Origin: Branchiostoma floridae
Taxonomy: Eukaryota; Chordata; Leptocardii; Amphioxiformes; Branchiostomatidae
Reading direction: 5' to 3'
DNA: 64,000 nt
NCBI RefSeq assembly: GCF_000003815.2
Contig: NC_049987.1
Location: 12,895,434-12,959,433, forward strand
Below are positions 1-64,000 of this stretch, one piece after another. The notes beneath the pieces were generated by a model that saw nothing but the letters and a program-made list of their open reading frames with translations, was not told where the DNA came from and ran no database searches. The stretch's first letter is position 1. Each line of letters starts with the position of its first letter. The position numbers and the translations under genes are program-made.

Positions 1-1405
1 CGCGAGAACTGAGACTAGGTCATTCCCCTTGACGAAGATGTGCTGGTAGACATCGAAAATTTGTGAGGTATGTACTGTACCTTTACAAAACAGTCATTGA
101 TTGAAGAAAATTGTTATAACTATATGCATACGTGACTGATGAACCTCTTCAACAAGAAGATTATGCTTTTGGTGCTGTGTGTTTGTGTGTCTGTGCATGC
201 GTGCGTGTGTACAGCAGAACTGTGGATGGATTCTCATGATATTCGGTATTACGGATATAAAATTCATGACTGACAATGGGCCCCCTAGTGGCTTTAAATG
301 GTAGTCATCTGGTTATAATATCTCATGCTCTGGACAATGAGATTTTTGAATATGGTAGATAGCTCTGGTTGATAATTGATACAAATTATAAGGTAAAGTA
401 ATACCACTTTCCAGGTTCAAAACCACATGTTGGAACATAAATGTGTATGTATCTTTAAGTCTGACGCTTTGTATCATGTACATGTAGGTGACAAATGTGG
501 ATCATGAAATTTTCAAAGCTACTTCAATGTCACAGCTACTTACTGTCCATTTGAACAATGAATATTTTGCCCACCATTGTTTGTATTTTCCCAACCCATC
601 ACAAAATAGCTGCATAACCCTTTCAGTTTGCAACTGAATCAGGTCACCTGCAGTCTTACCAATAACAGATTTCATGTATCTTGCTTTCTATCAGCACACT
701 TGGGGACTGCAGAAACTAAATTTATATATGGTAGTACATAGACAACAAATGCTCAGGCAGAAGTGAAGATAAAATGTTTTATTACCCAAACACAGGTTAT
801 TAAGACCATCTGAAGCCTTGTATTATATACAGACTGTAGCCCAAGAGATTATTCTAGCCCTTAAACCATTGTGGCTAGATGATTACTCAAGATGAGACAC
901 TTGGATTCTCCTTTATTTATTTACAGATAAAAGCATATCTACAGAATTAGTTTACTTTCTCTTTATTCCTTCTTTCACCAATGTCTCCTGTATTGAATAT
1001 TCGACCCTCTAGTCTGAAACTTTTCTTATCTTTGTGTGTTGAGACACAAACTGAACAACGTTAACATGAAAAAAAGAGATGCAACTGTAGCACTCTGATG
1101 GAAGAAAACAATGATATAACTTTATATGCATCTCAATACAATAGAATAAGGTCAGTAATTATAAGCATTTGCATTGTTTGACAATCAAAAAGCCACCAAA
1201 TAAAACAAACAATAATGAGAATAGATAGAAAAGGTGATAATTACAGGTTATGAAATCATGTAAGCAATGGCATATTGACTGATAATACAATCATTTACAT
1301 GTATGAATCCAATCTTCTTTCAAAGAATCAAGTGCCAATTTTTACAGGTTTATGATATTGATTAGGATCATGGATTCATGGTAATGTTATAACTTTGTGA
1401 TGTGA
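1..1405. other. Intergenic, no gene seen
   Basis: AT-rich sequence downstream of the METTL24-like gene on the minus strand. Short open frames show no recognisable domain or splice structure. There is a short TG-rich tract near 178-212. Reverse-complement AATAAA motifs occur around 775-970 and could serve the minus-strand gene, but none can be assigned with confidence. Confidence 0.5.
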
Positions 1406-1407
1406 TA

Positions 1408-2312
1408 CAGTCAAACCTGTCTATAGCGGCCACTCAAGGGACTGGTCAAAATTGGCCACTATAGAGAGGTGGCCACTATAGAGAATATGCTAATGAATTG
1501 ACCACGAAGCAATAAGTTACACATGGTTCTAGTACCTACTGTATTCACATAATACAGTACTGTACATGTACTGCAATGATTTTTACACTATATGTATTAA
1601 GAAAACAAAAGCTATAAAAAGTTTTAAATGTTCTACAGTTGATATTGTCTGAAGAGACCGGTATCGTCATATTTCTTTGATCTTTCGTCTTGTATCCTTT
1701 GATTCTTCGCCGTCCGTGTGTTCCCGCTCGCGTTCACACGTCAGATTCGCCCATTATGCTACTGTGGTACTCACACGAAAAGTCTCGTCATTTTAGACTT
1801 ATCTTTTAATAAATGTAAGAATAAAATCCACCATAGTCTGACGTTCATATCATTTTGTCTTTGTAACAATTTATTTAGAAAGTTTTTGTGATGTAAATTA
1901 ACCTAAGCGATAGTGTATTAGAACGTAACTTTAACACAATTTACCTTCGTAAAATTGGTGTCGTCTATTGACCTTATATGACCTCGTTTGTCAGCGGGTA
2001 TGGGTAGCGCCAGTTTACGAAGTTTTGTTTTGAAAATAAGTCAAAGAGCTAGTTTTAAATCCGGCGTAGGGTGACGATACGGCCGCTGTATATGGCCGAA
2101 CGCGTGCCGAAACATAGATCAGCGGTCCGCGTGGCCGTAATCGGCAGTGTTTTTGTACCTGCGGGACAGGGAATCGTGTGGGCGTGGCCGCGTTGGACAG
2201 GTGGCCGCTAAGCCTATTTCTTAATCATTAGGAATCCCAGGGACCGACAAAAAGTGGCCACTATGGGCAGGTGGCCGGTATGCAAAGGTGGCCGCTAATA
2301 CAGGTTTGACTG
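1408..2312. mobile_element. MITE-like element, CAGTCAAACCTG termini, copy 1
   Basis: The 905-bp segment begins CAGTCAAACCTG and ends with its reverse complement, CAGGTTTGACTG. It is flanked by TA on both sides (1406-1407 and 2313-2314), so it looks like a TA-targeting DNA transposon derivative. Inside both ends are repeated GTGGCCACTATA-type motifs. The centre has no transposase. Two more elements with the same ends lie at 6260-7594 and 52309-52487. TA target sites with CAGT ends suggest a Tc1/mariner-like mobiliser, but the superfamily is inference. It lies just downstream of the METTL24-like stop codon. Confidence 0.8.
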
Positions 2313-2474
2313 TACATGTAGATATTGACTGAGTGTCTCAAGTAGATAAGCAGCGCATTGCCACTATAACTAAGACAGATCCAATCATTCTTTTTTCTGC
2401 CTGTACAAAAGTTAACAAAAACTCTGAGCTTCTTTTCTCTACAGTCCTACCCAGTTAATCACTAGACATCACCA

Positions 2475-5400
2475 TCATGAGTTCTCCCAGTGTGTGTTGA
2501 TCCACACTAAGACATGACAACAGCCAACATCCATCCGTGTATCCTGCAGAAATCTGCTGGGAGACATCCTTGTCTTTGGTCTACCAGGACCTTGAACTTC
2601 AACATCACCACCAACACTCTCCATCTCTGTTTCCTCGTAAAAATTCTGGTTAAATGTTCTTATTTTGTTCTTTCCTGGTGTGAGGGAATCTCTGTCTGGG
2701 ACCAGGTCGTGGTTGAACATACCGACCAGTCGGTAGTTCTGGTTGTGCAGCTGGTTGAGGAGGCTGTACCAGTACCGCACCACCTGTGGGGGATCTCCCA
2801 TCACCTGGGGGAGGGAAACGGCAAAACAAACAACTCTCAGTACCAAACATTACACAATCATCGTATTATACAGATCTATACTGTCTTCGAAAATCTTTAA
2901 TGTTTTAGTCAAAAGTCAAATCAACTTATACATTGTATTTGTTGCCTGATGAAAGGGCACATTATGTAAAGGCCAAAAGAGAAACAAAAGCCTGATAATG
3001 TTGTCAAATGGTCAACATGTCAAAATCATTGCCATTTTGTAAACTTGACAATTTGTTGCCGTGCATTTGCGCCCCCTACCTGAAAGCCACTCCAGTGCAG
3101 ATGCACCTCCACCAGTATCTGATGGATTCGGGACATGGCACCTTCCAGTAACATGTCCTCCAGGACTTTCCACTCCAGACCTTCCAAGTCCATCCGTACA
3201 ACGTCAACCTGCAGATAAACGAATGAATTAATAGTAAGGTTTCTGGGTGTAGTGTTACTATCTTCATGCAACGCAGTTGTCCAATGCACCAGATCCTAGT
3301 AGTGTGTGGAATGATGACCGGAAGGCCTAACGTGAGGAAGCCGCTAGAAAAACTTTGGCAGCCCCTCCAAAAACACAATGACTTCCTTCTCGTTTCAGCT
3401 CAATCAAAATCACCCAGTCTTATTAACGTTATGTCTATTATGTGAAATATCTGGCTCCGTGAAATTCCAAACGTACCGTGCTGTGTCCCAAATCCCGCAT
3501 GAGTGAGGTGAACCTGCGGGTGTGCCAGCGGCCCCCCTCCCCCTCGTGATGTGAGTCCCGCCAGTCCAGCGCAGCGCGATGGACCCACAGCTCATCTCCA
3601 ATCTGTACAGACAGATCAACAGGAAACTTAAGAAAACAATCCAGAAACCAATAGAAGAAAAGTCACATTGTGTGAGTCAATGGAACACTACCACATTATG
3701 GTAGTTTGTCTACCACATCTTCTCATTTCGGTCAAACGCTATGTACTTAATCTTCATCTCCCTAATCTTGATTCACGAAGAATTCAAATTCAACACCATA
3801 CAACTGATGTGGGGCAGTAGACGCCGGTCGCCTTACATAATGATTGTATAGATCAGTATTCAGCAGCTGAAGGTACTAAGTACCATCCGGGTTGCTGTGC
3901 CGTACCTGTTGATGTTCTTCTCCCTGAAGGTCCGGGTCGAACACGTGCACCTCACAGCCGGTGTGCGCTACCGCCAGGGCGAAGGGATCCTTCCTCTCCA
4001 GACTGGGACAAAGGAACAGTATTAATCTGTACACTGTATAAAAGCCTGTTTCACTCACTTTACTTGTTGTCACCTTCAATGTTTTTGTTGTCAGTACCGT
4101 TGAATTGCAGACAGCATTGTCTTGGTTTTATGTAGAATTTTTACAAGAGAACAATCGCCACGGTACTATTAATAGCGGAACCACGTAGATAAAGGTCCAG
4201 GTAGTAAGATACGTCCAAAAGCAGTTACTCGAGTAACTGAATCATATCCAATTGCTTGAACAAAATAATATCCAGTCGCTTGAGCAAAATCTTCAGTTAC
4301 TTGAGCAAAATCATTTCCGGTTGCTTGAGTAACTGTTGACGTTGGTTCCAAATTCCAATCCATTCCGTGCCAAAGATTGAAGGAAGGACCAATCAAAACT
4401 GAAATTTGGTTGCCTACCTGAAGGAATAGACCACACATTCCTCCGCTTGTGGATTCCCTAGGGCTCCTCCATGGCTCTCATAACACAGTCGCCATGGTGA
4501 CACCTCGTTCTGGTTTCTGTTGAAGGGCGGCATTGGCCTCAGGTCTTCGCACGGGATCTGGACAAAAACAAAAAATAAACTTTTGATTCATAATTTTACA
4601 CTCATGAAATAAAGTTGGGTTAACGTTACACTAAGACATTCTACCCCATGTGCTTAATCTGAAGGATACTATCGTCCTGTCGTCCATCTCTGTTAGGATT
4701 TTCAGGCACAAGATGAAATGATTTGTGGCTTCAGGCACGAAGTGTATATTTTGCCTTGTCGTGGTGTACCAAAAATAACATCTCAGTGTAGTTTTAAACG
4801 TCTATCAGACATGTACCTGTCAATCTATGACGAGTCAATACAGGGTAGAAAGATGCAAAAGATCGAAGATCACAGTTTCCGTGTAAATAGAACCACATGA
4901 TTATCATCACGAAATGATACCTGTTTTGTCTATGATTCGTAGACAGACAGCTATGTTTGCGTTTGTATGCCGTCTTTATCACATTTGCTATCATGGTGAG
5001 CTAATGATTGATACCATGTTTGCTATCCTCTTCGTCGGCTTGTCAATCATCACCGCGGTGAATGCTGGGAACATCAGAAGATGTATGACCCGCTGGGTTA
5101 AAAATGTCAGACCTGCGGGGTTATGAATGACTTTGACCTAGCAAAGATGTCACTTAATTTGTTATCGATACCGGAAGATAACGATAACAATGTTTGTTTC
5201 CGTGCCAGACGATGGACGACTGAGGTCCCAAATGTCAGACAGATAAGAACCCACGGATTTGACCCTGTCAAGGGCCTCTTATATTCTTATCGGGAATGAC
5301 AACATTGGGATATCATTTCTGTGTCAAATCGTAAATTATAAGATAGGGCGGTAAACTATTACTTGTCTGCTGTGAATTCTTCCTAAGTTTCAACCTTGTC

Positions 5401-8400
5401 TTGTCAATGGAATACTGATGACAGCACGCATTTGTGATGCATATTTATGTGGATTTGAGGTCAGACGTTGCCCTTTTCTCTATCGAAGATCTTTTCGGAA
5501 CTTCTACAGACATGTAGAGCCTTCTCTAACACACCTGTTGATCTATCCTTCAACCCTTCGTAAATTTGCAACAGGCCTTTAAAGTCGTATTCGAATTAAC
5601 TTCAAACGTTAATTGTCATATGTGAATGAGCTATCTATGGTGTGCATTTGAGTGTGAAATGTCTTCCACATCTTTCCACCATTCACAAAAATGTTTCCAC
5701 CACTGCGAACATTGTGGGGTTTTGCACGTCCTTTGAAGACATACTGACCTGGTGGGAAAGCAAACCGACAGGAGTAAACTGTTTAGACCTCACCTTACAA
5801 ACGACACGTGCTTCTGTCGTGTCAGGTTTGGGGTCATTATGATAGATAAACCTGAGTAAATAAATACAAAGTAAGATATAGTTAAGAAAGTAGATTTAAA
5901 AACTGCTTCACAAAATCCTGATTATTTACACTTACCAATATATAGCTTGTATGAGTTTGATCCTTTCGTATTTTCAGCGCATTTAGAATTGCTTCCCATG
6001 TGAGCGTTTACGTGTCTATAAAAACACCTTGATCACACTGATCTTTGTTTGTCCAAAGTCCATCCGGTTCAAGCCGACCTTTCCCTTGCATTCTTATCTA
6101 TAAACGATGTAAGTATACACGAACGTTTTGATAAACCTACAGAGATGTGGTAGTGTGTTTAGTTAGGTGGATCTGTGCAAACAAATGTGCCGTACATCCC
6201 ATGTGTGGGGCTGGTGATGATATGGGGCAGTACCAACATCTGGGGCACAGGTATATATACAGTCAAACCTGCCCAAGACGACCACCCGGGGGACCGGGGG
6301 AAAACGGTCGATTTGGACAGGTGGTCGCTGAGAAGAGTATCGACTCAAAACATGCCAGATGCATAGTATAAATGGTTTCAGTTGTGTTTAATGGCAAATA
6401 GCAAGCAAACGCACGCAAAGAAGTAAGTAAGCGAGATCTTTAATGTCAAACCCAACACACACACGCACACAAAAACGTAAGTAATAATCATCAGTAAGCC
6501 TGGTGAATTTTAATACAGTATACGTAAATGAACAGAAATTGGATCAGGACGTTCCTACCTGCGCTAGAGAAACTCTACTCAAGGACGTTACATCATGTAA
6601 CGTCCTTGCTCTACTCAAGTCAAGGAGGTTAAAAAGACAGTCTACTCGATCTACTCTAGTTTAAAAAAAGACATAACGTTACTATCTATAAATCAGATGT
6701 CTACCATACAATAAAGTACGTGCTGTACATATTGCATTTCTGAGTCTATGATCGTTAGATGGACCAGTGATAGACGTATTTAGTTGGCAATACAATTTCT
6801 CCCTGGAGTGCAGCAAGTCGTCAACGTTATTCATAACAAGAAGAGAACTGCTCACTATTTGTACACTAACGTTTTAGACATTAACGGACCTTTGATGCTG
6901 TCAGTTACCATACAACCCTTTATGCGTCGCCGTGTTCTTGATCGCCGTATCTGTTCGTCCCATTCCCTGAAATATCTACGGTGTACCTTTCGAATTCGAT
7001 GCCTGCGGAGATGCCCGGTGCGTCCCGATAGTGTACTTACATACGGGTGAATGTACAGTGCAGTTGGACCATTGGTTGGACAAAAGCACCCACACAGATC
7101 TTTCTTAAAAAGGAATGAACTACACAGATCTTTCTTAAAAAGGAATGAGGCCTAGACTATATACGTTTCAGCATTCGTTCACTTTATAATGATAAAGATT
7201 TAAAAAAACTTCTGTAATAACTAAACTCGGATTTTCTTACTACGAAATTTCTTCCCATATTACAGTAGACTGCCCCATTCACCCACCCATTGACCGCCGC
7301 CATCTTTATTTTCAGTTTATACTCAGTCTAAACATCGTAATAGCAGTCAAAATCCTACGCAAACTGGCCGCCTGATTTCGGCACAAAATCGCGATAGTTA
7401 TCATCAAAAATCGTTGAAAACCAGTCGTTATGGGTCCCAATTTGGGCCGGTCGCGGTCGCGTTGGCCAGGTGGTCGTTGAGAAAAGGTCGCTTAATGCTT
7501 ACGTCAATGGGAAAAAAAATCGGGACCGAGAAAAAGCGGTCGAAATGGCCAGGTGGTTGCTGAGAAGAGGTGGTCGCTCGGGCAGGTTTGACTGTACATC
7601 ATTATTTACTGAGTTCTTATGTAAACATGTATCTGGGTCTGACTCAACAAAAATCAAACCTTCAGTAAACATGAGGTGGTAAAGGTTTCATGTGACATGA
7701 GTTGGTAAAGCTGAAATCCCGTAAAAAATCGTGGCTTCTGGTGGTCCTATGGTAGCTCTGCTATTTGACCTCAATAAATGGTTTCCTACTTGGAATTTTG
7801 GTTCAGGTTATACTCTTTCGTTACTTGTCATACATGTTGTCGAGCTTTGCTCCATTCACCACTGTCTTTGGATTCCTTCCCGCAAGATGTCGCATTTATA
7901 TTCAAAAGCAGTTTCCACTTTCCAACAGAGAATCAGAAATTAAGTCAGTGAAGCGGTCGGAATGAATGTTTGTTAAGTTTTCGTTCGACAGTTCCAGCCG
8001 GACAATCGTAATGCATAGAGACTATTCATTCATAGTTGTGTGAAAAAATCAATTAAGTGTCACGTTATAATATTCATTTGTCACGTGTCAATATCTAATG
8101 AACTTGTAGAATGTAGTGCTGTCAGGTAAGGAGCTTTTATGAATTAGCCATATAAGTGAGTTTGTTATGTACAAAATCAATGTTAGTCTAAACTGTAGGG
8201 TAAATGTCACAGCACGGTTGACATAATTCCGACCGCAAAGCCAAGACGGAATGTTTAAACATTTGCTGGAGTCTAATTTAGGACGTTATTTCCAGCCGCT
8301 GGCCGTATTAATTGATCTTGGTGACCCGGCGTGACCTTGTTGACCTGAGCCACTTGACCTTCCCATGCTCGCCCCATGAGTAACAGCTGTGTTAGCATGT

Positions 8401-11400
8401 AGACATAGACCACCCCAGGGGATTCACTGTCCGTATTCCATGGCATAAAGTTTATTTGATACACGAATCATGATTGTGTAGATTCACATCAAGTGTTAGG
8501 GCACGGAAAGAAAGAAAGAATGAGAGAGACAGAAAAAGAGGGGGCAATTGCAAGAAAGAAGATCAGGACAGAGTCCCTCGTTTAGGTTGATGCAGGTCAA
8601 CATTTTCGTACGAACTGAAAAACATCTCTACGCAAGGAGGTTACGGGCTATACAGGGTCTCCTAGTCCTATACCTCTACGTTTTACATATAGCTTAGATG
8701 CCAACCTTGAATTAGGTAGCTTCCCGACAATGACAGTTGGAGGCGAATTTAGGCTATGGAGCGGACAGCCTGACTACCCTATAGGCCTAACCGTAAACGT
8801 TGCTACGGTAGCCTTCGCATTCCTACTGACCTTGAAAGCCTGCCACCTACTTTCCCCCTCTAATATCCCCAGGGGATTGGAGCCATGGACGTCCTTACAG
8901 CGGATTAACCGTAATTGAACTGAGCCGTAACTGTGGACACCAGGAACGCCGTCCAAGAAAGCTGTAATCAGTTTAGTTTAGAGGAACATTCCTAGAGATC
9001 GCCCTGGTTATCCTGTAAATAACAGACTTTCACATATTTGTGGGTCCACTGGAACTATGACTTGACTGGGCAAAGTCGTCTGAGGAAACGGGAGGGGGCA
9101 GAGAATGTTAGAAATCAGTATATCTTGGCTCAAAGCACGTTCATGCGATGAATTATTGTACTCTAAATATACTTTGATATCAAATAACTGTTTTCTTGGC
9201 AACCGCTTGTAGAGGACAAAATGCACGGGAAGGTCGTAAAACTGTCAGGTGTTTTTCTGTCATCATCGCCTAATCAAAGATTGACATGGAAATTGGAATA
9301 CAAGACCTTTCCTGGGGGAGTCTTCTTCTGATCGTCTTCTGACCACCTAAGTCTTGTGATCAATAGACGTCTAGGTCGCTACCTTCTGTTTCTTCCCACG
9401 AAAGTAGTAACTAGCCTTGATAAAGGATTCCTTTGACTTTGACCTTGGCCAACCTCGTGGGATGTTGATGGGGTTATCTAGACAAATTCCACTTAGGAAA
9501 CACGAGTCAAGCCGTTGGAAACCGTCCCGACATGGCGGTGGTGTGACGACAGGGACAGTCTGTCATCACGCTTGGTCCGTGTGTTGTGTAACCGCGTAAT
9601 CATGTCTAATGACTCTGCCGCGCTGGAATTCCTGAAGATCACACCAAGGACGGCGACAAGATGGAATGCCAACTCTTCGTGCCTAGAAACTGCCGTAACG
9701 AAACGGTGAATCTTTTTAAGTCTCCGTGGAGTCTTTAGGGGATTTAAGAGATGGGGATTATACTTTAAGATGGTGAAGGAGGAATGACAGAAGCGATGGA
9801 AAAGACTGTCTGTTGTACATCTGATTGCTTCAAAGTTCAATTTGAAGAAGAAAAAAAATAAATTGATGGATGGATGGATAGATGGACGGATGGATGGATG
9901 GATGGATGAATTTATTATTGATAGAAAAAAGAAAGAAAAAGAAAATGAAAGTGAAGAAGTGGTATAGGAACGAAAAAGAAAGTAAACAGTTGTCCAAAAA
10001 AGAAATAAGAAAGTTTTCCTGAAAACTTTCAATTGTTTTCACTGTTTGACTCACAAGGAAAATCAGAACGTTGCTCCTGAACAGACAGGTGACAGTGTTC
10101 CAGGTCCACTGTTTCCAGGTATGTCCTGTTATTCCTCTCTAACCTTCAGATGGGCGATGTTATCGCGTAACAGTGCCTTATTGTCCCGGACAGAGGTGTG
10201 TTTTGTCTCGGGATGTTTCACTGGAAGCCAGATAGTCTGACGGAAGCCAGAAGAGCGTCAACCGTGAACGGGACTGGACCCCGCTCAGTACAGCATGTCA
10301 TTGTCTGTTGGTGTTTGTTGTAAGCTATATACACAAGCAGGAGATAGCTTTTCCAATAACAGTATAGAACTGCAGTCTAGCTTTCTGAAGATGATACGGG
10401 CTTTTGAGAAACATCTTAGCCGTAGCGCGCAGTGTCGAAGAGCACTATATGAACGAGTCTACTTTATCCAAACAGGTGAAGTCATCGTTCCGCGGATGTT
10501 GTTATTCGCGCATCTCTTGAAGCATGCAAAGTGTACAGCAACATCAACGTTGTGGTCGTACAAATACTATGTTACGTATTGATTCTCAGCGGTATTAGCT
10601 TACACCATAAGTACCCCTTTGTTTAACTGTCCCCATTCAATGCCGATCTGCCAATCGGATTTTCCACCACACGAGGAAAGAGTTGTTTATGGGGAGGGTC
10701 GACCTTGAGTAACCTTGTGGTCAGTGGTCAGCAGTTGCCATATGTCACCACGGGGAACATGACAATCTTCCCGGCGGGAGGGAGGCAAATTTTTTTACCA
10801 GCCAGACGAAACGTTACTTGTTGCTGGTGGGCTGGGTGGTGCAGCTCAGTGGCAAAGTTTCAACGAGTTAGCGTAGCACATAGAGTCAAATTTGTCGAGT
10901 TCTGTCATGCTTTTTGTTAATGTTATGCATTAAAGTCGAAAAAGGAGTGCTGCCCCCTCCCCCTTTGCTCCCAAGAAGTTGATACAAGTCATACAAATGC
11001 ACAACTCTATCAGTCTGTGGTTTTCATCAACTCTATTGCCTGGGGCGGTGGGCGTTCTTAAGTGTGGCTTAATTTACGAACGATTCAAAGCTATTTCAGT
11101 TTAGGAATCCAATCATGCTAAGTACTTCCCGTGTGCTGTTCGGAGGAAACAAAGCGGGAAATAATGGTGTGTTTTGTCGTCTGGCCTGAGTGGAGATATC
11201 CGGACTGTCTGTGCTGGTCCCAACTTTCCGAGCAACACTTACGGGAAAGAGTTGTCAAAAGAATGTTTCTAAATCTAAGTGAGTGGCGTGACTACTGACT
11301 AATGTATTTCGCAAGTCCAGAGGACGCTGAGGTGTCATTTAAGGGCAAAATGACCTTTTTTGAACCAAGGACATTTGAGCTAAGTGCGAGAATTGTCGTC

Positions 11401-14400
11401 TGTCCTACCCACATGGATAATAGGTTGTTGATGACCGTACATCTGACAGGTAGATTCTCATCTTCAAGCAGATTTGTCGTGCGATTTGCGCCCGTATAAA
11501 AACGCAAAACTTAAATTCAAACCGATGTTTTAAAAGTGCCACTCCAAGGCGTTGGATGCAAAATTAAAATTCTAGTCGACAAGGCACCAGTTTCAACCAA
11601 CAGACGTCTGAGAGTGCCTACACCTGTCAGTGTGGAAACCATTAGTTCTCGTCACCGCCATGACAGGGCTAAAGAGAAGTCTGGTCAATATTAACGTTCA
11701 TAAGCTAAAATAACCAAGGTCAAGAAAGCCCAGGGGCGGACAGCTTGCACCGATCTTCGCCAGGTTAAAAGTGACATGTCCTGTTATTAAGGTACACAGT
11801 AACAGATATATAGCGACTGGGACTTTGCCGTCGAGGTCTGGGTTTGATTCGTATTCCCTTCCCTAGGCCGATTAGATTTAAACTGTGGTAATAGGAAGGA
11901 TGAGCAACTTAATCCAAGGAGATGCACTACTAGGGTGTGGTTCTACAGTGAAGCGGGAGGAATCACCTTGAATGTGATCTCAACCGGCCTAGTTAGTAAT
12001 TATCCGCTCATGGTCGATTCTCAACAACTACCGGGCATATCTCAAGGCCAGAACGGTGCAGTAAACAGTCTGTTGAATCTATTTTTCTTTTGCGTTTTTA
12101 TTTGTTGTGGGTATACTAGTAGTTGGTACTGCCGGTCATTGTACATATATTGAACACTTGTTTATTTTCCCTTTATCGTTATATTTTCTAGTACTCTTAT
12201 CAAGACTTATGGCGTTTTCGTAAAAAATCTTCGAAGTAAAGTCTGTAGAGACAGGTGTTTTTTCTCCAAAGTCTACCGCAGCTTCTAATTAACAAGTTTC
12301 ATTCCTATCCCATACACGTTCATGACTGCACGTCACACTAGACAGAATCATCAGACATAGTTTCGCCGTAAAAGAATGTGTTTAATTGTTGCTCTAAGGC
12401 CTTGCCCGCCAGCTGGCCTCTCTGTTGTGTCGTTTGAGCTTTCCGTTGACGGGAACAACATGACTTTTGACTGGAACAACATACATCTTGTCGTTGATGT
12501 TGCTATCATCGTTTTCTAACGTGCCAAAGCCGAAGTTAAAACTACAGCCCTGCTTACATCTGTGCAGGATGTCACAAAGGTTGTGACTGGACAGTTCATG
12601 CACAACAGACATCACTTTATTGGTTAAAAGGACGGTCCCCTGACAGACCATACTGCCAATCATAGAAAAGAACGTGTCAACGGGTTTTGATTACGTGTTT
12701 TCTGGATACTTTACGAATAGCATTTCTTACGTATGATGTAATACAGCCCAGCCACTTTGTGCTCTTGAGTTCCTAAAGCGTGTTCCGTGTAAGATTTCTG
12801 TGTCTGGATAGCCTTGACAGAGTTGGCTCCAGTCCGGGGCGACAGTAAGGCTGATAACCTCCTTGCCGACGAAGATTCCGGGCGAAATTAAAACCATGGC
12901 TTTGGCGACAGTGTTCCCGGCTCCATGTGACATTTCGTGCCGTTATTTTGGCGTGTCGCTGTCTGTCTCAAGTCTGGGAAGGATTTTAGTCTCCTTAACT
13001 GTAATCAGGCCGTGGGAAGTGCTTGACTTTTCGCGGTTGCCCAAAATGTCACCATTCAACCATACTGACAATAAAGTCCGCTTTAACCGGTAGTGATTAC
13101 TACTAGATGACTGCCAAATGCCAAAAAAGAAGCCCACATAACAAGGTTACAGCGCACGTCATTCAAAGCACTTATTTGCGGTTTCTTATCACCTGCTCGA
13201 TACATCTTACCTAAAACACTACTTTACCTAAAACAAATCTGGGCAGTTAGACCAGTTGAAGCTAGCCTTATCTCCAAGCAGATATTGTAAAATTTCCCTG
13301 GCCAAGGCAAAGCGCAAAGATTTTTCTACCTATATCTGCTTGGAGATTAGAGCAATGCCGATCGGAGACCTGGCGTATTTGACCGGCTTACCTTGTTGCT
13401 CTCCATGACAGGGTTGCTCTTCTCATTTCAGGAAGGATCAACTGAGTGTGTAGTTTATTTGTATAACATGACAAAAGGTCCTGCACCCCAGTGTAGGCGT
13501 GCTCGTCAAATAAGCAAGGGGATTATATTATACTTATTGGAAGGGTTGGATGTGAACGTAATTCAAACTTGAATTTACAGGGGCCTGGGATCCTTGATTG
13601 ACACAAAACAGTTGGGGAGTTCACGGCTGAAATACGACGGTGTCGTTGGAAAGTGCAAATCATATCTAGATCAGCAAATGATTTAGATAAAGATCTAGAT
13701 CTAGATACAGTATACATGTAGTTAAGATCAAGGCACAGGCTTTTGTAATAGGTATGAAAAATCGGCATTGAAGTTTTTAAAAGCTGCAAGGTCACATTTT
13801 GTGTGAGAGATCTTAATTTCTCACAAAATGTGGCAGATTGTCATCACTTGGGAGGTCTTTTCGTCGCAAGCCTGAAGTACAAAGGGGTTCTTGGTTCCAT
13901 CGGAAGATCTACCACCAAACGCTGATTAAAATTTACGCCATTCAACCCGTCCGTGACGAATGGTAACGCCCGTGGACGTGACCTTCAGAGAATAACTCTT
14001 TGGCACTTTCTGCCGCCTCCAGATGTCACAATCAGCGGGGAAGTTCGAAAGGTGCCGGAGGTCAAGAGCCACACGAGCGGTAGTGTCACACAACCGCGAA
14101 AACCCATCTGAAATCACTTGGTGGTCCTGTTAACTGGTCACAAACTTCACCCCAAAGTTTCCGTTACGTTCACGTTCCACCGTTGCTAAGCGACAACACA
14201 CTGCTCAGACGACCGTTCGTCGTTTGAAATGTTAAAAACATCCAGACTGCTGATTTTCATGCGCATTCGATAGACTTCGCAGCGGCCTTTAAAGTGTAAG
14301 TTTACTCAAGGTCAATATTGTCGCAAGGAAAATTTGTGGCTTTGACCTGACACTGAAAACGATCCCACAAGACGGATGTTTTACAGGTGCACCCGGATAA

Positions 14401-17400
14401 CGTGCCTGTTATCACTTTGTACTTGTGTATTTTGCCTAAGCCTCTTCAAGAATAGAGTCGCATATATGACGCCTTTGATAGTCGTTCACAGACATTCATA
14501 TCATTATAATACTGTATACTAGTAGTCTGGCTGACACTGTAACACGACAACTATTTCCTCAGGACGATTTTCGAGTCAGGGCGCCAGCACCTCGAGAGGG
14601 CGGTTTACATAACAGCTACACGGCACATTTCTCCTTCTGGTATCACTGGGTCCTGCCATGGTCAAGGTCGCCTGCCCATGTCCTTAGAAGGCTTGTGTGG
14701 TACTCTTGCAACGTTGCCAGTTCTGACCCGATGAGGTGGGCTCACACCACTGTCTCTTTACCACGCTACAGAGACAGCGGTTTCTGAAGAAATCTGGACC
14801 ATGGTGGCCTCTCTGAGGTCTACATTGAATATTCAGAGATTTGCTCTTAGTATAGAGGTGGCTGGATCCTGTGGTATACATGTAGGCTAACGTCACATGT
14901 CCAAACCGGGGCCCGGCTAGACTGTTTATGGAAACGAATAATAGAAATGTATCCGTAAGAATATGTTACACATATGATGCCTACTACTATTCTCTTTACG
15001 TATTGTGTAGTTTCATACTTGTCGTTCTCGAAAGCTACCCGGCCGGGCCCCGGTTTGGAAATGTGACGTAGGCCTATGGCAGGATCCGCATATTAGTGTG
15101 GGTCACACAAAACGTACCTGTGGAGAAGAGATGAAGTTGAAGAACCTGTCCACCTCGGCCCGCAGTGACCTGTCCTGGTCTGCCCACGGCTGGAGAGGGA
15201 TCTCCTCCACAGAACTCTGTACAAACGGGATATGTACGACCAGGGTTAGGAACTGATAGTCAAGGGTTAACGTTGTGTATCATTGTGTCATCAACACTAT
15301 AGCGAGACGTTTAACTGATGTTTTTTTCCTGTACTTTCATACAGCACTCCACAATTTTACCTTGGGCTGGCTGTAATGTGAGTAATGAACGATAACTTCG
15401 ACGGTACTGCCCTGAGTATATGGCATACAAAATTGAAAAAAAAGCAACAAAAGGAACAAGAAACTGGTAGATAAACAAGAAAGTGGTAAGGCAATCGTAA
15501 CAAGAAACAGAAGATCTCATCTTATCTATTTTTCTCGTTTTATTCATTATTGTGAATTTCTAGCTAATAGTAATTCTGTCTGTATGGGACCAGGGCCGAG
15601 CCTATTTCGCCTCAAATCTACTATATTCAAAGAATTCTGCACACCAGGACAAAGAAACAAACACACAGACGGGAAACAATATCTCCGTTTTCATATGAGA
15701 AAAATAAGTCTTCCTCATCTCACAAAAGCTTAGCGTCAGACGGTCACAAGCACAGGCACACCAAATGCGGCGTCATGCAGTCATTTCCTAACATCTCCTG
15801 ATCTCTCCTGTTCACATCTTGTCCACAGTTCCTCTCGGCTCTGTCTGACAGGCCACAGATGACCTGTGAACAGGTTTATTAACCCTCCCCCAGACACAGA
15901 CCCTCCGCACGGTCTGTTTGTAAAGCCCGGCGATCCTTGTGATTTCTGCGGGAAACTGTCCGTAGAGAGACGGTCGTCTCCACAACACTAACGGCTGCTT
16001 CTCATCAAAGACTAGAAAAGTATTACTTCTAAGTAAAACATGTGGCAACTTGACTTGAAAAGTCAATTGCAGCTTTTGCAGGGGAACTGGAACAAGAAGG
16101 GCACTTAGATCAAGTCTTGCGATAGAGACATTCTCTTAGTGGTCTTGCATAACGTATTGAAGCATTGACTTTGAGGCGTTCCTTCGTTTCTTCAAAACTT
16201 CTTGTGACCGGTCGATTTCTTTGCTTCTACTTCTACTGACTTCTACTTCTACTTGAATTCTACTTCTACTTCTGCTTTTACTTCTTCTACGTCTACTTCT
16301 ACTTCTACTTTGCTTCTACTTCTTCTTGTACTCTTTCTACATCTACTTCTTTGCCTCTACTTCTACTTCTTCTTCTACTTCTTCATGTTGAGGACAAAGT
16401 GCCTCACGCTTTCGTCTTGCATGCATGCGGCACCAAACAAGACGATGATCACAGGTGCATCTCTTTGCACATTACGTTACGTTACGTTTACCACCGCTTC
16501 CAATGTGAGCGGACAGGCCTTGGAGTCCGGCCCTACCAGACACAACACAACACAATGTAGCGTAAAATCACTGCTGTTTTCACAACACATCACAAACGCG
16601 ATCACACGTTTACCCACCATCCAGTCTCCTTTCTCTCCAACACAAACAGGAACACCGCAACGATAATAAACATGTCTTACTTTACTCCCTGTCCTTGAAT
16701 CTTAGAACTTTACATACAACATGTGACGACAGGCTAGCATTGAGTTGCTCATGTTTGAACTCTTCTGGGAATGTTGACGGTTAGTTTAAGGTATTGTACA
16801 ATTTTCTACTTTGTCCACAGCAAGCGGCCACTTCACAAACGGACACAAGTGGTGCAAACAGTTCTAATCCTGAACAACTTCATTTGTTTTGTCAAGTCAA
16901 CTTGTACTGAACGGGACAAGCGGTGATGTCACAACATGAGCATTGGTGTGCTGACGTGGTCTTTCCTTTGATGGTCTGACCTGACTGTTCTGGACCATAG
17001 TACTACCTGTGCTTACTTGGGAATCGTACGATAGGGCCCAGTCACAATTGAGGGTATTCGTGGACATTTGGGGATAGTTGTGGATATGTCGTACACAACC
17101 AATTCAGCACTAAACTCTAAAGTATCTTGAGACGTAAAAGTTGCCCGGCGGTACGCCAATGTCAATTGCAGGACCTTTCATAATCTCTCATAGCTTCGCT
17201 GAAGACTATACGAAAAAAATCGTACGACAAATGTGACCATGACTTGATTTTCTCTTGCTACACATTATCGCATGCTTTTTTGTCGTATCAGAAGTAATAG
17301 TAGTAGTTCTGCTGCTGCAGTGGACACTCTGGACACTCTGCAGCTGTAATCAGTCTTTCTTTGTCGTATTCGTTGCTTTAAAATTGCCAGGAAGTAGGGT

Positions 17401-20400
17401 GCTACTTTTGTAAACATTCAGTATATCATATCATTCCAGCTACAACTGCAAAGGAAGCAATATGTCCATCAATAAGTCTAAGTTACCGAACCCAGGTGCC
17501 AGGTGGTACTCAGCCCCCTCAGTGGCCTACTGATCCAGCTTATCCAAAGCCCACCGCTTATGAGGCGTAGCTAGTGCTAAACAACTGAAGTAGTGAAAGG
17601 CGAACTTGGTTTAATCTGGATTAAGCCTTGACCATTCCGACCACCCAGGGTGAAGTTATGAAAATATTTGAGAGCATCTGTAGCACGATTGTGTTTCATC
17701 TTCGGTAAGGGCGCGAGGGCGAACAGACGGGTCACTTAGCACATATATCAACGGCAGGGCGTTAGAAGTTGCGCTAAGGCTGTCTGGTGGCACGTATTGT
17801 TCATTGTTCCTAATTGGCTCGGGATTGACCTTGACTTAAGTGGCTTCATGATAAATTGATTCTGCACTACAGTTCGATTACAGACATACCTTTGAAGGGT
17901 AAGCAGCTGAGAGTGGGCCATTTTTAGGAAAGACAGGGGTGTTAGCATAAGGATCAAGTGACGTAAGAGCGGTAAAGATGAGAGCCCGCTCTGGAGGGCC
18001 TGTTTACGAGGCTATGCAAGAGTGAGTATGTGACAAATTATTACAAACGAGCCAGCTGTGTTATCAACTGGACATGGCATAGAGGAATGTCTAGGATATT
18101 TCTGGAAAAACGGAAGGACAGGAAAAGTACAATGGACTGAGGAAGTCATGCAGACGTCCGTGGGCTATGTTACTGGAGGCACAGTCTACTGTTCAACACG
18201 ACAATAACGTAACTAACAGTGACACTGACTATGTACAGGTTCCTTCAGTATTCACAATGAAGGGATATATATTGATGGGAAAACAGATAAGTGAGGGTTC
18301 TCTTGTCGTCTGTTAGGGGGGCTAAAGAAACATATGCGAAGACAAAAAAGATAAAAGATATTGATGTTTCTTTGAAATGACATGAAATGGTGGGAACTAT
18401 CACACAGGATACCAGTATCAGTCGATGCACTGTCATCTTCGGAAAACAAGGTACAAGGTCACGGTACACAAACGCCTTGAAAAAGAACACCAACAGAGCA
18501 GCAACCCTATGAAGGCATCGATGCCTTGGTAACACTGCAGTCAACAGCTTCGTTGTAGCCTGAGTACCATCCTCCGTAGTGACCGCTGGCTCACTACTTT
18601 CGCTTGCTAACCACGGAGTCTGAACCTGCGCGTATCCCTGACGGTTGGAAATCATCTCACGATCACGTAATGAGAGAATTCAAGCTAGTTAGCAAGCGAA
18701 AAGTAGTGAGCCAGCGGTATACGGAGGATGGTACTCAGGCTAGCTAGCTTCGTTGACGAAGTGGTATAAAATAATTTGTGCGTCGGTATGATGATGACAC
18801 ACAGATGTCTCTACAGGGTCTGACCGGGCAGGATTTCAAATGGAGTTCTTCGGAGGTGAAACCAGGTTGGCGACCCGATATTCCTATAGGACCTGCCACA
18901 GCCAATGACCACTACTTCAAAAAATGCGCGCAAAAATTCGCCCAAGTTTGTTAGCACCCGTTGATTGAGACTTCCTCGCTTGGGGAGCTCGGGAAAAGAA
19001 CTCGAGGGTCTCTTAACTTTATAGTCAGTTAGGTTTCACTAAAAAGCTTTTAAAGCTTCATTTGTTGTCGTACACAAGGGAAAACAAACAACTCGGGCGG
19101 AAAGTGCATCTCGTATCCGCTATGGTGAAAGCGGTGATCAAGGTCATTTGTACACCTGTCGTCGCATCTCATTCATGTTCAAGGTCACAGTCGTCAAACA
19201 TTCCACAAAGAACACCGGTATTGATACCCTATAAGATGAATTGATAAAAGCGAGCAGAATGAATTAGCAACCACTAAGATAAGTAGCCTAAGTACCATCC
19301 TCCGTAGTGACCGTTGTCTCTTGCAAGCGAAAGTATTGAGGCAGCGGTCACTACGGAGGATTGTACTCAGGCTATAGGATAATACTTTAAAATAAACTAA
19401 GCCAGCATGCATTGGACGGAATGGTCAAGGTCAATGCCACACCTTTCGCCGGCACTCACTTTGGTCCGGCTCTGTTCTCACGAGAGTTCACGTTGAGAAC
19501 GAGACCTGACAGCTTTCTGTCATTGGTCTACATTTTTAAGCTGAACTCATATGCTGCTACTTTGTAGCTCACCGTGCCACTGGTATATGGAGAGATATTA
19601 TAATTGCTTTGAATGGACATTCTTGAGTTTCTAGACTTTAACCAAACGACCAGCCAACTGGAAGTAAATGTATGATCGCCAAAAAAGTACTGTCCACCAT
19701 TAGGCAGAGCTTGCTGCAAATGTGGTGGATACACGTCGTGTGTGAACATGAAAACTGTCACGAAAGGCCAAATAAATCAATACTGAAACGCCTTGAAGAC
19801 TGAACAGTTCGAAGTCAGTAAGAGCTCCAACATATGTAGTGTCAACTACGAAAGACAACTGCTGCTTCCCATCGCCAACTCAGTTGTTTGCTTTCAAATT
19901 CAACATCACTGCCACGCCGTGACCAAGGTTTCCAAATACCGGTAAACCGTAGCTTCTAACAGCGACACAATACCACGTAGGTCAATGTTCTCCCCAGTAG
20001 TGCTGTACCCCCATCTCCACGATATCGAATGATGAATGACCTCAATTCCCTTAATTGGACAAGCCCCCTCAGACAAGATTCTTCGTTTTTTTATGGTGAA
20101 GTTTATTTTCTGATAACAAACAGGCATGAGTGTCCCGAAAAACAGACCCGCACCCACCTGGTTTTAATGGTCCCCTCCTGACCCCGGCACATTACGGCTA
20201 CTTCGTTAAACTCAGTGATCAGTGTTATCTTGTATGACACGTGTATCCTAGGGAGCTGACTTCAAACGTGCCACACGGGGCTATATCTGATAAACCTACA
20301 AACATATCTCCATTTAGATAATTGGGGAGCAACAAAGTTAAGCAAGGAGTGGTCCATTATTTCAATTAAGTAGGGGTGAGCAGAAGTGCGGTACTGTAAA

Positions 20401-23400
20401 ATGGAAATTGTTTGCGAGGATTTAATTTCGTGGTAAGGGGAAAATGGAGTGTTCCGAGTTGAAACAAGGGGTAGGCGGGCAGAACTTTTCGCGGTGGATT
20501 TGAGTTCGCAGAAGAGGTTATCGTGAAATGAAGTTAAGACACCCCGAACGTTGCCCCTTTTACAGTATTTCAAGAAATAAATAAACCAGACAGGGATGGC
20601 GAACTGTCTTGTTTTTGTTTAGTTGGCCTTGGTATGTTAGTAATGTTACACAGGTTTACTGCATTGAAACAAGAACTAAATGATCCTAAATAGATTGTGT
20701 ACGTAGCTACGATTAGTATTCATAATCCTATCACTTAAGCTTGACCAACAAAAATTTTTTAACATAGCCTGATTTTGGTTGGCTCACATTATTGATAGTT
20801 TCCAGCTTCACTTTACGAGGCGGAAAACTCTTTTGGTCTGCCAAATGAAACAGTAGGAAAGCTTTTTACCGATGGAATGTTAAGCCAATTTCCACGCGAA
20901 CCATAAAAGATGTCAAGTTTCCTTACTAGAATAGACTGGAGTTCTTGGTCTTGGATAAGATTAACGTCTTCTCATCTATGAAAACACCTGACAACACCAG
21001 GCCATGCGGAATCGATTTTGGAGTAATCCCGATTTGTGATCCTTTGTTTACAATCCTTTAGAAGCCACGTGCAGGCCTGGGATGACTTTCAAAGCAAGAC
21101 ATTTTTGCGGACATTCTCAGTGTCCATCATAAAACTAACCTTTCATCCTTTAACTTTTATTGGCTCATGTCATAGCCACAATTAATTGACAGTCAAACAG
21201 GCATTCCTAGGAGTAATTGGCAAGTTGACAAGTACAGTTGGACATTAGTTTATTAATACAGGCGAAGTACTTGCAGTACGTGCTATTTCAGTGATAAAAC
21301 TTTCCTATTTCGTTGCTCTGAGCTAAAAGCCCCTGTTGACCTTGCCATGACCCCTCCCTCCCAGCGGTACGTGCCCCTGCCCTGTTGTTGGTCCCAGAGA
21401 AATGGCGATTTCTCGCACATAATCACCTTTATGGAGTTACTGCTCGCCTGGGACGTCCATGGCGGAAGGTCAAAGATAACGACCACGACGTCTCGTTCCC
21501 AGGGTCTTAAACACGTCCTTCCTGATTTAAATCCCAACAGGTGAACTGTCCAACACACACCGTGACGACATCAACACTTAAACACCACCAGGTCGATTTC
21601 ACCCGTACAACAAAGGATGTCCTCTTCAGCCACACTTTGAACTCAACTAATCCCCTTCAACCCAACTTGACCTTCGGCCTGGTTATTTCTCCACCTGTAA
21701 TCCCAAACAGATGATGGTCAGAGTAGAACCGGTCAGGCGAGGAGGCGAGCCCAGACAAGAGAGCCTAGACCGGACATGGCGCCGATATTCTATGATACAA
21801 AGTATAGAGTATGTGACATCTACTATTAAAAGATTTATTTCCAGCTGTGCCTCTGTTATGTCCATCTTGTTGTAACCTATTAGTTTCTCATATACTCCGA
21901 CTGCCACTGGCGACTGCTAGTCGTGTGTACATGTGTACATATGTACATTTATATAGTGGCAGTAGGCTACTGCCACTATATACATATACATATGTAAAAA
22001 TGTCCACACGTATGTGGTATCAATATCAGCTTGAGAGCACATTGTATCGTCCCTGTTGAATTTGAATAATGTCAATGTATGATGAAAACAACAGTTGAAC
22101 TCAACCCTCGTTTTCTATCTGTCCATCTCTCTATTCCCAGTACTCCACATTTTCTGTGCCGAATTTCTGAGTAAATGAGAACTTCTTTTGCAGCTCGCAA
22201 CTACATGTGTCACTGTGTTGTTTCACCTATTTACGTATGATAAACGTTTGAACCCCTTTCTAACCCCTAAGCCATGACATCGTTCCCGCCAAAACCCACC
22301 TCCCCACCTGAAAGGTTCCGTTGATAATGATGAAAAATTGAATTTTCACGAGGACAAGTAAACCGATCCGCCTGCACAAATCGGTTGCAGGGAGGACTGG
22401 AGATCATCTGGTCCCAATATCACCTGACGAGAAAACGACAGACGAAATTTCAGCATCTCACTTCAATCTGACAGCAAATAGAGGCCTGTTCCTAATAGTA
22501 TTAAGAAAACATCAGTGTGTGGTACTTTGTAACTGCACAGGCACTACATTCATGTTGGCTTCGTTAACATCTGGTTTTGTTTTCGATTATCTATAAAGCA
22601 GGAATTTGTATAAAGACAACCCCGAAGACCTATTAGATACAGTCCGCTCGGGCCTGTATTTCTTCTTGGCGAAACCTTTGATGAAAGGTTCTATCTGTCG
22701 GGTCGCCGTCGTGATATATTGGTCGATGTCGCGAGTGTAAAGTGGGTCTAACTGTTTCGGGATGAGAGCAAGCTTGAAATTAGCCTGGATACCAAAGCCC
22801 AGTCCGATCTCAACAATATCTATCGTGTGGGGGGTAGATGTTTTTGAGATCGGGCTGGGGTCTGGTATCCAGGCTAGCTTGAAATGTTCTCCGAACACAT
22901 TTTTAGACCATTGTTTGGAGCCGCAACGTTACTGAGGCTAAAATCAGCAGGACTGGCCAAGCTAACTCGGTCGAGGATTTATGAGAGGAATGAAGTTCCA
23001 ATAAAAAGAGTGTAAAATGATAGCGTGCATTAAGATGAAGAAAAGTTTACTTTTGATTATCTGGGTACGTTATATCTTTATCTGATTTCACTATCATCAA
23101 AGCACGCACCTGAATGTACCCTTGATACTGACAAAATACGCCGACTCAGCAGACTGATAATGACTTGTACCCATGGGCACGGTAAAAGATACGACCTAGC
23201 TCTATCGATCCGACAAAGTGGTGGGATGAAAGTCTCTGGATTCCTTGTAACCACAATATCCAGTCTCATAACACGCGCTATCATACGCACCATCTGTAAT
23301 GCAACCCCCTCACTGGAGTACGCTGGGCACGACCCCCTGTTACCGGGGTACCCTGGGGACGACAGGTGACCCCACGGGCGGAAAGTCATTAGGAAGGGTC

Positions 23401-23739
23401 TGCTGCTCCTGGCTAGATGTCATACATGATGTCTCAATGGAGATTAGGGAAGGATTTGTGGTCCTGTCGGCAGCTTGAGATACACCGTAGTTGTAAAGGG
23501 GGGTCCAGTGCTAATCAGGGTTATATAAACCTCGATATACCTAGTCGAATAAGTTCAAACTGCACTTGAGCGTATTTGCCTCTCCTTCATCTTCCCCCTT
23601 TCTTTCATTCTCTCCATCTCTCCCTCTCTCATGCACGCACGCACACACACACACACGCACTAACGCACGCGCCCGCACACACACACACGCGCCCGCACAG
23701 AGAGAGAGAGAGAGAGAGCACGCACGCACGCGCGCACAC

Positions 23740-23794
<55 letters not shown>

Positions 23795-26700
23795 CTCTCC
23801 TTTCCTACCTATACCTTTACTATCCTTCCTTGCTCTCGGATACGTCTTCTCTTTCAAAGTTGATGCATAGACGTTGCTCACTTCAGTTCCTCTACAAGTG
23901 GCACCGAGGCGGATAAGCCACACGTAGTGAACTGTTTGTATGGGCGGGAAAACCTGTGGTAGATCTCTGCACGAGTTTTATCACAAAAGGCGCCGACGGC
24001 CCGGACACGACCCGTGTCCAGGTTTGCGTGAGGCTTTGTGGACTTGTATTGTCGTTAGTCTTCATGTTTACATTGAGGTTTTTTGAAATCTTTGAAAGAG
24101 GGGCGTTTTGTTTCCACGACTGAATCTATTTAAAACAATAACCAGACTTTTGACCAGCTTCATATGCCGTCTGGACTACTAGCGTGCTGTCCATTTTTAA
24201 TTCAAAAATAAAAGACGAAAGTAGATCTAACTTTTGACTGCGATTCGAAAAGACAGTGATGCGCGAAATAATCGTATTCGATCAGTTTTCCGCCGACAAT
24301 ATTGCAATTGCATCAACACAACTTAACTCCTCAAAGTTTTTGAGGTCCCCCCATGTGATGTCAAGTCTCGCTTGACAGGTGAGTCAAACAGGTGTACAAT
24401 TGGCATGCCTGTAGATGGATGAAAGACCACAAAACTAAGAGAAAACCGAAATTTGAGCTTCTACATTAGTTCCCACGCGGGAGTCCAAAACACGACAGTT
24501 CCAACAACGGTAAACGGACATTGTTTTTGTGAAGCCAACCTTAGTATTGATATGTAGCATTGCATCTATATGTATTTAAAGAAACTACAACAATATCTCA
24601 CTTTGAAGAAACATAAAATATGTTGAGTTCGAGACATCTTGCCCATGTGTTTATAGATTCAATGATGTTTTGTATATTTTGTACACTTTTTGGATGTTGA
24701 CCTTTCCTTGCCCCATTCACTTGCTCCACAAACCAAAACAAACGCAATGTTTCACCATCCGGTATGCAGTCGTTAACGTCGTTTGATAGTTGAAAAAGTC
24801 CGAATCAAACTGCGAAATTTTCAACTAGTGGCCATTCGACTGCCGCGAACTTGTTTTCTCATAGTTTAGTTTCGGGAGGCTGATTTTTCTCCTCTAATAT
24901 TGTGAAAGAAGTTACCGGATGAATGCAACCACCAAAGGTTACCCCTAGCCCTCATTCAGGTATATCGTTGTCTGAGACGACTTTGTGTGGGCGACCGTCA
25001 TTTTGAAATGCTAGTAGTAATGTACGTCCGTTGATTGACTCGTCTCTGTGCTTAACCGAATGACGAAAAGGAGAGAGGAGAGAAAAGGGAACTTCCGAAG
25101 GGGAGGGGGTGTGGACTCATAGGGGAAGGGGGGGGGGGGAGAGAGGGGAAAAGGCAAGGGGGAGGTGCATAACAACCTATCATTGGTAATCTTTGATCAA
25201 TTTCGTGCATTTAGAAATCCGTGTGTGTCAAAATATAAATGTTAACAGATGAATGCTTTTCTGTTGCCGTCGCACCTTCCTCATCACATCATCATCATCA
25301 TCACAACGGGCGACTTGGTCCACTCTCTCTGCCTTCAGACATCTCTGTTTCCCATAGCGTTCTTCCTCGGCCAAGTTGAAAGTCACACCACCACGTGCTG
25401 ATGATACCGCCCAAATCTTCTAGGCTCGGTGTTATCCTATTCAAAATATTTCTACAACGAAAATAGCAGTCTAATTCGCACATACCTTCACAACTACTGT
25501 TGTTAAAACGGAATATATTCCGTGTCAAGGTATAAACCAATGTTTAGTTTCTGTCTATGTAAACCAACTCAGGCGTACCGGGCTAGATTAGTGCCGACCT
25601 CCACCAACATATTGGTTTTCCCCGCCGTTAATGTTGGACTTACTTGTGTATATCCTGGCTAAGTGGCAGCAGACTGCTTGTTGTTTGAGAAATCTTATAT
25701 CTGAGATAAAGTTTGTGTTTGAAATAACTTTTATTGGATAGAAATTGGCACCAAATGTCGGAGATTTTCATGAATACCAGATATTAACAAACAACATTCT
25801 CTTCTCCACAAGTTCCTAAGAAAATCCCATTTCTTGTCTACTAACAGATGGCACGAACACTGAAGTAGGGTAGTGGCGGCACCTACTCTCCAAGCTCCGG
25901 CTGTTTTCTGACGTTTTAGGCGTTTTATCGCGCTTTCTATTTTGCACTGTTTTCTTGAGGCCGCAAGACACCAAGGAGACAATACAAAATAGAAATCCCG
26001 ATAAAAGTGCCTAATAATCGTCAAAAACAACCAGAGCCTAACCTCTACTTGGAGAGTAGGCGGCACCATCATATGGTATTTCCTTCATTACTTTGCAGTT
26101 CTTTTTTCACCGCAATGGATTGTGGGAAATTAGTGAGCAGCCTCCCTCCTTGCCGTCCCCTCCACTAGAATTTCTGAAAGGCTCTGAACACGTCTGTCTG
26201 CAGAGGGTCCCCCATCAGGCTGTATTTGTGGACGTTTCCTAGCGCTAAAGGGGTCCTGAAAGTTGCCGTGTGGGTAAACAGACCGGTTGCCAAGGTGATG
26301 AGAGACAGAGAACAGTTATGGAACGGAGAATGTTCAGTGGTGGGGTCTATCTGAGTCCCTAACAAGTTTGTCCTAGTTTGGGTAGAGGTGCAAATAGACG
26401 ATAACTACGTTATATAGTCCTCCTGATAAAGCTTTTGTGGTCATCAGTCCACAGCTTTGGTAACAGCGTAACCTAGCAAGTACATTTGCCACATAGCCAT
26501 AATAATTACATCTTTATCTTCCACAGAAACCAGTGAACGAAACATTTTGTGTGTGATCCATTGAAAATCTCAGATTCAAGAGTCTGTAACCGTTAAACAA
26601 GTGCAGAAATAATGTATTGGCTTAAACACAATTCTTCACTGATAACAGTTCACTACGGTCACCTGTATGATAGTAGAGTAATTGGGAGCTGCGTTGTCAT

Positions 26701-29631
26701 ATATATATTGCGTGTTTCTAAAGTTTAAGACATTCGGTTCAGCAGGCCGATGTTTTCCGGTCTCCAGTTTTCAGAACGTGGCGCCATCTCTTTCTCTGTG
26801 GCTGCCAGAGCTCGGTATGTTAGTACGTGTGTCGGAAGTCAGGTGTTGACAGAGGAAACCGCGGGACCGACCATTTAATTCATGGGGTGAAATTGTCGGG
26901 GAAAACTCTACTCCACACTTCAGCAAGACAACGTAGAGAGATAGCGTTGTCAAAAAGGGTGTCAGTTGGATGAAAAGAAAATGGAGATATACTTATAGGG
27001 ACAAATAAGTTGCCATGGGATTTCAGTCAATCTTGTACAGTCTATCCGGCCGGTCAGTTCACTCCTAGGCCAATTAACTCCTACTGGACTTTTATTCCTA
27101 ATGTCACGTAGATGCCTTGGCCAAAGTCTCCTAATACTATTCGGCCAGGCGTGTCATAGAGACTAGTAAATCTGCCTTCAGACTACCATTTAGCGAAACC
27201 ACACTTTTATTAGCTCTTCTAACTCGACGTCAGGCATGATGACTATACAGACAGTGAGAGTTTGTCTTCCAGTGAACTGCCCTCCTGCTATTTCATTTTG
27301 TTTTACCTCAAAACACGTTTAAGGGATCAAATTCAGCTTTCACACGCGACGAGGGGGAGTATTAAAAGTTTGTGGCACAGGATATCATTGAAAGATTCAC
27401 TGCCTGAAATTTACCTTCAGGAAACAAGTGCTTCTATCCGATCAATCGACGTTTCCTGACTTGAAGGGGCGAGTGTTTCGTCTCAAGTCGACAGTAAAGC
27501 TCATTAGTAGAGGAGCAGCCATGAGTGGAACGTTACACCAACACACATTTGTCACGTGAAACGATATAGGCTACAGTTGGGCCGGAAATCAAAACAACTT
27601 AGTATCACATCCCAAACTTCCTGTCCGAGTTTGATAGGACAACGTTCAAGGAGACCGTCCTATAACGGAGGTTTAGATAGATACAGGGATTATAAACAGA
27701 TTTAATGAGAAAGGAAATGTGTATCAAGCAGTGCCCTTTCTCTTTGAACGAACGTTTCATCTTTTAATACCACCAGCCTGGTTTACACGTGAATACATGA
27801 ACATGAAATGTTGATAATTCCACACAGGAAGCTTCTTACATCTGCTTCACGTCTACCAGCACGAGCACATTCCAACCTGCGACATTCAGAACTTTCGACC
27901 TACATCTTGTGATTCCATTAACAATACCATACCCCCTCCCTTGATTTTCCCATTGACACATGAACGTGGATTCATTTTTGCTTACGTGTGTTTATCAGAT
28001 CTGTACCCTTCCTCTCCACCCTAATTACACTCTCCGAACAGAGGTTAGGCTCCGCCTGTTTTGACGTCTTTATGCGTTTTTATAAGGCTTTCTATTTTGT
28101 ACCATTTTCTTTAAGTTCGCGAGACATGAAGAATATAATACATTATAGAAATCTCTATATAAACGCATAAAAACGTTAAAAAACGGAACCTAACCTCTGC
28201 TTGGAGAGTACCCTTATTACACCATCGAACCATTCCCAGTCCACCTGTCAGCCCGGCACATCAAAGAGCCCGCCGACCCGAGGAGCAGGACAGGTGCGCT
28301 CCTGACCCGGAACACGAGAGAAAATAAACACACCACTGCCGCTCCTGGCACGGGCCTGCTGATGGTGCTCACAACTTGGCCTGAGACTGACCCTTAGTTG
28401 ACCTTAAACGACGATAAATATTCCAACAGGATGACCACCCCTTCAACCTGTCAACTGACCATTCAGTCGAGTCTCGGTCACCAGAAAAAAGAATGAGAAT
28501 TGTAAGACAACTACTAGTAACTGGCCACCATTGCCTGTAACTCATATGTTCCAAATCTGTGAAAATCAAAAGCTAAACATAGACCACTCACTGTCAGATT
28601 GTCGACAAAAGGAGACCATGGGCGGCAAAAAAACTGCAGGACCATCTTATCTCCATGGACATCAGTATGAGTATACTAGCACATCCTTGGCATGTCGCGA
28701 GACGAATTCGCCATGCGGGGAATGGGGTCAACCCGGTAAGAGTTATTGGTCTCGCAGCTCCTAATATCCTCGGAATACCGGAAGGGCAATCTGCTGTAGC
28801 TCATCTCTGTGAAGCATGTTTTAACATTGCGGACTAAAAAAGCTCTTGTGTTACAGTATGTTGTAGACATACTGCAGTGTTTCTCTACACAAAATGTACC
28901 AAGAAGCCTGCCTGGTCCACGAGAACACGAGGGTTGGCAAGAAGCAGATAACTAAAAAGACGCCGTCGCTGGATACCATGAGATGAGGGCTCAAGTTATC
29001 ATTCAATCAATCATTATCAAGTACAAAGGATTAATCAATCAAGTGCAAAGGAATATAAGGCTTATCCTGTCATCAGTAACCATATGCCGTCCTTGAAATG
29101 ACTAGGATTCCCTCCTACCAGTCCATAACAATTCAACCGTTTCACTGTCCGAATTCTTTAGATATTCTTTATTATCGTAGTCTACAGATTCCCTCTTGGT
29201 GAATGAGGTGAAAATATAGATATCACGGCCGATTGAATTACACCATATTTAGTCCAGCGTTCTCCACCTACAGTTATTAAGATACAAATAAATAAAACAT
29301 TAAGTACCCACTGGAGAAAATTAAAACATACCTCGGAAATGGACCGAGCATGCCTCACTGCTACATCGGGGTTGGGTACGGCCTCCTGCCGTGCCTGCAG
29401 CTGCCGCCGTCCGTTGCCAGCCGGCGAGTTCCCGTCGATGTACACAAATCCCACGTTCCCGTCGCGGTAGTCATTTGGACCCAACTCTTCACCTAGAATG
29501 TCGCGGTTATTTCTGCTGCGAAATTTTGTCCACGCCTCGTGAACGTCCACGGCGACGTGAAAACTGGCTAGAACACACAGCAGCAGCGCCAGGACTTTGG
29601 TGGAGGAGGAACGGCACACGATACAAGCCAT
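2475..29631 (-). CDS. METTL24: METTL24-like methyltransferase (Methyltransf_21), 7 exons
   Basis: Coding exons in gene order: 29332-29631, 15118-15216, 4418-4557, 3906-4002, 3477-3602, 3080-3208, 2475-2804. All six introns have GT-AG ends and phases that agree, giving 1221 nt and 406 residues, close to the size I recall for vertebrate METTL24. Residues 13-28 form a hydrophobic stretch, a likely signal peptide or type II membrane anchor. The Methyltransf_21 (FkbM-type) domain runs from about 160 to 390. It includes GCEVHVFDPD (195-204, the acidic end of the SAM-binding region) and VRMDLEGLEW (258-267), a strongly conserved family motif. The start is the ATG before the hydrophobic segment. The family is presumed to be SAM-dependent, with the substrate unknown. 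Introns 1 and 2 are about 14.1 and 10.6 kb. Family call is confident; one-to-one orthology is inference. Confidence 0.9.
4222..4345. repeat. Degenerate tandem repeat with an 18-bp palindrome
   Basis: This lies in METTL24-like intron 3. It starts with the perfect palindrome CAGTTACTCGAGTAACTG (4222-4239). About four degenerate copies of a roughly 24-bp unit containing TTGAGCAAAAT follow, and it ends near another GAGTAACTG. It has no coding potential that fits the gene's frame. Confidence 0.65.
6581..6607. repeat. Perfect 13-bp inverted repeat with 1-bp spacer
   Basis: AAGGACGTTACAT is followed by one base and then its exact reverse complement. It sits inside the second CAGTCAAACCTG element and could form a cruciform or hairpin. 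Confidence 0.85.
7090..7149 (+). repeat. Two-copy 30-bp tandem duplication
   Basis: The unit containing ACACAGATCTTTCTTAAAAA occurs twice with a 30-bp period and almost no divergence, which indicates a recent slippage or duplication inside the MITE-like element. Confidence 0.85.
9863..9909. repeat. (GGAT)n microsatellite
   Basis: About eleven GATG/GATA tetranucleotide units in a purine-rich stretch inside METTL24-like intron 2. The long minus-strand open frame through it is an artefact of the repeat. Confidence 0.9.
13268..13350. repeat. Short foldback, TATCTCCAAGCAGATAT ends
   Basis: The left arm TATCTCCAAGCAGATAT is matched by ATATCTGCTTGGAGAT at the right. The ends resemble the TACTCTCCAAGCAGAGG family found at 25884, 28028 and 39098, so this may be a related short member. 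No target-site duplication is clear. Confidence 0.6.
13791..13838. repeat. Inverted repeat (CACATTTTGTG hairpin)
   Basis: CACATTTTGTGTGAGA and TCTCACAAAATGTG are inverted around a short AT-rich loop. It is a hairpin of unknown role in METTL24-like intron 2. Confidence 0.6.
14862..15092. mobile_element. Foldback MITE-like element with GC-rich arms
   Basis: The left arm includes CGTCACATGTCCAAACCGGG and GCCCGGC. The right arm includes its near-exact reverse complement around 15041-15076. The pairing extends outward to GGATCCTG-type sequence on both sides, giving arms of roughly 50 bp. The centre is AT-rich and non-coding. No target duplication was identified. It ends only about 26 bp downstream of METTL24-like exon 2. 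Confidence 0.65.
16223..16386 (+). repeat. Degenerate (CTTCTA)n pyrimidine repeat
   Basis: About 160 bp of imperfect CTTCTA/CTTCTT units. Open frames through it encode only Ser/Thr/Leu-rich low-complexity peptides and are not genes. Confidence 0.9.
18556..18746. mobile_element. Foldback MITE, TAGCCTG ends, 9-bp target duplication
   Basis: The left arm TAGCCTGAGTACCATCCTCC continues for roughly 50 bp. It is mirrored on the right and ends CTCAGGCTA. The sequence GCTTCGTTG occurs immediately outside both ends (18547-18555 and 18747-18755), a 9-bp target-site duplication. It has no coding capacity. A shorter relative lies at 19284-19374. Confidence 0.8.
19284..19374. mobile_element. Short foldback MITE, TAGCCT ends
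   Basis: It begins TAGCCTAAGTACCATCCTCC and ends with the reverse-complement arm GTACTCAGGCTA. The arms match the 18556-18746 element while the middle is almost absent, so it is a deleted member of the same family. Confidence 0.75.
20392..20567. mobile_element. Foldback element, TACTGTAAAA ends
   Basis: The ends are TACTGTAAAATGG and CCCTTTTACAGTA, roughly inverted over 12-13 bp. The internal sequence is rich in TTCGCGG and TTTCGTGG motifs. The TA at each end may be the target duplication. It is non-coding and looks like a small DNA transposon derivative. Confidence 0.5.
21950..21982. repeat. Perfect 16-bp inverted repeat
   Basis: TATATAGTGGCAGTAG, one base, then its exact complement. Weaker pairing of TACATATG-type sequence extends outward on both sides to roughly 21924-22010. 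It may be the core of a small foldback element. Confidence 0.8.
22781..22876. mobile_element. Foldback MITE, TAGCCTGGATACCA ends, 9-bp target duplication
   Basis: It begins TAGCCTGGATACCA and ends TGGTATCCAGGCTA, with more internal pairing (CCGATCTCAA / TTGAGATCGG type). GCTTGAAAT is present directly outside both ends (22772-22780 and 22877-22885), a perfect 9-bp target-site duplication. The end motif and duplication length match the element at 18556. Confidence 0.85.
23630..23790. repeat. Compound CA/GC/GA microsatellite
   Basis: Alternating (CA)n, (CG/CA)n and (GA)n runs, including a continuous GA run of about 44 bp. All open frames across it are low-complexity artefacts. Confidence 0.95.
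25884..26058. mobile_element. Foldback MITE, TACTCTCC ends, 9-bp target duplication
   Basis: The 175-bp element begins TACTCTCCAAGC and ends GCCTAACC...TTGGAGAGTA. The two halves are complementary throughout, for example GCGCTTTCTATTTTG against CAAAATAGAAATC. GGCGGCACC is directly outside both ends (25875-25883, 26059-26067), a perfect 9-bp duplication. Relatives lie at 28028, 39098 and 39740, with a partial one at 35263. Confidence 0.85.
28028..28210. mobile_element. Foldback MITE, ACTCTCC ends, 9-bp target duplication
   Basis: The 183-bp foldback has arms ACTCTCCGAACAGAGGTTAG and its reverse complement ending TTGGAGAGTA. Flanks CCCTAATTA (28019-28027) and CCCTTATTA (28211-28219) agree at 8 of 9 positions, consistent with an aged 9-bp target duplication. 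It belongs to the same family as 25884-26058. Confidence 0.8.
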
Positions 29632-32600
29632 GTCGGTCAGCTACGGACTCCTCAGCCTCAACCTCACTTGTACGGGCTTAGTCAAGTCACAAGAGGATAA
29701 ACAACACTTCAGACACAGTCCTTGTGCTTGGAGTGGTGCGGCTCGCCTGTTGATACTTTGACCGATCAGGGGGACTAAATCCCCAAATTAAACCCGATTG
29801 ATATAGACGAAGTAGCACCGGGGAACCCGAGTTGTCCTGCCCCTAAATGTTCCTTTCGAACTTCAGTGTCCTAGACCATGCTCTGATGGCTACACCGTAT
29901 CTTGTACGGATTCCAGTGCAAGTACACTGGAGCAGTACTGCCGAACAGACGCAGAACTTTCGGTGTCTCCACTTGTCTAAGCAGAAATCGGTACCCCTTG
30001 TCTCCGCCTCTCCAGACAACACGTACAGCTGTCAATCACTTTCTCCTCCGGCGATACCTACAGTGGCAAAATAAACACAAGGATGAGACCAACGAAGTCC
30101 TCACGAGTCTTGAGAAAAATTAGTTCCGTCTGGCGGTACAAATTCCTCAAACCCCAAACCTTGGCAGGTCCAGTCGCACCAGCGCCGTCCCGTCAAAAGT
30201 ACAAATTATATCACGTGTCGGTCTGCCAATCACTCAACATACTGTGCATTAAGTACATATACATCGACTTACTAAGAAAATACACTTGTATGTGTCTTCA
30301 AACGTTCGTTTGTCACACACAGTCAACATCCCTGTCATAGACAGACACGCTGTTGTACGTACTCTACAGTCTCTAAAAATATAAAGTCGCAGCAGCCAGC
30401 ATGATTTATTACAGTGCGCCTTCAAGCACACAAAAACCTGATCACTGTACGCGAGCTCTGGTGACCGGACCGTTTCATGGTTATACCCCTAATCTGTGTG
30501 TACTAAACAAACTCTGAAGCCTGTCCATTCAATCCTATCCTCATTACATACAATAAAATGTTGACGTCCATCTAGCGCCGTTGTACCAGCTTGAACTTGC
30601 GCCAAGACACACAGATGACTAACAGCTACGTCGCACCTGTAAGTGTTCAACAGTTTTAACAGTGTCCTTGTCGCGTCGAGCCTAGGGGTAGAAATGCCTC
30701 TGCTATCAGGCGTGGGTTAGGGGAATGTCTATGAGAATCACATGTCATTTACCTAAAAAATTCAAAGTACGGAAAACCCACATCTCAAGGACGCAAGGCG
30801 TCTCCATTTCTCGTTTTCCATAGCCTGGTATCTAAACCATATCTGACCGCTGACTACCAGTAGTCAATACGACTAGCCACAGAAAAACATGTAGCCCTAA
30901 AATGGTCATACTACTGTGGTTTTCTGTCAAAACAGGGCAGTTTCAGTGATTTCCCTGTCATGTCGACCGACTGTTACGTTCCTTGGGTTAGTTTCTTCAC
31001 TTACCGGTTAGCCTGCGCGTTCCCCTCTCTACAAGGCCGACCAGCCAGCGCCAGTCGAGATAATTTCTTGGTCAGTCCTCTAAGCTCCGGGCTCCGTGTG
31101 AACTGCACGATTAAGGGCAAGGTTTTACCCTCTCCTGACCTTTCCGACCTTACAATTTCCTTTTAGGAATTCGTCCGGTAGGCAAGAAATCTAGAAGGGC
31201 GGTAAGGAGTGTCCAGAGGTCGTGTAGACAGACCGGCTCCTGTCTGTCCTAGCCCGAGGGTCAGCCACCCCACCGTCCTTCCTATTACACTGGACAACAC
31301 TCCTGTCCCGAGGGTACAACCAGTTAATCCGTGTCTAATCAATAAACCTCAAGTTTACGGTCCGTGGTGAAACGTGCGTCCAACGGTGGGATGTACAGTA
31401 GTGTCCACCACAACCCTCCCGTGGCTGTCTACATCACCCAGTGCTCCCCAAGTGTACTCGTGTTCAACCTGTGTCCATATGTCAGTGCTCCGCGCCACAG
31501 AGACGACTCCGCTAAAGAAAACGTGCTGCTCTTACCTCCTCACTCTCACGCAGAGTTCAGCAGGGGAAGGGAAGCTCACGGCAGAGGCAGCGGCGGCTGA
31601 AATGTTACCCCTGCCCGGAGACCGCTTAGCGTATTTGCAGGTTGGAAAAGGGCGGAGTGTCAGCTAATCGTGGCCGTATGTTTGTGCAGAGTCCGGGAGA
31701 GTGTCAGGAGGACATGCTGGACGGTACATAATACGCGTATCTGAAATTATTCCGTTCATAAATTATTTCTTCTGGCATCCTTGTTGATCCTGTAAACACT
31801 GTGCCGTTATCGTATTACAGTACACCGTATGTGCGGTATGTTTCAAGAATAAACAGAAAGATATTTGATTATAGAAACGTTGTATATTATAGAAATAGAA
31901 CAGGGATAAATAAATGAATAGTTATACCGTTGAATTTATTCATTCTTTCTTTCCAAATAAGTTGCCACAGACAATGTTTCCTTGATTCTACACTAGATAT
32001 CATTCTGTAAAAGGAAACGTTTTCTCGAAAGACACTTGATTTGGTTCAGTTGTCTGGGTATATCAATGATATTTCTCATCTTATTCACTGATGACTGTTG
32101 CGTTTGTACAAATATTTTATGCTTGACAGACCAGACAAAACAAGAAATCCCATATCGCTTCATCCATTGCAAAGCTCTTAGTTGGCTGAATTGGAGTAAT
32201 ATTTTTTCAAAACAAGCGACCTTCGTGCTATGAAACGTAAAATTAAACCAACATGTCGCTGCTGGATGCGCGGGCTCGCCTGTCTCTGGTTAGCCCGGCC
32301 TGATATTTGTCTGACAAGTGTGACGGCAGGCTCGCAGACGCCCCGGGACTCAGCAACGTTCGCAAATTAACACCCTTCCTGGGACTCCTTGCGGATTATG
32401 TCAACACTGCAGTGTGCAGTCCTCGCCATCTCAATGGACAGGTATTGGAGATGGCAAGATCCTTAAGCTGTCCGATATACTTCATTATCATGTCTTACAG
32501 ATTGCCAGATATAACGTTACAGATGATCCGTGAGTCTAAAGAAATTGAACGTAATAAAACGCGACACTTAAACGCGGGTACATTAAAAAAAAGTACATAT

Positions 32601-32982
32601 TTCAATAACTTTGATTGGCGTATGTCTGAAGCCCGAGTTTGTATGTTCCAGATGTCTCAAAAATACTAGTAACCAGAAATGACCTTTATTCTTCGAACAA
32701 TGGCACGGCTACAGCACACACAACAACATGTGTTTCCTCTCCGGGCGCTATGTCGGCTAAATTTCTTTCCTGTTGCTATATATACACAGAGGACCAAACT
32801 TCCGAAAATTGTTTCCAGCTCCTCACAGTGTGATTTGCCTTGTGGTTATTTGTCTACTCAGTCTTTCTGAGACCCTTTCCTAATATCCTGTCGCAGGGAG
32901 TGAGAACCTCCCATAGTATCAGCAGTTGTCCATCTGACTCCGCCGGGATGTGAGCCAAACGAAAATGTCGTATACTATTACA

Positions 32983-33165
32983 AGCCTCTACCAGGCTCCA
33001 CAGCTCGCTGGAAAAATAGTAGAAATTTGCCAAATAAGACAGAAAACACGCCAGAGGATATATGGCCGAGGAGTATAGTTTGCCATCTAAATCTTCTGGC
33101 GTGTTTTCAGTCTTGTTTGGCCAATTTATACTTTTTTGCCAGTGACCTGTGGAGCCTGGTAGAGA
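32983..33165. mobile_element. Foldback element, CTACCAGGCTCCACAG arms
   Basis: The left arm CTACCAGGCTCCACAG (from 32988) pairs with CTGTGGAGCCTGGTAG (33147-33162). Inner arms ACACGCCAGA and TCTGGCGTGT also pair, with much of the rest complementary. It is non-coding and probably a MITE. No target duplication was resolved. Confidence 0.7.
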
Positions 33166-34077
33166 CTATAGTGAACAGTATTACGCCAGTATTGACAGCT
33201 TCCATGCGTTCTTCGTCCCACTCACCGTGATATAATTCATCACTTGTTTACGCAGTTCTTACACTCTAATTCAATTCCTGTCTTTCGTTCAAGCGAGCTG
33301 TCAGATGCCCGACTGACTCAAAACAAATCCACACTTGTTCTATCCTGTAAGACAAGTCTTCCGAGCTGCTTGTACACACCTTGTGTCGATTCGCAGGACT
33401 GACACGTCAAGAAGAAGTAAAAATCACACGTCTAGGGCGATGAACTGTGTGGAAACATACTTGCTGAAAACTTCAGAACGTCACCATGGTGACGGCCACG
33501 CATGCAGCATATCCTCGAGCAGATGTGACGAGCTGGTCGGAGAAGAAAGTGTATTTATATTGTAGACGTAAAAGGGGGGGGGGGGCAAATAACACATATA
33601 GCTTGGATATCCTATCTAAAATATGCTAAAATAATTAATCTGTGATACCCTCTAAATACAGTTAAAACTTCTGAGTCCAAGAAACCTGACTGTTCCATCT
33701 GACCAAGCTGACATTTCCTATCTAGGATCGGCTACAAAGTTCACGGAAAGTTGAAATAAACCAAGTTAAGACAATGATTGATATGAGACAAGCAAGTAAA
33801 TGCAGCCTACTTCTCTAAAGGTCACAAAGATTACATCCAAACGAAACTCTAACAATTGTCCTTTGTGCATGAGACCCACATGTTGGCACGTTTGTTTGTG
33901 ACCGTCCGTTCTGTAATGTCACTTCAGGTGTTTCGGGCAAACACTTTGTCCTATATGCAATACGTTTATCTTTAGGACCTCGGTATTTTCCAATAGCACC
34001 AGGACACGGTGTGATTAACGGACATTGACTAAACACACGAGTAGGTCAGGAATAGAACAGGCCAACAAACGTGTTCC

Positions 34078-34185
34078 TAGCCTGGTATCCAGCCGTATAG
34101 CTCCCAAGTCTCCTCTGTAAAATTATTTGTCTTTTGCGGAGAGGACAGAAGATACTCTGGAGCTTTGTACGACTGGATACCAGGA
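34078..34185. mobile_element. Foldback MITE, TAGCCTGGTATCCA end
   Basis: The left end TAGCCTGGTATCCAG is mirrored by CTGGATACCAGG at the right, with inner complementarity around a CTCTGTAAAAT loop. Flanks ACGTGTTCC and GCGTTTTCC (after three bases) agree at 7 of 9 positions, possibly a decayed target duplication. It is related to 22781-22876 and 41072-41175. Confidence 0.6.
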
Positions 34186-35232
34186 AAGCGTTTTCCCTTC
34201 ATTTGCTAACAAATTCGCTTAATAATCCCTCACTGAAACATTGGGTTAAGTTTGAAATTCTCTTTTCAATGGGTTTTTGTGTATTATATCTAAATTACGC
34301 CCTACAAAGTAACCACACCACATTGTCGAGAGCTACACCCACTTGTTATAGTGCTTATTATATTCCAATCACGGTATCGATCTATCTAGCCCTTAATAGA
34401 TATGTGTATTTACTTTAATTTGACCACGTCACGGAGATTTAACTAGAGGTAGGAGGTCGACATGTGGCTGTATGTTCACATGGAAAATTTCCTTTGATGT
34501 ATAACGTTATACCGTAGAGGACAGTGTGAAAGCAACATGTAAGGGAAGACTAGCTACAGTAGATACATTGTGTATTCAATACGTCACTGCAGGAAACGCA
34601 CTTTTTTGTCTCGTGATTTACAGCTCGACAAACATTAGTTCCTGTTGACCTTTAAAAGTTACATGTACGCAATATATAACACGTGTTTGATAACCTAGTG
34701 GAGCGAGTTCAGACGCCAGACGCGGGGGCTAGGTCATGTCGGGCGCCTATCGGTACCCCGTACACCCCCGCCCACTACAGTACAATATCAGGGTCATGAT
34801 CATGTCACAACATCGATCTGTAATGCATATGTCATATCACGTAGACTGTATACATGGAGCCTTGTATGACGTTTGAAAGCGACCCTTTTTTTTGCGAATG
34901 AACGCAATGTCACCTGGAAAGTTTAGAAATCGTCCTATCTTACAGTGATTTAACTAATCCCACTAAGACTAGATCAAGGCAAGGATGTCAGTCAAAATGA
35001 CTGTAACCAACTGTAGATCTGACTCTGAGAGCACAAACCTATACGGCCATACCACAGTGCTCCATGACAACACTCTACTTACGATCGTCCTTAGATCCGA
35101 GCAGATCACAGTAGAGAGGCAAAAGTCGTACATTTGTCGTAATGGTTCTGAAGCGCCCGGTTCCCGGAGTGACGAAAAGTAAAAGAAAATCCCGCTGCTC
35201 TGTAGAACTGTTACGATTTTTGCCTTCTACGT

Positions 35233-35360
35233 CTGCTTGGAGATTACATGAACTACTCCTCTCCAAGCAGAGGTTAGTCTCCAGCTGTTTTTTTGACGTC
35301 TATTAGGCGTTTTTATCATGCATTCTATTTTGTACCGTTTTCTTTATGTCTCGCTATGCT
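35233..35360. mobile_element. Truncated TCTCCAAGC-family foldback fragment
   Basis: CTCTCCAAGCAGAGGTTAG starts at about 35262. It continues into GACGTCTATTAGGCGTTTTT and CTATTTTGTACCGTTTTCTT, the left-half sequence of the 25884 and 28028 elements. The right half is missing. An inverted CTGCTTGGAGA lies just upstream at about 35233. Confidence 0.65.
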
Positions 35361-38300
35361 TGGATTGTACCAACTACCAAAACGTGGGAAATCAACTCTT
35401 AACTCTTGTCCTTGAGGCTATCCCACTCACAAACAAAGTAATAGACTAGATAAATGTGTAATTGGAGATAAATCTACAGCCCGGAAATCATGACAGCAAA
35501 ACAAGAAAATTCCCCATTAACCTTATTAGTAACTATTACTAAGCATAATTACAGTCGCTGACAAAATTAAAGACTTAATCCGTTGCCGGTCAACGGAGAT
35601 TAGAAGAGCGGGACCGAAAAACTCTTTTGTCCCGTCTCTCTGTCAGCGCGACCCCCTCAGACCACATTCAAATCTATGAAAAAAGAGACAATCCTAAGTA
35701 CAATAGGAGCTGCCCGTTTTCCCGTCGCATCTGTGCACTTCTTTGTGGGTTTCTAAAGGTCTCTGGTCATCAGTGATTCTGTCTGGGAGTGGACCGCTGT
35801 GCCATGCCGTCAGCTTGAATCAAACTCTACATGCCATCCAAACACAACAGGACAAAACAACTAGAGTTATTCTTAGCCAGGACAGCAGAGGCATCCCTGT
35901 GTGTCTTGGGTCACCAGTCTTAAATAGATAACCACATAGTTGAGCTGCAAGACACGACATCTGTACAAACATCAAAGGTTTTTCGTAAACTTTACACGCG
36001 GGATGTTATCTTCTTAACCGTACCTGTCCGAAGTCACCGTGGCCAGGAGGATGTGACATCGCCTGAGCGTCCCTGATCACAGATCAAGAGGCTCTTATGT
36101 TCTGCTCTTGAGAACACACCTGTCGAGGATTTAAGAGCCTTAAGACACTGTTCACCTGAGAAAGCTGTCTCCTCACCTGAGTGCAGTAGAACATCCCTGT
36201 TTGCCCCCAGCGCGTGGTGCCGTGATCCTCGGAGCGCGCCGTGATTGTTCCACGTAAGTGGCAAACCTTGTCGTGTCGTCACCTACACCACATGTGGTGG
36301 TGTCCCACTCGGAAATATTATATATCACAACAACAATAGCCTGGTTTTATCCGTGCTTCAATAGTACCACTGGTACATGTACAGTACTGTAGCATAAACA
36401 CCCTAGGGCTGCATCCCGACCCCCCAAAAAACTGTGACCCTCTTCCAATGCGTCCTAGTTGTGACAAAATTGTACTGAATGATGACTCCGAAATGTCAAA
36501 GTGACAAGACCTCAGACCAATCACACGGTGGGTTGCCTGTGTCCTGGTTCTCGGTCTCTGATTGGCTCCGTGCGACCGGGGTGTATTTACATACGACTCA
36601 ACAAATCAACAGGTAGTGATGACGTCACTGAAATTCGTAGGAAGTCTTTGCTTTAGATTGCTAACGTAAGAAGTAGACTTAGGGCAAAGTCAAAAGATAT
36701 TTCAAAACCTTTCTGTGCCTCGCAAATATAGGAGCCTGAATATAGCTATACATTTACTGGTATTCCAGATCTAATAGTATTTAAAACTTTCACCGTACAG
36801 AACATTACAGAGCTTTGTAAAAAAAAACTTTCCTGCATTGGGCGGTTACAACGAAAGACTTAAACTGCAACAGATAAAATCATAGGTATAACATTTCATT
36901 CGTATTCTATACAGCAGGTATCAATTAAATCAGTGTTACCTGGAACAATAACCAAACTGCAGGTGTGTTGGTTTCATTCAATCTACCCAACAATGATAAT
37001 AAACATATGGAAGAATGTATTCTACTGAAGCCGGCATTATCAAAGTCAGAAAGAAGAATGAAACACGCAAACGATCCGTAATGAATTAGTCTGGATGATA
37101 ACGATCTTGACATTGGCTTAACAAAGTCTGAAAATCTGAGACGGACCAGATGTGAACAGTACTATTGACCAATAAAATATTCTCTCGTTTGAAGCAAACT
37201 GTGCAACAGAAAAGTCTATCTTCCCTTTCCATTTTTACTTTATTTCTTTAAAGACATAATGCAAGGTAAAGTAGCCATTATTTGAGCGAAGTTTCCGTTT
37301 TCAAAGCCAGCTGAATATTGTCCACTGATAACCGTATGCGTTTGTCCATCAACCACTATATACCCCACCCATGTGCACTTTGTTCCTTTGACAACTTATA
37401 AATTACAATGTCGGAACTCAATAACGTACTGGTGTTTAGTTTGTCTGGTAAAGTTTACTTGTTAAATTAAACGTTACACAGAAGGTGGTGATGTCTATCT
37501 TCGACAGGTGGCATGGCGAACAAAAGGAGTCAAACCGGTGTTTGCCCCGCTGTTCAGGTGTCAGACCGGTGTTTGCAGGCGGAGGGGATGTGGCGACGGA
37601 CGGGGGTGGGGTAGACAGATTGGGAGTTGTAATAAAGTTCCCCCTTTTACCGAAGAGGTAAAAGGGGTAAGTCAGTCGAAAAAAGTCAGTCGCCCATTGC
37701 CCCATGTCGCCGAGTACCTTATCTTATCGAACAAGGCCACCAAACAAGCCTAGCCGAAGTCGTTTTCGTTTGTAGTTTACTTTGTCGCCATTGATGCTTT
37801 TCTGGCTATGTTTCTTGGCAATATGTGCCGGCAACATTTAATGATGTCCTGACAACGAACGTAGAGAATATGTGAAGAGCTGTACGTAGAACAACTTGGC
37901 CGCTATGGTTTGGTGACCAAAATATTGACATCTACATGACATCATTAGCGTTAATTAGTGGTAACCAGTGTGTTTTAGCTGACCGTTTGTCTCAACATCA
38001 TCATCGCCATCATCATTATATTGGTGCCTCACTCACAAAACATGTTAAGGACAAGATTCTGATACAGATTTCCGTGAAACATATCTAGAACCACAGTGAT
38101 TTTGTCAAAGGACTGAGTATTGTATTATCTACACGTACAGTGAGTTCAGCTTGGGTCAGTGAAGTGAACGCCCCAGGTAATGAATTGCTGTTTGTGTGAG
38201 GTTTTCAGCCGACAAATGTCACTTGTTGTATGCTTGTTGACAATACACACATACGTGGAACTGTTATGTAAGTCTGAATCATCATTCACGTCGCAACGGC

Positions 38301-39097
38301 CTCGTGGATCATGGCGAATGTATTGTGCATATCTACGTACTCTGTGTAGAAGCTAGTAACATTGATATTAACAGTACCTGTCACAACAACGACAGGGTAA
38401 CATTTGTTCTATATGCAGAGAGCTGTACCAATATGAAACTCTAGTCTTTTACTACATAGCTGAATTCTACCGTAAATAGGCCAAGCAATGTAGGCTACAA
38501 GAAGAAGACGTTCGTTCAAAGAAGCCATGTTACCTGGTTACAAGTGCATCTCCTCACCTGTCCAAGGCATCAACGTTGAACGTCAGTGCCGTGAGAGAGA
38601 CGGACGCAACGGAAGATCCTCCAGGTCTTCGGAGGAGAAAAGGTGTTCACTGACTTACTGAGTGTTTGTTCGGACGTCCAGCGAACTTGGCCAGGGAACG
38701 ACCGTTTATAGTTAGGTAAGGAGGGTGGCTACGGATGGGGGAGTGCTGACAGGATCAGACTGGAGCTAAAGACGTGCACCAAATTGTGGCAGACTAAACT
38801 AGGAAATGGGATCACGAGTTTAAAGACTCAGTAATTACAAACCTAAGTAGGCGAAGATATCTAATTTGCGTAAATAGCTTACTTAGGCCTCACCAATTGC
38901 ATTTCTTGTTTTCAGTACCAACTACACTCAACCGTATCTCTTCGTCCTGTTTACTCATAACAATCAACTTATACTATAAAGTTATGACACATGACTGTAA
39001 AAGACAGCGCTGGTAGCGCAAGAGGTAACGTTTAGCACAACATCAACAATTTATGGAAAGTCGGGGTAGTGTGCCGAGAACCGTGCCCCATCAGGGT

Positions 39098-39280
39098 TAC
39101 TCTCCAAGCAGAGGTTAGGCTCCGCCTTTTTTTCAGTCGTTTTTATCGGCATTTCTATTTTGTATTGTATCTTGCTTAGGTTTTGACACAGCAAGATACA
39201 ATACAAAAAAGAAAGCCCGATAAAAACGACTAAAACGTTTAAAAAAAAACAGTCGGAGCCTAACCTCTGCTTGGAGAGTA
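39098..39280. mobile_element. Foldback MITE, TACTCTCCAAGCAGAGG ends
   Basis: It begins TACTCTCCAAGCAGAGGTTA and ends with its reverse complement; the arms also pair internally (CGTTTTTATCGG / CCGATAAAAACG). ATCAGGGT flanks both sides (39090-39097 and about 39281-39288), an 8-9-bp target duplication. This is the best-preserved copy of the family in this window. Confidence 0.85.
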
Positions 39281-39739
39281 ATCAGGGTGACTTATGGGGA
39301 ATCGCGGCACCGAGGTTGAACCGTCAACACGACTGGCAAAACAACCCCTCTCGACTTGAAGGGTTAGGGTTAACCCTATCAAAAACGACTTGCGTGTTCA
39401 GAGGTCCAGAGAAAAAGGATTTGATCAGATATGTATGTGGAAATCTAGAACCCTTTTTGTGAGACAGTAAGTCAGAAGGAACCCAGAATATCCCTGCGGT
39501 TTATTTACCCACCACACCTGTGTGTGCTCACACCGATAACCTGATAGTTGGACTGAACATTACGGATACAGAAGACACAGGAGACACCCTCATGCCGCTC
39601 ACATCGTGCTGGGGTTAGCTTACCGTGTTTTGGCAACACCTGATCGGAACTAATACAACCGGTGGGGTACAACACACGCGTTTTATCGGTGGTCTTCATT
39701 ACTTCAAATGCGCAGTTAATTCTCCCAGTAGTTTATCTT

Positions 39740-39917
39740 TATTCTCCAACTTCAGTCCAAGCGGAGGTTGGATAGCATGGTCTCTTCTGTCCTCTCCGCA
39801 AAATGGCTAGAGGTTGGGTCGCGGAGAAAGTAGTGGTCGGGATTTTTGAGGAAGGGAGCCAGTTTTAAAAATCCCGACCATTTCTATCTCCGCGACCCAA
39901 CCTGTGCTTGGAGAATA
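39740..39917. mobile_element. Foldback MITE, TATTCTCCAA ends, 9-bp target duplication
   Basis: This 178-bp element starts TATTCTCCAA and ends CTTGGAGAATA. The inner arms are GGTTGGGTCGCGGAGA-type and ATCCCGACCA-type sequence, so the middle differs from the 39098 family while the ends and duplication length are alike. Flanks GTTTATCTT (39731-39739) and GTTTGTCTT (39918-39926) agree at 8 of 9 bases. Confidence 0.75.
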
Positions 39918-41071
39918 GTTTGTCTTTTCAGTTGGTTGTAACCATTGTAAGATATAAGTTATGACAACCCCCTACCAACTTCTTTACAACTTGACTGCAC
40001 TTTCAAGCCATTCAAAGGAGCCTACAATTGGATGAAATCTTTAAGTCTTTTTATATGATATATAACGTTATATCAAAACCAGGAAAAGTCGACATCCCAA
40101 TTTTTAGCAAAATGTTCGGTGGTGAAGATAGCATATGATATTTTATGTTTATGCTGTATAAATGAAATTCAAATATGAGAGCACATTCATAGAATAACTT
40201 ATGGTAAGGTTACGGGGCGGACAACAGCTGTTTATTCAGCTTTCCAACAAGTGGTTAAACCATTAAAACAGGTGCTGACAGCTTTACACGTTACTATCAA
40301 CATACGTGAACATTAATCACAACAGTAAGGTCAAACTGAGACAGGTGTGGCGATGGAATGAAGTAAGGTCGAGATTTGTTTTAGCCATTTGTCAAAATAC
40401 TCATCTCTATCTGCAAAACAGAATTGCGCATGCATGTATATTTGAGACATATTCCTCAGTTTTTGTGCCACTAACTCTTTACAATTTGTCTACGAAAACA
40501 CCCCAAGCTTTATCAAGCCTCAAGCGAGCTTTTTGGCCGACGTTTCGTCGGAAAATTTTCTCCTCAGTCGTGCGCAGTGTTCCATTTTCCAGCTGCGCTT
40601 TTCAAACTTCCCTCCCTCTGACACCCCAGTCACTACTGTCATGATCTGTCCATGTTTTCTGTCAACTTTTCACACAATGCGCGGGAAATGACCAATTAGC
40701 AGCCGTTCCCAACACAAGGCTGCCGAACTGATTAAAGAAAACTCCAGGAGTGATGACAAAATATTCTCTATTCAAACACTCGGTGGGTCCAGTCGGTACT
40801 CAGACTGTGGGGGATGTTGTTGGAAAGTAACACATGTTACCGGCTACAGTGTGGACATATTGGAGTTCGTAGTTTGTTTGTTTTCTTCTCTATGGCGTGT
40901 TGGATTTCTGAAAACGTGACTGATCACTCAGTCGCCTTTACTTCCTGATCATATATGAGTTGTCATCGCGACTACAATATTTTTAGTTTCTGTGAATTTC
41001 CTGTTTTATTCACTGATAGTGAGAGTAATTGGCGAAGGTATGGTGTACTGTAACTCTAGTGCTGCATTTAC

Positions 41072-41175
41072 TAGCCTGGTATCCAACGCTATTAAGTCTG
41101 CCGAGATTCTTCGTCCGTTTAAGAAAATAGGACAAAGAAACTCGGCAGCTATAATAGGGGTGGATATCACGGCTA
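41072..41175. mobile_element. Foldback MITE, TAGCCTGGTATCCA end
   Basis: The left end TAGCCTGGTATCCA and right end TGGATATCACGGCTA pair imperfectly. The inner arms CTGCCGAGATTCTTCGTCC and GGACAAAGAAACTCGGCAG pair well. Its family is shared with 22781 and 34078. The flanks are only weakly similar. Confidence 0.65.
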
Positions 41176-41398
41176 GCATACATATCAATGTATGTGTCAG
41201 CATATATCCTATTTCATCTGTTGCAGCAATGAAGTACACGTATACTGACTGCCAATGAACTTCGGACAGCAAAAATCAGTACGAAAATGACATGGACATG
41301 TGACAAATGTGTATACGTAAGACACTGTTGAGGTGAGACATTTGTTTCTACACATTTCAAAAGTCTGAGACAGTTGTATGCTAAACTTCAATCATCAG

Positions 41399-41404
41399 TT
41401 TATT
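41399..41404 (-). terminator. Candidate poly(A) signal AATAAA
   Basis: AATAAA on the minus strand, about 195 bp past the stop codon of the PDZ-like gene. Position and orientation fit a polyadenylation signal. A transcript read would be needed to confirm its use. Confidence 0.5.
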
Positions 41405-41598
41405 TCTGCTAGCACAAAATAGAGTGACCTGACCATAAGGTACATTACATACATGCCATAAAATGATAAATAGCATGTAATGTACTAAGGTATGGACAAC
41501 GTGTACAAGGTTTGTTCTCAAATTTCTATAATTGCGTCAGTATTTATAGTGATTCTTGATGGTAGAAAAGCATCTTCCAAGCACTTTGTGCTTCTAGT

Positions 41599-44500
41599 TC
41601 ATACCCCTGATACACATGATTTCAACTGCTCGCAACAGGAACCAACTGCCTCACGACACCGCTGGATGACTCGCTTCATCTTACGCTTAACCAGAACCTT
41701 AATACCTAGAGGGTGACTCTGTCCCTGACTGTCATTCTCCTGTGCTACCCTGTGCTGCTCACTATAAACAAGGGTCTGTAACACAGACTGGGGGAAGTCC
41801 AGTGGTTGAATCCTCAGCCTGACTGACTCTGCTGATCTAGCAATGATGGTGTACAAATCAGCTGTTGTGATGTCATGTACTGGTAGGAAGTTCACAGCGA
41901 CCAGGCGCCCCACCGGCAGGGATGCGTCACTGTCGGCAGCTTGACAGACCACATGGATTCTGCGCATGGACTGCTCGGTGCTACCACTGAAGGATCTCTC
42001 TGAGATCTCTGTTGGCATGAGAGAAACCCCAAACTGCCCAAGGGTGTTCCTATACAGGACGAAGTCCTTACACCTGGCAGGTTTGGGTGGTGGGGTAGGA
42101 GTGGTTCCTGTGGTCTCTGCTGTGTCGCTCTGCAGCCGGGTGCAAGGTGGTTTCTGTGGGGCTGCAATAACAGTAACCACACTGTCTGCTGAGCTGATGG
42201 AGCTCGTCTCTCCTGAGCTGATGGAGCTCGTCTCTCCTGAGCTGATGGAGCTCGTCTCTCCTGAGCTGAAGGAGCTCGTCTCTGCTGTCATCTGCTCCCA
42301 TTGGTCCACAATCTCTCCAACATGATCCGGGAGTCTGGAGGAAAAGAGAAGTATACCTAACTTCCCTGAGTTCTATAATACACACTCATCATAGAAAAGT
42401 TTTGTGTTAAAGAAAACTTCCTTGCCAAAAGGAAAGTCTATGTTTTTTATTGTAAGTTTTAACTTTATTGTATTGTATTGTAATGCATGTAATTGTGAAT
42501 AAGGAGTGCTTCATCCCCAGAGGAAAAAAATCTTTTAAAGAGATTATCATAACTGTGGCAAAAAGGCTTGTCAGATTACTAGCATGAACACTAAAATGAT
42601 ATAACCACATCTGTACCTGATCCGGACTTTGTCCACATCTGGTAGTGAGTGGAGGTGTGTGGCATGTTGTGCCTGGTTGGCCAGAGCCTCGAATCTCTGT
42701 ACCAGTGTGCTCACGCTAGCTGATCTGTAGAGGACAGACAAACAAAAGATAGTTAGAAGTCCCGCAATTCATGTCCAGTCATTTGTGAAGACTTGACACA
42801 TGCATGGAGTCAACTTTTCTCATCGCTGGTCATGGGTCTCAAGGTCACGGGGTCTCAAGGTCATGGGTCTCAAGGTCATGGCAACGTCATCCTTGCTGCA
42901 CGTTTGTTCTGCTCACAGCAGACAAGATAAAGATCATTTTTATACAGTGACAGAGTACTACTGCAATAGTCTCCATATTAATAATGTGTCAACCACAGTA
43001 TAGAAGGATATGCAGTTTTGCAGATTGAAAAGTAGATTGTAGTTGGGAGTAGTGCAAGAACAGTGGTAGCTCAAAAGGCTATCATAATAGTTCTTACTCG
43101 CTAACTGATGTTGTCACTGCATCACCTCCCTGACTCAGCCGAGCAGGTAAGGCAACATGCTGTAACAAATTAGAGGAAACAAAACATAATAGAGTAAATG
43201 AAAGAGGGATAAAGCAAAGGTAGATACATGAAATAATATGAAAATTATGACAGTTGAGGAGCATCTCTTGGTTGAGTTCAGCCACCTTCGCTGAATTCTA
43301 TTGATGACGTCCTTGTATGAAGGTTCGAATATGGATACAAGAGCAAGTAAGAATAAGGAAAGATGGTAAAATCTTAATGTGAACGTCTTCAGTAGTCTTT
43401 GGATAAGATTCAAACACGGTCCAGTTTACAGACCAATATTTTATGCTTTTTCACGATTGATGATCTGTCAGTACAATGTACCAATACGAGCGATCGCGCT
43501 GACGTCACGGTTACGTCACGTGACGTCATGGTAGGCAAAAAGCTGCTGGTGGGCGAGGAGGGCGGGCTGAACCCTCCTCGCCCACCAGTTGCGCGCGGGA
43601 AACGCAAACATGCCGACCAGTTGTTGTGCGCTGAATTGTACTAACCGGAAGGATAAAGGCAGTAGAAAGAAGTTTTTTAGAATCCCTGCGGAACCAGGAC
43701 GAAGGGCTGCATGGCTTAGAGCCTTAAAAAGGTCAGATTTTGAGCAGGGAAAGAAAAACCCGACCGCGGCGTGGACACCACGAGGCCACGAGAGAGTGTG
43801 CAGCGACCATTTCATCTCAGGTTTGTGATCTATATGTTTTATATTTTGTTGTTGTCCCCCTTGCATAAATACATTTTTCGTGATGTAATAGTGTACTTTT
43901 TCGTTACACATCNNNNNNNNNNNNNNNNNNNNNNNNNNNNNNNNNNNNNNNNNNNNNNNNNNNNNNNNNNNNNNNNNNNNNNNNNNNNNNNNNNNNNNNN
44001 NNNNNNNNNNNNNNNNNNNNNNNNNNNNNNNNNNNNNNNNNNNNNNNNNNNNNNNNNNNNNNNNNNNNNNNNNNNNNNNNNNNNNNNNNNNNNNNNNNNN
44101 NNNNNNNNNNNNNNNNNNNNNNNNNNNNNNNNNNNNNNNNNNNNNNNNNNNNNNNNNNNNNNNNNNNNNNNNNNNNNNNNNNNNNNNNNNNNNNNNNNNN
44201 NNNNNNNNNNNNNNNNNNNNNNNNNNNNNNNNNNNNNNNNNNNNNNNNNNNNNNNNNNNNNNNNNNNNNNNNNNNNNNNNNNNNNNNNNNNNNNNNNNNN
44301 NNNNNNNNNNNNNNNNNNNNNNNNNNNNNNNNNNNNNNNNNNNNNNNNNNNNNNNNNNNNNNNNNNNNNNNNNNNNNNNNNNNNNNNNNNNNNNNNNNNN
44401 NNNNNNNNNCCTAACCACAAGACCAATTGCCACCTCATTTTAAAATCATGTTTATAATACTGACAAGTTCTTTGCTTCTTGCATTGCAGGGAACCCTTCT

Positions 44501-47500
44501 AAAGACCCTGCAGATCCAGATTACGTCCCAAGCTTGTTTAACCTCCCAACCTCAGCAAGTTGCAATCGTTCAAGAAACCCAGTTGCCAAGAAAGATCGGT
44601 AGGTAACATTGGGGTTTTCAATGTTTCTTTATTGAAATTTGATTTACTGCTCATGCTGTTCATGCAGGCAGGCTGTTCATGCCTGTGTGAAACATTGCTA
44701 TACTCTACCTCCTTGCCTGAGAAGATGACCATGAAAGTTTTACCAAGGATTCAGTTAAATCTCACAAAGATCCTGTAAGTTACTCATGTTAGAGTTTACA
44801 CCTAGTCAAATGTTTTATATTTCATAACATTCACAGCAGTAATCACTAAATGCTATGCTAACAGAATGTATGTAGGAAACAAAGCATGCAACTTTGATTT
44901 ACAACTTACAACATGCTTCATTGTTTGCAGGTATATGCGTGCAGCAAAAAGGCTGCGGGTGTCATCAGAGAATGAAGCCCCACCTACATCACTAAATGGT
45001 AAGGGCATTACAGAGGGAATAAGAAAAGTGTCTAATGGATACAATCAGTAATCCTAAACATATAAATTCTTGATCAACAGTTTAATCTATCATTCTTGCT
45101 CAACAAGTAAATCTATCACTTGTCACTTATTCAACATGAATCACATACCATACACACAAGACTACTTGCTACAAAGTTTATCCGCTTGGTTTTCGGAGTG
45201 GGGATATAGATGTGAATCAAGTAGAGAAGCATGCAACCTGCATGAGTAAAATATTGAAACAACAATACATACATATGAATCAGAGTTTAGAACATTCAGT
45301 TCAGTTCAGATATATGACACTCATTATCACATAGCACTTTCATTGAACTTCGGATTTGCTTTATTTCAGATGAAGAAATGATCGCTGACCCTCCTCCTGA
45401 AAGTGTAGAGACTCTGAGAGACCCCCTTCCTGAAAGTGTAGAGACTCTGAGAGAACAGCTCACAAAAGTACAAGAGGAGAAATGTAAGTTGGAACAGTTT
45501 TGCGAGTCCCTTCAAAGTGAAGCTGACAACCTTAGGGAAGAACGTGATCACCTTCAAGAACAAATCAAGAAATCATCAACATCAGCCTCCAATCTCACAG
45601 ATGCAAAATGCAAGCTCTTCACTGGAATACCTACTGTTGCACTGTTTATGTTTGTGTTTAGACTTGTTAGTGATTTCATTGCTCCTCTAAAGTCCATGTG
45701 TCAGCAGGATCAAATACTCATGACTCTCATGAAGTTGAGACTAGGCCTCAAAAATGCTGATCTAGCTTTGAGATTTAGTGTTTCTGCCTCCACAGTTTCA
45801 AAAGTCATAAACCGTTGTATTCCAATCTTAGCTGTCCGACTAAAGTTCCTGATTCATTGGCCGTCCAAGGAAACCGTAAAGCGCAATCTTCCCAAAAAAT
45901 TTCGGAAAAAAAAAATACTCAAACTGTAGAGTCATCATTGATTGCTCAGAGATTTTCACTGAGAGGCCATACAATTTAAAGACCCGAGCAAAGACCTGGA
46001 GTAACTACAAACACCATCATACGTTCAAATTTCTGGTAGGTATTACACCTTATGGAGCAGTGTCATTTCTGTCCAGTTCCTGGGGTGGAAGAATTTCTGA
46101 TAAAGACATTACGCTAAAAAGTCGTTTCTATAACAAAGTGGAATATGGTGATATGATTATGGCAGATCGGGGATTCACCATTTCTGAGGAACTTGCCCTG
46201 AAAGGAGCAACACTAGTTATGCCACCATTTACCACAGGAAGGAAACAACTCCCGGGGCGTATCGTCCAAGATGCCAGACAGATATCAACTCTAAGAATTC
46301 ATGTAGAACGTGCAATTGAAAGAATCAAGAACTTCCAAATTCTCAGCCAAATCTGTCCATTAACATTTGCCCCTCTACTCAGTGACAGTGTTGTTATCTG
46401 TGCGGCTCTTACAAACTTACTTCCAAAGCTAATCAAGTAATTTTTAATGGCAATGTTGTCTGCACGAGCTGGCCTTTTCTGTATATCAAAATACTGAGAT
46501 TGAAGGTAAAATGTTAAAGGGACACAAAACAAATTTTTGGGAAGCCCACTACAATATAATAAGTATACCACAAAGTACAATTCTTACTTGTTTTACATTA
46601 GTTTTTTAAAACATGACATAAAACTGTAAAATGCCTTCTATTGTTATACTAGTATTTTTAGTATTTCAAACTGTCCAGTAGGATTTAGCATTGACAACTG
46701 GGACAGAACCAATGGCCCCTTGGTTTTCTCTTGATGCCAGCACATTTGTAATGGAACCATTCTGACTCACATTCATTGTTATCACACTTTACCATCCTAC
46801 CATATGCTGGTTTCTGACAAGAACAGTAACGTTTGTTTGGGTCATCATCTTCCTGGAAAGTCACATCTACTCCAGAGTCTCCACACTGTAACTTGTGGGT
46901 CAGTATCTCAGGGATAAGACTGGACTTTACAAACTGGACACATGTAGACAACATTACATTTAACAGTGACTGGTCCCTTGGAACATTTACTACAACCATG
47001 CCTGCATTAGTCCACACTACAAAATCACATGTTGAGACACCGGTAACCAGCATATGTGTCTGGACTTGGGTGTAATATCTGTGCCCTGTCTTTAGCTTAC
47101 AATCCTTATCTAAACAGTAGTTGGCATCTGATAGACACAGATCTGCAGCAGGATAGATGTCCCTGTACTTGTATGGGCACTTGATCTCAATCACAGTTCT
47201 TCCATGGCATGAACACTGTCTCATCCCATCAGGAGATGCACCTATATATACAACAGTAATGTTCAAATTAGTGGCAAAGTTTCTGATATTTCAAACATGA
47301 ACATAATGTACTTACTTTTGATACTTGCCAAATGCTGCAAATGGCACATATTCACTTGGTACGAATACAGTGCAATTGTTAAAACAAGTACATGTATTTC
47401 ATTGTTACATCAACAAAATCATAAGTCAATTAGACATTGTGTAGTTGGTACTCAATTACATGTACTATACTTCATAAGTTTGAAGTAAGAGTCAAAATTA

Positions 47501-50500
47501 GCTATACCTATGAAGGGAAAATCCTTGTAGAGAATGAGCCCCACTTCCTCCAATTTCACATCCTTGCAGATGCACAAGGAAGCTTCCAGGTACTGTTGCC
47601 TTGCCTTCTCCTCCTGTTTCATCCCCCATTGTATAGCTGGAACCTGAAAGTGAAATTCCCTATTTAGAATTTCTGACATAGAAAGCACAAATGAATTACA
47701 TCTCTAATATGACACTATCTCGCATTGACTGAACATTTAGACTGTCACACTTTGCAGAAATATTTAGACTCCTGGTATTGTTTAAATCCAAATAAAGATC
47801 AGAGCTACACTTGCTCTGGGATTATTATGGTACATGTTCCAATATACAGGGTAATGTTGTCTCTTTGTGTGCCTTAATTACCTACGAAAAATGGCTTCCT
47901 GCAAGTGTACACTGTACTAGTTTTCAGTTAACTCACTTGGCTCAAATCCTTGCAGTCATATTGCATGACCTTCCGTACTGCAGTGGTGGGGTTTGATGCA
48001 TGAAGGACATCATGCATGGATGTAGAAGTCACACGACCCTTGCGTTGCTGACGCCATAAAGCAGACTTGGACTGCCCCACTGTAGCTTTGTTGAGGTTTG
48101 TGATTTGCTCGGGGTTGCACCGAACATCCTCAAGGATGCTGTCTACACTAACACTAGTAACAGGGACTTTGGCTGGATGACAAGACCTGTATACCACAGG
48201 GGGAAGCGTCTCTGTGTTGACATCTGACTCATCTTCTGATGCTGTGTCTGTGTCCTCCTCCTCTTTAATGACAGCACTGGCAGTGGGACACAGCTTCCTC
48301 AGTTGTGAGAAAGCAGAAGCGGCCTCTTCTTCACTGAGTGGTGGCACATCACACTGCGGCTTCCGGCGCGCCTTCTTGATCTGGACTCCATGTTTAGGGT
48401 GCGAAAAGTCCATGTCCTCAGCCCTTTGTGGATCAACCTGAAAGAAATAATCCACAAAATGAATTATCAATAATATATGTGAGAAAAAGCATTATACAGN
48501 NNNNNNNNNNNNNNNNNNNNNNNNNNNNNNNNNNNNNNNNNNNNNNNNNNNNNNNNNNNNNNNNNNNNNNNNNNNNNNNNNNNNNNNNNNNNNNNNNNNC
48601 GTTGGGAGTGGACTAAAGCACAACAAGGCTGGACTCCAGGCTAGGAACATCTACTATATTGCTGTAAATCTATAGTGTAGTGCTATATATTGTGAATTGG
48701 ATACATGTAAATGCCACATGATTTTGTAGAAGCAAAGAAATCCATTCATTAATGTAAGTTATAACAGTCTACTTAGGCAAAAAAATTGTAGACATTGAAA
48801 AAAATTCTACTCAATTATAATGCCCAAATATGAACAGACCTTATCTTTGTAATATTTGTTCCACACGGCCTTTCTGCTGGTGCATGACGTCCGTTTTTCC
48901 TGAAGAGACCTGGAGGCCTCCACTGCGAACAGCAGTGCAGCCACATGGCTGCAGACCTCTCCCAATCTACATTGAAATATAACAAAAAATGAGTATACAT
49001 TATAGGTACTATAGTCAGGAGCAATTTTAGAGTTAATGGTAAAAGGAACGGATAAGTTGGCCAGCTTCACAGTACAATGAAAGATTTGCCTTATCTTCTC
49101 ATTATGGAAGTCTCTGTGATATTTGAATATTTCTACTATATACACATTTCTTTTAGCATTATCTACATCTACATGATGATATGTGTTAGTATACTCACTC
49201 TCAGGAACTGTTGATAACTCCAAATTACCTAGAAAACGAAACACATCAACAAGTAAAACCTGCAACAAGAACATCAACAAGAAGAAATGCATTTGCAACA
49301 GGTACAAATACAACTGGAAACCATCAAGCACAAGAACATGAACCAAGGAAAAAAATTAAGACAGTTATCTTGCCACATACAAACTGCATGGTCGCTCCTC
49401 CCTGGAAATATACGGAGGAACATTTACAGGTGAGTACTAGTTTGACTTTCATTATTTCTAAAACTGTTTCTTGCCATGGACCTCATCTGACGAGAACACT
49501 GTTAGATAAAAATGTGACTTTTTGGATATGATGGTCAATGCAGTTATATTACCTACCCTGCCATACAAGTGCAGTGAGCTGCCATGACATAACCCTCTTT
49601 TTTGGTCAAACACACCCATGGGTTGTGAGGAGTCTCTGTTACTCTCTGTCCTGAAACACAAATGTAACAGAAAAAAAAGATAATACAGTAAATATAAAAA
49701 CGTATCTGACAGTTAAATACTAATCACGCATCTCATTCTTCATCTTCAAGAGTTCTCACTACAGGTACATGTAAGTAGAAATATTGTTCCAATGCACTCC
49801 AACACCCACCTGGCACAACCTTGGCCTTAAGGAAGCAGACCTTCACATTTTTTCCAATAGGGTGGTACCTGCACTCCCTCACATGGCCACTTATAAAGAG
49901 ATTGTACGCCTCCAGGGATTTATAGGCTTTCATGGCTTCTCCGTTAAACGGACCTGGAGCCTCGATTAGGTAGGTGTAGATGCACCCATAGTCCGTATCT
50001 GGCCAGCGGCTCAAATCATCCTTCCAACCTGTATAACATACAAATGATAATAAACATAACGTTACGTAGCCAGAATTTCTAGAGATTAGCAACAAACACA
50101 TTTACACGTACTCATGTTTTTGTAACCTTTATCTGACACAAAAATCTACCTTATCAAAATCTAGAAACACATGTACACATGATCCTCACCTGTCAGACTG
50201 TATGGGTCAGGTAGGCGTACACCGTCACCAGTCACCGCCGAACCAGTCACTTCCGGGTTTGAACTATCGCCGGCGTCTTCGACACTTACCATTAATTTCT
50301 CAAAATACCTGGTTCGGTCATTAGGCTCCAAAGAGCTAATGTAGCTGTTTGAAGAACTCATATTGATTAAACGTATTAATTAAACCACATTAGGAACAGA
50401 AATATAACAGCCCGGAACGGATGACAGAAAGCCCGTACGGCGGGAAAATCAAAACAACCGGAAACACATGACGGAAGTCAAGAGGGCAAGGGTCGTTTTC

Positions 50501-50893
50501 TCCCAAAATATTACACAAGAAAAAAAAAAAAAAAGACTAAGAAGTAGTGAAAAAAATACAAAATCTGAAAAAATCCCATGGATGCGATAAAAACGTGGCT
50601 GAAAATGCGCAAATTCGCGTAAACAGTACGATCTGCTTCCGCGCCGGTATGCTAATTAGTAATCTGATCTCCTAACGCTTTTTGCCTACCAGTCAGCGCT
50701 CGTGCGCCGAATACCCCGGATGTAAACAATAACAGCGATTGCTCGTATGATCATGAAGGTCATTGAGTTCAAGTCAGAAAGAATGACTGTTGGCTTTTGA
50801 AAATACTGTCCATACAGATGACTAACTTACCTTCCACTCTTCTCTCTTTGATTCCTTCGGCGTTTTTCGCACTGAGGTCGACATCATCGCCAT
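41599..50893 (-). CDS. PDZ-like domain protein, host gene of the transposon
   Basis: Coding exons in gene order: 50831-50893, 43098-43159, 42617-42724, 41599-42334. Splice sites are consensus and phases agree, giving 969 nt and 322 residues. I do not recognise an ortholog. Residues 1-80 are charged and helical-looking. Residues 97-126 are near-perfect Ser-rich 8-residue repeats (SSGETSSI), followed by a Pro/Thr linker. Residues about 167-257 look like a PDZ-type fold, with GQFGVSL as a carboxylate-loop-like segment and PVGRLVAVN followed by a helix and RLRIQPL. The C-terminus is basic, then Cys-rich. The start is the ATG at 50893; the frame stays open upstream, so an earlier start or exon is possible. 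The first coding intron contains a complete 7.26-kb DNA transposon inserted 83 bp downstream of the splice donor. The gene model is good; the function is unknown. Confidence 0.75.
42189..42285 (-). repeat. 24-bp coding minisatellite
   Basis: Four units of about 24 bp (GAGCTGATGGAGCTCGTCTC on the plus strand), three of them nearly identical. They encode the Ser-rich repeats of the PDZ-like protein. The period is a multiple of three, so copy-number change keeps the frame. Confidence 0.9.
42822..42883 (+). repeat. Short tandem repeat, GGGTCTCAAGGTCAT units
   Basis: About three to four copies of a 16-17-bp unit in the intron between the second and third coding exons of the PDZ-like gene. No coding role. 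Confidence 0.8.
43486..43543 (+). repeat. Left terminal region of the transposon
   Basis: It holds the 12-bp terminal inverted repeat (43486-43497), then two exact TGACGTCA palindromes (43500-43507, 43521-43528) with a TTACGTCA between them, then the subterminal TGGTAGGCAAAAAGC. The palindromes match the CRE/bZIP consensus and lie about 80-110 bp upstream of the transposase ATG, so they may act in its promoter. Confidence 0.8.
43546..43588. repeat. Perfect 17-bp hairpin upstream of the transposase start
   Basis: CTGGTGGGCGAGGAGGG (43546-43562), a 9-base loop, then its exact complement (43572-43588). It ends 21 bases before the transposase ATG. It is GC-rich and would form a stable stem in DNA or in the 5' UTR. 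Possible roles are transposase binding or translational control; both are inference. Confidence 0.9.
43610..46440 (+). CDS. THAP-domain DDE transposase (DDE_Tnp_4), one-base frameshift
   Basis: Exons 43610-43820, 44490-44598, 44931-44998 and 45370-46440 have GT-AG introns with agreeing phases. The gene encodes about 485 residues if one base of the A10 run at 45906-45915 is discounted; as read, the frame stops at 45927. Residues 1-85 are a THAP zinc finger: Cys5 and Cys10 near the start, CSDHF at about 64-68, and PDYVPSLF just after. Residues about 150-197 are a coiled coil (REQLTKVQEEKCKLEQF region), 246-279 an HTH typical of Tnp_4 transposases, and 320-480 the DDE nuclease with Asp320 (IIDCSE), Asp395 (MADRGF) and Glu442 (HVERAIERIK). 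It should bind the element ends and perform cleavage and strand transfer. The ATG at 43610 is chosen because THAP domains begin M-P-x2-C. A 497-base gap lies in intron 1. The break may be a sequencing error or true decay. Confidence 0.88.
43913..44409. other. Assembly gap (497 N)
   Basis: Run of N inside intron 1 of the transposase. The exons on either side join in phase as a normal THAP sequence, so no coding exon need be missing. Confidence 0.99.
45398..45454 (+). repeat. 33-bp tandem duplication in transposase exon 4
   Basis: TGAAAGTGTAGAGACTCTGA occurs twice with a 33-bp period, encoding two copies of an 11-residue PESVETLRDPL-type unit just before the coiled coil. The copies are nearly identical and in frame. 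Confidence 0.85.
46685..50361 (-). CDS. SWIM zinc finger - YqaJ nuclease - PHD finger protein
   Basis: Exons in gene order: 50190-50361, 49810-50028, 49557-49650, 48840-48966, 47937-48437, 47508-47643, 46685-47241. All junctions are GT-AG and in phase, giving 1806 nt and 601 residues with no stop. Residues about 144-175 form a SWIM finger: C157-x-C159 then C167-x-H169, split over exons 3 and 4. Residues about 255-280 are acidic. Residues 329-545 are a YqaJ/lambda-exonuclease-type PD-(D/E)xK domain with W332...RKGRVTS, WGMKQEEKA (377-385), GASPDG (Asp421) and EIKCP (Glu435, Lys437). Residues 554-601 are a C4HC3 PHD finger very like that of ING proteins. It is the second gene of the ISL2EU-like transposon and converges on the transposase. 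The nuclease may process DNA ends or excision products, and the PHD finger may bind methylated histone H3; both roles are inference. Confidence 0.9.
48500..48599. other. Assembly gap (100 N)
   Basis: An exact 100-base run, probably a gap of unknown size, in intron 4 of the YqaJ gene. The flanking exons join in phase 0, so no exon is obviously missing. Confidence 0.99.
49205..49430 (+). other. Possible plus-strand exon inside YqaJ intron 3
   Basis: An acceptor-like ACTCTCAG precedes 49205 and a strong donor, ACAG|GTGAGT, follows 49430. One frame is open throughout and is rich in Thr, Asn and basic residues. No family is recognised and no partner exon was found. It could be a chance open frame in an intron of the opposite-strand gene. 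Confidence 0.25.
50677..50746 (-). repeat. Right terminal region of the transposon
   Basis: This holds the inverted GCTTTTTGCCTACCA (50677-50691) and the terminal GCGATTGCTCGT (50735-50746). The spacing between the two differs from the left end (about 43 versus 55 bases), and the CRE-like palindromes of the left end are absent, so the two ends are asymmetric. Confidence 0.8.
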
Positions 50894-51374
50894 GTCCAAC
50901 CTGGTCGCAAGTTCGGTAGACAAAGTTGTCGTTTTCGAACTCTCAGTCCTGACAAAGTCATCAGATCGGAAAAGTCGATAGAAAAACGTGAAATAGGTCA
51001 AAATTGAAATTGTCACTTGCTTCGTAGACAGCAAAACTACATGTATGCATTTCAAAATGTTCATAACAACACATAAATGGCAGAAATGCGTATTCCAATG
51101 AGTGTAAACTTGTCCTTATTGACTTTGAGTGACCTTGGTAGTTTAGGTGACCTCTGTGAACCAAATGACATAACAAGCTTCGTCATACCGCCACTTTGGG
51201 CGCTCAAACTGCCTTCCTAACAGGTGACCAACTCTTACGGGTAAGATATGACCGAGACTTGTAACTTTTCTGGGCTTTTTTTGCTAAATTCTTCACCTAA
51301 ACAGTAAAGAGAAAATTTCCCACCTGCTTCTCGAACAGGAAACTTTTGTGTGTGTGTAGAACCAGAGAACTTGT

Positions 51375-51386
51375 GTCCATGGCAAC
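51375..51386 (+). promoter_or_regulatory. RFX X-box-like site
   Basis: GTCCATGGCAAC contains a perfect CCATGGCAAC half of the RFX X-box. It lies about 480 bp upstream of the PDZ-like gene start codon. Single motif match only. Confidence 0.3.
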
Positions 51387-52308
51387 CAGAACAAACATCT
51401 CGATCGAACGTAGGGAGGAATGAACCTGCAGGCTGTGTGTTGGGAATTGAGCAAATATTACATTAGACGCATCATCATACTGATTTTTTTTACGAAATGT
51501 ACATTGACAAAGTGTTTACTTTAGCTTATTGCCAAGGTATAGTTGATAGTTTATTTGTATATGATATGAGAGCACATTGTTGTGTTTCGTTGCAGTGGCC
51601 GTCCGTGGGCATTCCTGTTTTCTTCAACACGAATACGCGGAGCAATAACAACCAGGTTGTGACTGTGAAACGTTTGGTGATGTGATGTTAATCTGCATAA
51701 CTATAAGCAGTTCTCGTTACCAGGTGAATGTAACTTGTCCACCACTGTAGACTCTGTGTGAATACAATAATCACCGAACATTTCTAAGGTATGAATTGTA
51801 CTTTTTCACACAAAACGCCCCTTGTTAATTTCTCTCCGTGGATGGATACTGCAAACGTATCGCAGTGAAAAAGTCGACGACACAGCGTGGATCAAAAGCG
51901 TCACCTAACGTTAGCAGTCGTAAATAAATAGTGTTATATGCATTCGTTTAAAAATGTTATCCTTGACCATGGATCAAATGCGCCACCTATAAATCTAAAC
52001 TAGTAATGCACACGTTTCACCATGAGCTGTGCTTTCAACACGGGCTTTGTGATGGATGTTTTTGTTATTTTAAAAGTGCCAATAAGGGAGCCTGAATAAG
52101 GCTACACCTATCACCTTGACCGTAAGTAACCTCTGTTTGGAGAATACAATAAGGCCACACTGACTAGAACTGTAAATGACAACCTCTGGAAGCTCCCAAG
52201 GTCACTCAAGTCAATAATGACAAGTTTACACTCACTGGAAGACGTATTTCTGCCATTTATCATGTTGTTATGAACAGATTTAGATGCGTGAATGTAGTTT
52301 TGCAACTA

Positions 52309-52487
52309 CAGTCAAACCTGTATTAGGGGCCACCTCTACAGAGGGGCCACCTGTCCATAGTGGCCACTTTTTGTTGGTCTCTTCGGGTATTTTATCTACA
52401 AGTTGCCACCTCTATACAGAGGCCACTTGTTTATAGTGGCCACATTTGTCCGGTCCCTTGAGTGGCCGCTATAGACAGGTTTGACTG
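52309..52487. mobile_element. Short MITE, CAGTCAAACCTG termini, copy 3
   Basis: This 179-bp element begins CAGTCAAACCTGTATTAGGG and ends CAGGTTTGACTG. TA precedes the left end and TG follows the right, consistent with one mutated TA duplication. Almost the whole element consists of GGCCAC-type subterminal repeats (about seven copies), so it is a deletion derivative of the 905-bp element at 1408. Confidence 0.85.
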
Positions 52488-52775
52488 TGCAAGTATAAAA
52501 GTTGAAAAGTCTTCCTTCAACGGTGTATCTGTCCTGGAAATGGACCACATGTGTCTTGATTTTTGCTGTTTTTATTGGCAGTCAGTCTATAATGTCCTTG
52601 TACGTACTGCTTACTTTTCAATCCAAATCAGCATTCAATGGACTGCATATCTGTGTGTAAACTATGGAGACATGTTTTCTTTTTCCCAATCTTCTCTTCA
52701 ATGAGATCAGTCTAACATCTGACTGACATGGGATACCATGAACCACAGCACAAACAAATCTTCTCAAAATGTAGG

Positions 52776-52781
52776 TTTATT
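52776..52781 (-). terminator. Candidate poly(A) signal AATAAA
   Basis: AATAAA on the minus strand, about 1.56 kb past the LRR gene stop codon. It would define a long 3' UTR. Unconfirmed. Confidence 0.35.
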
Positions 52782-54342
52782 GTTATGCACAAACTCCCTT
52801 TTCCATAATACCCCTGGTCATCCAAAAAGACACTTCCTGTGAAGGTGACATGAAAAGTCAAGATCAGATGATCCAAATACTTGTTTGGTGTCAGAATATT
52901 CTTTACAACCTCTTCCCTAGTAAACATGTTCACAAATTATATAATGTACAACTACGTCTTTACAAGGAGTGACTACAGTGCTATATCTTATAAAGCTACT
53001 GCAAAAGAATAAAATAAATGGATTAACTTTTACATATTCATTGTTGTAAAGGCCTACAATGATAACGAACAGGTTCTGAATTTCCTGGTTCCAAATCTTT
53101 GAATCATATGTGACCTACTGTTACACAGTTCAATTGGCATTCGAACTTATGAAAATCTATGATACAAATCATCAATTTACATCAACTTAAAACATCCCAA
53201 AAGATTGGGACAACTACAAGAGTAACGAATTGAGAATATAATACCATTTAGGTTGTATCAATGTTCCAGTCTCTGCAACATTACCAGACTTTCTGACCAC
53301 TAGAAACGGTTTATACAGCTACAATCCTGTACCTTCTTTGCTGACTTGTATAATTTGTAAATGCTATATACATCTGGTAGGTACAATATTTACAAAAAAA
53401 GGTTTATGTACATTATTGCCTCAATCTGTCCTTTTTGGTAAAAATAATGTTACCCAGATCTAAAGCTGTAATGACATTGTCAGTCAGTCAGTTCAGTGAA
53501 AATTCACTTTTTTTTCAAAGCAATTTTACATTTCCCCAATAAATAACATTTAGAACAGTTCAATGTATGAAAGCTACTACATCATGTAAGTTACTCCTTT
53601 TGGGAAATTCTGTAAAAAGACTTCCCCTGTGATAGTAACTGTGTGTTTTCTTTCTTAAAATTTCTTCTGAATTCATGAACAAAGTGAGCTTCTATGAAAA
53701 CCATGAAGCAAAGGTGGGACCTTCCAGTAAACAATGTTAACTTGAATAAAACAAGGAGACATTTGCACCTGAAGTGGAGTAAATTAAACACTACATATTG
53801 TGCCAACCTTGAGGACATCTTAATACATGCATGGTACGGTACAATAGGAAATAGCTATGGTACAATAGGAAATTGTGATTCAGCTATAGTAAGAGCATTG
53901 ACAAGGGACAATTTCTATACACTGAATAATTTCATATCATCAAAATAACATCCAAAGTACATGTATATGTAAACATACAGACTGAAACAGCTGAAGAATG
54001 TGCCTATGCTGGAATCATTAATAGAAATCCCTTTGTGCTTCCCCTATATTACACAACCAGAATTGCAGCCTATTGCACTACATGTATACAGCATAGCTGT
54101 ACAACAGGGATTCACAAAAACGGTGATATAGACTTGCTTTGTAATGTTTCCTATGTATCAGACATTACTGACCATCGGGTTGACATATCTAGGTGTGGTC
54201 AACTTGTTGCTAGGTGGGCCCAGCCTTTAACACGTGTCTGCAGCACACTGTGGCCACACTCTTGGCATGGAATCATCCTGTGTCTTCTCCTTTCCATCCA
54301 GCTGACTTCAGGACAACAGGACTTTGACCAAGATTTCTGCTA

Positions 54343-57300
54343 TCACTGATCCAGTGTGGACCACACCCCATTTTTGACATACATGTGTGCGTGCTTGTTG
54401 TACGGGATCCACTGCTGCCCTGTGGAGGAGGGCAGGTGTTCCCCCTCTACTGTCACCTCCCAGAAGTTCAGCATGTCCATGTACATGTGCAGCTTCACTC
54501 GGAACGAACAGCGGTGGCCTCGAGTCGAATCCTTGTTGCAGCCTACAAAATGGAAAAAAAAAAACGCTTTCTAAAAACTTTTGATCCACACAGATGCCTA
54601 CATTTATAGTAGCTCTGTATTAACACAATGCCTGATGCAACAAGTAAATAAATTAATAAAAATTATGCTTTCATTGCTACTTTGGTTTCACCCTCTATTT
54701 GTTCTCCATGGTGTTTGAGTGATCTGCAAGTTTCAAGGTAAATGATTTTCTAACATACTAGCATCACGGACAACAGTCACACAAATGTTGAATATGCAAA
54801 GAACATGACCTTTACCTCTAACACAGTCTCCTATACCACCACACTCTCGTTGGCAGTTGGTCTTCCCACTGCAAAACAGTGTCTCTCGAACTGCTACTGT
54901 GTTCTTGGCTTCACGAGTCTTTATCAGTTCCAACTTCTTCCTTCCAGCTTCTGTTAATTTGAATGTATCACTGAGAAACCCAGAGCCGTATCCTGTGCTT
55001 CCGAGACAGTCCACCTCCGTGTTGACCATGATCCGGCCACTGCGGATCATCCTGGCATTCTGGTACTCAGGAAACTGGTTGAGAAATTCGGGGAGGTCAT
55101 CTCCAGCCTGGATGAGGGCAGCTGCAGTGGTCCTACGTGTGGAGACTGGGGTGGGGTAGCTGGACACTGATGGCTTAGGGCTGGCTGGTGATTTCCCTTT
55201 ACCTGAGATTTAACAATGTGTCATTGAAATGATTTGCTTATCTTAAAACATTGTGAGACTGGTATCTGAAAATTAAGCTTCCTTACTGTCTACTCTGTAA
55301 CCAAATTATTAGTTCCTAATGACATACAATTGGAATATGTACGAATATGCCCAAAACATAGCAATACTTTAAAACGAAACAAAACTGTAGGTCTTATGTA
55401 AATAAAACACTGCCTGACTTACCCTGACCATTGCTGTGCCCACTGCAAGATGGGACTTCCTCATCTACACTGCCACTGGATGTCTTGCTTCCATCCTCCC
55501 TCTTTGTGCTTTCTCCTTCCCTTTGTTTTGTGGATCCTTCCTTGATGTTTGTGTCATGTCTTGAATCTTTATCTTCCTCTCCTGTTGGCTTTTCTGGAGA
55601 TTTAGTTTTCTTTGTCAACGACTTGCTGAGTTCTGGGCACAATTTGGCCATGTCTGTCTTGTCGTCGTCGGATGGCTTATTTGCTGTTGAGTTGTCTAAC
55701 ATTAATTTTGCCACTGTGCTACTTGCTGCTGTTTTTGACAATGGGACGTCTTCTTCGTCAGTATTTTCTTCTGAACTCTCAGATTCTATGCTTATTATTT
55801 CACTCTCTGCTGCTGTTTTTGTTTCTGTGTCACTGGTTCCATCCATTGCTTCTTTGCTATCTGCTGCTGTCTTTCCTTCCTTTTTAGGTGTCGCAGGTGT
55901 CTTCTCTGTACCTGTTATTGGAGAAAAGTCAAAAGTCAGATATTAAGTGCTTGAATTTGTTTTTGTTGTACCAGCTACAGCTTACCCAAAAAAAGCATTA
56001 TTTGTCCTGTCAATTGTAAGCTAAAGCACACAGTGTTTAACATGTGTGATCTGTCCTAAGGCCAGGACATGTTTATCAATACTGTATTACCTTCCTTCTT
56101 CTTCTTTTTCTTCTTCTTCTCACTTCCTTCATCATCATCCTTGTCAAAGTAATGCTCCATCACGATCCCCTCACAGTAGTCTGCAGCCACTTTGCAGTAC
56201 GCGTTCCACCAGTAGGGCATGTCGATAGTGAACTTTGACCCTTTGTGCTTGAGGAGGGCCTGGATGATTTTGGGCCCGTTGTCCTCGGCAGTGTAGATCC
56301 CTGAGATGTGCAGCTCTTTGACAGTGCTGTTTAAAGATGACACAACAAAAGCTTATATAAAACTGCAAGATGTATGCTCATTTGAACCAATGTTGCTTGA
56401 AATGACAGAACAGTTCTGTGGTAAACAATGTAAACAAAGTGTAAGGCTATTTTGGACAATGTGTTTGAACAAGTGGCACCCACCTGTTAGCATATAGAGC
56501 AGCACACAGTAGGGCGATGGTGTCATTAGAGATGGCCTGGGGAGACCAGGGACAGTCCACCTTCACGTACAGTTTTCTGTGGTGAAACAACATAAGATAC
56601 TTATGTATTTGTATCTTTAACTACTATGGCATAACACACTAGCTTAATAGAAATGTGCCACATATCATACAATGTTCAAGAAAACAACATTAGTTTGACA
56701 ACAGAGGTGACTTAAATGACTTAAATGTCATAATAACATTTTCTCTGCCAAATTCGGAGCAAATGACTAAGTCATGTTTCCTGAGATGAATACATGTACA
56801 CGTAGTCAAAAAATTTGTTACTGTAACAGACATATTCCTTGTTAATAGTGAATGTAACACAGAGAAAACAGTTAATGTGCTGTGAATACTTTACCTGAGG
56901 GTGCTATTGTTAGCCAGTAGGTCAGCCAGTGCCAGTACAGGAGGGTCCAGCGGGTCAGTGGACCAGCCACAGCCCATGTCCAGTGTGAACGCTCGCAGGT
57001 CACTGTTCTCCACAGCAGTTAACACCTCCGTCAGGTCATCTGAGTTCACAGGGGCCGGGCTGTGGAACTTCACCTGTCAATGGGATTCAACAGATCTCTG
57101 ATGAAGAGTTATTGCTAGGATAGTAGCTGTCTAAAGTGTTAACATTTCCATCCTCACCTTCCCTGTAACACTTATAAGTTTCAAAGCAAACTAAGCATCA
57201 TTATGATGTCACCATTTGAAGGGATATTTATATTTCAGCCATACCATATATGGTATGGTGAAATATATTGTATTCGTAATGTTTCTTTCTTTCTTTCTTT

Positions 57301-60296
57301 CTTTCTTTCTCCTGTCAAATCTTCAAAGCGATTCATCTCCGTCGTTCCGTGACCGAATGACCTGAAATTTGGCACAAGGGTAGAGTGGGTCAATACCAAG
57401 GTGCTTTTTTCTCATTTTTTTCATATCTGCCTCTAAAATGATTTTATTGAAGTTTAAAGGTCATATTTTGACCAAAACGGTATATTGTGGCCCCCTGTAC
57501 CCTTGAATTACAATGGAATGACCTTAAATTTGGTGTAGATAGGCATTAGATAGTTGGTAAAATGATCCAAGTAAAATTTTGGACATAAACTACTTTAAAA
57601 TGCTTAATTTCAGCGCTTTTCTGAGGGGAAATTGGTTTTCTTTCGGCTTCCTGCCGTGAACTCCAGTGACCCCAGAGCCCACACGTGCCAGGTGCCAGCG
57701 GTCTGGGGAGAGCGAGAGATAATTACTTTATGGACGCCAGCCAATCAGCGACGACAAAGGCGAATGCTAGTTAATATTCATAAGCGGGGCCTTGCAATCC
57801 CGTATATACACAAACAGATGCATATTATAGCCTTACAGTGGCCATATGGTACCCTGTGCCCGGTTTGAAATTGTAGTTTGCGAGGATTTGGAGTTCAGAC
57901 AGGGTCATTTGAGCGGTAGCGGACGGTACGCGTGCAATGAACGTTAACGTTAGTGTCGATGAATTTACCAACATTCCGCATGGCACTATCAATCATTTTC
58001 GGCAGATTCGGCAGGGAAAATTGGACGGCTTGCGTTTAGTTTTGATACGTAAGTTTGACAGTGGCGAGAATGCATGTATTTTTCCCGAACAAATGTAGGT
58101 ACTTCTAGTGTTGTTGTTGTTCTTTTTTGACGTAAACTTTGTACATTCAAATTGTAAGTAACTTTAAACTGCCAGAGTTTGAGCCCAATAAAACACTCTC
58201 AGTACCAGAGTATCACCACTGACCTCCGAAAAGAAACCCCCGAACAAAGTAGAAACACCTATCCTCCAGGTCTCGCACGCTACGAGCAGGAATTATAACA
58301 CTCAGACAAGATTACGTCCGATGGCTGATTGAATAAAAAGTAAAACAATTTAACAGTGGTATGCAGGGGCATATACACAACAAAGAATTCGAAGGAAAAT
58401 GAAACATATAGATAAAGCAAAATCAAATTAACTTGTTGGTCCTGGGATCTTTCAGAAAAGAAATGAAGCGACAGAGTGGTAAAATTCTTGTAAAATTTCG
58501 AGACGTCTCCATTTATGTAATGGCTCATACAAAACAAGAAGAAGATTGAAGTTTTCAGCTTGAAAAAAAACAAACACTCCTACTACACAGTACCTGCAAC
58601 TGACAATTATTAAAACGTATGCCCTACTTGCTTAAAAAAAGTTCACTGCAATAATACATGTACCCACATCACAAGGAGATTATGACGGTACTTAGACCTA
58701 GTTATCGAAGTGGAAATTGTTGAATGGCGTCATGTAATTTCATGACGAAAATCTTCTGAATGGAAGATGCGTTTTTTTTCACCTTCAGAAAAATAGGAGC
58801 TGCCGCAATTCTAAAAACCAATCAGTTATGCATAGGCGCTCCTGTGGAAGATTATATTCTTCCATATGGGCCCGGGGCATATTGGGCAAGCTCTGTTTTG
58901 ACATGGAATCAATTCACAATATTAGTTCTCTTTGGGGGATAACTTACATTAAAACATTGCATTTTTGCGCAGGGGTGACTTGGAACAGTCCAATGTTGCG
59001 TGGGAATGGGTATGGCTGAAATATGCTGTATTTGCACCCAAGCAAATGTCGGCCTTTCTAGTCCATTCTAATTCCTGGGGAACAGCCAATTCTTTACTTT
59101 TGAAAATGAAACTGTAGTGGGGTCATCATATTATGATGAAAATAGACTTAATCATCATCATCATCACAGTCCTTTTCATCCTGATGGATGCTCTGTTTAC
59201 GGACGCATTGTCTGTGAACAAGGCCAGCTAGACCTCTGCAGGGCTTTCCACATGTCTCACAGCAGACTTCCATTGTTTGACATGGAATAGTCCTATAAGT
59301 GATGTTCAAGGTGTCAGGGCCTTAAAGGAAGCCACAACGATCTCTTTGGTGCTTACCCTGAGTGAGGTCAGCCCAGAGTTGAAGGTGAGTACTTCCTTGA
59401 TGGCAGCGAGTGTGTACCTGGTGCTGGGCTGGGGCCCCATGTTGATGGAGAAGTCACCAACGGTGCTGTTCACCTGCATGGCTCGCAGCACGGGTAACAC
59501 CTGCACAGACGAAAAGGAAAGTGATCTCAACCCAGCTTTAGCTCACTGAAGAGCTAGACTTCTACTGGCCATGACAGAGAGGACAGACGCTTTGTACAGT
59601 ATTTACAGGGGAAATTCCCCTAGCTCTTGTCGACAAGCACAATGAACAGTGGACCGTGGCTTAACGTCCTGTCCTAAGCACTTCAACTCTTTCCTGTAGT
59701 GTGCATGTCGGGTGAGCTTCTAGTTCTCATGGCTTCTAGTTCCAGAGGCAGGGCCGCTAACCACTGGACTACGCACGCTACGCAGGTAGCTGGACAGGTA
59801 GGAGGAATAAATTTGATGCTACTTAACTACGATTGATAAATTGAGGGGAATATTGTTACCTTCTATATACATGTAATTGCTTTTGGCATCCAACACTATG
59901 CAACATTCTTGTCCATTTCACATTGACTGTTGTTTCTTTAAACAATCCAAAATCACATCTACATAAAATCATTCTCACAGTATGACTATGACATACATAC
60001 CACGGCAGACCATGAACAAAAGAATGGGATAATCTAAAATGAACAAGCTGAAGCTACTGATGTCATCCACTCACTTGTAAAAAGTAGCTGTCCTTCTCTC
60101 TGACATTGAAGGAAACCTTCTTAAGGTTAGATGGTTTCTTGAGCAGCTTGACGACGGTGCGGGTCACGTCATTCGCTGCCTCCTCGTGAGCCGCCATCTT
60201 GCTGACCAGCTCCACCGACACGGTGTGGAGAGATGGCGACTCCGTCAGTTTCTCCAGCGGGATGCCCAGGCGGATATAACCCGAGCTCTTCTCAGC
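54343..60296 (-). CDS. Leucine-rich-repeat protein with Cys/His-rich C-terminus, 5' incomplete
   Basis: Exons in gene order: 60075-60296, 59357-59500, 56895-57073, 56484-56576, 56091-56326, 55423-55911, 54816-55202, 54343-54542. All seven introns are GT-AG and in phase, giving 1950 nt, or 649 residues up to TGA. The first exon begins at an acceptor, so at least one 5' exon is missing. The N-terminal 300 residues are ribonuclease-inhibitor-like leucine-rich repeats with LLANNSTLRKLYV and LYANSTVKELHISG units, about one per exon. A Lys-rich run and a 190-residue Ser/Glu/Lys linker follow. The C-terminal region has a Cys cluster (CSGKTNCQRECGG, CVRGCNK, HRCSFRV) and then FWEVTVEGEHLP, which resembles the end of WRKY/GCM/FLYWCH-type zinc folds. 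That resemblance is weak. The function is unknown; LRRs suggest protein binding and the C-terminus possibly nucleic-acid binding. Confidence 0.8.
57231..57266. repeat. Near-perfect palindrome, CCATACCATATATGGTATGG core
   Basis: The arms match over about 17 bp with one inserted base on each side and no loop. It lies just before the TTTC repeat and may be the end of a repeat unit. Confidence 0.75.
57281..57310 (+). repeat. (TTTC)n microsatellite
   Basis: Seven to eight TTTC units. Confidence 0.95.
57937..58048 (+). CDS. Possible first exon on the plus strand, unrecognised
   Basis: ATG at 57937 opens a 37-codon frame that ends at a consensus donor (C|GTAAGT) at 58049. About 190 bp upstream there is an inverted-CCAAT context (CAGCCAATCAGCG) and about 130 bp upstream a TATATACA, so it has the look of a promoter plus first exon. 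The peptide (MNVNVSVDEF start, then HFRQIRQGK) matches no family I know, and no second exon was found. It lies opposite to the LRR gene, inside that gene's intron. Confidence 0.3.
59594..59785 (-). mobile_element. Possible tRNA-derived SINE
   Basis: Read on the minus strand, it begins with GCGTAGTCCAGTGGTTAGCG, which matches a tRNA A-box region (TAGTCCAGTGGTTAGCG). A degraded B-box-like GAACTAGAAGC comes after it, then a unique body containing GGACGTTAAGCC, and the end is TGTAAATACTGTAC. This is the layout of a tRNA-derived SINE. No clear target duplication was seen. It lies within the first visible introns of the LRR gene. Confidence 0.5.
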
Positions 60297-60514
60297 CTAA
60301 AGGAACAACCAGACATCATTTTTTACCTTATAACTTATGTTCTATAAGACCAGAGCTTCTGAGGAAGATGTCTGACAGGCATCGAAACCTCTGCTAAGGC
60401 GACATCAACTGGTTGTGTAAAAGAAAACTCCTACATGTATATCCTATGATCAACCACCCTGATGAAATGATTTTCGTTAGTACAGTACCGACTACGTTTA
60501 TGGTCCGGTCCCAC

Positions 60515-60605
60515 GCGATTTACACGCGATTTAATCTCGATTAAAAGTCGTGCAAATCGCGATTAAAAGTCGTGCAAGTCGCGATTTGATCGCGATTGAA
60601 TCGCG
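60515..60605. repeat. Tandem CGCGATTAAAAGTCGTGCAA repeat
   Basis: Two near-identical units of about 22-24 bp plus several CGCGATT half-units, partly inverted (AATCGCG / CGCGATT). It may be the terminal part of a DNA element. Confidence 0.7.
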
Positions 60606-61027
60606 TGCGCTAATGAGCTGTAGCTATCTAATTAAAAATCTCGTGTCGTTTGTAAACGCGTTTACTCCCAGCACCCCGCCGACTCAAAACAAAAGGCTTT
60701 GTTCCAGCTGCCCCGCCCCTTGGTCGGGCATTTCACCCACGAAATATTTTGTTCGTTAATGAGCAGTGTTTACTTTTGTAAATTTTCATGATACTTGTAA
60801 GTCGTCAATTTCACGTATTTGTTGATAATTGGTGAATAATACAGGGGCTGGACAGCGCCGCGGGTGTCGGCAATATTGTCCGAGGACCGCTGACGCTTTT
60901 TAGCTAAGATCGTAAAAGAAGTTCACAGTCAGCAAATTAATATATCGACATTCTCTCCTGGTACCGATTGCTCAGACTGAGTTAAATTTCTATACTATAT
61001 CTTGATTAGTAACTTTTCATTTTGCTG

Positions 61028-61175
61028 GTGTTGTGTTGTTGCTTTTTTATTTATCACGAAATGTGCATTTCTCGATAAATTTGAACAGGCGTGTACACGT
61101 TACTGCTCGTCATCCAACACCGTCCAAAGGGTACGGATTTGCAAACATCGGAGGAAAATTGCCAACAGCGATCAT
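61028..61175 (+). repeat. Direct duplication A, first copy (cut by gap)
   Basis: A stretch containing TTTATCACGAAATGTGCATT, GTTACTGCTCG and CAAAACATCGGAGG-like motifs. It recurs in the same order at 61731-61874 with moderate divergence. The gap begins immediately after it. Confidence 0.75.
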
Positions 61176-61491
61176 NNNNNNNNNNNNNNNNNNNNNNNNN
61201 NNNNNNNNNNNNNNNNNNNNNNNNNNNNNNNNNNNNNNNNNNNNNNNNNNNNNNNNNNNNNNNNNNNNNNNNNNNNNNNNNNNNNNNNNNNNNNNNNNNN
61301 NNNNNNNNNNNNNNNNNNNNNNNNNNNNNNNNNNNNNNNNNNNNNNNNNNNNNNNNNNNNNNNNNNNNNNNNNNNNNNNNNNNNNNNNNNNNNNNNNNNN
61401 NNNNNNNNNNNNNNNNNNNNNNNNNNNNNNNNNNNNNNNNNNNNNNNNNNNNNNNNNNNNNNNNNNNNNNNNNNNNNNNNNNNNNNNNNNN
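61176..61491. other. Assembly gap (316 N)
   Basis: Run of N between duplicated segments, upstream of the LRR gene. It could hide a 5' exon. Confidence 0.99.
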
Positions 61492-61587
61492 CATTCCACC
61501 GAAAATTATGTGTATAAGCTGTACTGTACGTGACAGCAGAGAGTTGGGAAGAACTAGATGCGCGTGGGAAATGCAACTGGACGTGCG

Positions 61588-61601
61588 GTTACCATGGCGA
61601 C
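61588..61601 (+). promoter_or_regulatory. RFX X-box-like site GTTACCATGGCGAC
   Basis: It differs at one position from the imperfect palindrome GTTRCCATRGYAAC bound by RFX factors. It sits about 1.3 kb upstream of the first visible LRR-gene exon, in CG-containing sequence that may be a promoter. Evidence is one motif only. Confidence 0.35.
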
Positions 61602-61730
61602 AGCTCCGGCGGTAGCCCTCTGAAGTAGCGCCTGCCTGATTATGTGGCAAATCCAATCAACTTCCCTCCAATCACAGCCAGAAGCGGCGCTGACAAAGCG
61701 GTAACAACAAGAAGAAGCGTAGAACTAACG

Positions 61731-61874
61731 CGTTGTTGTGTTTTTTTAAATCATTTATCACGAAATGTGCATTCTTTGATAAAATTTAACGCGTTACTGC
61801 TCGGCCAGCGTCGTCCGCAAGGCATAGATAATTTTGCAAAACATCGGAGGGACTTTTTCGGCATCGATCATTCT
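61731..61874 (+). repeat. Direct duplication A, second copy
   Basis: Second copy of the 61028-61175 segment, in the same orientation about 700 bp away. Confidence 0.75.
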
Positions 61875-62269
61875 CACATCGCTGAGTAAGAATTCTGTGA
61901 ACAGTCTGTCGATAATCATTTCCAACTTGAAGAAGGTGGTATTTTTTTTACGGCATACTACAAAAGTCGTAACGGCAACCGAGCGGGTTGCCGGCAAAAA
62001 TTGTCTCCTATTTACATTTTTAGGCGGGCTACTTTCGTCTAATTTTCGTGGAAGGTATATGATAAAATAATACAAGTTCGAATCTTTTGGACCCACAAAG
62101 GACTGACAGCATAAACACGATCGTCATCCAATATAAACGGAATTGCTGGGTATAACTAGTATTTATACGCATAAATTGACCGTTTTGCATGTATTTAAAT
62201 ATGAATAAAGGATAATGTGTTTGGTCATAACTTAATATTTCTAGGAACGTTGATACTCCTTGGTTCGGC

Positions 62270-62463
62270 ATCGGCAGCTAATTTTCTAGGCTAGGAAAGT
62301 AGGATTCAGGTTTCCATCCGCCTGCTGATCGTCATGGTTACAAACTCGACAAACAAGACTTACCTGTTCCTGATGGAGCTCTTGGGTCGGAACACAGCCA
62401 TCGTACGATCCTGGTCGTCGAGCAGTCGACCGACGCAACCATACTCCAGGGCATACATTCTAC
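62270..62463. repeat. Direct duplication B, first copy, with candidate 5' exon
   Basis: It begins ATCGGCAGCTAATTTTCTAG and is repeated at 62589-62778. On the minus strand it contains an ATG in good context (62401) followed by a consensus donor, GGAACAG|GTAAGT, giving a 38-nt candidate exon 62364-62401. That exon ends in phase 2 whereas the first visible LRR-gene exon starts in phase 0, so the two do not join directly. Confidence 0.7.
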
Positions 62464-62588
62464 TTTATGTGTTTTTTAAATCTTTTTGTTAATCGTGTTT
62501 TGTCTGCGTATCTGTTCAAACAAACATGTACCTGTTCTAACAATGTTGTGTTGGTGTAACTAACATAACTTCTACTATGTAGTTAGAT

Positions 62589-62778
62589 ATCGGTAGCTAA
62601 TTTTCTAGGCTAGGAAAGTAGGATTCGGATTTCTATCCGCCGATTTCCTGGACATACAGCTGATCGCCATGGTTGCAACTCGACCAACAAGACCTACCTG
62701 TTCTGTTCCTGACCGCCTCGGACGTTCCTGGTCGTCAGGCAGTGGACCCACGCAACCATATTCAAGGGGCATACGTCT
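62589..62778. repeat. Direct duplication B, second copy
   Basis: Second copy of 62270-62463 at an offset of about 319 bp. The splice-donor-like site is kept as GAACAG|GTAGGT, but the ATG-containing part has diverged. Confidence 0.7.
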
Positions 62779-64000
62779 TGGTTCGACACAGACAATTGTT
62801 ATTTTGCCGAAAATTTCTTCATCAGTTATTGGTTTTCTTGTTGAGTATGTGATCAAGTTTTTCTAACCTGTCATTGATTCAGTTAAAAGTTGCGTTAGCG
62901 TTACTAACCTTACTTCTACTTCTAGTATTTAACGTTTCTAAAATGAACATGTTTTTAGTCAGTTTATCTACAACTGTTATGCGCTGTTCAAAGAGGTTCA
63001 CTCTTTTACTAAAAGGGCCTATACGTTTACGGTTGTTTTTCAGCAACATACAGATATATAAATTTAGCTGGTCGGGATACTACGAAGAGGGATTTGACCA
63101 ATGAAATAGGTAAACACGATATATCATTGCCTTTGGAACATGAAAGGTAAGTTTACTACCGATGTTATCGATCATCATTCGGCAGCTTCTACACCAGTCG
63201 GATCGTCATCATCTGTTCCGAATGTTGGAAAAACGGTAGGTTGTCCGTGAATATGAATATGTCCGTGTACAAACTTTAATTAATAAAGAAATTTTATACA
63301 CTTAAACATTTAAAAACATTCTTAATTCATTGGTCGTGGCTCCTTTAATATGAACCAGTTGGGAAATGAATTATAGAATTTGGAATACAGAATTTATAGA
63401 TCATCCACCCCTGCGACATTGCCACAAAGTTCAAATATGACGTACGCTACCGCTGCGTGTGCAGTCTACGAAGTATTTTAATTAGTCTAGATCTGCTCTA
63501 GAAATTGTCAATAATACAAATAAAACAAAGTTAGATAAATCAAGTAGGTTGATAAAACCCCCTTGGATAAACCAAGAAAAAATAACCACATATTAAACAC
63601 GGGGCTAGAGTAGAAAATAAACGCAGAATATTGCAACAGTCAACGTGGCCTTCTTCTGTGGGAACATACTTTCAAAGAAGCCGCTCCTTACCGTGCATGT
63701 GTCAATCAAATTGAGCAGCACGTGAGACCAGACCAGACCAAATTCTGGAGGTTTACAATGTAATTTTTCTACAAGTTTACCAGCACCGTAACAGTTACGT
63801 CAATCGTGTACTTACACACACTAAACAATCAAAACAGCTGTTGATTTTATCGCAACGATATAAGTTTCATATTTGCGCTCAAATAACCCAATCTTCCACA
63901 ACCTGTCCCACGTTCTGGACCCCACACAAACCGTGTACACGTCTAAATGTAATATGATATGCTAGTAGTCGCGCCGTGGCGAACTTTAGAAAGGTTGGAA

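Follow-up and report, generated by a model that had tools for sequence, protein, structure and literature searches.

The window, a 64-kb stretch of the Branchiostoma floridae genome, contains an element at positions 43486–50746 with two convergent genes, a transposase gene on the + strand and a gene for a YqaJ-type nuclease on the − strand, both with predicted splice sites (Table 1). Its 12-bp ends, ACGAGCGATCGC on the left and the reverse-complemented ACGAGCAATCGC on the right, are identical at 11 of 12 positions, AT is present on both sides, and two 15-bp subterminal sequences form an exact inverted pair whose core, TGGTAGGCA, has no further occurrence in the window. Matched ends, AT target duplications, the subterminal pair and two convergent spliced genes had all been described in a sequence-only reading of this DNA, and all of them stand. 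The same reading called the element complete, which applies to its ends and exons and not to every base, because two assembly gaps sit in introns. A 26-base pattern for the left end, in which some positions may vary, fits both the long copies and the short relatives of the element; it has 128 matches in the genome as against none for its reversed control, so the end signal is above chance.

Table 1. Features of the element, in window coordinates.
Feature	Position	Strand	Basis or remark
Left AT target-site duplication	43484..43485		AT/AT in 20/20 copies fetched end to end
Left terminal inverted repeat ACGAGCGATCGC	43486..43497	+	End comparison, genome end search
Left subterminal 15-bp repeat TGGTAGGCAAAAAGC, candidate THAP-domain binding site	43529..43543	+	In 20/20 copies
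Perfect 17-bp inverted repeat with 9-bp loop, near left end	43546..43588		
Transposase exon 1, most of THAP domain	43610..43820	+	Splice sites predicted
Assembly gap (N), transposase intron 1	43913..44409		
Transposase exon 2, end of THAP	44490..44598	+	Splice sites predicted
Transposase exon 3	44931..44998	+	Splice sites predicted
Transposase exon 4: likely coiled coil, HTH_Tnp_4, DDE_Tnp_4; single frame break, first frame ends at 45929	45370..46440	+	
YqaJ gene exon 7: C-terminal nuclease part, ING-like PHD finger, stop codon	46685..47241	-	
YqaJ gene exon 6	47508..47643	-	Splice sites predicted
YqaJ gene exon 5, start of nuclease	47937..48437	-	Splice sites predicted
Assembly gap (N), YqaJ gene intron	48500..48599		
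YqaJ gene exon 4, second half of SWIM-like CxC..CxH motif	48840..48966	-	SWIM below Pfam cut-off
YqaJ gene exon 3, first half of SWIM-like motif	49557..49650	-	Splice sites predicted
YqaJ gene exon 2	49810..50028	-	Splice sites predicted
YqaJ gene exon 1, start codon	50190..50361	-	Splice sites predicted
Right subterminal 15-bp repeat, inverted copy	50677..50691	-	At most 120 bp from right end in 19/20 copies
Right terminal inverted repeat ACGAGCAATCGC (reverse-complemented)	50735..50746	-	11/12 match with left
Right AT target-site duplication	50747..50748		AT/AT in 20/20 copies fetched end to end

As assembled, the transposase of the window copy stops after 315 of 485 amino acids, ahead of the DDE domain, through the single homopolymer break that had been noticed in one of the genes; the other, YqaJ gene (7 exons, 50361–46685, 601 amino acids, splicing predicted) is fully open, again as proposed. 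Because the transposase is cut ahead of its DDE domain, this copy would be unable to make that domain and could move only in trans, with another copy's help. The unspliced window exons gave partial domain matches. After splicing of the exons from L025, a copy without gaps, the transposase matched THAP (3.3e-13; profile complete, 1–87 of 87), HTH_Tnp_4 (2.5e-17) and DDE_Tnp_4 (3.2e-42), all above the cut-offs, which bears out its description as a THAP-DDE transposase. Searches of exon 4 against solved structures gave 6 weak matches, the best (E = 0.024) to the coiled-coil-like stretch. The second protein had been read as SWIM-YqaJ-PHD: its YqaJ domain scores above the Pfam cut-off in the spliced L025 protein (3.7e-19) and a PHD finger is present and ING-like, but the SWIM-like motif falls below the cut-off (13.6 bits against 19.6). 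The YqaJ region aligns with exonuclease 3syy at 1.7e-4, including the SPDG and EIKCP stretches, and the six Pfam families that this protein is listed as matching do not include Myb/SANT. A single-sequence AlphaFold model of the window's last YqaJ exon had a mean pLDDT of 36.5 and was set aside. Eight proteins from neighbouring exon-like frames had no Pfam match at E 0.01.

The element belongs to a family of near-identical dispersed copies. A transposase query (1069 bases) has 30 matches in the genome, 13 of them spanning the whole query, and searches with the left and right ends gave 31 matches (at 88–100%) and 33 matches (at 96–100%), respectively. Among the near-full-length end matches listed, none starts or stops short of AT, which was included in the end queries; AT is present on both sides of each of the 20 copies retrieved from end to end and beside all 20 further ends fetched singly. 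The genome search with ends and proteins that the sequence-only reading had suggested thus returned about 30 copies with duplicated AT, and not the absence of other copies with the same ends that it had named as the contrary outcome. At 15 other genome places, transposase and YqaJ matches lie side by side, 12 of these pairs (made by eye) being convergent. Without gaps or deletions the element is about 7.39 kb long.

The copies have diverged very little. Six near-full-length copies differ from each other by 0.12–0.26%, and the divergence between two alleles of B. floridae is about 22 times greater (PMC12862219). Their substitutions form a star-like burst, because 28 variable columns are singletons and only 5 are shared. 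Judged by pairwise divergence, the family would be roughly 100,000–220,000 generations old in B. floridae, and its insertions are probably still polymorphic. At the one site examined for a paralogous empty counterpart, that of copy L013, the flanks turned out to be ends of a different repeat in inverted orientation, so that no empty site could be recognised there. Four of the 20 end-to-end copies have both genes open (splicing predicted), transposase exon 4 is open across all 355 queried residues at 11 genome places, and the last YqaJ exon across all 184 queried residues at 15. The roughly 30 near-identical dispersed copies, together with the four in which both genes are open, support recent activity of the family. 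The suggestion of recent activity is thus supported at the level of the family; the window copy itself, as assembled, has a truncated transposase. A young family with both genes open in several copies makes activity directly testable in B. floridae, for which PMC12862219 names whole-genome data from 35 individuals (Huang et al. 2023).

Two other origins for this arrangement can be weighed against the same copies. One gene is wholly open, and the proteins have single domains (THAP, PHD) in common with host proteins, as would be expected if two domesticated single-copy host genes were adjacent by chance; this is vanishingly improbable, and we rejected it because the ends and AT duplications recur in about 30 dispersed copies that are nearly identical. 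It is also very improbable that the family is dead and was multiplied by segmental or assembly duplication rather than by transposition. Copies L017 and L048 do have a left flank in common over 42 bp or more, and some copies have large N gaps and deletions, but AT is duplicated at each of 26 two-ended sites and no pair of these agrees in the flanking bases compared, 14 on the left and 12 on the right. Distinct flanks rule out segmental duplication as the source of copies at those 26 sites, to which the comparison applies; L048 is a single end outside them.

ISL2EU elements, as described in PMC4482050, are reported only from animals and have an AT target-site duplication (TSD), a transposase with THAP, HTH and DDE domains, and a second ORF with a YqaJ exonuclease domain. 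In the window family every copy examined is flanked by AT TSDs, and the spliced L025 genes encode a THAP-HTH-DDE transposase and a YqaJ-bearing partner; these traits support membership of ISL2EU, in agreement with the ISL2EU part of the earlier assignment. A 2022 fish study did not detect ISL2EU in B. floridae, yet refers to a previous publication that had recorded it there (PMC9179366). Several features differ from the account in PMC4482050, in which the terminal inverted repeat (TIR) usually starts with GG, the target context is A before and T after the AT, mean length is about 4.8 kb, and the main text does not contain the word PHD: here all 20 copies start with AC, the target context is weak, the length is about 7.4 kb, and there is an ING-type PHD finger. 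Among 26 sites, A precedes the AT at 50% and T follows it at 42%, and G never precedes it.

The DDE_Tnp_4 and HTH_Tnp_4 domains are unspecific to ISL2EU. Together with the AC start, they would also fit another PHIS/Harbinger branch (PIF/Harbinger, Pangu or Nuwa) or Repbase 'IS4EU'. We consider such a placement improbable: measured against the PHIS/Harbinger branches, the TSD is AT rather than TWA, ANT, CWG or TNA (PMC4482050), the partner is YqaJ and not Myb/SANT, and a THAP domain is present. PIF/Harbinger resembles the window family in having two genes and a related DDE transposase, but it is described as having a TWA TSD and a Myb/SANT partner (PMC4482050), whereas here the TSD is AT and the partner is YqaJ.

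The PHD finger of the YqaJ helper, which the sequence-only reading had found without assigning it a type, has its best solved-structure matches in ING1 and ING4 (1e-18, exon of L025). It is 52–55% identical to the fingers of ING1–5 proteins, from which it differs in being fused behind a YqaJ nuclease. The Tyr and Trp cage residues that are critical in ING3 by mutation are both present, and the third cage residue, Ser-369 in ING3, is replaced by Ala; these positions were transferred from ING3 using residue spacing and the ING1/ING4 alignment rows. In the spliced L025 helper, the Pfam PHD score (21.0 bits) is below the cut-off of 24. What is new here is a predicted YqaJ helper of an ISL2EU element that ends in an ING-type PHD finger, raising the question of whether histone marks can guide a DNA transposon to its site of action. 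There is a substantial possibility, though we doubt it, that the finger is merely structural or a general binding zinc finger and not a reader of H3K4me3. PHD-like fingers without the ING pattern occur at 5 of 11 related loci (L066–L069 and L072, of which L067 and L072 retain a Trp), and the composition of insertion-site flanks gives no signal; against this, the window family keeps both the ING identity and the Tyr and Trp. The flanks (±300 bp of 20 sites, compared with 93 blocks from one 64-kb window rather than from the genome) did not differ significantly from background in GC (0.416 vs 0.429, p = 0.10) or CpG (0.84 vs 0.75, p = 0.21), so promoter targeting gains no support from this weak proxy.

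Taken whole, it is very likely that the window element belongs to a multicopy ISL2EU cut-and-paste family that is very young, and we propose the following mechanism for it. The THAP domain would bind the subterminal TGGTAGGCA sites, and the DDE domain would cut at the ACGAGC ends and join them to an AT target. To our knowledge, no explanation is established for the nuclease gene that accompanies the transposase gene in ISL2EU elements; here the lambda-exonuclease-like YqaJ protein, with its SWIM-like motif, may be an obligate or helper partner that trims or binds the element ends. Its ING-type PHD finger could dock the complex on nucleosomes that bear H3K4me3, so that excision or insertion would favour open chromatin, and movement may in this way be chromatin-guided. 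A stronger version, in which a currently mobile animal DNA transposon has a nuclease helper that recognises H3K4me3 and directs the transposase towards active promoters, a RAG1/RAG2-like design reached independently in a lancelet, seems to us unlikely. If it were true, such a design would exist in a lineage whose own ProtoRAG has reportedly lost its PHD. The RAG2 PHD binds H3K4me3, and in RAG1/RAG2 and RAG-like transposons, as here, a DDE recombinase is paired with a second protein that can bear a PHD; however, the transposase families differ, the RAG partner is a beta-propeller protein rather than a YqaJ nuclease, and amphioxus ProtoRAG, unlike the window family, is described as having no PHD (PMC8355894). 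We regard the resemblance as analogy, not kinship.

Internal deletions of more than 900 bp with a readable junction are present in 8 of the 20 copies (BLAST segments); seven junctions overlap by 1–3 bp and one has a 30-bp insert, a pattern to which we attach no weight. A literature search for THAP sites found nothing on point for TGGTAGGCA, which we treat as a candidate THAP site. Short relatives of 184–200 bp have the same ends as the long copies; a first look gave 444 candidates for them, of which 40 were scored. Among the six that are two-ended, the TGGTAGGCA core is present at the left end in five and at both ends in only two, with the right copy in the opposite orientation.

The two ends of the window element, ACGAGCGATCGC on the left and ACGAGCAATCGC (reverse-complemented) on the right, are identical at 11 of 12 positions. 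AT adjoins both, and a 15-bp inverted pair lies 43 bp inside one end and 55 bp inside the other, much as the sequence-only reading had described. By searching the 513-Mb genome (431 contigs) we found matches to the transposase exon at no fewer than 30 places (13 covering the whole query, the others partial), to the left 217 bp at no fewer than 31 (88–100%; 27 of these at 96–100%, one covering 178 bp only) and to the right 369 bp at no fewer than 33 (96–100%); these counts are lower bounds, only the best candidates having been scored. Pairing of ends gave 26 two-ended sites, no two of which agree in the stretch of flanking bases that was compared. AT is present on both sides of all 20 two-ended copies that were fetched end to end and adjoins all 20 further ends fetched singly from the remaining copies, a tally that leaves out a few ends on contigs C424, C11 and C4. 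The 15-mer occurs within 120 bp of the left end in 20 of 20 long copies and of the right end in 19 of 20. These ends, the AT duplication and the dispersed copies are signatures of cut-and-paste transposition. The duplications, the THAP-DDE transposase and the YqaJ partner are common to our element and to ISL2EU as defined in PMC4482050 (AT target site duplications, THAP-HTH-DDE transposase, YqaJ partner), which reports 25 families in 14 animal species; in a fish study, ISL2EU was not detected in B. floridae (PMC9179366).

The genes of the window element are convergent, a four-exon transposase gene on the + strand and a seven-exon YqaJ gene on the − strand with a 601-aa product, as predicted from frame-keeping GT-AG borders picked by hand on the DNA sequence. 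Single window exons, unspliced, give partial profile matches, whereas in the spliced proteins of the gap-free copy L025 the THAP profile is covered from 1 to 87 of 87 and the YqaJ profile reaches 3.7e-19, which supports the chosen splice sites and agrees with the two spliced genes originally proposed. The window YqaJ frame is open, and the transposase has the single homopolymer break already noted, its product stopping after 315 residues; open copies encode 485 residues, with the DDE domain from residue 319. The break may be an assembly error. Two N gaps in the window element are both intronic. Both genes are open in 4 of the 20 copies fetched end to end, so that two-gene open copies do exist; the other 16 include deleted copies and N-gapped ones whose openness is not readable, and, since exons were located by exact matches to short markers, "not complete" may also mean one changed base in a marker. 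The transposase coding sequence also holds a tandem duplication (see table), yielding a repeated peptide ahead of a coiled-coil-like stretch.

Positions of the element, of features in or near it and of three further loci of the family
Feature	Sequence	Position	Strand	Details
ISL2EU-type element	window	43486-50746		
Inverted repeat just inside left end	window	43546-43588		perfect, 17 bp; 9-bp loop
Tandem duplication in transposase coding sequence	window	45387-45452		33 bp, 94% alike
Exon-like frame	window	50825-51115	-	start codon, splice-donor-like end; ~80-90 bp off right end of element
Copy L013	C174	418622-427827		
Copy L017	C3	7985521		
Single end L048	C9	7695968		outside the 26 two-ended sites

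Six near-full-length copies, the window's included, differ pairwise by 0.12–0.26% (mean 0.184%, 15 pairs), with 28 singleton and 5 shared substitution columns. With the values given for B. floridae in PMC12862219 (germline rate, 5.89e-9 per base and generation; diversity, 0.0397), and assuming a B. floridae host, neutrality and no gene conversion, we compute that copy pairs trace back to a common ancestor roughly 156,000 generations before present (between 103,000 and 219,000), a split 22 times more recent than that of two B. floridae alleles. On these assumptions many insertions should still be polymorphic. In coding sequence these copies differ from L025 by 1 silent and 6 replacing changes in the transposase and by 2 silent and 6 replacing ones in YqaJ, which show no constraint since insertion, as expected for young copies. 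This ISL2EU family is real and young, and the suggestion of recent activity fits the near-identity of its copies and the open gene pairs; it is probably still mobile.

The helper had been read as a SWIM-YqaJ-PHD protein. Among solved structures its nuclease part matches an exonuclease (3syy, 1.7e-4) and protein R354 (5yeu, 1.9e-3), and it contains SPDG and EIKCP stretches, which we take to hold the catalytic residues. The CxC...CxH motif upstream of the nuclease is SWIM-like, scoring under the Pfam cut-off, and the C-terminal PHD finger likewise scores under the general Pfam PHD cut-off. With the L025 exon as query, the best solved chains for this finger are ING1 (1.3e-18), ING4, ING3, ING2, ING5 (1.7e-15) and yeast relatives. 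The window finger shares 55% identity with an ING-like exon elsewhere in the genome (L070) and 52–54% with ING1 and ING4. With positions transferred by spacing and ING1/ING4 alignment rows, the Tyr and Trp of the ING3 cage are kept and Ala replaces Ser. Such a finger might dock on H3K4me3. Flank GC and CpG of 20 insertions show no significant difference from the window, CpG being a poor promoter proxy, so docking gets no support from this one weak test. According to PMC8355894, RAG2 recognises H3K4me3 through its PHD finger, and amphioxus ProtoRAG is without one; the likeness of RAG1/RAG2 to the element is one of design, not descent.

Further places where transposase and YqaJ matches lie together (paired by eye, within ~5 kb) number 15, 12 convergent and 3 divergent. 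We examined 11 loci, comprising 10 of these places and the YqaJ locus L069. PHD-like fingers follow the nuclease in five of them (a pattern search picked out L066, L068 and L069; tblastn and inspection by eye added L067 and L072), and none was recognised by these means in the other six. PHD-like fingers are thus recurrent at this position. The YqaJ genes of L066, L068 and L069 end with two PHD-like fingers in succession, and L066 and L069 seem to belong to a single family. Six fingers from four of these five loci are 29–36% identical to the window finger; among the loci examined, the ING type is found only in the family of the window element. The word PHD is absent from the main text of PMC4482050, and in that of PMC9179366 it stands only for the academic degree. 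No literature joining YqaJ, PHD finger and transposon was found in a search with Repbase and most subscription journals outside it, where the family or finger may already be catalogued. The ING-type PHD finger on the nuclease partner is the sole feature of the family that looks new.

Elements of 184–200 bp have ACGAGC ends in common with the long element. One of them as query (with 8 flank bases) gave 444 first-look candidates, of which 40 were scored, the other 39 at 82–87%; a left-end pattern fitting long and short elements occurs at 128 places (control 0). From 15 related-end loci fetched, both ends could be paired by script in six, with AT on both sides in five and AT and AA in L057. Three of the six (L054, L055 and L058) have the same flanks, indicating one insertion copied along with its surroundings rather than three. 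The same 12 bases precede AT at seven loci (these three, L056 and L051–L053), so the short element there sits within a larger dispersed repeat. The motif TGGTAGGCA is near the left end in five of the six, its complement near the right end in three (orientation opposite to the long element), and the motif at both ends in two. A motif retained this close to the termini in both size classes could be a transposase-binding site. The THAP domain would bind this subterminal motif and the DDE domain would perform the chemistry at the element ends, which the YqaJ protein may process or bind.

The frame beside the right end of the window element has no Pfam match; should it prove to be a first exon, the transposon would lie within the 5' portion of a gene. 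The C14 site among the 26 two-ended ones extends over 12.7 kb, contains two transposase pieces and is possibly more than one element. The left flanks of L017 and L048 match exactly over 42 bp or more: either the locus is duplicated or both lie within the same repeat. L013 has inverted ~90-bp ends of another dispersed repeat on its two sides, as if placed between them.
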